A stretch of DNA of 51,097 nt from Paludibacter sp. 221 (lineage in GTDB: Bacteria; Bacteroidota; Bacteroidia; Bacteroidales; Paludibacteraceae): positions 1-51,097 of the forward strand of contig NZ_QVMH01000008.1 in the NCBI RefSeq assembly GCF_010501035.1, given 5' to 3'. The first letter of the stretch is position 1; each line of letters starts with the position of its first letter. The translations under genes and the position numbers were made by a program. Shown here piece after piece: positions 1 to 51,097 of the stretch. A model generated the notes under the pieces. That model was not told where the DNA came from and ran no database searches. It saw only the letters and a program-made list of their open reading frames with translations.

Positions 1-87
1 CGCAGATATTTCGGAGAAAACTTGTTTGACAGACTTATGATAGCAGCTGTCGCTTATAAAAATAATTTTAGGTCAAATAACGGATAA
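1..87 (+). CDS. 3' end of an unidentified CDS (partial)
   Basis: An open frame runs from the first base to a TAA stop at 85-87 and encodes 28 residues ending NNFRSNNG. The start lies outside the window. The fragment is polar, so it does not look like the end of the Wzm membrane permease that usually accompanies a Wzt ATPase. It is probably another polysaccharide-locus gene read in the same direction as the downstream genes. No family can be named from so short a piece. Confidence 0.4.
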   Translation, partial: RRYFGENLFDRLMIAAVAYKNNFRSNNG

Positions 88-247
88 TCATAAAATTTAT
101 TTTATATCAATAAAATTTGGTAGATGTATGTATTGTTTTTGAATGATAGTTCTTTTTAGAAAAAAAATATTATCAGGAATTAGTTATTAAAGAGAGAGTA
201 TTTCAATTTAGAATGGTATTATATTTTTCGGAATAATAATTTAATAT
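88..247. other. AT-rich intergenic gap before the Wzt-like gene
   Basis: This stretch is very AT-rich. I see no clear promoter of the TAnnTTTG type, no hairpin and no coding sequence. The downstream gene may be transcribed from further upstream. Confidence 0.4.
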
Positions 248-1519
248 ATGTCAACAGCTATAAAGTTTGAGAACGTAAGCAAGCAGTATCGACTTGGATT
301 AATTTCTACACGAACCTTAAGTCATGATTTGAACCGTTTTTGGAAAACAAAAATACTTCAACAGGCTGATCCTTACTTAAAGATAGGCGAAATAAATGAC
401 CGTGCAAGTAAGGGTGAAAGTGAATACGTATGGGCATTGCAAGATATAAATTTTGAAGTTCAGCAAGGAGATGTGATTGGTATTATAGGAAAAAATGGAG
501 CAGGAAAGTCTACTTTGCTAAAAATTCTTTCTAAACTAACCGCTCCAACTACGGGAATAATTAAAGCGAATGGACGTATAGCCTCATTATTAGAAGTGGG
601 AACTGGCTTTCATCCGGAAATGACGGGGCGTGAAAATATATATATGAATGGTGCTATAATGGGAATGACAAAATCGGAAATAAGTCGTAAATTAGATGAG
701 ATTGTCGATTTTTCGGGAGTAGAACGTTATCTTGATACCCCAACAAAACGTTATTCGAGTGGAATGACAGTTCGTCTTGGTTTTGCTATTGCAGCACATT
801 TAGAGCCTGAAATTTTGGTAGTGGATGAAGTACTAGCGGTTGGGGATGCTGAATTTCAAAAGAAGGCGATTGGAAAAATGCAGGATGTATCTAGAGGAGA
901 AGGAAGAACCGTATTGTTTGTAAGTCATAATATGTTTAGTATTAAAAACTTATGCGACAAAGGGGTTCTTTTGAAAGATGGACAAGTTGCTTATATAGAC
1001 AATATTTTAAAAGTTATAGAACAATATGAATTAGAAAATCAGAAAAATAGTACATTTGATTTGAAATGTCGAGAAGATCGAAAAGGCTCGGGAGAATTAA
1101 AGGTTACTAATTGTTGTTTGAAAACAAAATTTAATACAATTACAGATTCAGTTATTTGTGGGGATGAGTTTAATTTGGAAGTAGAAATTACTCGTTTTAT
1201 TAGTATAAGAAAGAATATTGAATTAGCTGTGAATATTTGTAATATGAGTGGAGAAAAAATTATTCAATTAAGTAATTGTTTTCTTGGGGAATTACTTGAA
1301 TTTGATAATGAAGTTTCTACAATTCGTTATAAAATAAAGAAGTTGCCATTAACCCCAGGGCGTTATTATATTCGATTTTATTTGGCAGATAAATTACAAG
1401 TATATGATTGGGTCGATTATGCGTTTTTTTTTAATGTAGAAGAGGGAGATTTTTTTAATACAGGAATAATAGAAAATAGTTCTGTTTTTTTTGTAGATCA
1501 TGAGATAGAAGTTATTTGA
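248..1519 (+). CDS. Wzt-type polysaccharide ABC transporter ATP-binding protein
   Basis: This 423-residue protein is the cytoplasmic ATPase that would drive export of a lipid-linked glycan through a Wzm-type permease. Walker A (GKNGAGKST) lies at residues 81-89, the ABC signature (SSGM) at 170-173, Walker B (ILVVDEVLAVGD) at 189-200 and the switch histidine (VSHN) at 225-228. The N-terminal insertion before Walker A is usual for the Wzt/TagH/RfbE group. Residues from about 260 to the end form an extra beta-rich domain like the Wzt C-terminal domain, which in characterised members binds the end of the finished O-antigen. No permease gene follows, so the partner is probably upstream outside the window. 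A 47-base gap separates it from the amidotransferase gene. Confidence 0.88.
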   Translation: MSTAIKFENVSKQYRLGLISTRTLSHDLNRFWKTKILQQADPYLKIGEINDRASKGESEYVWALQDINFEVQQGDVIGIIGKNGAGKSTLLKILSKLTAPTTGIIKANGRIASLLEVGTGFHPEMTGRENIYMNGAIMGMTKSEISRKLDEIVDFSGVERYLDTPTKRYSSGMTVRLGFAIAAHLEPEILVVDEVLAVGDAEFQKKAIGKMQDVSRGEGRTVLFVSHNMFSIKNLCDKGVLLKDGQVAYIDNILKVIEQYELENQKNSTFDLKCREDRKGSGELKVTNCCLKTKFNTITDSVICGDEFNLEVEITRFISIRKNIELAVNICNMSGEKIIQLSNCFLGELLEFDNEVSTIRYKIKKLPLTPGRYYIRFYLADKLQVYDWVDYAFFFNVEEGDFFNTGIIENSSVFFVDHEIEVI

Positions 1520-1566
1520 TTTTTATTTGTTATGTAATAGTTGTTTACTGAAAATTATATTTATAT

Positions 1567-2730
1567 ATGAAGGCTGATAGTTATAAAGTTTGTACGAGAT
1601 GTATGATGGATACTACAGATAAGTTTATTGTTTTTGATAAAAATGGAGTGTGTAATCATTGTCATTCATATGATGAATATGTCAAGAATAATATTTTGTC
1701 GAGTTCGGATAAGAAAAAGTTTTTAAAAGAGTTGATAAGTTTAATAAAAAAAGAAGGAGAGGGGCGAAAATATGATTGCATAATTGGATTAAGTGGTGGA
1801 ATGGATAGTTCATATGTCGCATATTTAGTGAAAAAGTATAATTTAAGAACTTTGATTGTTCATTTTGATAATGGTTGGGATACTGAAGTTGCAACAGAAA
1901 ATGTAAAAAAAATCATAAAAAAAACCGGTTATGATTATTTTAATTATAAGGTTGATTATGATGAATTTATCGATTTGCAGAGAGCTTATTTAAAAGCTTC
2001 TGTAGTAGATATTGAGGTTCCAACTGACATGGCTATTTTTTCATTGATACCTAAGATTGCTTTAAAATATGATGTAAAATATATATTGTATGGAACTAAT
2101 ATCGAAACAGAGTCTACAATGGGAAGTAATTGGAATTACACAAAGATGGATAGGCGTAATTTGGAAACAATACATAAGACTTTTGGTGAAAAAGAACTTA
2201 AGACATATCCGTATTACAAACCAATGGAACAGTTGCTTTTTAAAATGAAAAAAATAAAGCAAATAAATATATTATTATATGATGAATGTAATTATAGTAT
2301 AATAAAAGATGTTATATCGAAAGAGTTTGGGTGGGAGGCATATTCAGTCAAACATGGAGAATCAGTTTTTACAAAATTTTATCAGTCATATATACTTCCT
2401 CGAAAATTTGGTATTGATAAAAGGAAAGCTCATTTATCAGATCAAATAAATTCACACCACATAACGAGAGCAGAGGCATTGAATGTGTTGGCAACGCCTC
2501 TATATTTAACAAAAGAGGAAGAAGTTGCTGAGTATAACCATGTTCTAGATAGATTGGGTTTTACTGATGTTGAGTTTGAGAGAATAATGAATATACCTGT
2601 GAAATCTCATAATGAATATTCTACGAGTATGCTATATGGAAACTTTATTGATAGAATTATTTTAAAATTAATAGAATTCAAACCTCTTGTATCTTTACTT
2701 ACCAAAATATATCAAAAAAATAAAAAATAA
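1567..2730 (+). CDS. N-acetyl sugar amidotransferase (WbpG/PseA-like)
   Basis: This 387-residue protein belongs to the PP-loop ATPase superfamily branch that converts an acetamido group on a nucleotide sugar to an acetamidino group (WbpG, PseA). Two N-terminal cysteine pairs (C9/C12 and C29/C32) suggest a metal site. The PP-loop SGGMDSS is at residues 76-82. Characterised WbpG works with HisH2 and HisF2, which supply ammonia from glutamine. Neither gene is seen in the window, so they must lie upstream, elsewhere, or be replaced. Its place between an export ATPase and glycosyltransferases fits synthesis of an amidinated sugar for the surface glycan. The exact substrate cannot be deduced. Confidence 0.82.
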   Translation: MKADSYKVCTRCMMDTTDKFIVFDKNGVCNHCHSYDEYVKNNILSSSDKKKFLKELISLIKKEGEGRKYDCIIGLSGGMDSSYVAYLVKKYNLRTLIVHFDNGWDTEVATENVKKIIKKTGYDYFNYKVDYDEFIDLQRAYLKASVVDIEVPTDMAIFSLIPKIALKYDVKYILYGTNIETESTMGSNWNYTKMDRRNLETIHKTFGEKELKTYPYYKPMEQLLFKMKKIKQINILLYDECNYSIIKDVISKEFGWEAYSVKHGESVFTKFYQSYILPRKFGIDKRKAHLSDQINSHHITRAEALNVLATPLYLTKEEEVAEYNHVLDRLGFTDVEFERIMNIPVKSHNEYSTSMLYGNFIDRIILKLIEFKPLVSLLTKIYQKNKK

Positions 2731-2736
2731 TAATTG

Positions 2737-3864
2737 ATGGTGAGAAAGATAAAAATATATAAAGCATTTCCTGCGTATTTAGAATATCTGAATCTGTTTT
2801 ATTCAAAAAATATTGATTTGAATAAACAATCTTATATATATCAAAAGTCAAAATTAATTGATGATAATTTTCCATGGCTATTTTCATGGGAAGTAAATAA
2901 TATAGATGAAAATGTTGAAATTTTTGAAACAATACATAATTGTGAATCTTTGCAGAAAGCATGGTTGACCGAAAATACGGATATAAAAGATTGGCAATTT
3001 GAAATAGTATGTGAGCAAATAAAAAAAATCCAACCAGATATCTGTGTAATATATCCTCCAGAGTTATTTGATTTAAAAAAAACAGAAGTAATTAGAGGAC
3101 TTGTTAGACATGATATATTAATAGGTGGATATGATGGGATGAACCGAAAAAATATAGAACTGTATGGAGGATACGATTTTGTAATTACTTGTTCAGATTA
3201 TATAAGTGAGTATTATAGAAAAAAAGGTATGTTGTCTTATGTGTTGAACTTTGCTTTTGATGAAAGAGTTTTAAATAAAATAAGAACAGACACTCCTCCC
3301 TATTTTGACGTAGGCTTTTCGGGCTCTATATATAAGAGTATTCACGATACTAGATATACATTGCTGAAAGAGATTACAAAATCAGCAAAAGTTGAAATTC
3401 GCTCTGATTTTCATGTGAATTTATATACAAAAAGACAATTAAGGCAGTTGGTGAAAAAAAGAAATTTTGATGATTTTTTGGGACAATGGAGAATAAATAA
3501 GTATAATAAAGGTCCTGTATTTGGACAGGATATGTATCAATTTTTAAGAGATTCAAAGATTTCGCTCAATATGCATGGAGATAAAATCACTTTTGCAGCA
3601 AATGTGAGGTTATATGAAATAACAGGTGTTGGTTCTTGTATGTTAACGGATTGGAAAGAAAATATAACAAATATATTTATTCCAGATAAAGAAATCATAA
3701 CATATTCTTCAGTAGAAGAGGCTGTTGATAAAATTGTTTTTTTTAAAAAAAATGATAGATTAAGAAAAAAGATTGCGACAGCTGGACAACATAGAACATT
3801 GAATGAGTATACTTACAAAAAAGTTATTCCTTCCTTGATTAATTATTTAAAAAAGTTATTGTGA
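2737..3864 (+). CDS. CgeB-like family 1 glycosyltransferase
   Basis: This protein of about 375 residues resembles the CgeB/Glyco_trans_1_2 type of glycosyltransferase. The recognisable part is the C-terminal third, with SLNMHGD near residue 275, then the pattern NVRLYEITGVGSCMLTDW followed by a helix rich in Asp and Glu. In this family that segment binds the nucleotide-sugar donor. An ATG at 2737 is taken as the start; a TTG one codon earlier is possible. It begins 6 bases after the previous stop. Base composition is extremely AT-rich, like the genes around it. The sugar transferred is unknown. Confidence 0.7.
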   Translation: MVRKIKIYKAFPAYLEYLNLFYSKNIDLNKQSYIYQKSKLIDDNFPWLFSWEVNNIDENVEIFETIHNCESLQKAWLTENTDIKDWQFEIVCEQIKKIQPDICVIYPPELFDLKKTEVIRGLVRHDILIGGYDGMNRKNIELYGGYDFVITCSDYISEYYRKKGMLSYVLNFAFDERVLNKIRTDTPPYFDVGFSGSIYKSIHDTRYTLLKEITKSAKVEIRSDFHVNLYTKRQLRQLVKKRNFDDFLGQWRINKYNKGPVFGQDMYQFLRDSKISLNMHGDKITFAANVRLYEITGVGSCMLTDWKENITNIFIPDKEIITYSSVEEAVDKIVFFKKNDRLRKKIATAGQHRTLNEYTYKKVIPSLINYLKKLL

Positions 3865-4113
3865 TAATATTTTGGAGAAAAATGAAAGGTATTGATTATT
3901 TATGTGTTTAGAAAATGCTTAAATTTATCTCACAAAATGCATTATAATAATTTTTTTAGAAAAAATCGGATTTGTTTTATGATTTTAGTAGGATAAATAA
4001 TCAAAATAGACAGAAGATTGAAACATGAAATTGGTGAAGATTGGGAAATTAATAGTTGTAAATGCATTGTAACCAATCTAATGGTTTTCATTTTTTTACC
4101 GTAGTCATTTCAT
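3865..4113. other. Non-coding gap inside the glycan operon
   Basis: This is the only long gap in an otherwise tightly packed operon. It is very AT-rich and contains no open frame of note, no convincing terminator and no TAnnTTTG promoter that I can see. It may be the decayed remains of a lost gene, but no recognisable protein fragment survives. Confidence 0.35.
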
Positions 4114-4785
4114 ATGGGTATTAAGCAAAGAATAAGAGATGTTTTTCGCATTTTTTTTAAAAAAATTATTCCGGAATCAAGACTTCTGTTTGATTCAAAT
4201 TTTAGTTTTAATATAGTAAGCTCCAATCACGAAAAGAGTATTATAACAGAGAAAGTAAAAATATATTCTCCTTATCATATTCAAAATACGAGAATAGATG
4301 ATTATACATATATATCTATAAATAGTTATATATCATATGCAAGGATAGGTAAATTTTGTTCTATAGGTCCAAATTTCTTATGTGGTTGGGGAATCCACCC
4401 TGTTGAAACTCTAAGCACTGCGCCAATGTTTTATTCGATATTGAAACAAAATGGTTATACTCTTGTAGAACAGAATAAATTTGGTGAACGAAAATGGATA
4501 ACCATAGGAAATGATGTTTTTATCGGGGCAAATGTTATTATATTGGATGGAATTACGATTGGTGATGGAGCTATTATTGGAGCTGGTGCTGTTGTTTCTA
4601 AAGATATTCCTCCTTATGCGGTAGCGGTTGGTTCTCCTATTAAAATAATTCGATATCGTTTTCATCAGGAACAAATTGAATCTTTACTCAAAATAAGATG
4701 GTGGGATTTTTCAGACGAGAAATTAAAAGAGGTAGAAAAATATTTTTTTTCAATTGATGAATTTATAAAAAAATACGATAAATGA
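4114..4785 (+). CDS. Hexapeptide-repeat acyltransferase (CatB-like LbH)
   Basis: This 223-residue protein has the repeating [LIV]Gxxxx pattern of left-handed beta-helix acyltransferases, for example [16 protein letters not shown] followed by [15 protein letters not shown]. The segment GWGIHP around residue 91-96 carries the histidine (H95) expected to act as general base in CatB/xenobiotic acetyltransferase-type enzymes. It probably transfers an acetyl or similar group from a CoA or ACP donor to a sugar of the surface glycan. The last bases overlap the start of the next GT2 gene in an ATGA arrangement. The acceptor cannot be deduced. Confidence 0.8.
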
Positions 4786-5555
4786 AGCTATCCGTTATAA
4801 CAATAAATCTGAATAATGATGTTGGTTTAAAAAAAACTATTGATAGTGTTGTTTCACAAAGTTTTAAAGAGTTTGAATATATAATTATAGATGGAAGCAG
4901 CACTGACGAGAGTGTAAATATTATAAAACAAAATGAAGATAATATAAATTACTGGTTGTCTGAATCGGATTCGGGGATATATAATGCAATGAATAAAGGT
5001 ATTCGTCAAGCAAAAGGAGAATACTGTTTGTTTTTAAATTCGGGGGATTATTTGATAGATGAAACAGTTTTACATGATTTTGTTTATAGTAAGTATGTAG
5101 AGGATATAATATCAGGAAATGTACTTCTTCTCAAGTCGAATGAAAAAGAATTGATACAATCAGTGGAAACGGAGAATATTAGTTTTGAAGTGTTTTATAA
5201 AAGTTATATTCCTCATCCGTCTTCATTTATAAGAAGAGAATTGTTTTTTGTGTATGGTTTTTATAATGAGAATTTTAAGATAGTTTCTGATTGGGAGTTT
5301 TTTTTTAAAGTATTAATAATTCATCAGGCTACTTATAGGCATTTTGAGCGAATTGTTGCTGTTTATGATTTTTCAGGAATTAGCTCTTTAGAGGAAAATC
5401 AGTTAAAGGTGAGAGAAGAACGAGAAACTGTTTTCATGAAACATATGCCGCTTATTTATGAATCATATGTAAAATTAGAAACAGAATTACTTCTTTTGAA
5501 AAAGGAGTGTAAACAGTATTTGAAAATAAAAAATAAATTAAGTAAGTTGTTTTGA
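4782..5555 (+). CDS. GT2 family glycosyltransferase
   Basis: This 257-residue protein is an inverting GT-A fold enzyme that would add a sugar to the growing lipid-linked repeat unit on the cytoplasmic face of the membrane. The N-terminal Rossmann-like strand is [12 protein letters not shown], followed by the nucleotide-binding [11 protein letters not shown], a [10 protein letters not shown] segment and the metal-site variant FLNSGD. It is clearly paralogous to the GT2 gene at 8524-9321, sharing the GIYxAxNKGI and [10 protein letters not shown] blocks. It overlaps the upstream acyltransferase by 4 bases and is followed after 1 base by a GT4 gene, so translation is probably coupled. Confidence 0.87.
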
Positions 5556-5556
5556 T

Positions 5557-6753
5557 ATGAAGAAAAATCTTTTAATAATAACATCGCTTTTTCCCAATAA
5601 AAACAATCCTATTTATGGATCATTTGTTTATGATCAAGTGATATTATTGAAAGAAAAATATAATTTAAAAGTTTTTGTAGAACATAAAACTAATATAGGT
5701 AAGAGGTCTTTTTTTAAATTTCTATTTTTTGATATTAATAAGTTATTTAATAAAAAAACATACTATAAATATAGTGATTCTTTAGATGTTTATCACATTG
5801 AATATAAATCTTTCTCCTTTTTACCCCCTAAAATACAGTATTATTATTTAGTTCGATTTTATAGGAAGACATTATTAGATGTATCTAAAGAACACGTTTG
5901 GTTTCCGAATATCATTCATGCTCACTATTTATATAATAGTGGGATAATAGCTAGTGGTTTGAATCAAAAAATGGATATACCTTTTGTTATAACAGAGCAT
6001 AATCCAATTAATTTTTATGGAGAAAACTTTTGGTTTAATAAAGCAAGAGAAGCCTATTTGAATTCCAATAAATACTGTGTAGTCTCACATCATGAATATA
6101 GACGTATGCTTACGTTTGATTATGGAAAGAATATAGATATTGTGTATAATGTTGTGAACGAGGATGATTATACTATTAAAGTTAAGAAATCAACTGGTTT
6201 TATTGTACTTTTTGTGGGGTATCCTCATCCCTTAAAAGGGATGAAAACGTTGTTTAATATAATAGCTTTGTTTGAAAGGCATAAAGTAGATGGGATTTTT
6301 TTTAATATAATATCGTCAGATGAAAAAACAAGTGAGTTTCCAGATGGTATAAGTGCTTTTATAAAAAAAGAAAAAATAGAAAAGTATTGTAGGTTAATAC
6401 CCCGCCAACAGAAGTCACAAATGATGGGATACTACAATAGTTCAGATGTTTTACTTTCTACATCAATAAATGAAACGTTTGGTTTATCCCAGCTCGAAGC
6501 TTTATTGTGTGGAGTTCCTATTGTCTCAACAAAAAGTGGTGGTCCAGATGATTTTTTAACAGTTGAAAATAGTTTAATATATAATATCGGTGATACCGAA
6601 GGACTTTTTTATGGGATAATGCAATTGAAGAATGGAAAAATAAGGTTTGATCCAGAAAATGTAAGAAATTCAGTATTAGGTAAATTTGATGAAACAGTTT
6701 TTTTAGAAAAAATAGTTTCACTGTATCAGGATATATTTAATAGCACTATATAA
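5557..6753 (+). CDS. GT4 family glycosyltransferase
   Basis: This 398-residue GT-B fold retaining glycosyltransferase has an N-terminal acceptor domain with IIHAHYLYNSG, then ITEHNP, and a C-terminal donor domain. The E-x7-E region NETFGLSQLEALLCG near residues 308-322 is the hallmark of GT4 nucleotide-sugar binding, followed by GVPIVSTKSGGP. It starts 1 base after the preceding GT2 stop codon and is 11 bases before the next gene. Donor and linkage are unknown. Confidence 0.85.
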   Translation: MKKNLLIITSLFPNKNNPIYGSFVYDQVILLKEKYNLKVFVEHKTNIGKRSFFKFLFFDINKLFNKKTYYKYSDSLDVYHIEYKSFSFLPPKIQYYYLVRFYRKTLLDVSKEHVWFPNIIHAHYLYNSGIIASGLNQKMDIPFVITEHNPINFYGENFWFNKAREAYLNSNKYCVVSHHEYRRMLTFDYGKNIDIVYNVVNEDDYTIKVKKSTGFIVLFVGYPHPLKGMKTLFNIIALFERHKVDGIFFNIISSDEKTSEFPDGISAFIKKEKIEKYCRLIPRQQKSQMMGYYNSSDVLLSTSINETFGLSQLEALLCGVPIVSTKSGGPDDFLTVENSLIYNIGDTEGLFYGIMQLKNGKIRFDPENVRNSVLGKFDETVFLEKIVSLYQDIFNSTI

Positions 6754-6764
6754 TAGAAGACTTA

Positions 6765-7823
6765 ATGAAAGCGGTACTGTATCATACAATATACGATGCG
6801 AATCCTTATGGGCATGGAGGCGAAAAAAGAACAGCTCAATTGCGTGAAATGTTTTTAAATAAAGACATTGAAATAATTGACTTTAAACCTGATTTAAAAT
6901 ATAGATTATCATTAAGATATTTATTCATGGCGTTGAATGTAATTATTTCAATGTATGGATTGAACGAGTGGAAATCATTGCTTTCTTTTTTTCGTTTTTG
7001 GAAGTATTTATCTATAGTTATACCTCAGTTGGAATCTTTTTTTCATTCAGATGTAGATACTTTTATATGGGAAAGCACTAAAGATTATTATTATTATCTT
7101 CCTTTTTTAGCAAAAAAACATAACAAAAAGCTTATTGCTTATCCACATAATTTAGAATCACTTGTTCCAGGAGAAAATTCTATAATATTTAATCGAAAAC
7201 TGCCTGAAAAGTTTAATAGAGAAATAAAAGTATTAGGTATGTGCGATGAGGTTTATACTATTTCTAGAGAAGAATGCTTGTTTTTAAAATTATTCAATAT
7301 AAATGCATTTTACTATCCTTATTATCCTCCAAAAGTATTTGAAGAAGTATTATTAGATATAAAAAGAAAAAGAAATTTTCGTGATAATGGTAAGGAAATA
7401 CAGATATTGATGCTTGGTTCTGCTATTAATCCTCCAACAAGAGAGGGGATGGAAAATAGGATTAACTTTTTTCAGATACTAACTTTAGAAAATATTAAGT
7501 TGAAAATAGGAGGATACGGTACTCATCATTTAAAAGATAAGATAAAAAATAAAAATATTATATTATTAGGAGAATTATCTAGTGAACAACTTTATGAAGA
7601 AATGATTAATACCGATGCTTTATTGATTTTTCAGCCAGCTACAACGGGTGCTTTGACTAGAATTCGTGAGTTTTTGATTGCGGGTATACCCGTTATTGCT
7701 AATGAGGATAGTGGACGTAGTTATTATGAGGATAAAGATATTTTTATATATCGTGACGATGAACATTTATGTGCCATTTTGGATCTTAAGGAGAACTTTA
7801 AAAACGTAGAAAATGGGAATTAG
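6765..7823 (+). CDS. GT-B glycosyltransferase-like protein
   Basis: This 352-residue protein resembles GT1/GT4-type glycosyltransferases. Near the N-terminus HGGEKRTAQLREMF looks like the glycine-rich acceptor-domain loop. In the C-terminal half GELSSEQLYEEMINTDALLI and the following ALTRIREFLIAGIPVIANE match the donor-domain pattern, although the usual second glutamate environment is weaker than in its neighbours. The final 11 bases overlap the next acyltransferase gene. It is probably another step in assembling the repeat unit, with unknown donor. Confidence 0.68.
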   Translation: MKAVLYHTIYDANPYGHGGEKRTAQLREMFLNKDIEIIDFKPDLKYRLSLRYLFMALNVIISMYGLNEWKSLLSFFRFWKYLSIVIPQLESFFHSDVDTFIWESTKDYYYYLPFLAKKHNKKLIAYPHNLESLVPGENSIIFNRKLPEKFNREIKVLGMCDEVYTISREECLFLKLFNINAFYYPYYPPKVFEEVLLDIKRKRNFRDNGKEIQILMLGSAINPPTREGMENRINFFQILTLENIKLKIGGYGTHHLKDKIKNKNIILLGELSSEQLYEEMINTDALLIFQPATTGALTRIREFLIAGIPVIANEDSGRSYYEDKDIFIYRDDEHLCAILDLKENFKNVENGN

Positions 7824-8517
7824 AATTTTTTTTAATCGTATTGAAAAAGTTTATTCAAAAACTTCAACTAAACGATTTGAGGCTTATTTGAAACGTAGAG
7901 GAATAAAAATTGGTAAGAATATATATTGGGGAACACCAAAAACAATTAACATTGATTTAACAAGACCATGTTTGGTCGAAATAGGTAATAATGTTAGAAT
8001 TGATACAGGAACAACTATTTTGACACATGACTTTGGAACTTATGTGTTTCGTTTAGTATATGATGATTTTGTGTCTGCTAGTGCTAAAGTTTCAATCGGG
8101 AACAATGTGTATTTAGGTCAAAATTGTACGATACTAAAAGGGGTTAAAATTGGAGATAATTGTATTATTGGTACAGGTTCTATTGTGACAAAAGACATTC
8201 CTGCTAATAGTGTCGCGGCAGGAGTTCCTGCTAAGGTTATTTATTCATTGGATGAGTATTATCAAAAAAGAAAGAAAGCCTGTGTTGAAGAGGCAAAAGC
8301 TTATGCACGAGAAATACAGCAGTATTATGGACGTAAACCAATAATTGACGATTTTTGGGAGGAATTTCCTTTGTTTTGGAGTCAGAAGGAGGATATACCT
8401 ACTGAATTTTATAAAAAAATTAAATTTCAATTGGGGCCAGCTTATGATAACTTTATTAAAAAGAATATACCTCTGTACGCATCATTTGATGATTTTATAG
8501 AAGATGCTTTAAAATAA
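7813..8517 (+). CDS. Hexapeptide-repeat O-acetyltransferase (WcaF/maltose-type)
   Basis: This 234-residue protein carries left-handed beta-helix turns (VEIGNNVRIDTG, VSIGNNVYLGQN, VKIGDNCIIGTGS) and the segment ILTHDFG, whose histidine is in the position of the general base in maltose/galactoside acetyltransferases. It probably O-acetylates a glycan residue using acetyl-CoA. The C-terminal 70 residues are a charged helical extension beyond the usual WcaF length. The ATG chosen overlaps the previous gene by 11 bases and is followed 6 bases after its stop by a GT2 gene. It begins the second copy of an acyltransferase-GT2-GT4 gene order. Confidence 0.8.
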   Translation: MGIRIFFNRIEKVYSKTSTKRFEAYLKRRGIKIGKNIYWGTPKTINIDLTRPCLVEIGNNVRIDTGTTILTHDFGTYVFRLVYDDFVSASAKVSIGNNVYLGQNCTILKGVKIGDNCIIGTGSIVTKDIPANSVAAGVPAKVIYSLDEYYQKRKKACVEEAKAYAREIQQYYGRKPIIDDFWEEFPLFWSQKEDIPTEFYKKIKFQLGPAYDNFIKKNIPLYASFDDFIEDALK

Positions 8518-8523
8518 AGAGAG

Positions 8524-9321
8524 ATGAAATTATCAATAATAACTATTAACTATAATAATGAGAAAGGTTTATTCAAAACACTTGAAAGTGTTTTGAGACA
8601 AAATTATATTGATTATGAACAAATAATTATTGATGGAAAAAGTACAGATAATTCTGTTAATACAATTAAGCAATTTGAAAAATCCAGCTCTAAACCTTTT
8701 AAATGGATAAGTGAAAAAGATAATGGAATATATCATGCGCAAAATAAAGGAATTGGTTTAGCTGAAGGCCAATACTGTCTGTTTCTTAACTCAGGCGACT
8801 ATTTTGTGGATGAAAATGTATTGAAAAATATCTTCACAAAAGAAGATAACGAAGATTTAGTTTTTGGAAATATAATTATTCTAGATGGAAAAAAGGAGGT
8901 GATTTTGAAAGGTAAGGAGAATGTTACTTTTCTTGATATTTATTTGAATGTAATTAAACATCAAGCAGCTTTTATAAAAAGAAGTTTGTTGCTCCAATAT
9001 GGTTGTTATGATGAATCATTAAAAATAGTTGCAGATTGGTCTTTTTTTATAAAATCAGTTGGTTTACATAATCATACAATAAAATATGTAGATGTTGATG
9101 TGTCATTCTTTGATATAGATGGAGTAAGTGCTAAAAATGAGATATTATGTGCTAGTGAACGTGAGAGAGTTGTAAATGATTTAATTCCGTTTACTTGGCA
9201 AAATGACATATCTTTATTAAGTAAATATTATAATTTGTATTATATAGATAAGTTTAAATTTTGGCATAGTTTAGTCCGTATAATAGGAAAAATCAGTAAA
9301 AAAATATATTTAAAGAAATGA
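8524..9321 (+). CDS. GT2 family glycosyltransferase
   Basis: This 265-residue GT-A enzyme is paralogous to the one at 4782-5555. Shared blocks are MKLSIITINYNN, IIIDGKSTDNS, GIYHAQNKGI and [10 protein letters not shown], the last being the variant of the DxD metal site. Between the two copies the donor-binding half is better conserved than the C-terminal half, which would set acceptor choice. The stop overlaps the next start as ATGA. It likely adds one sugar of the repeat unit. Confidence 0.87.
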   Translation: MKLSIITINYNNEKGLFKTLESVLRQNYIDYEQIIIDGKSTDNSVNTIKQFEKSSSKPFKWISEKDNGIYHAQNKGIGLAEGQYCLFLNSGDYFVDENVLKNIFTKEDNEDLVFGNIIILDGKKEVILKGKENVTFLDIYLNVIKHQAAFIKRSLLLQYGCYDESLKIVADWSFFIKSVGLHNHTIKYVDVDVSFFDIDGVSAKNEILCASERERVVNDLIPFTWQNDISLLSKYYNLYYIDKFKFWHSLVRIIGKISKKIYLKK

Positions 9322-10448
9322 AAAAGAAACATATGTTGTTTATTTTTACTGCATTGAATGGCGGTGGTGCAGAAAAAGTATTAATTAATATCTTTAATTA
9401 TTTTGATTATACTAAATATCAAGTTGATCTATGCTTGTTGTTTAATGAAGGGGTTTATCTAAATGATATTCATCCGGATGTAACTTATCATTATTTATAT
9501 AATACAGGAAAAAGTAAAAAGTATTTTTTTTCAAAAAAATTATACAAACTAACAGGACTTAATTTCTTTTTACGACGAAAAATCAGAAAAAAAATCAGAG
9601 AAGAGTATGACACAATTATATCCTTCGCAGAAGGGACTTCTATACAATTTCATCAGTTTTTACTAGATCGTTCTGATAATCACATAACATGGGTACATAC
9701 AAATTTCGTATTAAATCATTGGACGGCATATTTATTTCGAAAGAAAGATGAGGAACTCTTTTATAACCGAATGAATAAAATTGTTTTTGTCTCTCATGAT
9801 GCAATGAAGCAATTTAATACTGTTTTTAATATAGAAGAATCTATAGAACAAAAAGTTATTTATAATTTGATAGATGTAAAAGCAATTCAAGAGTATGATG
9901 AGATACTTGATGTCAAAAAAAAACGATTTACAATTTGTTCTGTAGGCCGCTTGACTGAAGTAAAGAGTTTTGATAAATTAATAAATGTAGTAGCATTACT
10001 GAAAGATAATGATTATGATGTTGATGTATGGCTTTTGGGTGATGGAACTCTTAAAAAAGAACTAGAACAACAAGTAAAAAGAATGAGTCTTGAAGATAAT
10101 ATTTATTTTCTAGGTTTCAAAAATCCGCCTTATGCTTATATGAAAAATTCTGATGTTTTTGTAAGTACATCTCAGGTAGAAGGTTTTCCATTGGTTTTAT
10201 GTGAAGCTTTAAGTCTTGGCTTACCTATTGTTTCTACGAAAACAACAGGTCCAGTAGAGTTATTGTTGGATGACGAATTCGGAGTGTTAACGAAACATGA
10301 TGAAGGATCTATTTTTGAAGGATTGAGACAATTAATAGATGATGAGAAAAAGAGAGAATATTACTCAGAACAAGCATTGAAAAGAGCATCTTCTCTGTTT
10401 GATATCGATAAAACGATGAATGAAATATATTCATTATTTAAAAATTAA
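9318..10448 (+). CDS. GT4 family glycosyltransferase
   Basis: This 376-residue GT-B enzyme has the acceptor-side loop NGGGAEKVLINI at residues 14-25, typical of GT4 enzymes, and the donor-site region EGFPLVLCEALSLGLPIVST near residue 291-310 with the E-x7-E spacing. CSVGRLTEVKSFDKLI marks the start of the donor domain. It overlaps the preceding GT2 gene by 4 bases and precedes the polymerase-like membrane protein by 12 bases. Its donor sugar is unknown. Confidence 0.87.
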   Translation: MKKKHMLFIFTALNGGGAEKVLINIFNYFDYTKYQVDLCLLFNEGVYLNDIHPDVTYHYLYNTGKSKKYFFSKKLYKLTGLNFFLRRKIRKKIREEYDTIISFAEGTSIQFHQFLLDRSDNHITWVHTNFVLNHWTAYLFRKKDEELFYNRMNKIVFVSHDAMKQFNTVFNIEESIEQKVIYNLIDVKAIQEYDEILDVKKKRFTICSVGRLTEVKSFDKLINVVALLKDNDYDVDVWLLGDGTLKKELEQQVKRMSLEDNIYFLGFKNPPYAYMKNSDVFVSTSQVEGFPLVLCEALSLGLPIVSTKTTGPVELLLDDEFGVLTKHDEGSIFEGLRQLIDDEKKREYYSEQALKRASSLFDIDKTMNEIYSLFKN

Positions 10449-10460
10449 AAAGTGTAATAA

Positions 10461-11837
10461 ATGTTGTTTGATTTTTATCCTTGGGTGAGTTTTATTACTC
10501 AAATTTGGCTTTATTTGATTGTTTTAATGACTGGTATCTATATGTGTTATAAATATCGTAAGTCATTGTTACATATATATATAATACTCTTGTTTTATCC
10601 GGGTTTTTTTGCTTTTTTAGGAAAAGAGTTCACTGATGTTTGGCGGATTATAACTTTAGGTTTTACATTCTGGTTTTGTATTGAGCGAAAAGTTTTTTCT
10701 GTTTGGACCAATAAGGATATTTTACTTACAATATTATTTACATTATTGACGTTATCTTTTTTTCTTTCATTTTTTCATTCTGGTGATCGTGTAACAGTTG
10801 TATTAAGCCAATATTCTCGTTATATAATTGCCTATTGTCTCTGGTTTATTATCCGAAAAGAAATAATAATGTCCGAAAGCCGGAGAGTTCGGTTGATTCA
10901 CTTATTATATGATCTAATTTTGATGCAAATGATAATATCTATTGCTAAATTAATTCTTTTTGAAGGAGCACAAATTGAGAGCTTAGTTGGATCTTTATCT
11001 CATATTGGTGGTGCTGCAGGTACTACTATTCCTATTTTAGGTTTTATGGTTTTATGGTTTTATCGTAATGGAAAATTTCAATTAAAAGACTGGATATTCG
11101 TATTGGGTTTGATGTTAATTGGGTTTACTACGGGAAAACGTGCTGTCTGGTTTATTATGCCGATAGTCATTTTTGCATTTATGATTTATGTCCCTCGTAT
11201 TAAAGTTAATAAAACTCTTTGGATTGCTATTATTATGGCTCCTTTTGCATTGTATTTGGGAGTACGTTTAACGCCAACTTTGAATCCAGAATACCAAGTT
11301 TGGGGAAGTTTTGATTTAGAGTATGCTTGGAATTATGCGATGGAGTATCAATTTGGTAAAGAAGAAGAAAATGTTGTGCCTATAATTGATTTAAAACAAG
11401 GAGATATTGCAATGGGAAGAGGAGGAGGTACAATCGCTTTAATTGAACACTTTTTTGATTTTGATAATTTATCTGTAATAGATTGGTTAGGAGTGGGCTT
11501 TTCTACGATGTATGCTACTAACTATAAAGAGTTTGCTGATTCAAATATATTCGTCCAATTGAATCATAAAGGTTCAGCTACGGGATTGTTTCAAACATAT
11601 GTAACTATGGGGTATTTAGGTGTGTTTACTACAATCTTATTTTTCTTTTACATGTTATGCCAAATTAAATTAAGGCGTTTACGTTGGGTGGTGTTGGGAG
11701 TTGTAGCATGGGAGTATTTTATGTATACAGGCTTTATATTTAGGACGACTGCTTTTATGTTATTAATTGTCTTCTTTGTTCATTATTCGAATTTTTTAGT
11801 TTGGCAAAACAAACAAAACAAATTAAAATTGGATTAG
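10461..11837 (+). CDS. O-antigen polymerase/ligase-like membrane protein (Wzy or WaaL type)
   Basis: This 458-residue protein has roughly ten to eleven hydrophobic segments and one large soluble loop of about 100 residues (from about 270 to 370) before the last helices. That layout is the one expected for Wzy polymerases and WaaL ligases, whose periplasmic loop carries the catalytic residues. Primary sequence of these families diverges too far to separate the two roles by eye. It sits between a GT4 and a GT2 gene in the same operon. A Wzy polymerase would be unexpected beside a Wzt ATPase, so a ligase role is also plausible. Confidence 0.65.
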   Translation: MLFDFYPWVSFITQIWLYLIVLMTGIYMCYKYRKSLLHIYIILLFYPGFFAFLGKEFTDVWRIITLGFTFWFCIERKVFSVWTNKDILLTILFTLLTLSFFLSFFHSGDRVTVVLSQYSRYIIAYCLWFIIRKEIIMSESRRVRLIHLLYDLILMQMIISIAKLILFEGAQIESLVGSLSHIGGAAGTTIPILGFMVLWFYRNGKFQLKDWIFVLGLMLIGFTTGKRAVWFIMPIVIFAFMIYVPRIKVNKTLWIAIIMAPFALYLGVRLTPTLNPEYQVWGSFDLEYAWNYAMEYQFGKEEENVVPIIDLKQGDIAMGRGGGTIALIEHFFDFDNLSVIDWLGVGFSTMYATNYKEFADSNIFVQLNHKGSATGLFQTYVTMGYLGVFTTILFFFYMLCQIKLRRLRWVVLGVVAWEYFMYTGFIFRTTAFMLLIVFFVHYSNFLVWQNKQNKLKLD

Positions 11838-11838
11838 A

Positions 11839-12852
11839 ATGAAGATAAGTATTATTGTACCAATATATAATGTGGAAAAATACTTGGTTGATTGTATACG
11901 GAGTATACAGGCTCAGAGTTATACTGATTTGGAGATAATTTTGGTAAATGATGGTTCTACGGATAGTTCTCCTTTGCTATGTGATAAATATGCGAAACAA
12001 GATAGTCGAATTAAGGTTATTCATAAAAGGAATGGTGGGCTTTCGGATGCTCGAAACGCAGGACTTGGGCTTGCAACAGGAAAATATGTTGTTTTTTTAG
12101 ATAGTGATGATTATTGGTTAGACAATCGATTAATCGAAGTATTAGTTGATGAGATTAACAATTATGAAGAGATGGATGTTGTCATGTTTCTTCGTGCAGA
12201 TTTATATGAGGGTGAAGGTACTTATTGTTATGCACCGAAATATGACATGTCGAAAATCATAAATAAAAATCGTAATGGAGTGTTTTATTATTTGCTTATT
12301 AACCAGTTGTTTAACATGAGTGCTTGTTTTCAAATTTTGAGGCGGGATTTTTTATTAAGCAATGAACTTTTTTTTGAAAAAGGACTATTGAGTGAAGATG
12401 TGGATTGGAGTTTAAGTTTATGGTCGAAAATAAACAGCATTTCAGCAGTAAATATATATGGTTATTGTTACCGTCATAGGGAAAATTCTATAACAACAAC
12501 TTATTCGTTGAAGAATTTACAAAGTTATGAGTATATGTTTAAAAAATGGAAGGATAAAATAAAAAATGAAAATTTTGATATAGGATTAAAGCAGTTATAC
12601 TTGGGGTATTTAGCTTATTTAGTCCCTACATTACTCTATAACTATTTTGTAATACCTAAAAAGGAGCGAATAAAAGGATATACGATATTGAAAAATATGC
12701 AAGATGTTTTATCATATAGTGTAACAAAAAAGAGTAACAGAGTGAAAAAATCTAACCATTTTTTCGGTTTTAAGATAACATGTTTGCTTTTTGGAATATA
12801 TGGGCTGTATTCAAAATTTGGATTCAAGGGAATGACGAAAATTTGGAAATAG
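11839..12852 (+). CDS. GT2 family glycosyltransferase (capsule/exopolysaccharide type)
   Basis: This 337-residue GT-A enzyme has the classic start MKISIIVPIYNVEKYLVDCI, the nucleotide-binding LVNDGSTDSSP, the conserved GGLSDARNAGL and the metal-binding FLDSDD. The C-terminal 60 residues are hydrophobic/basic and may lie on the membrane. It starts 1 base after the previous stop and ends 1 base before the next start. It is of the widespread capsular GT2 group, not of the NSGD type found twice upstream. Donor unknown. Confidence 0.88.
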   Translation: MKISIIVPIYNVEKYLVDCIRSIQAQSYTDLEIILVNDGSTDSSPLLCDKYAKQDSRIKVIHKRNGGLSDARNAGLGLATGKYVVFLDSDDYWLDNRLIEVLVDEINNYEEMDVVMFLRADLYEGEGTYCYAPKYDMSKIINKNRNGVFYYLLINQLFNMSACFQILRRDFLLSNELFFEKGLLSEDVDWSLSLWSKINSISAVNIYGYCYRHRENSITTTYSLKNLQSYEYMFKKWKDKIKNENFDIGLKQLYLGYLAYLVPTLLYNYFVIPKKERIKGYTILKNMQDVLSYSVTKKSNRVKKSNHFFGFKITCLLFGIYGLYSKFGFKGMTKIWK

Positions 12853-12853
12853 A

Positions 12854-13777
12854 ATGCGGATACTGATAGTGGCGAGTTACAATTCAGGTGAGTTCTCTGC
12901 TTTCGTTATAGAACAAACAAAAGAGTTAGAGAAATTAGGTGTTGAAATAGATTTCTATGGAAAGATAGGAAATGGTTATAAAGGATATCTGAGGAATAGA
13001 AAACAATTGATACAAAAAGTAAAGGTTTTTCAACCAGATATTATTCATGCTCATTATGGGCTTTCTGGTTTACTTGCTAACTTGCAACGAAAAGTGCCAG
13101 TTGTAACCACTTATCATGGGAGTGATATAAATAATGACTCTATTTTCCGTTTTTCAAAAATAGCTATCTATCTTTCGGCTTTTAATATTTTTGTATCTGA
13201 AAAAAACCGACAGAAAACAAAACTAAATAAAAATCAAGTTGTGATTCCATGTGGAGTAGATGTGGAACTGTTTAAGCCGATTGAAAAGAAAATTGCTCGT
13301 GAAAAATTTGGTTTTACGAAAGACGATAAGATTGTTTTGTTTGCTGGAGCTTTTGATAATAAGGTGAAGAATGTAGAGTTAGCAAAAAAAGCAATAGGAG
13401 TAATTCCAAATATAAAATTGATAGAATTAAAGGGATACAGTAGAGAAGAGGTCGCTGAATTAATGAACGCGGTAGATGCGGTGTTAATGACAAGTTTTTC
13501 CGAAGGTTCTCCTCAATTTATAAAAGAGGCTATGGCATGTAATAAACCTATAGTTTCTGTAGACGTAGGTGATGTAAAAGAAATCATGGGAGATACAGAA
13601 GGATGTTATTTAGCAGAACGGACACCAGAAGATATTGCTGAGAAATTACGTCAAGCTCTTAACTTTAGTAGGCCGACTATAGGAAGAAAACGTATCATCG
13701 AATTGGGTGTAGACTCAGAAACTGTAGCAAAAAAAATAATCGACATATACAAAACTATTATTAATGCGAATCAGTAG
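12854..13777 (+). CDS. GT4 glycosyltransferase with IS-derived C-terminus
   Basis: This 307-residue GT-B enzyme shows IIHAHYGLSG, TTYHGSDI and the donor-site block SFSEGSPQFIKEAMACNKPI. It is somewhat short for GT4. The last residues, ANQ and the stop codon, are encoded inside the terminal inverted repeat of the IS element that begins at 13766. Joining the left copy of the target duplication to the sequence right of the element gives the ending TIINK and a TAA at 14852-14854, four bases before the next gene's start. The insertion thus changed only the last residues, and the enzyme is probably still active. Confidence 0.85.
   Translation: MRILIVASYNSGEFSAFVIEQTKELEKLGVEIDFYGKIGNGYKGYLRNRKQLIQKVKVFQPDIIHAHYGLSGLLANLQRKVPVVTTYHGSDINNDSIFRFSKIAIYLSAFNIFVSEKNRQKTKLNKNQVVIPCGVDVELFKPIEKKIAREKFGFTKDDKIVLFAGAFDNKVKNVELAKKAIGVIPNIKLIELKGYSREEVAELMNAVDAVLMTSFSEGSPQFIKEAMACNKPIVSVDVGDVKEIMGDTEGCYLAERTPEDIAEKLRQALNFSRPTIGRKRIIELGVDSETVAKKIIDIYKTIINANQ
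13760..13765. repeat. Target-site duplication of the IS, left copy
   Basis: ATTAAT immediately left of the IS inverted repeat. The same six bases stand right of the element at 14843-14848. Collapsing the two copies restores an open glycosyltransferase reading frame ending TIINK-stop. Confidence 0.8.
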
Positions 13778-14842
13778 TTGAACCAGATTCTATTGTTTTA
13801 AAAAATTAGATAAATAAAAGCGATGGCAATTTTCCCCATCGTATGTATTAAAAGTCCAGATGTTGATCTGACTTTCATCGCTCTTTGAATATTTGTTTTC
13901 TCATTAATCCAGTTGAATAACGACTCTATAGGTTGTCTGATTTTGGATACTGCGGTTGAGAACAGATCTCGACGTGCTTTTTCTCTTTGTGTAATTACAG
14001 ACTCTTCGCCTTTGATTGCCTTAACAGGAGTTAGCATGCATACTCCTTGGCTCTTCTGTTTTTCTGTCCAATATGGGAAGTCCGAGTAGATTTTGTCTGC
14101 AAAGATATTCCTGTCCGTAAGAGTGTCTGCTGCTTCTGTTTTGAGCACTGTCAAATCGTTTTCTGCAGCAGAGGATATCATTAGCATTTCAGGGAATGGT
14201 AATGTTCCGTCTCTTCTAAAAGCCAATGCGTGGAGTTTGAGTCCAAAGTAATACATATTCTTTGTAGAGCAGTATCCTTTGGTTGCGATCTGGGTGGCGA
14301 CTTTTCCTGTTTTATTCTTTCCCCCACAAGTGATAATGGGCATAGAGTCAATGATGGATGTCATAGTGTCACAATCAGCTGGTTTAAAGGAATTAATGAG
14401 ATGCTTTACAAGGTGGTTAATAGCTTCACTCATCAGGTTCAATCGATAATTGAAGGTCTGATAAGAAAGTAATTTAGGAAACCATGAAAGCAAATATTCT
14501 TTAGTGAATGTATGTATCTCTTTAATGGTGAAATATCGCTGATAGGCTCCGCAAAACAGATAGGCAGTAAGCAATTCCTGGTCCGTAAAGGTCGGATTTG
14601 CATTATTACTGAATCTCTGGCAGTAGAACTTCAGTGAAGACTCATAAACATCGCAGATATACATATATATTTTTATAAGTTTTAATTCTTTCTCCTTGGG
14701 AATCATAATTAGAAAAATGAGTGGTTTTATTCTTCTAATATGCTGATTTCCAAGTAGATGTGGAAATTTTTAATGAGATAATTAACTGAATAACAGCGTT
14801 TTAACTAACTGAATCAGAAAGTGATTTCAACTACTGATTCGC
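13766..14842. mobile_element. Insertion sequence, IS982-like, complete (1,077 bp)
   Basis: The ends are perfect 17-base inverted repeats reading GCGAATCAGTAGTTGAA inward from each side (13766-13782 and 14826-14842). The element is flanked by a 6-base direct repeat ATTAAT at 13760-13765 and 14843-14848, the target duplication. Because ATTAAT is itself a palindrome, the inverted match runs on into the flanks. One transposase gene on the minus strand fills the element. Its length, single ORF and DDE layout fit the IS982 family. It is inserted into the 3' end of a glycosyltransferase gene within the polysaccharide operon. Confidence 0.85.
13798..14706 (-). CDS. IS982-like DDE transposase
   Basis: This 302-residue protein has a helical N-terminal domain and a DDE catalytic core. 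Candidate catalytic residues are the D in SIIDSMPI, the D in FADKIYSD and the E in PIESLFNWINEKTN. The combination of DS-P near the first Asp and ADK-Y near the second is what I know from IS982-type transposases. No stop or frameshift is visible, so the element may be mobile. It is encoded opposite to the surrounding glycan genes and fills the IS between its inverted repeats. A related IS5-group assignment is the main alternative. Confidence 0.82.
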   Translation of the reverse strand: MIPKEKELKLIKIYMYICDVYESSLKFYCQRFSNNANPTFTDQELLTAYLFCGAYQRYFTIKEIHTFTKEYLLSWFPKLLSYQTFNYRLNLMSEAINHLVKHLINSFKPADCDTMTSIIDSMPIITCGGKNKTGKVATQIATKGYCSTKNMYYFGLKLHALAFRRDGTLPFPEMLMISSAAENDLTVLKTEAADTLTDRNIFADKIYSDFPYWTEKQKSQGVCMLTPVKAIKGEESVITQREKARRDLFSTAVSKIRQPIESLFNWINEKTNIQRAMKVRSTSGLLIHTMGKIAIAFIYLIF

Positions 14843-14848
14843 ATTAAT
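14843..14848. repeat. Target-site duplication of the IS, right copy
   Basis: ATTAAT immediately right of the IS inverted repeat, matching 13760-13765. The following bases AAATAA are the original last codon (AAA) and stop (TAA, 14852-14854) of the interrupted glycosyltransferase gene. Confidence 0.8.
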
Positions 14849-14858
14849 AAATAAGATT

Positions 14859-15866
14859 TTGAATACTTTTAAATTACATTATGGTATATCCGAAATAGAT
14901 GTTTTACAGTGGGAAAAGTTACTTGAGGATTCTTCTGTTGCCTCTTTTTTTCAAGCCCCATCTTGTTATCGCTTCTATGATTCATTATCATTTTTAAAAC
15001 CGTTTGTGTTTGGTGTATCTGAAGATGGAAGCTTGAAGGGAATTATGTGTGGATATATCATTGCTGATGGTGGAAGATTAAAACGATTTTTTAGTCGGAG
15101 AGCGATTATTCCAGGGGGAGCTTTGTTGGCAGATAATATATCAAATGAAGCATTGTTTCTTTTGCTAAAACAGACTAAGACTTATTTGGAAGGAAAAGCG
15201 ATTTATATAGAATTACGGAATTATAACAATTATATATCTTATCGTGAGTGCTTTGAAAAGGTAGGGTTTAGTTATCAAGCTCATTTAAATTTTCATGTTG
15301 AAACGCTGGATGCAGAAAGTGCTTTAAAACAGTTAAGTAGTACTAAACGTCGTGACATAAAACTCTCGAAAAAGGAAGGAGCTGAGATTATAGAGATAAA
15401 AGAAGAAAAAGATTTAAAAGAATATTATGATATATTAAAAGACTTATATGAAACTAAAATAAAGACGTCTTTATTCCCATATGAGTTTTTTGAAAAATTG
15501 GGAAAACTTCCGGAAGGGAAAATATTTGGAATAAAATATCAGGAAAATATAATAGGGGGGAGTGTGTGCGTGCTGTTAAAAAATAAAACTGTTTACGAGT
15601 GGTTTGTTTGTGGCTTGGATGGGAAGTTTAAGAATATATATCCTTCTACACTGGCAACATGGGCTGATATAGAATATGCGGCTGAAAATAACTTCAAATA
15701 TTTTGACATGATGGGTGCTGGAAAGCCAGATGAAGGATATGGTGTTAGAGAATTTAAGGCTAAATTTGGAGGAGAACTAGTTGAGCACGGACGTTTTTTA
15801 TACATAACAAAACCTTTTATGTATAAAATAGGAAAGAAAGCTATAATGTTAATAAAAAGGAATTAG
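14859..15866 (+). CDS. FemAB/GNAT-like acyl or aminoacyl transferase
   Basis: This 335-residue protein has the double GNAT-like architecture of the FemAB group. The second half carries SVCVLLKNKTVYEWFVCGLD, then a block ending YFDMMGAGKPDEGYGVREFK that matches the conserved C-terminal part of these proteins. FemX-type members add amino acids from tRNA to peptidoglycan precursors, but relatives in polysaccharide loci are thought to modify sugars. The start is TTG at 14859, as no in-frame ATG is near, four bases after the original stop of the IS-interrupted gene. It lies 16 bases right of the IS, which may affect its expression. Confidence 0.75.
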   Translation: MNTFKLHYGISEIDVLQWEKLLEDSSVASFFQAPSCYRFYDSLSFLKPFVFGVSEDGSLKGIMCGYIIADGGRLKRFFSRRAIIPGGALLADNISNEALFLLLKQTKTYLEGKAIYIELRNYNNYISYRECFEKVGFSYQAHLNFHVETLDAESALKQLSSTKRRDIKLSKKEGAEIIEIKEEKDLKEYYDILKDLYETKIKTSLFPYEFFEKLGKLPEGKIFGIKYQENIIGGSVCVLLKNKTVYEWFVCGLDGKFKNIYPSTLATWADIEYAAENNFKYFDMMGAGKPDEGYGVREFKAKFGGELVEHGRFLYITKPFMYKIGKKAIMLIKRN

Positions 15867-15869
15867 ACC

Positions 15870-16955
15870 ATGAATATTTTAATTGATATTGCTCATCCGG
15901 CGCATGTGCATCTAACAAAGAATGTTTATTTTGACTTGATTAAGGGTGGACATGATGTGACGGTAACTATAAAAGATATTCCCTCTGCGATATTCTTATT
16001 ACAAAAATATAATATCCCTTTTGTCTTTCTGGGGAAAATGAGTGATTCTTTGTTTAGAAAGGCATTCATGCAGTTAAAGTATAATTTTAAATTAGCTAGA
16101 TTAATAAGAAAGAAGAGAATAGATATTGGATTCTGTTCTTCTTTAACAGTAGCACAAGTTTCGAAAATGACAAAAATGGATTCCCTAATCCTTGATGATG
16201 ATGATGATGATATAGAGCCGTTGTTTGTAAAATATGGGCATTCATGTGCTGATGTTGTTTTATCACCTGATTGTGTTCGGCGTGCTACACCCAAAGCTAT
16301 ATTTTATGCTGGCTATCATGAATTAGCGTATTTGCATCCTAAGCGTTTTGTACCAGACCCCAATGTTTTGAAGGAAATAGGGATAGAAGAAGGAGAAACT
16401 TTTTTTGTAGTTCGGTTTAACGCATTTAAGGCACATCATGATGTTGGTGCTCAGGGGCTTTCTTTACAAAATAAAGAAAAGTTGATAAGGTCTTTAGAGA
16501 AAAAAGGAAAGGTCTTTATTACTACAGAAAGAGATATAGAACCCGAATTCCAAAAGTATCAACTAAAGCTTTCTTCAGAGAAGATACATTCTTTACTTTA
16601 CTATGCAACAATGTTGATAGGTGATAGTCAAACGATGACGACGGAAGCAGCTGTTCTGGGAACACCTGCTATTCGTTGTAATTCTTTTGCAGGAAGAATA
16701 TCTGTTTTTGAAGAAGAAGAGCATGTTTATCAATTAGTATATAGTTTTTTACCTTCTGAGTTTGATAATGTGATGAAAAAGGTAGAGGAAATACTATCTT
16801 ATTCGGATATAAAAGGATTATGGGCCGAGCGCCGTCAGAAATTTTTGCTTGATAAGATAGATGTAACAGCTTTTTTTACCTGGTTCATAGAGAACTATCC
16901 GGAGAGCAAAAAAATCATGCAAGAAAATCCTGACTATCAATATAATTTCAGATGA
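15870..16955 (+). CDS. DUF354 family protein (predicted glycosyltransferase)
   Basis: This 361-residue protein starts with MNILIDIAHPAHVHLTKNVY, the typical opening of DUF354 proteins, which have a GT-B-like fold and are found in surface-glycan loci. An acidic run of six aspartates stands near residues 109-114. The C-terminal half contains MLIGDSQTMTTEAAVLGTPA, resembling the donor-binding region of UDP-GlcNAc 2-epimerase and MurG-like proteins. The stop overlaps the next gene (wecB) as ATGA. DUF354 genes often stand beside WecB-like epimerases. The reaction is unknown. Confidence 0.8.
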   Translation: MNILIDIAHPAHVHLTKNVYFDLIKGGHDVTVTIKDIPSAIFLLQKYNIPFVFLGKMSDSLFRKAFMQLKYNFKLARLIRKKRIDIGFCSSLTVAQVSKMTKMDSLILDDDDDDIEPLFVKYGHSCADVVLSPDCVRRATPKAIFYAGYHELAYLHPKRFVPDPNVLKEIGIEEGETFFVVRFNAFKAHHDVGAQGLSLQNKEKLIRSLEKKGKVFITTERDIEPEFQKYQLKLSSEKIHSLLYYATMLIGDSQTMTTEAAVLGTPAIRCNSFAGRISVFEEEEHVYQLVYSFLPSEFDNVMKKVEEILSYSDIKGLWAERRQKFLLDKIDVTAFFTWFIENYPESKKIMQENPDYQYNFR

Positions 16956-18097
16956 TAAAAATATTAACCATAATAGGAGCACGCCCACAGATTATTAAAG
17001 CTGCCGCATTGTCACGTGTAATCCAGAATAAGTTTTCGAATAAGATAGAGGAAAAAATACTTCATACAGGTCAGCACTATGATACCAATATGTCAGCAGT
17101 ATTTTTTGAAGAAATGAATATTCCACAACCTCACTTTAATCTTAATATAGGTTCGGGAAGCCATGGAGAGCAGACAGCTAAGATGATAGCAGGAATTGAA
17201 GATGTATTATTAAATGAAAAATTTAATGCAATCGTATTATTTGGTGATACTAACTCTACTTTAGCTGGGGCTATTGCTGCTTCAAAAGTTCATATTCCAA
17301 TTATTCATATTGAGGCCGGATTGCGTTCTTTTAACATGGCTATGCCTGAAGAGATAAATCGTATTGTCTGTGACCAATTATCTACCTTGTTATTTGCTCC
17401 TACCGAAACAGCCATAGAAAATTTAAAAAACGAAGGTTTTTGCGATTCAAAAGCAAAATTTGCAGACGGAAGAAAACGTGAAGTTTTTAACTCTGGCGAT
17501 ATTATGTATGATAATTCGTTATATTATGCATCTATTGCTCCAACGAAAACAGATATAATAAATAAACTGGATTTGCAAGGTGAAAAATATATTTTAGCAA
17601 CAATCCACAGAAATAATAATACGGATGATCCACATCGGTTAAAAGCTATTTTTGATGCGTTGATTAATATTGCAGAAACAAATGATATATTGATTGTATT
17701 GCCAATTCACCCTCGTACTAAAAAGATTTTGGAACAGGTGAATAATGCAGATATAGCCCAACGGATAAACAATTGCTCCAAGATAAAAATGATTCCACCA
17801 GCATCGTTTTTTGAAATTATAGAATTAGAAAAAAATGCACAAATTGTAATGACAGATTCGGGAGGAGTGCAGAAAGAAGCTTATTTTTTTAAGAAACCAT
17901 GTGTTATACTTCGTCCGGAAACAGAATGGGTCGAGATTATTCAGCAAAACGCAGGTATAGTAACTGATGCAGATACAACGAGAATAGTAAATGCTTATAA
18001 TGCTTTGACAAATAGGGATATAAAATATGCTCCTGTTTTTGGTGATGGGAATGCTGCAGAATATATCCTAAATAAAATAATTGAAGTATTCGAATGA
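16952..18097 (+). CDS. wecB: UDP-N-acetylglucosamine 2-epimerase (non-hydrolysing)
   Basis: This 381-residue protein interconverts UDP-GlcNAc and UDP-ManNAc, giving the ManNAc donor or the precursor of ManNAcA. Family blocks are ILTIIGARPQIIKAAAL at the start, LHTGQHYDTNMS, the VLFGDTNSTLAG and HIEAGLRSFN segments, MPEEINRIVCD, and the C-terminal TDSGGVQKEAYF. Length is normal. It overlaps the preceding DUF354 gene and the following deacetylase gene by 4 bases each, so the three are probably translated together. It indicates that the surface glycan contains ManNAc or a derivative. Confidence 0.92.
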   Translation: MIKILTIIGARPQIIKAAALSRVIQNKFSNKIEEKILHTGQHYDTNMSAVFFEEMNIPQPHFNLNIGSGSHGEQTAKMIAGIEDVLLNEKFNAIVLFGDTNSTLAGAIAASKVHIPIIHIEAGLRSFNMAMPEEINRIVCDQLSTLLFAPTETAIENLKNEGFCDSKAKFADGRKREVFNSGDIMYDNSLYYASIAPTKTDIINKLDLQGEKYILATIHRNNNTDDPHRLKAIFDALINIAETNDILIVLPIHPRTKKILEQVNNADIAQRINNCSKIKMIPPASFFEIIELEKNAQIVMTDSGGVQKEAYFFKKPCVILRPETEWVEIIQQNAGIVTDADTTRIVNAYNALTNRDIKYAPVFGDGNAAEYILNKIIEVFE

Positions 18098-18876
18098 AAG
18101 ATTTTACATTATCAGCATATAGGAATTTATTAATAGCCTTAAAAGAAAAAGGATACTTTTTTTTTACCTTTGAAGATTGGTGTGAGGGAAAAGCTAACGG
18201 TAAGTATATTATCTTACGTCATGATGTTGATTTAAAAGTAGAAAATTCTTTTGAAACAGCTAAAATAGAAAATTCTTTGAATATTCGTGCTACCTATTAT
18301 TTCCGAATTGTACCACAAAGTAATAAGCCAGAGTATATTCGTAAAATAGCAGAATTGGGACATGAAATTGCTTACCATTACGAAGATTTGGCCATTACTC
18401 AAGGAAATGTAGATGAAGGAATGAAACATTTTGAGAAGCAGTTGCAGTATTTTAGACAGTTCTATCCAGTTGTTACTGTTTGTATGCACGGAAGTCCTAC
18501 TTCTAAATATGATAACCGCACTCTCTGGACGAAATATAGCTACAAAGATTATGGGATAATCGGGGAGCCATATTTCGATTTTTTGAATGAGGAGAAGGGA
18601 GGAAATGTGTTGTACTTTACTGATACGGCCCGCATGTGGGATGGTGATAAATATAATGTGCGCGATAAAAGGATAGATTCATCGAAGTCAGTTCAACCTA
18701 TAATTCATACCACATTTGATTTTATTGATTGGATTGAAAAATCAGATAACCAGTTGCCGATTATGATTACTACGCATCCGCAGCGATGGACGGATAATAA
18801 ACTCGAATGGACAGTAGAACTGTTTTCCCAATCAATAAAAAATAAGATAAAGCAATTGTTTTTCGCTAATAAATAA
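18094..18876 (+). CDS. NodB-like polysaccharide deacetylase family protein
   Basis: This 260-residue protein contains ILRHDVDLKVE, the RHDVD version of the metal-binding motif of the NodB fold, and HEIAYHYEDL, which should provide the histidine ligands. It would remove an N-acetyl group from a sugar, possibly on the product of the preceding epimerase. The canonical C-terminal motifs are not obvious, so activity is uncertain. It is the last gene of the glycan operon, 43 bases before recF, and base composition rises towards the housekeeping level just beyond it. Confidence 0.72.
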   Translation: MKDFTLSAYRNLLIALKEKGYFFFTFEDWCEGKANGKYIILRHDVDLKVENSFETAKIENSLNIRATYYFRIVPQSNKPEYIRKIAELGHEIAYHYEDLAITQGNVDEGMKHFEKQLQYFRQFYPVVTVCMHGSPTSKYDNRTLWTKYSYKDYGIIGEPYFDFLNEEKGGNVLYFTDTARMWDGDKYNVRDKRIDSSKSVQPIIHTTFDFIDWIEKSDNQLPIMITTHPQRWTDNKLEWTVELFSQSIKNKIKQLFFANK

Positions 18877-18919
18877 GTGCTTACATGGGCTTCTATTTAA
18901 GTGTTTTGTCGGATAAGGT

Positions 18920-20011
18920 ATGCGTCTGAATTCATTGTCAATTATCAATTATAAGAATATTGAAGAGGCAGATTTGACTTTTTCTCCCAAGATAAATTGC
19001 TTTATAGGCAATAATGGGATGGGGAAAACGAATTTGCTTGATGCTATCTACTACCTTTCTTTTTGTAAAAGCTATTCTAATTCGATTGATTCTCAAAATA
19101 TTAGGCATGATGCTGATTTTTTTGTTATTCAGGGAAAATATGATGTTGACGGTGCTGCGGAGGATATTTATTGTGGGATGAAGCGTAGGCAGAAGAAGCA
19201 GTTCAGGCGTAATAAAAAAGACTACGAACGACTGTCTGACCATATTGGGCTACTCCCTTTAGTGCTTGTGTCGCCTGACGATTCAATACTGATAGGTGAG
19301 GGGAGTGACGAGCGTCGTAAGTTTGTTGATGGGGTAATCTCGCAGTACGACAAAAATTATCTACATCAGTTGCTACAATATAATAATGCTTTGAAACAAA
19401 GAAATGCGTTGTTGAAATTGGAAAATCCGGTGGATGATTCGCTTTTTGAAATATGGGAGGAGCAGATGGTGCTTCATGGCGCTTATATTAATGCCAGGCG
19501 GAGAGAGTTTGTTGATGAGTTTATTCCTATATTTCAGGATTTTTATTCTTTTATTTCCGAAGATAACGAGCAGGTTAGCTTAAGCTATATTTCGCAGTTT
19601 GATAAATACGATGTGAGCAGGCATATAGTCGAAACCCGCGCGCGCGACTTAGTTTTGGGTTACTCTACCTGTGGAATCCATAAGGATGATTTGGAAATGT
19701 TGCTCACCGGCTATCCGATAAAGCGTGTGGGGTCGCAGGGGCAGAACAAAACTTACCTGATATCGTTGAAACTGGCTCAATTTGATTTCCTTAAACGTGT
19801 TCATAAAAAAAATCCGCTACTTTTGTTGGATGATATTTTTGACAAACTGGACTCTGACCGGGTGCGAAAAATAGTAGAATTGGTTTCAAAGGATTCTTTC
19901 GGACAAATTTTCATAACAGACACTAACCGTAAACATCTGGATCAGATATTACTACAATTAGGACAGGAAAGCTCCATCTTCGAAGTGAAAAATGGTAAAA
20001 TAATGCAATAG
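18920..20011 (+). CDS. recF: DNA replication and repair protein RecF
   Basis: This 363-residue SMC-like ATPase helps load RecA at gapped DNA during recombinational repair. Walker A GNNGMGKT is at residues 30-37, the ABC-type signature GSQGQNK at 271-277 and Walker B PLLLLDDIFDKLD from 299. A RecF-typical block is LVSPDDSILIGEGSDERRKF near 116-135. The start ATG at 18920 gives the normal N-terminus MRLNSLSIINYKN. No dnaA or dnaN is adjacent. It stands directly downstream of the glycan operon with only 43 bases between. Confidence 0.95.
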   Translation: MRLNSLSIINYKNIEEADLTFSPKINCFIGNNGMGKTNLLDAIYYLSFCKSYSNSIDSQNIRHDADFFVIQGKYDVDGAAEDIYCGMKRRQKKQFRRNKKDYERLSDHIGLLPLVLVSPDDSILIGEGSDERRKFVDGVISQYDKNYLHQLLQYNNALKQRNALLKLENPVDDSLFEIWEEQMVLHGAYINARRREFVDEFIPIFQDFYSFISEDNEQVSLSYISQFDKYDVSRHIVETRARDLVLGYSTCGIHKDDLEMLLTGYPIKRVGSQGQNKTYLISLKLAQFDFLKRVHKKNPLLLLDDIFDKLDSDRVRKIVELVSKDSFGQIFITDTNRKHLDQILLQLGQESSIFEVKNGKIMQ

Positions 20012-20333
20012 TTTTTGATGCGTGTTTTTATTCAGTTGTATCTTTTTTGTTAATACTTGCCTTTGATACTTTTCTTTTTACGTTTTATTTGTTTAGTGTG
20101 AATTTTCTTTTTGGAAAATTTTCTCGCCGCCTGTATTTTTTAATTACATGTAAATTAGATGTTTGTAATTTTTTTTGGAAAACTTTGAACATTGTTGATA
20201 AGTTTGTTGTTTACTGTATTGTCGGTGAATGATATTTTATATAACATTGTACTTCGTTTTTCGAAGATGCATTTCTTGATATAAGGTTTTGATAATTAAT
20301 CTAATTTACATAATATAAAAAAAGAATAATCTG
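20012..20333. other. Intergenic region between recF and the class II ribonucleotide reductase gene
   Basis: This T-rich stretch holds a small hairpin at 20101-20120 (AATTTTC paired with GAAAATT) that may end recF transcription, and a 5-bp hairpin (CTTCG/CGAAG) near 20251-20265. I see no cobalamin riboswitch core, no palindromic NrdR-like boxes and no clear TAnnTTTG promoter. A 61-codon hydrophobic frame across it looks like chance. Confidence 0.4.
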
Positions 20334-22877
20334 ATGGAAAAAAAAGCTGTTTCTCCGGAAGAAGTCCAAAAGGCTACTTTGGATTATTTCAAAGGTGACG
20401 ATTTAGCTGCAAAGGTATGGGCTACAAAATATGCTTTGAAAGACTCATTTGGCAATACGTATGAGAAAAATCCGGACGACATGCATCGTCGTTTGGCAAA
20501 GGAGATTGCTAAAATTGAAAAAAAATATCCAAATGCTTTAAGTGAGAATGAGCTTTTTGAATTGTTCCGCAACTTCAAATACATAGTTCCGCAAGGTGGC
20601 CCTATGACGGGTATTGGGAACGAATATCAGATTGCATCTCTTTCAAACTGTTTTGTGATAGGATTTGATGCAAATTCGGATTCTTATGGAGCAATTATTA
20701 AGATTGACGAAGAGCAGGTTCAGTTGATGAAGCGTCGCGGAGGAGTTGGGCACGACCTTTCGCATATCCGCCCTAAGGGGTCGCCGGTGAAAAACTCGGC
20801 TTTGACTTCAACCGGTATTGTGCCGTTTATGGAGCGTTATTCAAACTCTACGCGCGAGGTAGCTCAAGATGGGCGTCGCGGAGCTTTGATGCTGTCGGTG
20901 TCGATAAAGCACCCTGATTCAGAGTCGTTTATTGATGCTAAAATGGAATCGGGTAAGGTAACGGGTGCTAATGTGTCTGTTAAGATTGACGATGATTTTA
21001 TGGATGCGGCCATCAACAATAAGGAGTATATGCAGCAGTATCCTATTTACTCGGATAACCCTACCAATAAGAAGGAAATCAATGCAAATGCCCTTTGGAA
21101 AAAAATAGTGCATAACGCATGGCAATCGGCAGAGCCGGGCATCCTGTTTTGGGATACGATAATTCGCGAGTCGGTGCCCGATTGTTATGCCGACTTGGGA
21201 TTCCGTACGGTTTCGACCAATCCGTGTGGCGAAATTCCGCTTTGTCCGTATGATAGCTGCCGGTTAATAGCCATTAACTTATACTCGTACGTGAAAAACC
21301 CTTTCACACCACAGGCTGAGTTCGATTTTGATTTGTATCAGAAGCATGTGGGTTATGCACAGCGTATAATGGACGATATTATCGACCTTGAGATGGAAAA
21401 GATAGATATGATTATCGAAAAGATAGAATCGGATCCGGAAGATAATGAAATTAAGAATACTGAGTATCAACTTTGGGAAAAAATCAGATATAAAACATTA
21501 CAGGGTCGCCGTACCGGAGTAGGTACTACAGCCGAGGGTGATATGCTTGCTGCTTTGGGGCTTCGTTACGGTACGGATGAGGCAACTGACTTTTCGGAAA
21601 AAGTGCATCGTGCTACGGCATTGGCAGCTTACCGTTCGTCGGTAGTTATGGCTAAAGAGCGCGGGGCTTTTGCTGTGTTCGACGCCGAGCGCGAGAAAAA
21701 TAATCCTTTCATAAACCGCCTGCGTGAAGCTGATCCGAAACTGTACGAAGATATGGTGAAGTACGGACGACGTAACATTGCGTGTCTGACAATTGCTCCT
21801 ACCGGAACTACCAGTATTATGACCCAGACTACATCGGGTATTGAACCGGTTTTTAAACCTGTGTATATGCGCCGGCGTAAGGTTAATCCTAATGACAAGG
21901 ATGTGCGTGTTGATTTTGTAGATGAAAATGGCGACTCGTGGGAAGAATATATCGTATTCCATCATAAGTTTGTTACATGGATGGAGGCGAATGGCTACGA
22001 TGCCTCAATGCATTATACCAAAGAGGAAATAGATGAGCTGGTTCAAAAATCTCCTTACTATAAGGCTACGGCCAACGATGTGGATTGGCTGAAAAAAGTG
22101 CAGATGCAAGGCCGTATCCAAAAATGGGTAGACCACTCGATAAGCGTCACCATAAACCTACCGAATGATGCGTCGGAAGAATTGGTAGGGCAACTTTACG
22201 AAGAGGCATGGAGAAGCGGCTGTAAGGGGGTAACGGTATATCGTGATGGTTCGCGCGCCGGTGTATTGGTCGAAGTGAAAGAGGAGAAAAAAGAGAGCGA
22301 CGAAAAAGAACATTGTTTCTGTTATAACGAAACCCAACTGAAACGTCCTAAAGAATTGGAGTGTGAAGTAGTCCGTTTTCAAAATGCAAAAGATAAATGG
22401 ATTGCGTTTGTAGGCTTGCTGGATGGGCGTCCTTACGAAATTTTCACCGGACTGTCGGATGATGACGAAGGTATTTTGCTTCCGAAATCGGTAACAAGTG
22501 GGAAAATCATCAAGGTGGTTGACGAAGATGGAAATAAACGGTATGACTTCCAGTTCTCGAACAAGCGTGGCTTTAAAACTACGGTAGAGGGACTGTCTCA
22601 TAAATTTGATAAAGAGTTCTGGAACTATGCGAAACTCATTTCGGGCGTATTGCGTTACGGTATGCCTATCGATCAGGTGATAAAACTTGTATCGGGGCTT
22701 CAGTTGGACAGCGAATCTATCAATACGTGGAAAAATGGGGTTGAACGTGCATTGAAAAAATATATTCCTGACGGAAAACCGAGCGACCAGCTATGTCCGC
22801 ACTGTAAAGAGGGCAACCTTATATATCAGGAGGGATGCTTGCGTTGCGAGTCGTGCGGATATTCCCGCTGCGGATAA
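20334..22877 (+). CDS. nrdJ: Adenosylcobalamin-dependent (class II) ribonucleotide reductase
   Basis: This 847-residue enzyme reduces ribonucleotides to deoxyribonucleotides using a cobalamin-derived radical, without oxygen. The active-site cysteine region NPCGE is at residues 296-300, the partner reductive cysteine is likely C106 (LSNCFV), and the ten-stranded barrel motifs GRRTGVGTTAEGD and APTGTTSIMTQT are present. The C-terminus carries a zinc-ribbon-like segment with CPHC, then CESCGYSRC, which probably shuttles reducing power. Length is usual for the NrdJ type. No B12 riboswitch is evident upstream. Confidence 0.93.
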   Translation: MEKKAVSPEEVQKATLDYFKGDDLAAKVWATKYALKDSFGNTYEKNPDDMHRRLAKEIAKIEKKYPNALSENELFELFRNFKYIVPQGGPMTGIGNEYQIASLSNCFVIGFDANSDSYGAIIKIDEEQVQLMKRRGGVGHDLSHIRPKGSPVKNSALTSTGIVPFMERYSNSTREVAQDGRRGALMLSVSIKHPDSESFIDAKMESGKVTGANVSVKIDDDFMDAAINNKEYMQQYPIYSDNPTNKKEINANALWKKIVHNAWQSAEPGILFWDTIIRESVPDCYADLGFRTVSTNPCGEIPLCPYDSCRLIAINLYSYVKNPFTPQAEFDFDLYQKHVGYAQRIMDDIIDLEMEKIDMIIEKIESDPEDNEIKNTEYQLWEKIRYKTLQGRRTGVGTTAEGDMLAALGLRYGTDEATDFSEKVHRATALAAYRSSVVMAKERGAFAVFDAEREKNNPFINRLREADPKLYEDMVKYGRRNIACLTIAPTGTTSIMTQTTSGIEPVFKPVYMRRRKVNPNDKDVRVDFVDENGDSWEEYIVFHHKFVTWMEANGYDASMHYTKEEIDELVQKSPYYKATANDVDWLKKVQMQGRIQKWVDHSISVTINLPNDASEELVGQLYEEAWRSGCKGVTVYRDGSRAGVLVEVKEEKKESDEKEHCFCYNETQLKRPKELECEVVRFQNAKDKWIAFVGLLDGRPYEIFTGLSDDDEGILLPKSVTSGKIIKVVDEDGNKRYDFQFSNKRGFKTTVEGLSHKFDKEFWNYAKLISGVLRYGMPIDQVIKLVSGLQLDSESINTWKNGVERALKKYIPDGKPSDQLCPHCKEGNLIYQEGCLRCESCGYSRCG

Positions 22878-22908
22878 AATATGGTGGATGCGATATCCGT
22901 AAAATATA

Positions 22909-22944
22909 AAACATGCAAAATAATGAGTTTTGCATGTTTTTTTT
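22909..22944 (+). terminator. Rho-independent terminator after nrdJ
   Basis: A perfect 12-bp stem (AAACATGCAAAA at 22909-22920 and its complement at 22928-22939) with a 7-base loop is followed by a T tract. It lies 31 bases after the nrdJ stop codon. Confidence 0.88.
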
Positions 22945-22999
22945 GTTATTTTAGCGGGCTGAAATAGAATGTAGTTAACAAATAAATATTAAGTTGTAT

Positions 23000-23854
23000 A
23001 TGAAGAAGTTTATTTTCGTTTTTATTAGTCTTTTTGTATTGAACGCGTGCGAACAAATTCAGAAAACATTTGATAATGTGGCAGGATTGAAAGAAGCATT
23101 AACCATAGGCTCAAAAACCGCTTCGACCCTTTTGGGTACAGAAAATGGTTATCTGCTTGATAGTGCCGTTAAAATTTTGCTGCCGGAGCAAGCTCAAACT
23201 GCTCTGAACGCAATTAAAACAGTACAAGGATATACCAGTAATCCCGCTGTTTCGGGTTTGATAAAGGCTGTAGGGTTGGATATACCTACTGATTTTAGCG
23301 AAGTTTTGACTACTGCTATCAATCGCTCGGCCGAGGACGCTGCTCCTAAAGCTGCGGGTATTTTTGCCAATACCATTAAAAATATTAATATCCTTGATGC
23401 GGCAAGCCTTTTGTTTTCTCCTAATAAGACGGCGGCTACCGATTATCTGGAAAAAAACACATACTCCGATTTGCAAGGCACTTTTGGTAGTGTAATAAGC
23501 GAGTCGCTTAGTAAAATAGCTGTAGGTATTGGTGGTTCGTCGTCATCGTCGCCGGCTAAAAGTGCTACAGCAAGCTTGAATGTGTTGGAAGCGTGGGATT
23601 ATTTTACTACTCAGAACAATAATGTAGTAAGTTACTTAGACAATAATCCGTTAATAAAAACTGTTGTAGTAGCACTTGTACCCGAAGCGGCAAATATCAA
23701 AACGATAGAAACCGACCTTGGTGCTTATGTTACAGGAAAAGCATTGGACGGATTATTCCTTAAAGTGGGAGAGCAGGAAACAAAAATCAGAACAGACGCA
23801 AGTGCCCGCACAAGCGAATTGTTGCAAGATGTATTCGGACAATTGGATAATTAA
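23000..23854 (+). CDS. DUF4197 family lipoprotein
   Basis: This protein of 284 residues begins with a short lysine-led signal peptide and a lipobox (VLNAC, cysteine near residue 17), so it should be a lipoprotein anchored in an envelope membrane. The mature part is mostly helical, rich in Ala, Ser and Thr, and matches what I know of DUF4197: repeated helices with FSEVLTTAINRSAEDAAPKA and a C-terminal GKALDGLFLKVGEQE block. The function of DUF4197 is unknown. The ATG at 23000 is preferred to a TTG two codons upstream because it starts directly with MKK. It has its own transcription unit between two terminators. Confidence 0.82.
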   Translation: MKKFIFVFISLFVLNACEQIQKTFDNVAGLKEALTIGSKTASTLLGTENGYLLDSAVKILLPEQAQTALNAIKTVQGYTSNPAVSGLIKAVGLDIPTDFSEVLTTAINRSAEDAAPKAAGIFANTIKNINILDAASLLFSPNKTAATDYLEKNTYSDLQGTFGSVISESLSKIAVGIGGSSSSSPAKSATASLNVLEAWDYFTTQNNNVVSYLDNNPLIKTVVVALVPEAANIKTIETDLGAYVTGKALDGLFLKVGEQETKIRTDASARTSELLQDVFGQLDN

Positions 23855-23886
23855 GGTTTCGGTTTTTAATCTGAAATGATAAAAAG

Positions 23887-23925
23887 AAGGCTGCTAAATT
23901 TCTGAAATTTAGCAGCCTTTAAAAT
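23887..23925. terminator. Bidirectional terminator between convergent genes
   Basis: A perfect 15-bp stem (AAGGCTGCTAAATTT at 23887-23901, complement at 23905-23919) with a 3-base loop. It is flanked by A/T-rich sequence on both sides, including AAAAAG on the left (a U tract for minus-strand transcripts). It serves the DUF4197 gene (+) and the ferredoxin gene (-). Confidence 0.9.
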
Positions 23926-23947
23926 TTTGTAAATTGTTAATGCTCGA

Positions 23948-24115
23948 TTATGCCGGGTGAATTGCCTCTGAAGGACAAACATCTGCGCAAGTTCCACAAT
24001 CAGTACATACATCAGCATCGATAACATAAATATCGCCTTCTGAAATTGCATCAACAGGACACTCGCTTATACAAGAACCGCAAGCAATACAATCTTCTGT
24101 AATTACGTAAGCCAT
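23948..24115 (-). CDS. 2[4Fe-4S] ferredoxin, 55 residues
   Basis: This small protein starts MAYVITEDCIACGSCISECP and has a second cluster motif CTDCGTCADVCPSEAI. The two CxxCxxCxxxCP motifs are those of clostridial-type ferredoxins that bind two [4Fe-4S] clusters and carry low-potential electrons. In anaerobes such proteins serve pyruvate:ferredoxin oxidoreductase, Rnf and Nfn; the window also encodes NfnAB. A strong Bacteroides-type promoter stands upstream and a terminator downstream, so it is an independent unit. Length is typical for the family. Confidence 0.95.
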   Translation of the reverse strand: MAYVITEDCIACGSCISECPVDAISEGDIYVIDADVCTDCGTCADVCPSEAIHPA

Positions 24116-24155
24116 TTTGAAATTTAAATTTGTTTGTTAATACTAATTAGTGTCG

Positions 24156-24186
24156 CAAATTTATAACAAAAATCTGCGTTCGCAAA
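24156..24186 (-). promoter_or_regulatory. Bacteroides-type promoter of the ferredoxin gene
   Basis: On the minus strand TTTG (complement of 24183-24186), a 19-base spacer and TAAATTTG (complement of 24156-24163) match the Bacteroides consensus TTTG-N19-21-TAnnTTTG exactly. The start codon lies about 40 bases downstream. Confidence 0.75.
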
Positions 24187-24252
24187 AACTTTTCCTGTTT
24201 TTTGCCTATTATTTTATGAATAAGAGAGAGTATTATAAATGTTTGTCTGTTT

Positions 24253-24435
24253 TTATTCTCGATATTCCCTGTATCCCTCTTTTTTGACCCCTCCAATCAG
24301 TTGGTTGCAAACGTAGATGTCAACAGCGTGCCGTTTGAAGTTTTCCCATCTTTCTTTGTTTTTTGTAGAAGAGAATGAGACGTAATCTATTTTTTGTAAA
24401 AAAAAGCTCTTTCTGCTTTTTGGGCTGATATCCTT
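24253..24435 (-). pseudogene. Possible gene remnant (60 codons without ATG)
   Basis: On the minus strand an open frame of 60 codons between stops ends at a TAA (24253-24255). Its translation has a protein-like composition, including KERWENFKRHAVDIYVCNQL and GGVKKEGYREYRE. There is no ATG, GTG or TTG near its beginning, so it looks like the tail of a decayed gene rather than an intact one. It could also be chance. The remainder of the gap 24116-24550 holds the ferredoxin promoter and a helicase promoter, and nothing else that I can see. Confidence 0.22.
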
Positions 24436-24512
24436 TTAGTTAATAATACAACAAAAATTATAAGATTTTTGTTTTCGTCACCCTCGGTTTAAAATAATTG
24501 ATTGTTTTATAT

Positions 24513-24520
24513 TACTTTTG
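24513..24520 (+). promoter_or_regulatory. Candidate -7 element for the helicase gene
   Basis: TACTTTTG matches the Bacteroides TAnnTTTG -7 box. No good -33 TTTG is seen at the right distance. Transcription would begin about 24527, which places the TTG at 24518 inside the promoter and supports the ATG at 24551 as the true start of the helicase gene. Confidence 0.45.
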
Positions 24521-24550
24521 TCTTCTGAATTTGTTAAAGTTGATGATATT

Positions 24551-27031
24551 ATGGAGCCAGTTTCTTCTTTCTACCGTTTTGCCAGTGAGTTTGCATTATA
24601 CACTAATCGAAGTATTTTTTTGACAGGAAAAGCCGGAACGGGCAAAACTACTTTCCTGCACAGGTTAAAAGAAGAAACAAAAAAGCAGATGGCTGTGGTA
24701 GCACCTACCGGAGTAGCTGCCATTAATGCCGGTGGTACTACCATGCACTCGTTTTTTCAGCTTCCTTTTGCCCCTTTTATACCCACCCCCGAAGGCAGGA
24801 AAGAACTGATAGGAAAGGTGCATATGCACGGCTTCCGCCGAAAGGTGTTGCAGGAGCTCGAACTGCTTGTTATTGATGAGATAAGTATGGTGCGTGCCGA
24901 TGTACTTGATGCGGTTGACACTATTCTGCGCCATTTTCGCTACCGTTACAACGAGCCGTTTGGAGGTGTGCAGTTGATATTTATTGGTGATATGTTTCAG
25001 CTCTCTCCCGTAACTACTGAGGCCGAGTGGAAACTGCTGTCGGAGCATTATCCAAGTCCTTATTTCTTCGATAGTCAGGTTATAGGATTGCAGCCTCCGC
25101 TTTATATCGAGTTGGACAAAATATACCGCCAGTCGAATGCCGATTTTATCCGTGTTCTGAACGAGGTGCGGAATAATTGCCTGTCGGCAGACGGGCTGAA
25201 GCTGCTGCAAAGCCGGTATAATCCGAGGTTTCGGCCTTCTCAGGATGATACGTACATAACTCTTACTACGCATAACTACAAAGCCGATAGTATAAATACA
25301 GTAGAGCTAAAGAAACTACGCGGCAAGACTTACACCTTTGAGGCAGAGGTGAAAGGAGAATATCCTGAGAAAATATATCCTACCGACAAGTCGCTTGAGC
25401 TTAAAATAGGGGCTAAAGTGATGTTTATAAAAAACGATGCTGAAACCCCGCGTCGTTATTATAATGGCAAAATAGGTGTGATAGAGGATATAAACAAGGA
25501 AGATGGCATATTGATAAAATGTCCTGAAGATGATGAACTTATCAGCTTGCATCGTGATGTGTGGCGTAATATCCGCTATAATGCAAACCCGAATACCAAG
25601 CAAATAGAGGAGGAGGAGCTGGGCGAATTTATTCAATATCCGCTCCGGCTGGCATGGGCTATAACGATACACAAGAGCCAGGGATTGACTTTTGATAAGG
25701 CTGTGATTGATGCCGGCGATGCTTTTGTGTCGGGGCAGGTGTATGTTGCCCTGAGCCGCTGTCGTTCGCTGGAAGGGATGGTGCTGCTTAGTAAAATAAA
25801 TCCACACTCTATTCAGAACGACTCGAAGATTCTGAATTACGAGCAGAATAAGCTACATGAGAACATCTTGGAAAAACAGCTCGAAGAATCTAAAAGACTG
25901 TATCGCAGGTTTGTTTTACATTCGTTGTTTGAGTTTTCCAATCTCGAAGGGCAGGCATTGTACCTGCTGAATACTACGAGGGAGCTGGAATCGTGGTTTA
26001 ATGAGGAAACGATACCTTATTTACAAAGTATCTTACAGCAGATAAAAGAAGTGCGCGAAGTTGCGATTAAATTCCAGTCGCAGCTTCAAAAAATTCAGAA
26101 TGAAAGTCCGGTCGACGAAGGCTTTATGCAAAGCCGTATAAACTCGGCATCAAAGTTTTTTATAGAAAAACTGGATGAGCTTCTGGTGTTCTTAAATGAC
26201 TGCCCTGTGGTTTGCGAAGGTAAAAAGCATGCGAACGAATTTAATGATTCCATGAAAACATTATTTGCTAATGTGTCTCAAAAGTGCTTTTTACTGGATG
26301 GGTTGAAAGACGAGTTTGGAGTAGAGGATTATTTTATCCTTAAAAACACCTTTATTGTACCTGAGTTCGAAATTGATTCTTATACTAAAAATGCTCCTGT
26401 GAAATCCTCCACGGGCACATATCACCCTGAGTTATACAAGAATCTGACTTTGCTCAGAAATGAATTGTGCGAGCGGTATGATGTTGCGCCCCACCAGATA
26501 GCCCGAGCAAAAACACTGATAGAAATATCAAATTTCCTTCCATTGACAGAGAAAGAGTTGCTGCAAATAAAGAGTTTCGGGCCGACTAAGGTGCAGAAAT
26601 ATGGCAGTGAGTTTCTGAATGTGCTTCAAGCGTATTGCAGTGAGAATAATCTGACTTCGCAAATGTACAAGAAAGAGGCAAGTAAGCCGAGAAAATCAAA
26701 AAAGACTACAGAAAAGAAATCTAAACCAATAAAGGTTGACAGCAAGCAGGTGACTTTGGACTTGTATCTGCATGGGAAAAATATAAATGAAATAGCAGAG
26801 GAGCGTGGGCTGGCCATATCTACTATTGTAACGCATTTGATAGATTTTATTGATTTTGAAGTAAATGTCCGTGACTTTATTTCGGACGAAAGATTCGAAG
26901 AGACCCTGAAAATTGTGGAAAAGGCGGAGAAAAAGAAACAGTCGTTTTATGTTAAGTTAAAAGATTTCCTTTCTCCGGTAGAGTTGCAATTCTTCATGGC
27001 ATGGCGGCGGAGGCAGTTTGCGCAAAAATAA
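24551..27031 (+). CDS. PIF1-like helicase with HRDC and C-terminal HTH domains
   Basis: This protein of about 826 residues is a superfamily 1B DNA helicase. Walker A GKAGTGKT is at residues 26-33, followed by VAPTGVAAINAGGTTMHSFF, the Walker B region LLVIDEISMVRAD, IFIGDMFQLSPV and the C-terminal helicase motif ITIHKSQGLTFDKA with VYVALSRCRS. A later block (LYKNLTLLRNELCERYDVAP to about residue 710) is an HRDC domain, a lysine-rich linker follows, and the last 80 residues form an HTH_40-like domain (NINEIAEERGLAISTIVTHL). This combination is common in Bacteroidales; its cellular role, presumably in DNA repair, is not defined. An upstream TTG at 24518 is rejected as start because it lies in a promoter box. 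Confidence 0.88.
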   Translation: MEPVSSFYRFASEFALYTNRSIFLTGKAGTGKTTFLHRLKEETKKQMAVVAPTGVAAINAGGTTMHSFFQLPFAPFIPTPEGRKELIGKVHMHGFRRKVLQELELLVIDEISMVRADVLDAVDTILRHFRYRYNEPFGGVQLIFIGDMFQLSPVTTEAEWKLLSEHYPSPYFFDSQVIGLQPPLYIELDKIYRQSNADFIRVLNEVRNNCLSADGLKLLQSRYNPRFRPSQDDTYITLTTHNYKADSINTVELKKLRGKTYTFEAEVKGEYPEKIYPTDKSLELKIGAKVMFIKNDAETPRRYYNGKIGVIEDINKEDGILIKCPEDDELISLHRDVWRNIRYNANPNTKQIEEEELGEFIQYPLRLAWAITIHKSQGLTFDKAVIDAGDAFVSGQVYVALSRCRSLEGMVLLSKINPHSIQNDSKILNYEQNKLHENILEKQLEESKRLYRRFVLHSLFEFSNLEGQALYLLNTTRELESWFNEETIPYLQSILQQIKEVREVAIKFQSQLQKIQNESPVDEGFMQSRINSASKFFIEKLDELLVFLNDCPVVCEGKKHANEFNDSMKTLFANVSQKCFLLDGLKDEFGVEDYFILKNTFIVPEFEIDSYTKNAPVKSSTGTYHPELYKNLTLLRNELCERYDVAPHQIARAKTLIEISNFLPLTEKELLQIKSFGPTKVQKYGSEFLNVLQAYCSENNLTSQMYKKEASKPRKSKKTTEKKSKPIKVDSKQVTLDLYLHGKNINEIAEERGLAISTIVTHLIDFIDFEVNVRDFISDERFEETLKIVEKAEKKKQSFYVKLKDFLSPVELQFFMAWRRRQFAQK

Positions 27032-27145
27032 GGTTTTTATCTAATAAAGAAAAGAGAATCAATCACTTTGGCTGGTTTTATTTTGCACGGGTTTTCTATT
27101 TGGATACTTTAATGTCAATTATGACCTTTATTCTATCATTTTTAT

Positions 27146-27153
27146 TATCTTTG
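27146..27153 (+). promoter_or_regulatory. -7 element of the fabD promoter
   Basis: TATCTTTG matches TAnnTTTG. The -33 region is weak. Transcription from here would give a leader of about 65 bases containing two overlapping hairpins at 27165-27203. Confidence 0.5.
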
Positions 27154-27164
27154 CACCCCGTATG

Positions 27165-27203
27165 CCTGAATGTAATGTGAATCATTCAGGTATTCATCAC
27201 ATT
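27165..27203 (+). other. Overlapping inverted repeats in the fabD leader
   Basis: CCTGAATG (27165-27172) pairs perfectly with CATTCAGG (27183-27190). The loop segment AATGTGAAT (27174-27182) can instead pair with ATTCATCACATT (27192-27203) with a 3-base bulge. The two helices exclude each other, as in a simple RNA switch, or the perfect pair may be a protein operator just downstream of the -7 box. Confidence 0.4.
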
Positions 27204-27224
27204 AAAAAATAATAAGTTAATATA

Positions 27225-28097
27225 ATGAAAGCATTTGTTTTTCCCGGTCAGGGAGCCCAATTCGTAGGGATGGGTAAAGATTTATACGAGCAATCAGAAT
27301 TAGCAAGGAATTATTTTGAGAAAGCTAATGAAATATTAGGTTTCCGCATTACAGATTTAATGTTCGATGGAACGGCCGAAGACCTACGCCAAACTAAAGT
27401 GACTCAGCCCGCTGTGTTCCTTCATTCGGTAATCTCAGCTTTTGTATTGGGAAATGAGTTTGACCCTGATATGGTGGCAGGACATTCGCTTGGTGAATTT
27501 TCGGCATTGGTTGCGGCCAAAGCGCTTACTTTCGAAGACGGGTTAATCCTTGTATCGAAACGTGCAATGGCAATGCAAAAAGCATGTGAAATTGAGGAAT
27601 CGACTATGGCAGCTGTGCTTGGTTTGCCCGACGAAGTGGTTGAAGAGGTTTGCGATGGTATCAGCGGTAATATCGTGGTTCCTGCAAACTATAATTGTCC
27701 GGGACAAATTGTGATTTCGGGAGATATAGCAGGTGTAGACAAGGCTTGTGAGCAACTGAAAGAAAAAGGCGCAAAGCGTGCTTTGAGATTAAATGTAGGT
27801 GGTGCATTCCACTCGCCCCTGATGCGTCCGGCTGCAGAAGAATTGCAATCGGCTATCAATGAGACTGTTTTTAATAAACCGATTTGCCCTATTTATCAAA
27901 ACGTAAATGCTTATCCTCAGACTGAGCCCGAAGCAATTAAAGAAAACCTGATAGCACAACTAACAGCACCTGTAAGATGGACACAAACGGTAAAGAATAT
28001 GATTACCGACGGAGCTACTGAATTTATCGAATTAGGACCAGGCGATGTGCTGAAAGGCTTAATCAAAAAAGTAAATCCTGACGTAGTAGTAAGGTAA
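27225..28097 (+). CDS. fabD: Malonyl-CoA:ACP transacylase
   Basis: This 290-residue cytoplasmic enzyme moves malonyl groups from CoA to acyl carrier protein for fatty-acid synthesis. The oxyanion loop PGQGAQ is at residues 7-12, the nucleophile serine is S88 in GHSLG (86-90), the malonate-binding arginine is R113, and the catalytic histidine is H196 in AFHSP. Length is slightly below the E. coli enzyme but all motifs are present. No other fab genes are adjacent. It has its own promoter and a strong terminator. Confidence 0.95.
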   Translation: MKAFVFPGQGAQFVGMGKDLYEQSELARNYFEKANEILGFRITDLMFDGTAEDLRQTKVTQPAVFLHSVISAFVLGNEFDPDMVAGHSLGEFSALVAAKALTFEDGLILVSKRAMAMQKACEIEESTMAAVLGLPDEVVEEVCDGISGNIVVPANYNCPGQIVISGDIAGVDKACEQLKEKGAKRALRLNVGGAFHSPLMRPAAEELQSAINETVFNKPICPIYQNVNAYPQTEPEAIKENLIAQLTAPVRWTQTVKNMITDGATEFIELGPGDVLKGLIKKVNPDVVVR

Positions 28098-28132
28098 TCC
28101 GCTTTTAGAAAAACGATTTAGAATTGAAATAT

Positions 28133-28180
28133 AAAAAAGATGCGAAGAATAGATTTTCTTTGTGTCTTTTTTGTATTTTT
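28133..28180 (+). terminator. Rho-independent terminator after fabD
   Basis: A 17-bp stem (28133-28149 with 28156-28172, containing three G-T wobble pairs) with a 6-base loop is followed by GTATTTTT. It lies 35 bases after the fabD stop. The TATTTTTG at 28174-28181 resembles a -7 box but overlaps the terminator tract. Confidence 0.75.
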
Positions 28181-28262
28181 GTGGTTCTGTTTTTTTGGGA
28201 AGCAGGATTATAAAACTGGAATTTATAAGCGCAAGACAAAATAATATTTTGAACCATAGTAG

Positions 28263-28345
28263 ACACAATGGATTTTTTATGTTCTTTTGAGTAAAAAACC
28301 TGTTTTTAAGAACATATAGCCAGTTTTCTGTAGAATCTATTGTGT
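28263..28345 (+). other. Structured leader candidate before aspS
   Basis: ACACAATGGATT (28263-28274) pairs with AATCTATTGTGT (28334-28345) over 12 bp with one G-U pair. Within it TATGTTCTT (28278-28286) pairs perfectly with AAGAACATA (28308-28316), and AAAAA/TTTTT pair inside that. A small CAG/CTG hairpin fits between the inner and outer right arms. The structure ends 56 bases before the aspS start. There is no T-box signature. A near-consensus -7 element (TATTTTG near 28246-28252) stands just upstream. Confidence 0.45.
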
Positions 28346-28401
28346 TTTAAAATTAAAAATCAGCTATTGTTGTATATTAAATTTATAAAATAAATAAACA
28401 T

Positions 28402-30159
28402 ATGTTCAGGACGCATACTTGTGGCGAACTTCGTCAGGCTAATTTAGGAGAAACCGTAACTTTATCGGGTTGGGTACATCGTGCACGTAAAATGGGTGGA
28501 ATGACTTTTGTCGACATACGCGACCGCTATGGAGTTACACAGTTGATTTTCAATCAGGAATCGGATGCGAATCTTTGTGAGGAAGCCAATGGCCTTGGAC
28601 GCGAATATGTTATTCAGATAACAGGAAAAGTAGCTGAACGAAGCAGTAAAAATCCCAATATTGATACAGGTGATATTGAGATATTGGTTTCGGAACTTAA
28701 TATATTGAACAAATCAAAAACGCCTCCGTTTACGATTGAGGATAACACGGATGGGGGAGACGACTTGCGGATGAAATACCGTTATCTGGACTTACGCCGC
28801 AACAATGTGCGCAGTAATATGATATTGCGTCACCAAATGGCATTTGAAACACGCCGTTATCTCGACCAGCTTGGTTTTTTGGAAGTAGAAACTCCAATTC
28901 TTATTGGCTCTACTCCTGAAGGTGCACGCGACTTTGTTGTGCCTTCGCGGATGAATCCGGGCGAATTTTACGCCTTGCCGCAATCGCCCCAGTTGTTCAA
29001 ACAGTTGCTCATGGTATCGGGCTTCGACCGTTATTTTCAGATAGCCAAGTGTTTTCGCGACGAGGATTTGCGTGCCGACCGTCAACCGGAGTTTACCCAA
29101 ATTGACTGCGAAATGTCGTTTGTAGAGCAAGAAGATGTGTTGAACATATTTGAAGGAATGGTAAAGCATTTGTTCAAGTTTGTGAAAGATATAGACCTTA
29201 CAGAGGCTTTCCCCCGTATGACATGGGCTGATGCTATGAAGTATTACGGTTCTGATAAGCCGGATATCCGCTTCGGGATGCGTTTTGTAGAACTAAAAGA
29301 AGCTGTTTCGGGGCACGATTTTGTTGTTTTCGACAGTGTGGAGTACGTAGGAGGCATCTGTGCCGAAGGCTGTGCCGCATACACCCGCAAACAGTTGGAT
29401 GAACTGACTGACTTTGTGAAACGTCCGCAAATAGGAGCTAAAGGCTTGGTTTATATTAAGTGCGAAGAGGATAGTACTTTCAAATCGTCGGTTGATAAAT
29501 TTTATTCGCAAGATGATTTGAAACAAATAGCACAGCTTTTTGACGCTAAAGCGGGAGATTTGATTCTGATTTTAGCCGGCGACAAGCGTAAAACCCAAAA
29601 GGCATTGGGCGAGTTGCGGCTCGAAATGGGAAGTCGCTTGGGATTCCGTGATAAAAATGTATTTGCACCGCTGTGGGTTATCGACTTCCCTTTGTTTGAA
29701 TGGGACGACGAAACTCAACGTTTTTATGCAATGCACCATCCGTTTACATCGCCCAATAAAGAAGATATTCCGTTGCTCGACACTGACCCGGGAGCGGTGC
29801 GCGCCACTGCCTACGATATGGTAGTGAATGGAGTGGAACTGGGCGGAGGCTCAATCCGTATTCACGATAGCGAATTACAAAACCGTATGTTCAAACTGCT
29901 TGGTTTCACGCCGGAACAGGCTGAAAACCAGTTTGGATTCCTAATGAGTGCTTTCCAATACGGAGCACCTCCTCACGGGGGATTGGCATTTGGGTTAGAC
30001 CGTTTTGTATCCCTGTTTGCAGGCTTGGATAGTATCCGCGACTGTATTGCTTTCCCGAAAAACAACTCGGGACGCGATGTGATGATGGATGCTCCGTCTA
30101 AAATAGATCCGGCTCAGTTGGATGAGTTGAACCTGATTGTAAACTTGAAAGAACAATAA
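28402..30159 (+). CDS. aspS: Aspartyl-tRNA synthetase
   Basis: This 585-residue class II synthetase attaches aspartate to tRNA-Asp. The N-terminal OB-fold anticodon-binding domain begins [17 protein letters not shown] and includes [18 protein letters not shown]. Class II motif 2 is [18 protein letters not shown], with the aspartate-specific [11 protein letters not shown] block before it. Motif 3 is [10 protein letters not shown] near the C-terminus. The bacterial GAD insertion domain lies between motifs 2 and 3, consistent with the length. It has a long leader with potential secondary structure and a strong terminator. Confidence 0.96.
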
Positions 30160-30182
30160 GAATAAATACTTGAAAATAAAAG

Positions 30183-30227
30183 AAAAATCGTTCTTTCTGT
30201 TTAGGGATAGGAAGAGCGATTTTTTTC
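30183..30227 (+). terminator. Rho-independent terminator after aspS
   Basis: AAAAATCGTTCTT (30183-30195) pairs with AAGAGCGATTTTT (30212-30224) over 13 bp with one G-T pair, followed by further T residues. It lies 23 bases after the aspS stop and shows that the next gene cannot start at the upstream TTG at 30170. Confidence 0.85.
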
Positions 30228-30259
30228 ATATTATTAGAGTCCTTATACCACCTTATAGA

Positions 30260-30976
30260 ATGAAAATGTCGAATAAAATTTATATTTTTCTTTTTTGTAG
30301 CTTACTTCCGTTAACCTTGTTGGCCGAAGAAAAGATTACTTTGCGTGCATATTACGGTTTTATTAATGCCGGATATGCAGAACTTTCTACCCGCGAACAG
30401 GTGCTGAATGGAGAAAAACTGCAACATACCCGGTTGGAGTTTAAAACAACAAATTTACTTGAAAGGCTTTTCCGTTTTTATTATGTTTTCGACAGCTATC
30501 ATGATACGGAGGATTTTTTACCTGTTGAGTTTTCATATGATTTGGAAGAGAAGAAAGCCTACTATAATGATACAGTAAGGTACTTTCATGCTGAAAAAAA
30601 ACTGCAAAGCAATCTGCATGGAGAGCGCGAACTTGAAAGCCCTACACGCGATTTACTGTCGGTTATTTCTTATTTACGGAAAATAGATTGGAGCAGCTAC
30701 CAAGAGGGCGATAAGCTGAATTTCGATATTTTTTTCAGAAAAGAGGAGGTTTTTCCTGTACAGATTGAATTTCAGGGCTATAAAGATGTGTCGGTAAAGG
30801 CCGGCGATTATAATTGTATAAAGCTTTATCTTACGAGCAAAGCCCGTGACCTTTTTGACAGCGATTCGAAAGTAGCCATTTTCCTGAGTAACGACGGGAA
30901 TAAAATACCTGTTTCTTTCTCGGTCGAAATGCTTATAGGTGCATTTAAGCTCGACTTGGAGAAATATGAAAAGTAG
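30260..30976 (+). CDS. DUF3108 family exported protein
   Basis: This protein of about 238 residues begins with a signal peptide (MKMSNKIYIFLFCSLLPLTLLAEE), so it should be periplasmic or outer-membrane associated. The mature part is beta-rich, starting ITLRAYYGFINAGYAELST, and matches the DUF3108 pattern of a lipid- or polysaccharide-carrier-like barrel; the segment SPTRDLLSVISYLRKIDW is typical of the family. The function is unknown. The frame is open to a TTG at 30170, but that region is the aspS terminator, so the ATG at 30260 (or 30266) is chosen. Confidence 0.78.
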   Translation: MKMSNKIYIFLFCSLLPLTLLAEEKITLRAYYGFINAGYAELSTREQVLNGEKLQHTRLEFKTTNLLERLFRFYYVFDSYHDTEDFLPVEFSYDLEEKKAYYNDTVRYFHAEKKLQSNLHGERELESPTRDLLSVISYLRKIDWSSYQEGDKLNFDIFFRKEEVFPVQIEFQGYKDVSVKAGDYNCIKLYLTSKARDLFDSDSKVAIFLSNDGNKIPVSFSVEMLIGAFKLDLEKYEK

Positions 30977-31060
30977 ATTTCTATTTAGAGCTTGTCTAAA
31001 TATTGCCTTTCAGGCATGAACATACTATTTTAAACACTTCCTGAAATTCAAGTCATCCGG

Positions 31061-31483
31061 TTATGATTCTTTTATTCTTATTTCGGTTGTAATATCAATT
31101 ACCTTGCGATAAAAAGCCCCTACACCGCAATACGTCTCTTCCGACATTTTTACCGCTTTTTGAATCTTGTCAAGCGGAAGGTTTTTTCCTGTAAATTCAA
31201 AAACGAGGTGCATTGTCTCGTATTGTTTCGGATGTTCTTCGGTAACGTTGCCCTGTACTTCTATTGTACATTTCTCAACCGGAACACGCATCTTTTTCAG
31301 TATACTTACCACATCCATCCCTGTACATCCGGCTAATGCCGACAGCATTAGTTTTTTAGGGCTTGCACCTGTCGAATCGCCGCCTGATTCGACAGATGCA
31401 TCCATCATTATTTTATGTCCGTCGATATCGGCTTCGAAAGCCATATTGCCTTTCCATTCGGCTGTTATTTTATGTGTTGTCAT
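31061..31483 (-). CDS. OsmC/Ohr family peroxide-reducing protein
   Basis: This 140-residue protein has the two-cysteine active site of the OsmC/Ohr fold: C53 in LAGCTGMD and C119 in EETYCGVG. Such proteins reduce organic hydroperoxides in the cytoplasm with lipoyl or thiol donors. The GGDSTGASPKKLMLSALAGC block is more like the YhfA/OsmC-like subgroup than classic Ohr. It has its own consensus promoter, and the spacer of that promoter contains a 16-base palindrome like an OhrR operator. No ohrR gene is adjacent. It lies convergent to the DUF3108 gene. Confidence 0.88.
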   Translation of the reverse strand: MTTHKITAEWKGNMAFEADIDGHKIMMDASVESGGDSTGASPKKLMLSALAGCTGMDVVSILKKMRVPVEKCTIEVQGNVTEEHPKQYETMHLVFEFTGKNLPLDKIQKAVKMSEETYCGVGAFYRKVIDITTEIRIKES

Positions 31484-31504
31484 AATTATTCAATTAATTT
31501 TCTA

Positions 31505-31535
31505 CAAATTTACAATTAATTGTAATTATTACAAA
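31505..31535 (-). promoter_or_regulatory. Consensus promoter of the osmC-like gene
   Basis: On the minus strand TTTG (complement of 31532-31535), a 19-base spacer and TAAATTTG (complement of 31505-31512) match the Bacteroides promoter consensus. The start codon is about 22 bases downstream of the -7 box. The -33 box lies only about 18 bases from the stop codon of the upstream alpha-2-macroglobulin gene. Confidence 0.78.
31510..31525. promoter_or_regulatory. OhrR-like operator palindrome
   Basis: TTACAATTAATTGTAA is a perfect 16-base palindrome lying between the -33 and -7 boxes of the osmC-like promoter. Its core is very close to the TACAATT/AATTGTA inverted repeat described for the MarR-family repressor OhrR, which controls ohr genes. 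A bound dimer here would block RNA polymerase. The assignment is by resemblance only. Confidence 0.5.
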
Positions 31536-31552
31536 TATGAAGCCAAATCTTT

Positions 31553-34500
31553 TTATTCAATTTTTATTTTACTTCCTCTGGTGTGGCTTGTAAACTCAGG
31601 CGCATACTGGCATTGTATGGTGGACATACCATCGGCAAATTCTCCGGTATTGTTTGCCCACACTTCGTACTCGAAAACATACGTTCCGGCAGGGAGAAAA
31701 TTGAAAAAGAATTGAGTGGATGTGTCTTTCGTAGTTTGATAATACGATACTCCCTCGCGCCATACCATGCCCGAACGTTGAGATACGGGTTCGAAACAGG
31801 CTGCTCTCAGGTCTTTTAATGCTACAAACTCCAGATTGCGGTCGGTAGTCACTACAAGCCGTATCACCACTTTATCTCCTTTTTTTACGGATGCCTGCTC
31901 TATTGGCAACAAAGTTGTTTTATTATCCACAGTTCTTTCTACAAATAGCTTTTGGGTAACTGATAACGCCCCTCCGTGCTGTTGTACCTTATCTACATCC
32001 TGATAGTATTGCCAGTACATAGCTCCCCATGCAATACCGGCATCCGTTTTCTTTACTGTAATATTGCCCATGCGTGGGGTGATGTTGTTGTTCGGAATGG
32101 TTTCTTTGATATAGCCTGTTCCTGCTTCTATTGACGAAGGTTCCAACAGTTTGTTATTTATCCTGATTTCGACCTGACTATCGCTTTGCAGCCAGTCTGT
32201 ACCATAATTGAGTAAAGAATATATTGCATCTACAGTCGAAATAGGCGAATCCCAGCGTTGTGTCTGCTTCTGTTTTAGCAACCATATTTTCATCTCATCC
32301 ACGTCTTTAGCATCTTGTGTTATTTCCGAAAAAGCCTCTGATATAGCTACCTGAACGCTTACAGGACGCTCGTTCCATAAATATCCGGCTTTGTTGCCGG
32401 CCCAGTAAATGCCCATTTCGTCGGTTTTCATGGCATTCTCTTTCAGCGACTTCAATATGTCACTTGCCAACGGGCTGTTTCCGTTGCGGTGACTTATCAG
32501 TGCTGTGGCCGCCTTGCCATATAGAGTTGCTTTTGTCCAGTATTTTTCGGCTTGCGAGGTATAAAATTGTACAGCTTCTTTGGCTGAATTATGTAGCGGA
32601 ATTTGTTTGTATTCCGAACGAACGTGCAGATAGAACCATTGCATATCGCTGATAACCATCGAAGTGTTGTAATTTTTATTATTCTTTTTCAAACTGTCAA
32701 AATCCCGTGCTATTTCCAGGTCGATATATTCAACAGCTTTTTTTATCCAATCGGGTGCAGCCTCTGCCGCTTTAGTCATTTTGTTGTAGCGTGCCATGCC
32801 CAGCAATATCTGTTGTGTGACATACCGGCTCTCGCTCATGCCATCGTACCATGCGAAACCACCCGATGGTTTTTGCAACTTGATTAGCTTATTAAGATAT
32901 TGCTCTTTTTGATTTTTTTGCTGGTTCAAATCAAATAATAATGCAATCTGGCGTTTTTGTTCACTCTCATCTTTAGCTGCCATAACCCAAGGTGTTTCTT
33001 CGAGCAGCATATTTTTTAGCTCTGCGTTTTTCTCCAGATTCGACAATAGGGCTTCACGGCTTCCTCCCTCTTGTTTCCAACGGTCGAACATTGCACTTGT
33101 TTTCGGGTTGGCATTGGCTATATATCCGGCCAGCCCGTTCACGTAATAGGCTGTGAAGTAGTCAATCGCATTTTCGTTTTCGGGCGACGACAGGGTAGGG
33201 AGTGCCTGTACTGCATACCATGTAGGATTGGACGCAAACTCTATTGTAAGGTTTTTCGAATCCACTTTTTTAGCTTGACTTATCAGGCTCTCGAAACGGA
33301 AATCGCGGGTTTCGTTGCCCCTTACCGTCATTGGCATACTTTCGGTAACCAGCACTTTATCGGGCAATACAGGTAGGTAGCGTTGTTCGCCATCGCTGAA
33401 TTTTCCGGCTTGGGCGGTCACTTTTGCTATAACCAGTTCATATCCCGAAAATTCGGTTATTTCCCATTCTACCGCTTTTGTTTCGTTTGCACTTAATGTA
33501 ACGTTTTTCGCTTTATTATCTTTCAGTTTTATAACCTGTTCGTTTTCAGGATTGAGCAATTCAAGTTTTACGTTTGCAGTCAGGGCGTTTTCAGTCAGGT
33601 TAATAACGTTTGCTACTAATACCAGTTTATCCGAGCGGCGTACGAAACGCGGCATATTCAGTTGTACCATCAAGTCTTTTTGAGTGATGGCTTCCGCTTC
33701 CGCTTGCCCGAAGTACAAATCGGCAGTATGTGCCAGCATTTTTACGTTCCAGCGGGTCAGGCTTTCGGGCACCGTAAAACTAAACTTTACATTGCCATCT
33801 TTATCCGTTCTTAGCTGAGGGTAGAAAAATGCTGTTTCGTTGAAGTTGGTACGAATTTGAACTTGTCCGGTTTCTTCTATGTTGCTTACGCTCAAAGAAA
33901 GTAAAGCATCATCTTCCATTTCTAAAACCACATCAGACGATTCTCCTATCATCATATTTCTATCTTCTACTACTATTGCTTCGGGAGATGCGGGCGCTTC
34001 CATGTTATTTTTCATCCTTGCTGTTCCCCGGATGCGTATTGGGCCTCCCCCGTAGTAATACTGAGACATACTCAGTCCGAACCAGTTTAGCTGGTTCAAG
34101 TATATACCGTGTGTTTCGGCGGTTTTTATTTCGAAGTATCCACCGGCATATCTATCCTTGAATCCGTTTGCCGACCATCCCCGTGAACTTGAATTTTTCA
34201 GACGATATGCAGGGTTAAATACCCAGTTATGCGGGCGTATTACATCTAACGACGCATCGTACATTCCTACCATCAGTTCAGCGATAGCTTTGTCGTTGAC
34301 TGCTTCGGGAATATGTACTGTCCATGTGGCATTCTCTCCCGGTTTCAGCTTATCGCGAAATACGCTGAATGAAGGGCTTAGTTTCTTTTCCTCTGTTTTC
34401 CGCTCAATTTGTACGGAACGGGAGAATACTTCCTCATCTTTTACAAAAGTGAACATAATATTCACACCGTCGGCATATTCTTTTTTCAGTTCGATATCAA

Positions 34501-37438
34501 AATTTCTGATTTCGTTATTCAATACAAGCCATTTACTTTCCAGCACTTTATTGCCTTGCATCAGTTGATAAAGCACGTGCACATCGGTAGCCGAAGTCCC
34601 GAAACGGATTTGAGCACTTTCTCCTGTATTCACCTTTGTTTTAGGAGTAAGCAGATACAAATAGGTTTTTACCGGTGGACGGTTTTCATTCGCATCGTAA
34701 AGTATAAATGTATTTTCGGTTTTTACTTCGCTGCCTTTTGCGTCTTTAGTAGTTAATACTAACTTATAATAGCCTGATTGCAGGTCTTTAGTGTCGATTT
34801 TCAGGTTTTTATCTTTCGTGTCGAATTGTCCTGAGCGTACTTGCCTGCTTTCTTTCAGTCGGGTGGTGTCGTCCAGTTTTTCTTTGTAAACATCAGTTTT
34901 TTCTAATTGATAGAGGGTGTAATTTATAGCAGAGTTAAGCTCTTTCCCGTTCAGAGTTTCGGTATGTACCTTGATAGCCAATTCTGTTTGCTTATTGTGC
35001 ATTTCCGGCACTTCAGTTACGATAAACAGCGATTTATCTCCTACCGAAATGCTTTGTGCTCCCTGTTGCGTTTCTCCTTTTGTGTCGGTAACGCTTGTCG
35101 TCAGCGTGTAGGTGTAAAACTGTTCGCGCAGGAGGCTGTTTTTGCTACGTATCTTTTCGGGGGTGAAATCTATTTTAAATTTTCCGTCCGAATCGCTTGT
35201 TATCATACCGCTTGCCACTATTTGCTCAGGCGTATAGTTCCACCACAACAAACGATGGTTGCGGCGTGTGATTGTATATTTGACTTGGGCATCGGGCACT
35301 GCGTATCCTGCATATGCTTTAACGTTACCCTCGAAAGTGAAGTTCTCTCCGAAATTCACTTCCGTTTCAGGCTTATCTATATTCACTTCGAACGTCGGGC
35401 GTTTGTACTCTTCTACATAAATAGTGGTAGAAAAACTGCCCGCTTTCAGTTGGTAAGCACCATTCAAGCCGCTTTGGGGTAAAGCGAATTGACTTGCAAA
35501 CGAGCCCAGCTCGTTTGTTGTTAACTCAACAGAAGATACTTTCTGATTATTTGCATCCAAAAGTTCGACAATGAAGTTTTGGTTTGTCACCACTTCCTGT
35601 TTCTGAGTCAGGTAAGCTATTCCCTTAAAATATACGGTTTGTCCCGGCCGGTAAATAGAACGGTCGGTGAATAGTGATAGCTGGGTTTTGTCTTCAATCT
35701 TTCCGGAATAAGAAGGGTAATAATAATTGTTAGCTTCGGAAGAGAAATACTTGTCCTCGCCTTTTGAAAAGAAATAGATGTAATAAGAACGGTCATTAGA
35801 AACATTGAATAGTCCGCTTTCGTTTGTTTTTGCTTGCGAGTGTTCATTCAGAGAATATTTGTTTCCTTCCCATTTGGAATAGGTTATATCCACATTTACA
35901 CCCGGTACAGGCTTGCCGCTTACCCGGTCGAGGATATACGCTTCGGTATTGCTTTTGTCTGTTTTACGTTGAATAAAAGCAAAATCGGAAACCGTGAAAG
36001 CTCCATGTGCTTGCTCAGTTCGTTTTGTACTTCCTTTTTCCTTTACCGTAAATTCGTAAATGCCATAAGCCGGAGCGGTAATTGTAATCTCATTTTCGTC
36101 TGTAGTGAAATTTTCATTTTTTTCGAATGTAAGATTCTTTGTTTCAATCAGTTTGCGGTTGGGGTAGGGCTTCCGGTTGTAGCTCTGGTTGTTCTGATAA
36201 AAAACATAATACTCGTTTGCAGTAGCATCTATCCGGTAGATATCTAATTGTAAGTTGGATATATTTCTGCTATTGACCTTTATTTTAAGTTTGTTGCCGG
36301 GCTTGCCTACGGTTGGATAATTAATATCAATGTTTTTTTGTGTGATGCCCGCTTGTATGTTTTTCAGATTGTTGATGTATTTATAGTTTGGATATTTTTC
36401 GATACCCTTTTGGCATATGTCGTAAGCTCGTTTGTTGTAATCGTTATTTTCAGTCAAATAATCATATTGTCTGTATATGTAATAATCTGCCGTTTTTTCA
36501 AACGCCAATACTACTGCTTGGTTAGAAGCATAAACCTGATTCAGATTTTCGAGTGCAGCGATGTATAGTTCATCTACATCTATATTCTGGGAATTATTAT
36601 GCACAAAGTCTAAGCGTTGCAAATCAATAAACAGTAAGGCGGGAACGTTATCCTCACTCAAGCGAAAAGATAGTAACTGCTGATAAATTTGGATGATTAA
36701 GTTCTCTTTTGAATCATTGTATTGTGTTTCGGGTTGTACTTGTACAAACTCCTTTACGGGCGAAAAATAAGTATTTGCATTCAGTGGATTTTTTATTAAT
36801 GCTATCTCGTTAACTGATTGTAAAATAGAAACGGCTCTCTGTCCTAAAAAATCAAACAAAGTAGGTTGGAAATCGGCACTGTCTTTTCCTTTTTCAATCA
36901 AGGCTTCGAATTGGGAGGTATCGCTCTTTTGCAAAACCGGCTTTGCTTCGAGAGATAGCTTAAGTTCGTTCGCTATTTTGTCGAAAAATATATTTTTACT
37001 CCATTCATTTATGTTTTCAGGTGTGAATCCTTCTATCGCTGTACGTTGGTTTATGGTATATTGCTGCCCTCGGTAATACATGGCGTGCAATTCAGCCGTC
37101 ATCGAATGTAACAATGCTGCATCAACAGGGTTGTTGTAATTTTTAGTGAAATTTTCAAATTCTTTTATCAGGCTTGGGGCTTCATCCGGATTCTTATCCA
37201 TAGTAAAGCGCATCTTATAGATATAGGCTTTTACTGTTTGTGCAAAATTGTTTGTTTTTTGGGCTTCGTCCAAAATGATGTTTACTTCTTTTAATGCTGA
37301 TTCGGGTAATTGTTTATCAGCATATTGTTCTATTTTTTTCCACTGTTCGGCGAACTGATTCATCTTTTTTTGTGCTGTAATTACATTGGTTGAAAACAGA
37401 ATAAATACGGACAGGGTAAGAAACAAATTTCTCTTCAT
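31553..37438 (-). CDS. Alpha-2-macroglobulin family protein lacking the thioester
   Basis: This 1,961-residue exported protein has a signal peptide (MKRNLFLTLSVFILFSTNVITAQ), a helical N-terminal part of about 350 residues, several macroglobulin beta-domains (MG2-like around residues 590-690, with DRSIYRPGQTVYFKGIAYL), the A2M domain near residue 1150-1250 (TDKDGNVKFSFTVPESLTRW) and a helical toroid-like C-terminal part. Such proteins trap or inhibit proteases in the periplasm. The reactive thioester CxEQ is missing: around residue 1420 the sequence reads LSSPENENAIDYFTAYYVNG instead. The size is usual for Bacteroidetes members. Confidence 0.88.
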   Translation of the reverse strand: MKRNLFLTLSVFILFSTNVITAQKKMNQFAEQWKKIEQYADKQLPESALKEVNIILDEAQKTNNFAQTVKAYIYKMRFTMDKNPDEAPSLIKEFENFTKNYNNPVDAALLHSMTAELHAMYYRGQQYTINQRTAIEGFTPENINEWSKNIFFDKIANELKLSLEAKPVLQKSDTSQFEALIEKGKDSADFQPTLFDFLGQRAVSILQSVNEIALIKNPLNANTYFSPVKEFVQVQPETQYNDSKENLIIQIYQQLLSFRLSEDNVPALLFIDLQRLDFVHNNSQNIDVDELYIAALENLNQVYASNQAVVLAFEKTADYYIYRQYDYLTENNDYNKRAYDICQKGIEKYPNYKYINNLKNIQAGITQKNIDINYPTVGKPGNKLKIKVNSRNISNLQLDIYRIDATANEYYVFYQNNQSYNRKPYPNRKLIETKNLTFEKNENFTTDENEITITAPAYGIYEFTVKEKGSTKRTEQAHGAFTVSDFAFIQRKTDKSNTEAYILDRVSGKPVPGVNVDITYSKWEGNKYSLNEHSQAKTNESGLFNVSNDRSYYIYFFSKGEDKYFSSEANNYYYPSYSGKIEDKTQLSLFTDRSIYRPGQTVYFKGIAYLTQKQEVVTNQNFIVELLDANNQKVSSVELTTNELGSFASQFALPQSGLNGAYQLKAGSFSTTIYVEEYKRPTFEVNIDKPETEVNFGENFTFEGNVKAYAGYAVPDAQVKYTITRRNHRLLWWNYTPEQIVASGMITSDSDGKFKIDFTPEKIRSKNSLLREQFYTYTLTTSVTDTKGETQQGAQSISVGDKSLFIVTEVPEMHNKQTELAIKVHTETLNGKELNSAINYTLYQLEKTDVYKEKLDDTTRLKESRQVRSGQFDTKDKNLKIDTKDLQSGYYKLVLTTKDAKGSEVKTENTFILYDANENRPPVKTYLYLLTPKTKVNTGESAQIRFGTSATDVHVLYQLMQGNKVLESKWLVLNNEIRNFDIELKKEYADGVNIMFTFVKDEEVFSRSVQIERKTEEKKLSPSFSVFRDKLKPGENATWTVHIPEAVNDKAIAELMVGMYDASLDVIRPHNWVFNPAYRLKNSSSRGWSANGFKDRYAGGYFEIKTAETHGIYLNQLNWFGLSMSQYYYGGGPIRIRGTARMKNNMEAPASPEAIVVEDRNMMIGESSDVVLEMEDDALLSLSVSNIEETGQVQIRTNFNETAFFYPQLRTDKDGNVKFSFTVPESLTRWNVKMLAHTADLYFGQAEAEAITQKDLMVQLNMPRFVRRSDKLVLVANVINLTENALTANVKLELLNPENEQVIKLKDNKAKNVTLSANETKAVEWEITEFSGYELVIAKVTAQAGKFSDGEQRYLPVLPDKVLVTESMPMTVRGNETRDFRFESLISQAKKVDSKNLTIEFASNPTWYAVQALPTLSSPENENAIDYFTAYYVNGLAGYIANANPKTSAMFDRWKQEGGSREALLSNLEKNAELKNMLLEETPWVMAAKDESEQKRQIALLFDLNQQKNQKEQYLNKLIKLQKPSGGFAWYDGMSESRYVTQQILLGMARYNKMTKAAEAAPDWIKKAVEYIDLEIARDFDSLKKNNKNYNTSMVISDMQWFYLHVRSEYKQIPLHNSAKEAVQFYTSQAEKYWTKATLYGKAATALISHRNGNSPLASDILKSLKENAMKTDEMGIYWAGNKAGYLWNERPVSVQVAISEAFSEITQDAKDVDEMKIWLLKQKQTQRWDSPISTVDAIYSLLNYGTDWLQSDSQVEIRINNKLLEPSSIEAGTGYIKETIPNNNITPRMGNITVKKTDAGIAWGAMYWQYYQDVDKVQQHGGALSVTQKLFVERTVDNKTTLLPIEQASVKKGDKVVIRLVVTTDRNLEFVALKDLRAACFEPVSQRSGMVWREGVSYYQTTKDTSTQFFFNFLPAGTYVFEYEVWANNTGEFADGMSTIQCQYAPEFTSHTRGSKIKIE

Positions 37439-37473
37439 AATAAATCGATTTGATAATTCATGTTGTAAAAAGG

Positions 37474-37481
37474 CAAATATA
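37474..37481 (-). promoter_or_regulatory. Candidate -7 box for the alpha-2-macroglobulin gene
   Basis: The minus-strand sequence TATATTTG matches TAnnTTTG, 35 bases upstream of the start codon. No good -33 element is visible. Confidence 0.4.
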
Positions 37482-37570
37482 GTATAATACCAACAATATG
37501 TATTTTGTATTCACTAATATTTACCAATCATTTAGATTCGTTAGGCAGAATCATTAGCTCTATAACAAAA

Positions 37571-37606
37571 ACCGGACTCAAATCGTTCTTTCGATTTTGA
37601 GTCCGG
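37571..37606 (-). terminator. Terminator between glnS and the alpha-2-macroglobulin gene
   Basis: CCGGACTCAAATCG and CGATTTTGAGTCCGG form a 14-bp stem with a single bulged T. On the minus strand the stem is followed by a T tract. It stops transcripts coming from glnS after they pass the palindromic repeat cluster. Confidence 0.8.
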
Positions 37607-37639
37607 ATATAAAAAAAGTAAATATTTTTGTTTTCCTGT

Positions 37640-37999
37640 CTCACAGGATTTCAAATCCGATGATACCACTGTTGTTTGTTTCCGGCACAAGTTACGCTTC
37701 GCTAAACTTGCGCCAATAGGGGGCAGGTTAAACTTTAACTTGGGCTTACAGCCCGCCAGGTTTGCTATTGCAAACTAACCCAAGGCGACGCTTCGCTTTG
37801 CCATTGGGCTAAATTAAAACGGGCTTACAGCCCTTAAAATCGGGATTATTTTAACCTGTATCACGGGATTTGCAATCCCGTGCTTTGTTAACTGCGGATT
37901 TGCAATCCGATGATGCCACTGTATTTGTTTCCGGCACAAGTTACGCTCCGCTAAACTTGCGCCAATAGGGGGGATACAGAGTACCTATAGGGGGCTTTA
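37640..37999. repeat. Cluster of short palindromic (REP-like) repeats, first field
   Basis: This gene-free stretch is a mosaic of small hairpin modules. One 78-base unit occurs twice in direct orientation (37646-37723 and 37896-37973): it starts GGATTT-CAAATCCG-like, has GGCACAAGTTACGC, and ends CTAAACTTGCGCC. Between them are GGGCTTACAGCCC twice, CGGGATTTGCAATCCCG, and an arm pair around CCCAAGGCGACGCTTCGC. The same modules appear at 45840-46592 and 50950-51097, some inverted. No transposase is nearby. They look like REP-type elements moved in trans. Confidence 0.75.
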
Positions 38000-38005
38000 G
38001 AAGTC

Positions 38006-39685
38006 TTATTTTTTCTGTTCCTTAGCCCAACTGTCTTTTAGCGAAACGGTACGGTTAAATACCAGCTTTTCAGAAGTTGTATCGGGGTCTACATTGAAAT
38101 ATCCTAAGCGTGTAAACTGGAATTGCTCCAGAGGTTTTGCTTCTTTCAATGCCATTTCGACACGGCAACCTGTCAACACTTTAAGCGAATCGGGATTGAG
38201 CAGTTCACGGAAATCGCGTTCGTCAGTAGCCGGATTTTCTACGCTGAACAGGCGGTCGTACAATCTTACTTCGGCTGGTAGGCTATGTTCGGCCGAAACC
38301 CAATGGAGCGTTCCCTTTACTTTACGGTTAGCACCCGGCATACCGCTTTTTGTTTCGGGGTCGTACTCACAATATATTTCTTCGATATTTCCGTCGGCAT
38401 CTTTTTTTACTCCCGTACACATTACAATATACGCGCTTTTCAACCTTACCTCTTGCCCTACAGTCATTCGGAAGAATTTTTTCGGCGCGTCTTCCATGAA
38501 ATCTTCACGCTCCATGTACAATTCGCGTGTGAAAGCTATTTCGCGTGTTCCTGCGTTTTCATCTTCCGGATTATTTTCGGTTTCAAGCATTTCTGCCTGT
38601 CCTTCCGGATAGTTGGTTATAATCAGTTTTACGGGATTGATAACAGCGTTTACACGGGTAGCTTTTTTATTCAGGTCTTCTCTTATGGCATATTCAAAAA
38701 GCCCTATATCGTTCACACCATCGTATTTGGTATAGCCAATTTTGTCCATCAATATGCGGATAGATTCGGGTGTATACCCCCGTCTGCGCAAACCGCTGAT
38801 AGTGGGCATGCGTGGGTCGTCCCAGCCTGCTACTATACCTTCTTCTACCATTGCACGCAGGTTGCGTTTACTCAACAGGGTATAGGTAAATTGCAGTTTG
38901 TTGAACTCGTATTGACGTGGGCGGTAATCGCCTTCGGCAAACTGGTCGATAAACCAATCGTAAAGAGGGCGGTGGGGCACAAACTCCAATGTACATAACG
39001 AGTGTGTCACGTTTTCGAAATAGTCCGATTGTCCGTGTGCAAAATCATACATCGGATATACTTTCCACGTATAGCCGGTACGGTGATGCGGGTGCGACGT
39101 GATAATGCGGTACATGATAGGGTCGCGGAAGTGCATATTGGAAGATGTCATGTCTATTTTTGCACGCAACACCATTTTGCCTTCTTCTATCTCGCCGCTG
39201 TTCATTTTGTTAAACAGGTCGAGGCTTTCTTCTACCGGCCGGTTGCGGAAAGGGCTTTCAACTCCCGGAGTGGTAGGTGTGCCTTTTTGCTTGGCAATGG
39301 TTTCGGCCGATTGTTCGTCTACATACGCTTTACCTTGTTTAATAAACTCGACTGCCAAATCAAAAAGCTGCTGGAAGTAATCGGAAGCATAATATACGTT
39401 TTTCCAATTATAACCAAGCCATTGGATGTCTTCCATGATGGAATCAACATATTCTACATCCTCTTTTACCGGATTGGTATCGTCGAAACGAAGATTACAG
39501 ATTCCTCCGTATTGCTGAGCGATGCCAAAATCAAGACAAATGGCTTTGGCATGTCCTATGTGCAAATATCCATTAGGCTCGGGCGGAAAACGGGTTTGAA
39601 TTCTTCCTCCGTTTTTACCGTCTTTCAAATCTTGCTCAACAATGGCTTCGATGAAATTTAAACTTTTTTTTGGCGTTTCTTCCAT
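38006..39685 (-). CDS. glnS: Glutaminyl-tRNA synthetase
   Basis: This 559-residue class I synthetase attaches glutamine to tRNA-Gln. The HIGH motif is at residues 42-45 (PNGYLHIGHAKAI), the FDDTNP block near residue 68-73 is typical of GlnRS/GluRS, and a KMSKS-like LLSKRN is near 266. The C-terminal half forms the beta-barrel anticodon-binding domains. Presence of GlnRS means this organism can make Gln-tRNA directly. It lies on the minus strand, separated from lpxA by a terminator and from the downstream gene by a repeat cluster. Confidence 0.95.
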   Translation of the reverse strand: MEETPKKSLNFIEAIVEQDLKDGKNGGRIQTRFPPEPNGYLHIGHAKAICLDFGIAQQYGGICNLRFDDTNPVKEDVEYVDSIMEDIQWLGYNWKNVYYASDYFQQLFDLAVEFIKQGKAYVDEQSAETIAKQKGTPTTPGVESPFRNRPVEESLDLFNKMNSGEIEEGKMVLRAKIDMTSSNMHFRDPIMYRIITSHPHHRTGYTWKVYPMYDFAHGQSDYFENVTHSLCTLEFVPHRPLYDWFIDQFAEGDYRPRQYEFNKLQFTYTLLSKRNLRAMVEEGIVAGWDDPRMPTISGLRRRGYTPESIRILMDKIGYTKYDGVNDIGLFEYAIREDLNKKATRVNAVINPVKLIITNYPEGQAEMLETENNPEDENAGTREIAFTRELYMEREDFMEDAPKKFFRMTVGQEVRLKSAYIVMCTGVKKDADGNIEEIYCEYDPETKSGMPGANRKVKGTLHWVSAEHSLPAEVRLYDRLFSVENPATDERDFRELLNPDSLKVLTGCRVEMALKEAKPLEQFQFTRLGYFNVDPDTTSEKLVFNRTVSLKDSWAKEQKK

Positions 39686-39724
39686 AAGTTTGTTTTAATT
39701 AAAAAAGATAAAGTATGATAGATG

Positions 39725-39766
39725 AAATAGCCAATCTACCGTACGAGGTATATTGGCTATTTTCAT
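39725..39766 (-). terminator. Terminator after lpxA
   Basis: AAATAGCCAAT (39725-39735) pairs with ATTGGCTATTT (39752-39762), and TACC pairs with GGTA inside. It lies between the lpxA stop and the glnS start on the minus strand, so it ends lpxA transcripts. Confidence 0.7.
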
Positions 39767-39817
39767 TATTATGTAAGTATTAATAAATTACTGATTTTTC
39801 GAGCCGAAAAAACAAAT

Positions 39818-40597
39818 TTATTCGAAATATCCTTTGATAATTCCACGTGGTGAGTTGCGGACAAAGAGCAGTATTTCATCACGCTCTTTAGTTGCCGGAA
39901 GCTCAGCCTCGATGCGTTCTATCGCATGCGAAGTGTTCATCCCCGAAAGGTATAGATAGCGGTATATATCCTGTATATCCCGTATTTGTTCGTTTGTATA
40001 TCCACGGCGGCGTAAGCCTATCGAGTTTATTCCTGCATAAGAAATAGGTTCGCGTCCTGCTTTTACAAAAGGCGGAACATCTTTATTCACCTTCGAGCCT
40101 CCCTGAATCATCACATGAGAGCCGATATGCGAGAACTGGTGTACTAAAACACCTCCGCTAATAATGGCAAAATCATCAATCACCACTTCGCCACCCAGTT
40201 GGGTCGAGTTCGACATGATGACATTGTTACCAATGATACAGTCGTGAGCAACGTGGCAATAAGCCATCAATAAGCAGTTGTTGCCTACTACGGTTTTGCC
40301 TTTTGCGGCAGTACCACGGTTTATAGTCACATATTCGCGAATGGTGGTGTTGTCACCTATAATTGCTAAAGTATCTTCGCCTTTAAATTTTAAATCCTGA
40401 GGAACTGCCCCGATTACTGCGCCCGGAAATATAGTACAATTTTTCCCGATGCGGACACCTTCTAAAATGGTTACATTAGAGCCAATCCGTGTGCCTTCGC
40501 CGATTACTACATTTTTGTCAATTGTTACAAATGGCTCGATTACCACTGTAGGGGCGATTTTAGCATCAGGATGAATATAAGCTAAGGGTTGTTTCAT
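39818..40597 (-). CDS. lpxA: UDP-N-acetylglucosamine O-acyltransferase
   Basis: This 259-residue enzyme catalyses the first step of lipid A synthesis, moving a hydroxyacyl chain from ACP to UDP-GlcNAc. The left-handed beta-helix is evident from about ten hexapeptide turns up to residue 185. MAYCHVAHDC (111-120) holds the catalytic histidine (H118, equivalent to E. coli H125). The C-terminal helical domain contains SIGLRRRGYT. In Bacteroidales lpxA usually follows the lpxC-fabZ fusion; here the upstream neighbour is a divergent traR gene, so it has been separated from those genes, or is a second copy. Confidence 0.93.
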   Translation of the reverse strand: MKQPLAYIHPDAKIAPTVVIEPFVTIDKNVVIGEGTRIGSNVTILEGVRIGKNCTIFPGAVIGAVPQDLKFKGEDTLAIIGDNTTIREYVTINRGTAAKGKTVVGNNCLLMAYCHVAHDCIIGNNVIMSNSTQLGGEVVIDDFAIISGGVLVHQFSHIGSHVMIQGGSKVNKDVPPFVKAGREPISYAGINSIGLRRRGYTNEQIRDIQDIYRYLYLSGMNTSHAIERIEAELPATKERDEILLFVRNSPRGIIKGYFE

Positions 40598-40828
40598 CTT
40601 TTATTAATTAGTTTTTTCAAAATGACCTGCGAAAATAATCAAAATATTTTATAAAACTGCAATATTAGGGGATATTTGCGTATTCCGGAAGTATGTAGAA
40701 TGTTTTTTTACTTATGATAATATCTGTTAACATGCAAAAGGTAACCGTCTCAAAATTACATTTCAGAATATGGAGGCGTTTTAAAAATATATTCAATAAT
40801 GTATGTGTTTTCGTGTGGATTATTTCCT

Positions 40829-40887
40829 TTTTGGTTCAAGATTAGTTAAGTAAAGATATGGATTACTAAACTAATCTTGAACCAAAA
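40829..40887. other. Long orphan hairpin
   Basis: TTGGTTCAAGATTAGTT (40831-40847) and its exact complement (40869-40885) form a 17-bp stem that extends by two T-A pairs outward. After one A-A mismatch the inner AGTAA and TTACT add five more pairs around a 9-base loop. The whole is a near-perfect palindrome of about 59 bases. It lies in a divergent region, more than 230 bases from lpxA and 300 from traR, so it is not an ordinary gene terminator. It may be a small RNA, its terminator, or a miniature mobile element. Confidence 0.55.
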
Positions 40888-41112
40888 TATTTTTAACTAC
40901 CGAAAACTTTCGACCGCCAAAATGGGTTGTATAGAAATAAAACAAGTACAGCTTTTGCTTATTAACAATTATCAAAAAAAAATTAAATATGTAGCTTCTA
41001 TAGTTTTTTATTACATTTGCGGCTTTAATTTTGGCAACAGAGTATAATAATTAGTAGAAAAACATTATCTTTAAAAGCAAAAAGCCTATTTAAAAAAATA
41101 CGGAAAAAGAAA

Positions 41113-41143
41113 TTGAATTTTCAAGTTGAATTGCGTACATTCG
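41113..41143 (+). promoter_or_regulatory. Promoter of the traR/dksA-like gene
   Basis: TTG (41113-41115), a 20-base spacer and TACATTCG (41136-41143) fit the Bacteroides pattern with one change in the -7 box. The start codon is 44 bases downstream. A second -7-like box TACATTTG lies at 41012-41019. Confidence 0.55.
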
Positions 41144-41175
41144 CAAAATTTAATTAAACAAGTAAAACACGATAA

Positions 41176-41182
41176 GGGAGGT
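41176..41182 (+). promoter_or_regulatory. Strong Shine-Dalgarno before the traR/dksA-like gene
   Basis: GGGAGGT stands 4 bases before the ATG at 41187 and is complementary to the 3' end of 16S rRNA. This is unusual: other gene starts in the window have A/T-rich leaders without such a site, as is normal for Bacteroidota. Confidence 0.75.
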
Positions 41183-41186
41183 CATT

Positions 41187-41570
41187 ATGTCAGAAGAAAG
41201 AACAAGATATTCGGATGCTGAATTAGAAGAATTCCGTCAAATCATAAACGAAAAACTGGATAAAGCACAAAAAGACTACGAGCAACTAAGAAAAAGCCTG
41301 AATAATCTGGATGGAAACGATGTTGCCGATACTTCGCCGACATTCAAAGTATTGGAAGAAGGCGCAGCCACTCTGTCGAAAGAAGAGGCCGGACGGTTGG
41401 CACAACGTCAGATGAAATTCATTCAGCACTTGCAAGCTGCTTTGATTCGTATCGAAAACAAAACATACGGAATTTGCCGCGAAACAGGCAAATTAATTCC
41501 GAAAGAACGCCTGCGTGCCGTGCCACATGCCACACTAAGCATCGAGGCAAAACAGGGAGAAAAGAAATAA
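41187..41570 (+). CDS. TraR/DksA family protein with degenerate zinc finger
   Basis: This 127-residue protein has an N-terminal coiled coil (about residues 10-90) and a C-terminal TraR/DksA-type segment YGICRETGKLIPKERL. DksA-like proteins enter the RNA polymerase secondary channel and adjust transcription with ppGpp. Only one cysteine of the usual four-cysteine zinc finger remains (C97), which I know to be the rule in Bacteroidetes homologues. The gene has its own promoter and a strong Shine-Dalgarno. It stands before lspA, as is common in the phylum, but an inserted DGR-like sequence separates its stop from its terminator. Confidence 0.9.
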   Translation: MSEERTRYSDAELEEFRQIINEKLDKAQKDYEQLRKSLNNLDGNDVADTSPTFKVLEEGAATLSKEEAGRLAQRQMKFIQHLQAALIRIENKTYGICRETGKLIPKERLRAVPHATLSIEAKQGEKK

Positions 41571-41587
41571 TTTCTCAAACAAATTTC

Positions 41588-41790
41588 ATTTGCCCGCCGC
41601 CGGCAACCGCAACAACGGTAATGGCGAGCTCTACAACGTAGGGTCTGGAGGCAACTACTGGAGTGGTAGCCTTAGCAGTACGTACTCGCTCAACCTGAAC
41701 TTCAATGGTAGTAACGTGTACCCTGCGAACCTGAACAACCGTGCGAACGGCTTAAGTGTACGGTGTATCTCAGCACTTAACGGTAAACTT
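41588..41790 (+). pseudogene. Orphan fragment encoding the end of a C-type-lectin-like domain (DGR variable-repeat-like)
   Basis: In frame from 41590 the sequence encodes LPAAGNRNNGNGELYNVGS, then GGNYWSGS, LNLNFNGSNVYPAN and NRANGLSVRC, the C-terminal end of Fib_succ_major/FGE-type domains that carry the variable region in Bacteroidetes DGRs. It uses 13 AAC and only 2 AAT codons, plus many NNC codons (TAC, GGC, CTC, CGC, AGC), as expected when adenines of AAC codons are mutated. The N-terminal part of such a domain is missing, there is no start site, and no reverse transcriptase or second repeat is in the window. It lies between the traR stop and its terminator. It is a decayed target, an isolated variable repeat, or a template repeat. 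Confidence 0.65.
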
Positions 41791-41795
41791 TTTTT

Positions 41796-41840
41796 ATTTG
41801 TCCCTGTACTATAACATATGTAGCACAGGGGCAAATTTTG
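41796..41840 (+). terminator. Terminator of the traR unit
   Basis: ATTTGTCCCTGT (41796-41807) pairs with ACAGGGGCAAAT (41825-41836) over 12 bp with one G-T pair, followed by TTTTG. It lies after the DGR-like fragment, so the fragment is transcribed as part of the traR 3' end. Confidence 0.7.
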
Positions 41841-42183
41841 TTTCAATACCTTAGATACTACATGCAGCAAAAATACACCTGATTATCAATAATTTATCAT
41901 GAATATGTCATAAATTGCTCATTTACAGCAACTTCAAGAGACTGCAATTGTAAACACCTGATAGCCAGACATAAAAAAACCTACTAAACACAAACCCTAC
42001 TAAATATTATGTAGACCTTTTGTCACTCAATTCGATGTGTTCGAATTAAGAATTCACAAAATATTAATCCTAAATCTTAAAAGCCTGCCCGAGAAAGTAA
42101 AAAACTTTTTATCTTTGCGTTTTTCAACAATATTGTGTACTAAACAGAAGTAATTTCATTTTCCCCCGATAGAACAAAGCCCC
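41841..42183. other. Intergenic region before lspA
   Basis: It holds the lspA -7 box and a 7-bp hairpin around AATTCGATGTGTTCGAATT near 42030-42050. No coding sequence is evident. Confidence 0.4.
42110..42117 (+). promoter_or_regulatory. -7 element of the lspA promoter
   Basis: TATCTTTG matches TAnnTTTG; the -33 region is weak. The leader would be about 60 bases. Confidence 0.5.
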
Positions 42184-42795
42184 ATGTCGACAAAATTAAA
42201 ATCCATCTTACTGATACTTATCATCCTTATCATCGATCAGGTTTCGAAGATATATATAAAACTAAACTTTGCAATCGGGGACTATGTAGAGGTCTTTAAA
42301 TGGTTTCAGATATACTTTATCGAAAACAACGGGATGGCTTTCGGGATGGAATTTGGAGGCAAACTATTCCTGACCCTTTTCAGGATAGTAGCTGTAGGAT
42401 TCTTGATTTATTACATACATATTCTTATTAAGAAAAAAGAACGGACAGGCTATATACTCACCATTTCGCTACTGATGGCGGGTGCTGCCGGAAACATATT
42501 CGATTCGGTTTTTTACGGCGTTCTGTTTAGCGAAAGTACGCCTTGGCAAATAGCTACCTTTTTGCCCGAAGGCGGCGGATATGCATCGCTGTTTCATGGC
42601 AAAGTAGTAGATATGCTTTATTTCCCCATTATAAAAAATGCTGCGGGAGAAACCATATTTTTTAGCCCTATCTTCAACATAGCCGATTCGGCCATTACAG
42701 TAGCCGTACTACTTATTCTTATATTCTTCAGAAAAGACCTGAATAATAGTATGGAAAAGGCTCCAAAACAAAAGAAGACAGAAGAAGCTCAATAA
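42184..42795 (+). CDS. lspA: Lipoprotein signal peptidase (signal peptidase II)
   Basis: This 203-residue inner-membrane aspartic protease removes signal peptides from prolipoproteins. Four hydrophobic segments are visible. The catalytic aspartates are D107 in GNIFDS and D168 in FNIADS. The IENNGMAFGM block near residues 46-55 is the conserved periplasmic loop. An insertion of about 50 residues between the two aspartates (130-165), common in Bacteroidetes, makes it longer than the E. coli enzyme. It is followed 33 bases later by a DUF4296 lipoprotein gene, itself a likely substrate. Confidence 0.95.
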   Translation: MSTKLKSILLILIILIIDQVSKIYIKLNFAIGDYVEVFKWFQIYFIENNGMAFGMEFGGKLFLTLFRIVAVGFLIYYIHILIKKKERTGYILTISLLMAGAAGNIFDSVFYGVLFSESTPWQIATFLPEGGGYASLFHGKVVDMLYFPIIKNAAGETIFFSPIFNIADSAITVAVLLILIFFRKDLNNSMEKAPKQKKTEEAQ

Positions 42796-42828
42796 AAACA
42801 GATATAAACAAAAACCGACCAGCAAGGA

Positions 42829-43752
42829 ATGTCTGCCAAAAGATACATATACATTTTAGTCCTCATCATTACCTTTGGGGCTTGTTCCAGCAAGCCTAAA
42901 GAAGTATTGAGCATGAACGAAATGACAAATCTCTTGGTAGAGATGCATACCTTAGACGGCATTATGGTTACCGGTGGATTTCGTCATACAAGCACAGAGG
43001 AAAAGAACAAATACTACGAAGCTATACTGGAGAAATATAATATAAAGCAAGCCGAGTTCGACTCTTCATTAATATGGTACAGCCGCGACCCTAAAAGGTT
43101 TGAGAAAATTTATGTCCGCGTAGTAGACAAGCTTGCCGCAAACGAAGCCGAAGTAAAAGCAGGCAAATATCACGAAATTCTTCCCGACAATTCATCAACT
43201 ATAGCCATGATGAGTGAGGGGCTGTGGAAAGACTCTACCAACTTTACTCTAAAAGGCTCTGTGCGCAACCAAATGAGATTTGCCATTGCAGACAGCAGCT
43301 TGCTGACCGATGATAGATACATGCTCCGTTTTACCCACCGCATAGCACGTGAGGACTCCTGCTCCAATCCTCACATACATTTTAATATCCACTACGCAAA
43401 CGGACAGGTGGACAGCATTTATCTGCCAACGCATCACGATGGGAAGTTACGTGAATATACGCTAAGGTTACATGCCGATAAAATGCAAAAAATAGACTCG
43501 CTGACAGGTAAGCTGTTAGCCTGTGATTCCTGTGCTGACATTGCTCAAAACGCATATATAGACAAACTAACGCTTATAAGAAAATGGAATTCAAAAACAC
43601 AAGATAATCTGAGAACCGAAATAGAAGCAGTGGAAGCAATGCGGACTTTCCCCTACAAACTGGTAGAATTGCCATCGGAGAAATTTGATGTACTGTTCAG
43701 GAAAAACCAGATTAACCCACTCGACAGCACTTATTGGCAACAGGGCAAATAA
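42829..43752 (+). CDS. DUF4296 lipoprotein
   Basis: This 307-residue protein has a signal peptide and lipobox (ITFGAC, cysteine near residue 20). The first part of the mature protein (SMNEMTNLLVEMHTLDG, then YYEAILEKYNIKQAEFDSSLIWYSRDPKRF) is the DUF4296 domain, which in Bacteroidetes often follows lspA. The C-terminal 170 residues form an additional beta-rich region not part of that domain. Function unknown. It belongs to the lspA operon and is followed after 3 bases by an unknown gene. Confidence 0.82.
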   Translation: MSAKRYIYILVLIITFGACSSKPKEVLSMNEMTNLLVEMHTLDGIMVTGGFRHTSTEEKNKYYEAILEKYNIKQAEFDSSLIWYSRDPKRFEKIYVRVVDKLAANEAEVKAGKYHEILPDNSSTIAMMSEGLWKDSTNFTLKGSVRNQMRFAIADSSLLTDDRYMLRFTHRIAREDSCSNPHIHFNIHYANGQVDSIYLPTHHDGKLREYTLRLHADKMQKIDSLTGKLLACDSCADIAQNAYIDKLTLIRKWNSKTQDNLRTEIEAVEAMRTFPYKLVELPSEKFDVLFRKNQINPLDSTYWQQGK

Positions 43753-43755
43753 ACG

Positions 43756-44292
43756 ATGAAAAAACGATTTTGCAGCCAATACCTGTTTTGCTCACCCTGC
43801 GAAATACTGAAACAAACGGTAATTGAGCAAGATGAAAAATCGCGCACAATTACAGATTTATTTCCTCTGAACGGGAGGAACTCCGAATCGGCACATACCC
43901 TGTTTGTGGACGGAATAATCTCGGCCGAAATCCTTTCAGCTAAGGCAAATGCAACTCCGGCTGAAATAAATATGATACAGGAGAAATACAACTATATCGA
44001 CTTATCGACCTCCTCGCCGCTAATAATGCCGGAAGAAAAAGGGAAAGACCTATTAATTGACTTCGGTACAAACGCAGTAAGCGAGATTAATAAAATCATA
44101 TCGCAGAACATCGTGTTTTTCAGCCGATATTCTATTTTTGAAATCATAGCCTCGTGTGTATATTTTCCGGCCACAGCTTTAAACAAATCCGCAAAGCTGG
44201 CTTTGGGTAGAAATACCAATCTGATTCAATGGAGAGGGGTTGACTTAGTTAATAAAAAAATTACGGAGAAAACACGAATATTTTCGTTGTAA
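43756..44292 (+). CDS. Conserved-looking hypothetical protein, 178 residues
   Basis: I do not recognise this protein. It starts MKKRFCSQYLFCSPCEILKQ, with an early cysteine pair region, and no obvious signal peptide or membrane span. A helix-rich middle part (ISAEILSAKANATPAEINMI) is followed by DLSTSSPLIMPEEKGKDLLIDFGTN. The C-terminal part is basic. It starts 3 bases after the DUF4296 gene and ends 16 bases before the convergent YqaA-like gene, so it is probably the last gene of the lspA operon. Its function cannot be inferred. Confidence 0.6.
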   Translation: MKKRFCSQYLFCSPCEILKQTVIEQDEKSRTITDLFPLNGRNSESAHTLFVDGIISAEILSAKANATPAEINMIQEKYNYIDLSTSSPLIMPEEKGKDLLIDFGTNAVSEINKIISQNIVFFSRYSIFEIIASCVYFPATALNKSAKLALGRNTNLIQWRGVDLVNKKITEKTRIFSL

Positions 44293-44308
44293 ATTTTCCG
44301 GCACATAA

Positions 44309-44749
44309 TTAAAGGAACAAGCCATTTAAATACATCCAGACGATATACCTGAAAAACTTTCCGAGCAACATAGAGGCAGCTACAATCCACACATTACAGC
44401 GAAAGAACCCCGAAGCTACGGCAATAACATCGCCTATGCCGGGAAGAAAGGAGAAAAAGGCCAGCCAGTTTCCGTGTTTTTGAATCTTGTCTGCAAATTT
44501 ATCTATCTTCTCTTTTTTCACGCCTGTAAACTTTCTTATCCATTCCAGTTTTCCAAGCCGCCCCAGATAATAACATGTCATTCCCCCCAGCCAGTTTCCT
44601 GCTGTTGCCACAAACACACATGTCCATAAATCGAAGCCACCAAAGGCTAAAGCCGTAAACACCACTTCGGAGCTGAACGGAACAACCGTGGCTGCAAGAA
44701 ACGATGCAATAAAAAGACCCAGATAACCTAATTCTGTCAATCCTATCAT
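44309..44749 (-). CDS. YqaA/DedA-like (SNARE-associated) membrane protein
   Basis: This protein of about 146 residues has four or five hydrophobic segments. It shows the DedA-type pattern: FLAATVVPFSSEVVFTAL near the N-terminus, ATAGNWLGGMTCYYLG, and FFSFLPGIGDVIAVASGFFR, the last with the conserved proline-glycine re-entrant loop. DedA proteins act as lipid flippases or scramblases; the YqaA subgroup is uncharacterised. The ATG at 44749 is chosen, since it follows the upstream stop by 1 base; an ATG at 44776 would overlap the preceding gene by 26 bases. Confidence 0.82.
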   Translation of the reverse strand: MIGLTELGYLGLFIASFLAATVVPFSSEVVFTALAFGGFDLWTCVFVATAGNWLGGMTCYYLGRLGKLEWIRKFTGVKKEKIDKFADKIQKHGNWLAFFSFLPGIGDVIAVASGFFRCNVWIVAASMLLGKFFRYIVWMYLNGLFL

Positions 44750-44750
44750 C

Positions 44751-45728
44751 TTACCACATGAAATTATAAACGACAAACGCCATATTCAACACCAGGAAAA
44801 CAATAAAAAGGATGGAGTAAAAATTGGTTTGCTTGGTGGAGAAAACATTGGAAATAAAAATAGCAAAACACAGAGCGATGAACGGAAAAACCGTTCCATT
44901 AAAACTATCTTGAAAAAAGAATACAACCACAAAATAAATCAATAATGTAAGGATAAAATTAATATTCTTCCGTGTAATGCTTCCATTTCGGCGAAAATCG
45001 GCATAAGTCCCAATCAACGTAATAAGAAAAATAGCCAACAACAAACCTATGTAAATCTTTGTCGGAAGTTGCAAGCCTTCCATACTGAAGCCCAGAGAGA
45101 ATGTTAGATTAAATAAATCTGCAAACACTATATCCGGCGAAATAAAATATCTGATGGCTGCATATATTATCCATGGTACAACAGCACCTATTGTTGAAGC
45201 CAAAAAGGTTCGGTACGAAAGGCTCCGAAGCACAAGAAAACCAAGCCAGCAAACCGGTATAACGAATATCAAATCGTTTATCAATAAGCTGGAAGCCGCG
45301 ATAAGTAAACTTCCTAAAAAGGCCTTCTCCATCGCAGCCCGGTCGTGATACATATTGAAGAACTGAAACAATGCCACAATGAAGAGCATCAACGCAATAT
45401 GGGATTGGTACATTATATGTGCAGGCTCCCACACAGCAATCAATAAGGAGAAAATAAAAACGGGTAAAAAGGTACGGCTGCTAACAAAGGAAAAACGATT
45501 AATCAGATGCGAGAGTAATATGGAATTGAGCACGGTAAAAACAAAACTGACTATATTTTTCCATAAAAAATCAGTATCCGGCAATTTGAACAAGACATCA
45601 TTAAAACCGGTTTCACAATGAAAGAAAGCTCCCACATAAGTAATTCCCCAAATCAATGTTCCTATTATTACATACAAAAAAATTAAACCAATGGAAGGAT
45701 TTACTATTTTCTTTAACTCTATTTTCAT
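44751..45728 (-). CDS. Polytopic membrane protein (DUF6427-like)
   Basis: This protein of about 325 residues has eight to ten hydrophobic segments and few charged loops. It starts MKIELKKIVNPSIGLIFLYV and resembles the Bacteroidetes family I know as DUF6427, of unknown function, found near cell-division or envelope genes. The frame is open to a TTG at 45758, but the ATG at 45728 is the natural start. It forms a two-gene unit with the YqaA-like gene, separated by 1 base. Confidence 0.68.
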   Translation of the reverse strand: MKIELKKIVNPSIGLIFLYVIIGTLIWGITYVGAFFHCETGFNDVLFKLPDTDFLWKNIVSFVFTVLNSILLSHLINRFSFVSSRTFLPVFIFSLLIAVWEPAHIMYQSHIALMLFIVALFQFFNMYHDRAAMEKAFLGSLLIAASSLLINDLIFVIPVCWLGFLVLRSLSYRTFLASTIGAVVPWIIYAAIRYFISPDIVFADLFNLTFSLGFSMEGLQLPTKIYIGLLLAIFLITLIGTYADFRRNGSITRKNINFILTLLIYFVVVFFFQDSFNGTVFPFIALCFAIFISNVFSTKQTNFYSILFIVFLVLNMAFVVYNFMW

Positions 45729-45758
45729 GTCTGCATTATCCGGATTTGTGAAAAACAA

Positions 45759-46600
45759 AAATACACAAATTTATAAGAAAGAATTAGAAATTGTTCGGAA
45801 ATTAGATATATTTTAAAAGAGTATGCTGACTTGAAAAGTCAAACTTTCATATGAAACAGTCCGATGTGCCAGACACCGCAGGCATGCGCCCCAATGTCGT
45901 AAACTTAAGCTATAGTATTTTCCGTATAGCGGCTTCAAGTCCGCTTTATGGATAAGTTCAGCATAATCTGGCGCAAGTTTAGCAGAGCGTAACTTGTGCC
46001 GGAAATAGGTGCAGTTTTAAACTGCAAAAGAATATGGGCACAAGTCACAGACTTGCGCCAAATACAAAAAAGAACAAGCCTCTATTGGCGCAAGTTTAGC
46101 GGAGCGTAACTTATGCCCCTGATAAGTACAGTTTTAAACTGTATCTGTTTTCACCTTACCACGCGAAAGATTCGCGCGGTAGCTAAGGGGCTGCAAGCCC
46201 AAGTTAAAGTTTAAGTTGCTTTCATTTTGCTGGCGCGGACTTGTAGTCCGTGTCCTGCTTGAAAAGCAGTTATTTAAAAAAAGCCTCTATGGGCACAAGT
46301 CACAGACCTGCGCCAAATACAAAAAAGAACAAGCCTCTATTGGCGCAAGTTTAGCGGAGCGTAACTTATGCCCCTGATAAGTACAGTTTTAAACTGTATC
46401 TGTTTTCACCTTACCACGCGAAAGATTCGCGCGGTAGCTAAGGGGCTGCAAGCCCAAGTTAAAGTTTAAGTTGCTTTCATTTTGCTGGCGCGGACTTGTA
46501 GTCCGTGTCCTGCTTGAAAAGCAGTTATTAAAAAAAAGCCTCTATGGACACAAGTCGCAGACTTGCGCCAAATACAAAAAAAGGACAAGCCTAATAAACA
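45759..46600. repeat. Palindromic-repeat field with 255-bp tandem duplication
   Basis: This stretch has no genes. From about 45930 it is built of short palindromic modules: GGCGCAAGTTTAGCGG with AACTTGTGCC, ACAGTTTTAAACTGT, GGGCTGCAAGCCC, GCGGACTTGTAGTCCGTG, and GGCACAAGTCACAGACTTGCGCC. A 255-base block (46036-46290) is repeated almost exactly at 46291-46545, with a partial third copy at 46546-46592. The modules are related to those at 37640-37999, mostly in inverse orientation there. Confidence 0.85.
46036..46592. repeat. Tandem direct repeat, period 255 bp (about 2.2 copies)
   Basis: The phrase GGGCACAAGTCACAGAC begins at 46036 and again at 46291, and GGACACAAGTCGCAGAC at 46546. All three are 255 bases apart. 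Copies one and two differ at a few positions only (for example ACTTGCGCC versus ACCTGCGCC), which points to a recent duplication. Confidence 0.9.
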
Positions 46601-46637
46601 AAAAAACTCGTTGATATGGGATAATATCAACGAGTTT
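46601..46637 (-). terminator. Terminator after nfnB
   Basis: AAACTCGTTGATAT (46604-46617) pairs perfectly with its complement at 46624-46637 (14 bp, 6-base loop); on the minus strand a T tract follows. It is 25 bases beyond the nfnB stop. Confidence 0.88.
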
Positions 46638-46661
46638 GTATTTATATATGGAATTATTCCC

Positions 46662-48161
46662 TTACTTGCTTTGTAGCCAGTTATCCATCGATTTGGCTGC
46701 GCGCCTTCCGTCGCCCATGGCAAGTATAACGGTAGCCCCGCCACGCACAATGTCGCCTCCTGCAAATATCATGGGTACATCCGATTGCATTGTTTCTTTA
46801 TCTACCTCTATCGTGCCCCACTTGCTTACATTCAGTCCCTTTACCGATTGGGGAACAAGCGGATTGGGCGATACACCTACGCTCACAATTACTTCATCTA
46901 CATCAATAAGTTTGGTTGCTCCCTCAACTACCACCGGCGAGCGGCGTCCCGATTCGTCAGGCTCGCCAAGTTCCATCACCTGAAGTATCATTTGCTTAAC
47001 CTGTCCACGCTCATTGCCTATGTATTCGATAGGATTATGTAATGTAAGAAACTCAATACCTTCTTCCTTAGCATGTTTTACTTCTTCAAGACGTGCCGGC
47101 ATTTCTTCTTCCGAGCGTCTGTACACTATCATGGCACGCTCAGCACCAAGGCGTTTAGCAGTACGTACTGAGTCCATAGCAGTATTTCCACCTCCAATTA
47201 CAGCTACATTTTTTCCTTTGAACACAGGAGTGTCCGATTCGTAGTTAGCCGCATCCATCAGGTTTACACGGGTAAGATATTCGTTAGAAGACATAATGCC
47301 CACCAGATTCTCTCCTTTACAGTTCATAAAGCGGGGCAAACCTGCACCACTCCCTACAAAAACGCCGTTGAAACCTTCTTCTTTCAAATCGTCAACGCTG
47401 ATGGTTTTCCCCACAATGATATTATTCAGGAATTTCACACCCATCGCACGCAGGTTATCTATTTCAACATCTACAATGTCATTCGGCAAGCGGAACTCAG
47501 GAATACCGTATTTCAACACGCCCCCGATTTCGTGCAATGCTTCGAAAACCGTCACATCATAGCCGTATTTTGCCATATCGCCAGCAAACGAAAGCCCCGC
47601 AGGGCCTGAGCCTACTACAGCTATTTTCATTCCGTTGGCAGGAGCCACTTCCGGAACGGATATATTGCCGCTTTCACGCTCGTAATCGGCTGCAAAACGT
47701 TCAAGGTGTCCGATAGCAACAGCTTCTTTCTTCATCTTCAGATGAATACATTGTGCTTCGCATTGTTTTTCCTGCGGACACACACGTCCACATACGGCAG
47801 GCAAAGCCGATGTTTCTTTCAGCACTTTTGCTGCTTCCAGAAATTCGCCTCTCTCTATGTTTTTTATAAAACGGGGAATATCAATACTTACCGGACAGCC
47901 ATTCATACAAGTAGGATTGGCGCAATCTAAACAACGCTGCGCCTCCTGCATTGCCATCTCCGCGGTAAGCCCTAAGTTTACTTCTTCGTTATTTTTGTTG
48001 CGCACATTCGGGTCTAATTCCGGCATATGTACACGCGCAATATTTGCTCTGTCTTTTGCTTTTATCTTATTGCGTAACTCAACACGCCAAGAAGGAAGCC
48101 CCCCTGACTCCCCCCGACGGGGGGGGATAGAATTAGTATTGTTTATCGAATTATTATCCAT
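46662..48161 (-). CDS. nfnB: NADH-dependent reduced ferredoxin:NADP oxidoreductase, large subunit (NfnB-like)
   Basis: This 499-residue flavoprotein resembles the small subunit of glutamate synthase. It has an N-terminal iron-sulfur domain (CLDCANPTCMNGCP near residues 98-111, CGRVCPQEKQCEAQC near 144-158), a FAD-binding GSGPAGLSFAGDMA near 190-203, and an NADP-binding GGGNTAMDSVRTAKR. With the adjacent NfnA it would couple NADH and ferredoxin oxidation to NADPH formation by electron bifurcation. GltA of glutamate synthase is the alternative, but the partner gene favours Nfn. Residues 12-22 (IPPRRGESGGL) come from a G/C-rich palindromic repeat inserted before the conserved WRVELR. Confidence 0.88.
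   Translation of the reverse strand: MDNNSINNTNSIPPRRGESGGLPSWRVELRNKIKAKDRANIARVHMPELDPNVRNKNNEEVNLGLTAEMAMQEAQRCLDCANPTCMNGCPVSIDIPRFIKNIERGEFLEAAKVLKETSALPAVCGRVCPQEKQCEAQCIHLKMKKEAVAIGHLERFAADYERESGNISVPEVAPANGMKIAVVGSGPAGLSFAGDMAKYGYDVTVFEALHEIGGVLKYGIPEFRLPNDIVDVEIDNLRAMGVKFLNNIIVGKTISVDDLKEEGFNGVFVGSGAGLPRFMNCKGENLVGIMSSNEYLTRVNLMDAANYESDTPVFKGKNVAVIGGGNTAMDSVRTAKRLGAERAMIVYRRSEEEMPARLEEVKHAKEEGIEFLTLHNPIEYIGNERGQVKQMILQVMELGEPDESGRRSPVVVEGATKLIDVDEVIVSVGVSPNPLVPQSVKGLNVSKWGTIEVDKETMQSDVPMIFAGGDIVRGGATVILAMGDGRRAAKSMDNWLQSK
48089..48128. repeat. G/C-rich palindromic repeat inside the start of nfnB
   Basis: AAGCCCCCCTGACTCCCCCCGACGGGGGGGGATAG is unlike the surrounding sequence and contains a CCCCCC-GACG-GGGGGG hairpin. 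It encodes part of the N-terminus of NfnB in frame. A related element with the CCTCCC-TTGC-GGGAGG hairpin stands at 48203-48233 between nfnB and nfnA. Confidence 0.7.
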
Positions 48162-48197
48162 TATTTTCTGTCTTTTTCAAATATTTTCTTATTTGCA

Positions 48198-48234
48198 ATC
48201 AAAAAGCCTCCCTTGCGGGGAGGTTTGGAGGGGC
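48198..48234. repeat. G/C-rich palindromic repeat between nfnB and nfnA
   Basis: AAAAAGCCTCCCTTGCGGGGAGGTTTGGAGGGGCC forms a CCTCCC/GGGGAGG hairpin in the 73-base gap between the two genes. It belongs with the element at 48089-48128. Confidence 0.65.
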
Positions 48235-49053
48235 CTAATTGTTTATCTTTTTCATATCTTCCTGCTCCATGTCCTTGTAACCACCAAGGCGCATCATCAT
48301 TTCATCAAAATCGACCTGATGTGCATCAAATTCAGGACCATCGACACACACAAACTTGGTCTTTCCTCCTACGGTAACACGACATGCACCGCACATTCCT
48401 GTACCGTCTACCATAATGGTATTCAGAGAAGCTATCGTAGGGATATCATGCTTTTTAGTAAGCAAGCTTACAAATTTCATCATGATTGCGGGACCTATCG
48501 TAACACACATATCCACTTTCTCGCGCTGAATTACCATTTCTATTCCATCGGTAACCAAACCTTTATTGCCATATGAGCCGTCATCGGTCATGATTATCAA
48601 TTCATCAGAGTACTTGCGCATTTGTTCTTCGAGGATAATCAGGTCTTTGGTACGGGCAGCCTGTACGGTAATTACTTTATTACCGGCCTCTTTCATTGCT
48701 TTTACAATCGGCAACATAGGTGCAGTACCTACACCACCGCAGGCACATACTACTGTTCCGAAATTCTCAATGTGAGTTGCCTGCCCCAGTGGCCCGACAA
48801 GGTCGGTTATGTAGTCGCCTTCGTTCAGCGAACACAACCGGCACGATGAAACACCCATACGCTGTACTACCAGCGTGATAGTGCCTTTCTCAATATCGGC
48901 ATCGGCAATAGTGAGCGGAATACGCTCTCCTTTAGCTCCCACCCTTACTATAACAAAATGTCCGGCTTTGCGTGCTTTTGCTATTAAGGGAGCTTCTACT
49001 TCAAATTTTACGACATTAGGCGAAAAATATTCTTTGCTAACAATCTTATTCAT
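48235..49053 (-). CDS. nfnA: NfnA-like FAD/[2Fe-2S] subunit (sulfide dehydrogenase-like)
   Basis: This 272-residue protein has a ferredoxin reductase-type FAD domain, an NAD-binding domain with CACGGVGTAPMLPIVKAM (about residues 108-125), and a C-terminal [2Fe-2S] segment with C-GACRVTV and the preceding MVDGTGMC, then FVCVDGPEFDAHQVDFDEM. It binds NADH and passes electrons to NfnB. The gene precedes nfnB on the minus strand with 73 bases between, containing a palindromic repeat. A TAATTTTG -7 box lies upstream. Confidence 0.9.
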   Translation of the reverse strand: MNKIVSKEYFSPNVVKFEVEAPLIAKARKAGHFVIVRVGAKGERIPLTIADADIEKGTITLVVQRMGVSSCRLCSLNEGDYITDLVGPLGQATHIENFGTVVCACGGVGTAPMLPIVKAMKEAGNKVITVQAARTKDLIILEEQMRKYSDELIIMTDDGSYGNKGLVTDGIEMVIQREKVDMCVTIGPAIMMKFVSLLTKKHDIPTIASLNTIMVDGTGMCGACRVTVGGKTKFVCVDGPEFDAHQVDFDEMMMRLGGYKDMEQEDMKKINN

Positions 49054-49078
49054 GCTGCTTTTAATTTGTTTCGGAGTG

Positions 49079-49086
49079 CAAAATTA
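49079..49086 (-). promoter_or_regulatory. -7 element of the nfnAB promoter
   Basis: The minus-strand sequence TAATTTTG matches TAnnTTTG, about 26 bases upstream of the nfnA start. The -33 region has only TTTA at the right spacing. Confidence 0.5.
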
Positions 49087-49172
49087 CATAAAAATATGGA
49101 TTTTCTAAACAAATAGAAAAATATAGCTTGTATTACGTATTAAAAATGTCAACTATCATATGTTTGGAAAAC

Positions 49173-49207
49173 AAAAAAGGCATTCTCTATAACAGAATAC
49201 CTTTTTT
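49173..49207 (-). terminator. Terminator after the GlsB/YeaQ-like gene
   Basis: AAAAAAGG and ATTCT on the left pair with AGAAT and CCTTTTTT on the right, with one C-A mismatch between the two blocks and a 7-base loop. On the minus strand the stem ends in a T run. It is 28 bases beyond the stop codon. Confidence 0.75.
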
Positions 49208-49234
49208 ATAATGTATGTACGCGTAGTCCGAAAT

Positions 49235-49486
49235 TTATTTCTTGACTGCTTTCATTATCAAGTTTACTAAAAGAAGCAATACTACTGCTCCGGCTACCGA
49301 CATCAGAATGCTTCCGAGTATGCTTGTAGTGGTGATTCCCAGCAAAGAGAATAAAAACCCTCCCAGCAAACTACCAATGATACCGATAACGAGGTTCATT
49401 ATGATTCCCGAACCGCCTCCTTTAACTATAATGCCTGCCAACCATCCGGAAAGCAAGCCGATAAGTATAAACCATAACCAAGACAT
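49235..49486 (-). CDS. GlsB/YeaQ/YmgE family membrane protein
   Basis: This 83-residue protein is almost entirely hydrophobic, with three predicted transmembrane helices, and starts MSWLWFILIGLLSGWLAGII. The GWLAGIIVKGGGSGIIMNLVIG pattern is typical of the transglycosylase-associated (YeaQ/GlsB) family, a stress-linked inner-membrane protein of unclear function. A full Bacteroides promoter precedes it and a terminator follows, so it is a single-gene unit. Confidence 0.88.
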   Translation of the reverse strand: MSWLWFILIGLLSGWLAGIIVKGGGSGIIMNLVIGIIGSLLGGFLFSLLGITTTSILGSILMSVAGAVVLLLLVNLIMKAVKK

Positions 49487-49548
49487 AAAATAAAATTTTT
49501 AAATGATTAATATTAAGATAAATGTATTTTCTAAAAACAACGTTATTG

Positions 49549-49578
49549 CAAAAATAGTTTTTTTTCAACAGGAAACAA
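49549..49578 (-). promoter_or_regulatory. Promoter of the GlsB/YeaQ-like gene
   Basis: On the minus strand TTG (complement of 49576-49578), a 19-base spacer and TATTTTTG (complement of 49549-49556) fit the Bacteroides consensus. The leader is about 55 bases. Confidence 0.7.
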
Positions 49579-49583
49579 GAATA

Positions 49584-50249
49584 TTATAGAATTACAACTG
49601 CAAATTGTTTTTCTATTTCACTTCTCAGATTTATTTTTACTTCTTCCATATCCACTTCTTTGCCCAACTCTTTCTGCATCGAGGTAACTCCTTTGTCAAC
49701 AAAGCCACATGGGTTAATATAGTTGAAGTATTCAAGTTGAGTATTTACATTCAGCGCAAAACCATGCATGGTAACAAAGTGCGAGCTACGAACTCCGATA
49801 GCACATATTTTCCGTGCTTTTTTATTATCGGCATCGAGCCATACGCCCGTAGCCCCGTCAAGCCGCCCCGATTCGACACCATACATCTTCAGCATATTTA
49901 TAATAGCTTCTTCTATTTTGTGGATATACTGTTTCAGTCCTACACCAAGCCGGTCTAAATCGAAAATAGGATAACCAACCAATTGTCCCGGCCCGTGATA
50001 GGTAATGTCCCCTCCCCTGTTGGTATGAACGAATGTAGCATTTTTGGCCTGTAACTGTATCATGTTCAGCAGCATATTCTGCTCTTTGCCGCTCTTTCCC
50101 AATGTATATACATGCGGATGCTCGCAAAAAATAAGGTTATTTTCTGTAGGCAAGTTATTTTTCTTACGATTAATCGTATCGTTAAAAATAAGCTCTTGCT
50201 TTTCCCATGCCTCGTTATAATCAATCAATCCCCAGTCAGTGTATTTCAT
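49584..50249 (-). CDS. lipB: Octanoyl-[ACP]:protein N-octanoyltransferase
   Basis: This 221-residue enzyme moves octanoyl groups from ACP to lipoyl domains, the first step of lipoate synthesis. The RGGDITYHGPGQ block is at residues 78-89, the conserved lysine is K147 (ARKICAIG), and the catalytic cysteine is C181 in INPCG. The MHGFALNV segment (161-168) is also a family marker. Length is normal. It lies 77 bases downstream of the AlaX-like gene on the same strand and may be cotranscribed with it. Confidence 0.95.
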   Translation of the reverse strand: MKYTDWGLIDYNEAWEKQELIFNDTINRKKNNLPTENNLIFCEHPHVYTLGKSGKEQNMLLNMIQLQAKNATFVHTNRGGDITYHGPGQLVGYPIFDLDRLGVGLKQYIHKIEEAIINMLKMYGVESGRLDGATGVWLDADNKKARKICAIGVRSSHFVTMHGFALNVNTQLEYFNYINPCGFVDKGVTSMQKELGKEVDMEEVKINLRSEIEKQFAVVIL

Positions 50250-50326
50250 GTGTTTATAAAATTATTCAATAGATTTACTCCTATAACTCCATCTAACTTC
50301 ATTTATTTCTTTCCATCCCTTTACTC

Positions 50327-50794
50327 CTAAACCAATTTAAACCGCACTCTCCATCGACCGTTTTCAAAATCGTGGCTTATTATCCGGAATCTGCCCAACT
50401 CCGAAGTATTTTCCACATGCTGGCCTATGCACGCACAAGCGTCATAGTCGCCTATTTTCACAACACGAAGGGTGTCATCTACATTGTCAGGAAGTTTTGA
50501 CAAGTCAAGTATCTGTTCGGCATCTTCCTTTTTCATAAACTCTATCGTTACAGGCAGATTTCGACCGATTACATCATTTACACGGGCTGTCAGTTCTTCA
50601 ATCTGTGCATCGGCAGGACATTCAGCCAGAAAATAATCGCACTTCGATTTTTTACGTTCGATGTGGGCGTTTTTTGAACGTTCGCACCCAAACATACGCA
50701 CCATTGTTTGGTTAAGTATATGCTCGCATGTATGCATAGGCGATAGTTCCGACGATTGAAACTTGGACTTTCCGTCCTTTTCTTCTGTATTCAT
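50327..50794 (-). CDS. AlaX-like aminoacyl-tRNA editing domain protein
   Basis: This 155-residue protein resembles the second additional domain of threonyl/alanyl-tRNA synthetases. The zinc-site histidines are H21 and H25 (HTCEH), and the second half site is C122/H126 (CIGQH), followed by VENTSELGRFRI, close to the CxxxH-V-NTGEIG pattern of AlaX. Free-standing AlaX proteins hydrolyse serine or glycine mischarged on tRNA-Ala. Here the region preceding the histidines is only 20 residues, so it is a minimal editing domain. Substrate is inferred from the family only. Confidence 0.75.
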   Translation of the reverse strand: MNTEEKDGKSKFQSSELSPMHTCEHILNQTMVRMFGCERSKNAHIERKKSKCDYFLAECPADAQIEELTARVNDVIGRNLPVTIEFMKKEDAEQILDLSKLPDNVDDTLRVVKIGDYDACACIGQHVENTSELGRFRIISHDFENGRWRVRFKLV

Positions 50795-51097
50795 TCTTTC
50801 AATTTAATAATAAGTACATCGTATCATGAGGCTGTATTTTACACGACACATAGGTTTAGTTAGTTCACACATAGGAACACATAGCCTTGCAAAAAAAACG
50901 TTTCACGGGACTTAAAATCAGTCGTGGTCGGAAGATTTTTTCGCCACGAAGTGGCAGGTTATTTTAGCCCAATGGCAAAGCGAAGCGTCGCCTTGGGTTT
51001 AAATAAATTAACTATTCAGCGCGCTGAAAGCGCAGGTTAAACTTTAACTTGGGCTTACAGCCCGCTAAGTTTGCTATTGCAAACCAACCCAAGGCGA
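50795..51097. repeat. Third palindromic-repeat cluster, running off the window end
   Basis: The first 100 bases are unremarkable. From about 50950 the stretch has TCGCCACGAAGTGGC, then CCCAATGGCAAAGCGAAGCG, which is the exact inverse of a module at 37785-37815, and from 51033 the sequence CAGGTTAAACTTTAACTTGG with GGGCTTACAGCCC, matching 37725-37800 in the same orientation. The cluster continues past the end. Confidence 0.78.

Follow-up and report, generated by a model that had tools for sequence, protein, structure and literature searches.

The window analyzed here, 51,097 nucleotides in all, comprises positions 1–51097 of contig C91 in the draft genome of Paludibacter sp. 221 (3.1 Mb in 102 contigs, 99.8% complete). 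On the forward strand it carries a traR/dksA-family ORF at 41187–41570, encoding a 127-amino-acid protein with a C4 zinc finger (zf-dskA_traR, PF01258, 3.2e-10), which was the sole match in a plasmid search. Starting 18–19 nt past the traR stop (41570) is a repeat, referred to in the following as W, whose core at 41589–41773 (forward strand) is common to 31 variable repeats (VRs) and eight arrayed template repeats (TRs) elsewhere in the genome. W is flanked on both sides by unique sequence inside an 82-kb contig, and the window contains no N. The downstream neighbour, the lspA ORF (42184–42795, forward strand), lies outside the W module.

When W is read in frame from 41590 to 41785, the translation is a FISUMP/C-type-lectin domain tail, with no gene upstream. 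The first-pass annotation of this DNA had counted 13 AAC against 2 AAT codons here and had remarked that the rest of the domain is not encoded; both observations were borne out by the in-frame reading. A Pfam search with the fragment alone returned nothing significant. The 179-nt core of W contains 12 AAC trinucleotides and 45 adenines, the highest adenine count of the nine TRs. Lacking an in-frame gene upstream, W is a non-coding copy of a variable region, as expected of a template.

The 3′ end of W is likewise of the template type. At 41758–41782 (forward strand) there is an IMH*-like end, where TRs have GTACGGTGTATCTCAG followed directly by CACTTAACG, and VRs instead have CTCAG followed by AATTATAA or similar. 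Templates and VRs share a stretch ending in GTACGGTGTAT, past which the templates go on with CTCAGCACTTAACG and the VRs terminate at a stop no more than a few codons on. The TR-type junction has exactly nine matches in the genome when up to three mismatches are allowed, namely W and the eight array TRs (T1–T8). It leads into an Sp-like spacer (41774–41845, forward strand), also common to the array TRs and containing a hairpin at 41796–41836 (forward strand; arms 41796–41807 and 41825–41836) of −21.2 kcal/mol (z −5.1). Across the nine TRs, 93.8% of the stem cells are paired and five pairs are altered on both sides; in 500 shuffles the covariation score was never matched. Several other DGR loci, too, have inverted repeats located between the TR and the RT. 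The hairpin had earlier been taken for the terminator of traR, which proved wrong: because all eight array TRs carry the same covarying hairpin, it is the template's own spacer hairpin and, judged by this comparison, part of the template module, and it probably doubles as a terminator. Since the hairpin belongs to the fragment, the module spans about 41589–41840 and not 41588–41790 as originally delimited.

For transcription of W, traR is the probable source. A match to the Bacteroidetes −7-like motif TAnnTTTG lies upstream of traR at 41012–41019 (forward strand); it is weak, lacking a −33 TTG, and is one of three matches in a 1.35-kb region where 0.4 are expected, with none from traR to 42110. 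It is a possible promoter for both traR and W. A scan for consensus promoters and terminators gave a result no better than shuffles, and in that scan nothing resembling a terminator turned up between traR and W. Transcription of W from the traR promoter is plausible on this layout.

The reverse transcriptase cassette and its templates

Two genome searches proposed in the first-pass annotation were run. The search for copies of W, suggested at >80% identity, found 39 further copies at 73–92% identity, far beyond chance, and the search for a DGR reverse transcriptase (RT) found one on contig C7. Nine of the 39 copies are also on C7: one VR of a FISUMP target gene and eight tandem TRs. They form part of a DGR cassette outside the window (L021:5153-13002, equivalent to contig C7:45152-53001) that contains the FISUMP target with its VR, a small ORF that matches MutS domain I (7.5e-5), bAvd, T1–T8 and the RT. 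The RT, 411 amino acids long, is of the DGR type (RVT_1, 1e-16; phrog_1423, 2.9e-96), and its GLPIGNLTSQ motif is common to 10 relatives, most of which adjoin A-specific TR/VR pairs. The bAvd protein is an Avd-type accessory (PF22296, 6e-11; phrog_3206 Avd, 3e-20), scoring 8.8e-14 against NF033474, below that model's cut-off. T1–T8 are non-coding, and each unit consists of a conserved structured leader of ~150 nt, a core and a hairpin; a single N inside the array (L021:6659) shortens the T1 leader. An Rfam search of the cassette gave no match. The cassette VR (C7:51657) differs from TR7 by nine A mismatches and no non-A mismatches. By these features, the C7 system is identified as a DGR with eight tandem templates.

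The earlier remark that the window holds no RT was confirmed among the window ORFs examined, both RTs of the genome lying elsewhere (C7 and C102). The second, on contig C102 (L049:1300-2295), has 331 amino acids, a PIGNYLSQ motif and a phrog_1423 match; it adjoins small ORFs, one of which matches a phage protein family of unknown function, and the locus is possibly a prophage DGR.

The 30 dispersed copies outside the window and C7 are the ends of FISUMP-type ORFs, many of them close to contig ends, and the genome has 31 VR-bearing FISUMP genes or gene ends. All 31 VR-type copies are in an open frame, with a stop 186–189 nt past the copy start. One copy (C5:89800-89984, L033) ends a short ORF of 178 amino acids that is not of the usual FISUMP family and has different neighbours.

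W does not adjoin the RT gene, and we call it an orphan because the RT is on contig C7 and W on C91. A TR beside the RT gene is usual in known DGRs, but is not demanded by the mechanism. W differs from each of the other TRs at 20 or more positions and has its own hairpin sequence. It is also without the ~150-nt structured leader found before the array TRs, which may mean that its RNA is produced or processed in another way.

W as a donor of variable-repeat segments

The adenine test suggested at the outset showed that VRs depart from W at W adenines in W-derived tracts, and in one direction. Tracts of at least 40 nt were scored in which W and a VR mismatch solely at one template base. There were 15 A-only tracts in 14 VRs, compared with 0, 1 and 0 for the C, G and T controls, and none when the roles were reversed and the VR was treated as the template. 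The relation of W to the VRs is adenine-specific and runs one way, as from a template to its targets. Because the strictly diagnostic non-A bases of W amount to one position, found in three VRs, joint tracts were used to separate W from the other TRs. Eleven exclusive W tracts, to which each of the other TRs has two or more non-A mismatches, were found in 11 VRs, a higher count than for any array TR. The best are the tract in C62, which extends over 116 nt with seven A changes and at least seven non-A mismatches to the other TRs, and that in C27, 95 nt long, with at least eight non-A mismatches to the other TRs. On this evidence, segments of W are present in at least 11–14 scattered FISUMP target genes, in tracts altered at W adenines only.

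A painting model, in which VRs are rebuilt from templates with adenine-specific error, gave the same picture. Adding W to the array TRs brought a mean gain of 7.7, the best of 32 candidates (the next reached 4.4), and in a leave-one-out analysis over the nine TRs the largest loss followed removal of W. W painted 26% of VR positions. Within these segments, 104 of 416 adenines were changed (25%), compared with 31 of 429 C, 21 of 426 G and 9 of 358 T; the adenine changes were spread over A>G (38), A>T (33) and A>C (33). The segments also hold some non-A changes, mostly C>T, which fit the donor reading less well.

For 30 of the 31 VRs, a multi-template mosaic was better than the best single template by 6–58 log units, a mosaic advantage that reached at most 5 log units in 600 simulated single-template VRs. 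The C39 mosaic, for example, has four segments (T7, T1, W and T5) with eight A changes and no non-A changes. Repeated partial replacement with cDNAs from different templates would explain these mosaics. Alternatively, few retrohoming events might have been followed by ordinary gene conversion among the targets, without repeated multi-template use. This alternative bears only on the last step of the mechanism proposed below and is compatible with W as a donor. Homology for conversion is provided by the 31 paralogous VRs, and the more diverged VRs are rich in non-A differences. However, several mosaics combine 0–1 non-A changes with many A changes spread over segments (C39 above, and C53, with 1 non-A and 10 A changes), a pattern that copying of the segments from templates would predict, and W remains the original donor even so. 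We regard gene conversion as a somewhat unlikely source of the mosaics as a whole; conversion between target genes may add to them.

Orphan templates in Alistipes and absence from congeners

A second case was found in Alistipes muris DSM 112343, whose single target VR (L217) is accompanied by eight array TRs and a dozen further dispersed copies, most of them non-coding. One solo copy (L208:1501-1718) is on another contig than the target VR, far from the RT, and matches it over 144 nt with 12 A mismatches and no non-A mismatches; over those 144 nt, all other A. muris copies show 13 or more non-A mismatches. The A. muris locus is free of N. The site of the solo copy is kept in a second Alistipes species, where the copy is 93% identical with 40 of its 42 adenines retained and the flanks are about 90% identical. 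From ORF reading, it adjoins a candidate gene for a small ATPase K-type subunit. As far as sequence can tell, A. muris is an independent replicate of an orphan template acting as a donor.

In an A. senegalensis MAG, the 3′ core motif had 50 matches, 49 of them exact. Among the 30 examined for context, one was of VR type, about 11 were in an array and the rest were dispersed and template-type; the VR of the sole VR-type copy is masked by N. When array and solo copies were compared, A-only tracts did not exceed the C and T controls, and no donor was assigned in this MAG. About 37 copies lie outside the array in this 2-Mb MAG (L230–L259, L265–L284), template-type where checked. Two cores from distant loci, L250 and L256, have four differences in the aligned stretch, a near-identity that suggests recent copying.

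The first-pass annotation had also singled out the traR–lspA interval for comparison; in all three congeners examined, the sequence behind traR is unrelated and W is absent, and a search of these three genomes for the RT gave no match at E 1e-40. RT-bearing relatives in the family mostly have a single TR with A-only mismatches. Six same-family DGRs (L083, L085, L086, L088, L091 and L093) resemble the Paludibacter system in having related RTs (36–53% identical) and A-specific TR/VR pairs, but have one TR beside the RT, with no array or orphan in the loci examined.

Probable template use in trans

In our interpretation, W is very probably an orphan DGR TR with its hairpin and spacer, lying in the traR 3′ UTR and serving the C7 RT and bAvd in trans. 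The template set comprises nine members, eight in tandem and one orphan. Read-through from the traR promoter would yield a W RNA ending at the W hairpin; once bound to the spacer, the RT and bAvd would copy the TR with errors opposite its adenines; the cDNA would then substitute part of a VR, up to the common 3′ end; and repeated partial replacement from nine templates would produce the mosaic structure of 30 of the 31 VRs.

W might instead be an inactive duplicate of an array TR, the W-like VR segments having come from a near-identical TR in the array gap or one since lost. A missing W-like array TR is possible because of the N at L021:6659, and the lack of a leader and the absence of W from the three congeners fit such a reading. 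Nevertheless, there is no second W-like TR in the assembly, W has the most adenines of the nine TRs (45) and an intact covarying hairpin, and the A. muris orphan is a donor although the array locus there has no N, all of which makes an inactive duplicate improbable. A misjoin that placed an array TR behind traR in the 102-contig draft is conceivable, since repeats confuse assembly and many VR copies are found close to the ends of contigs, but with its 20 or more differences from every other TR, its own hairpin, its lack of a leader and its junctions to unique sequence on both sides in an 82-kb contig, in a window without N, W is very improbable as a chimera. Finally, a stranded VR or the eroded tail of an ordinary FISUMP gene, as the in-frame domain tail might suggest, is ruled out by the junction and direction tests: the 3′ end is TR-type and not VR-type, the adenines are intact and the sequence AAC-rich, change runs from W to VR and not the reverse, and all 31 VR-type copies keep the open frame with its stop at 186–189 nt. 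Of the options raised at the outset, the template repeat is thus the one singled out by the RT, junction and adenine tests, and the stranded VR falls away.

The usual picture of a DGR is one template beside one enzyme. The Bordetella phage BPP-1 DGR shares with the Paludibacter system an RT with Avd, adenine-specific mutagenic retrohoming, a structured spacer after the TR and a directional TR/VR difference at the 3′ junction (PMC12875486). However, BPP-1 has a single TR between avd and brt, whereas in Paludibacter there are 31 VR copies, and the eight tandem TRs are joined by an orphan that lies on a different contig. In Thiohalocapsa PB-PSB1, where the TR of DGR 2 is matched by VRs at loci 4 and 5, the authors inferred that DGR 2 acts through its components in trans (PMC10907252). 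There, too, the components encoded at one locus serve to diversify targets in other parts of the genome; in Paludibacter, it is the template itself that is apart from the RT. The MetaCSST survey includes DGRs that, like ours, have more than one TR, such as Stenotrophomonas sp. SKA14 with two TRs and six VRs, and a six-TR example with few A-to-N changes; the portions of that account on which we draw describe no tandem arrays, orphan TRs or multi-TR VRs (PMC6642488). Our search of the open-licence literature turned up no description of TR arrays or orphan TRs, and nothing beyond passing mention of multi-TR DGRs.

Tentatively, some DGRs might use a distributed template library, made up of a tandem array and orphan TRs scattered over the chromosome in 3′ UTRs or intergenic regions, from all of which one RT combines adenine-mutated segments. 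The siting of the orphans, behind traR here and beside an ATPase subunit gene in Alistipes, could give individual templates their own transcriptional control. Were it possible for templates to be detached, multiplied and mixed, lectin-like surface proteins would gain combinatorial as well as point diversity, template choice could be regulated apart from the enzyme, and searches confined to the RT neighbourhood would miss templates. The A. muris orphan comes from an isolate (DSM 112343), so that the idea could be tested in a culturable strain.

A wider survey covered 80 further RT loci; the comparison is limited because one genome per species was sampled. Array-like tandem TRs upstream of the RT were seen in Rikenella, Alistipes, Dysgonamonadaceae, Bacteroides reticulotermitis and some proteobacterial MAGs, close examination of such loci outside Paludibacter covering Alistipes. 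Between two and more than 10 tandem or repeated template-like units lie upstream of DGR-type RTs in Rikenella (L117, L137), Dysgonamonadaceae (L109) and Bacteroides reticulotermitis (L158), as well as in L147, L157 and L170, which are MAGs and a scaffold labelled proteobacterial.
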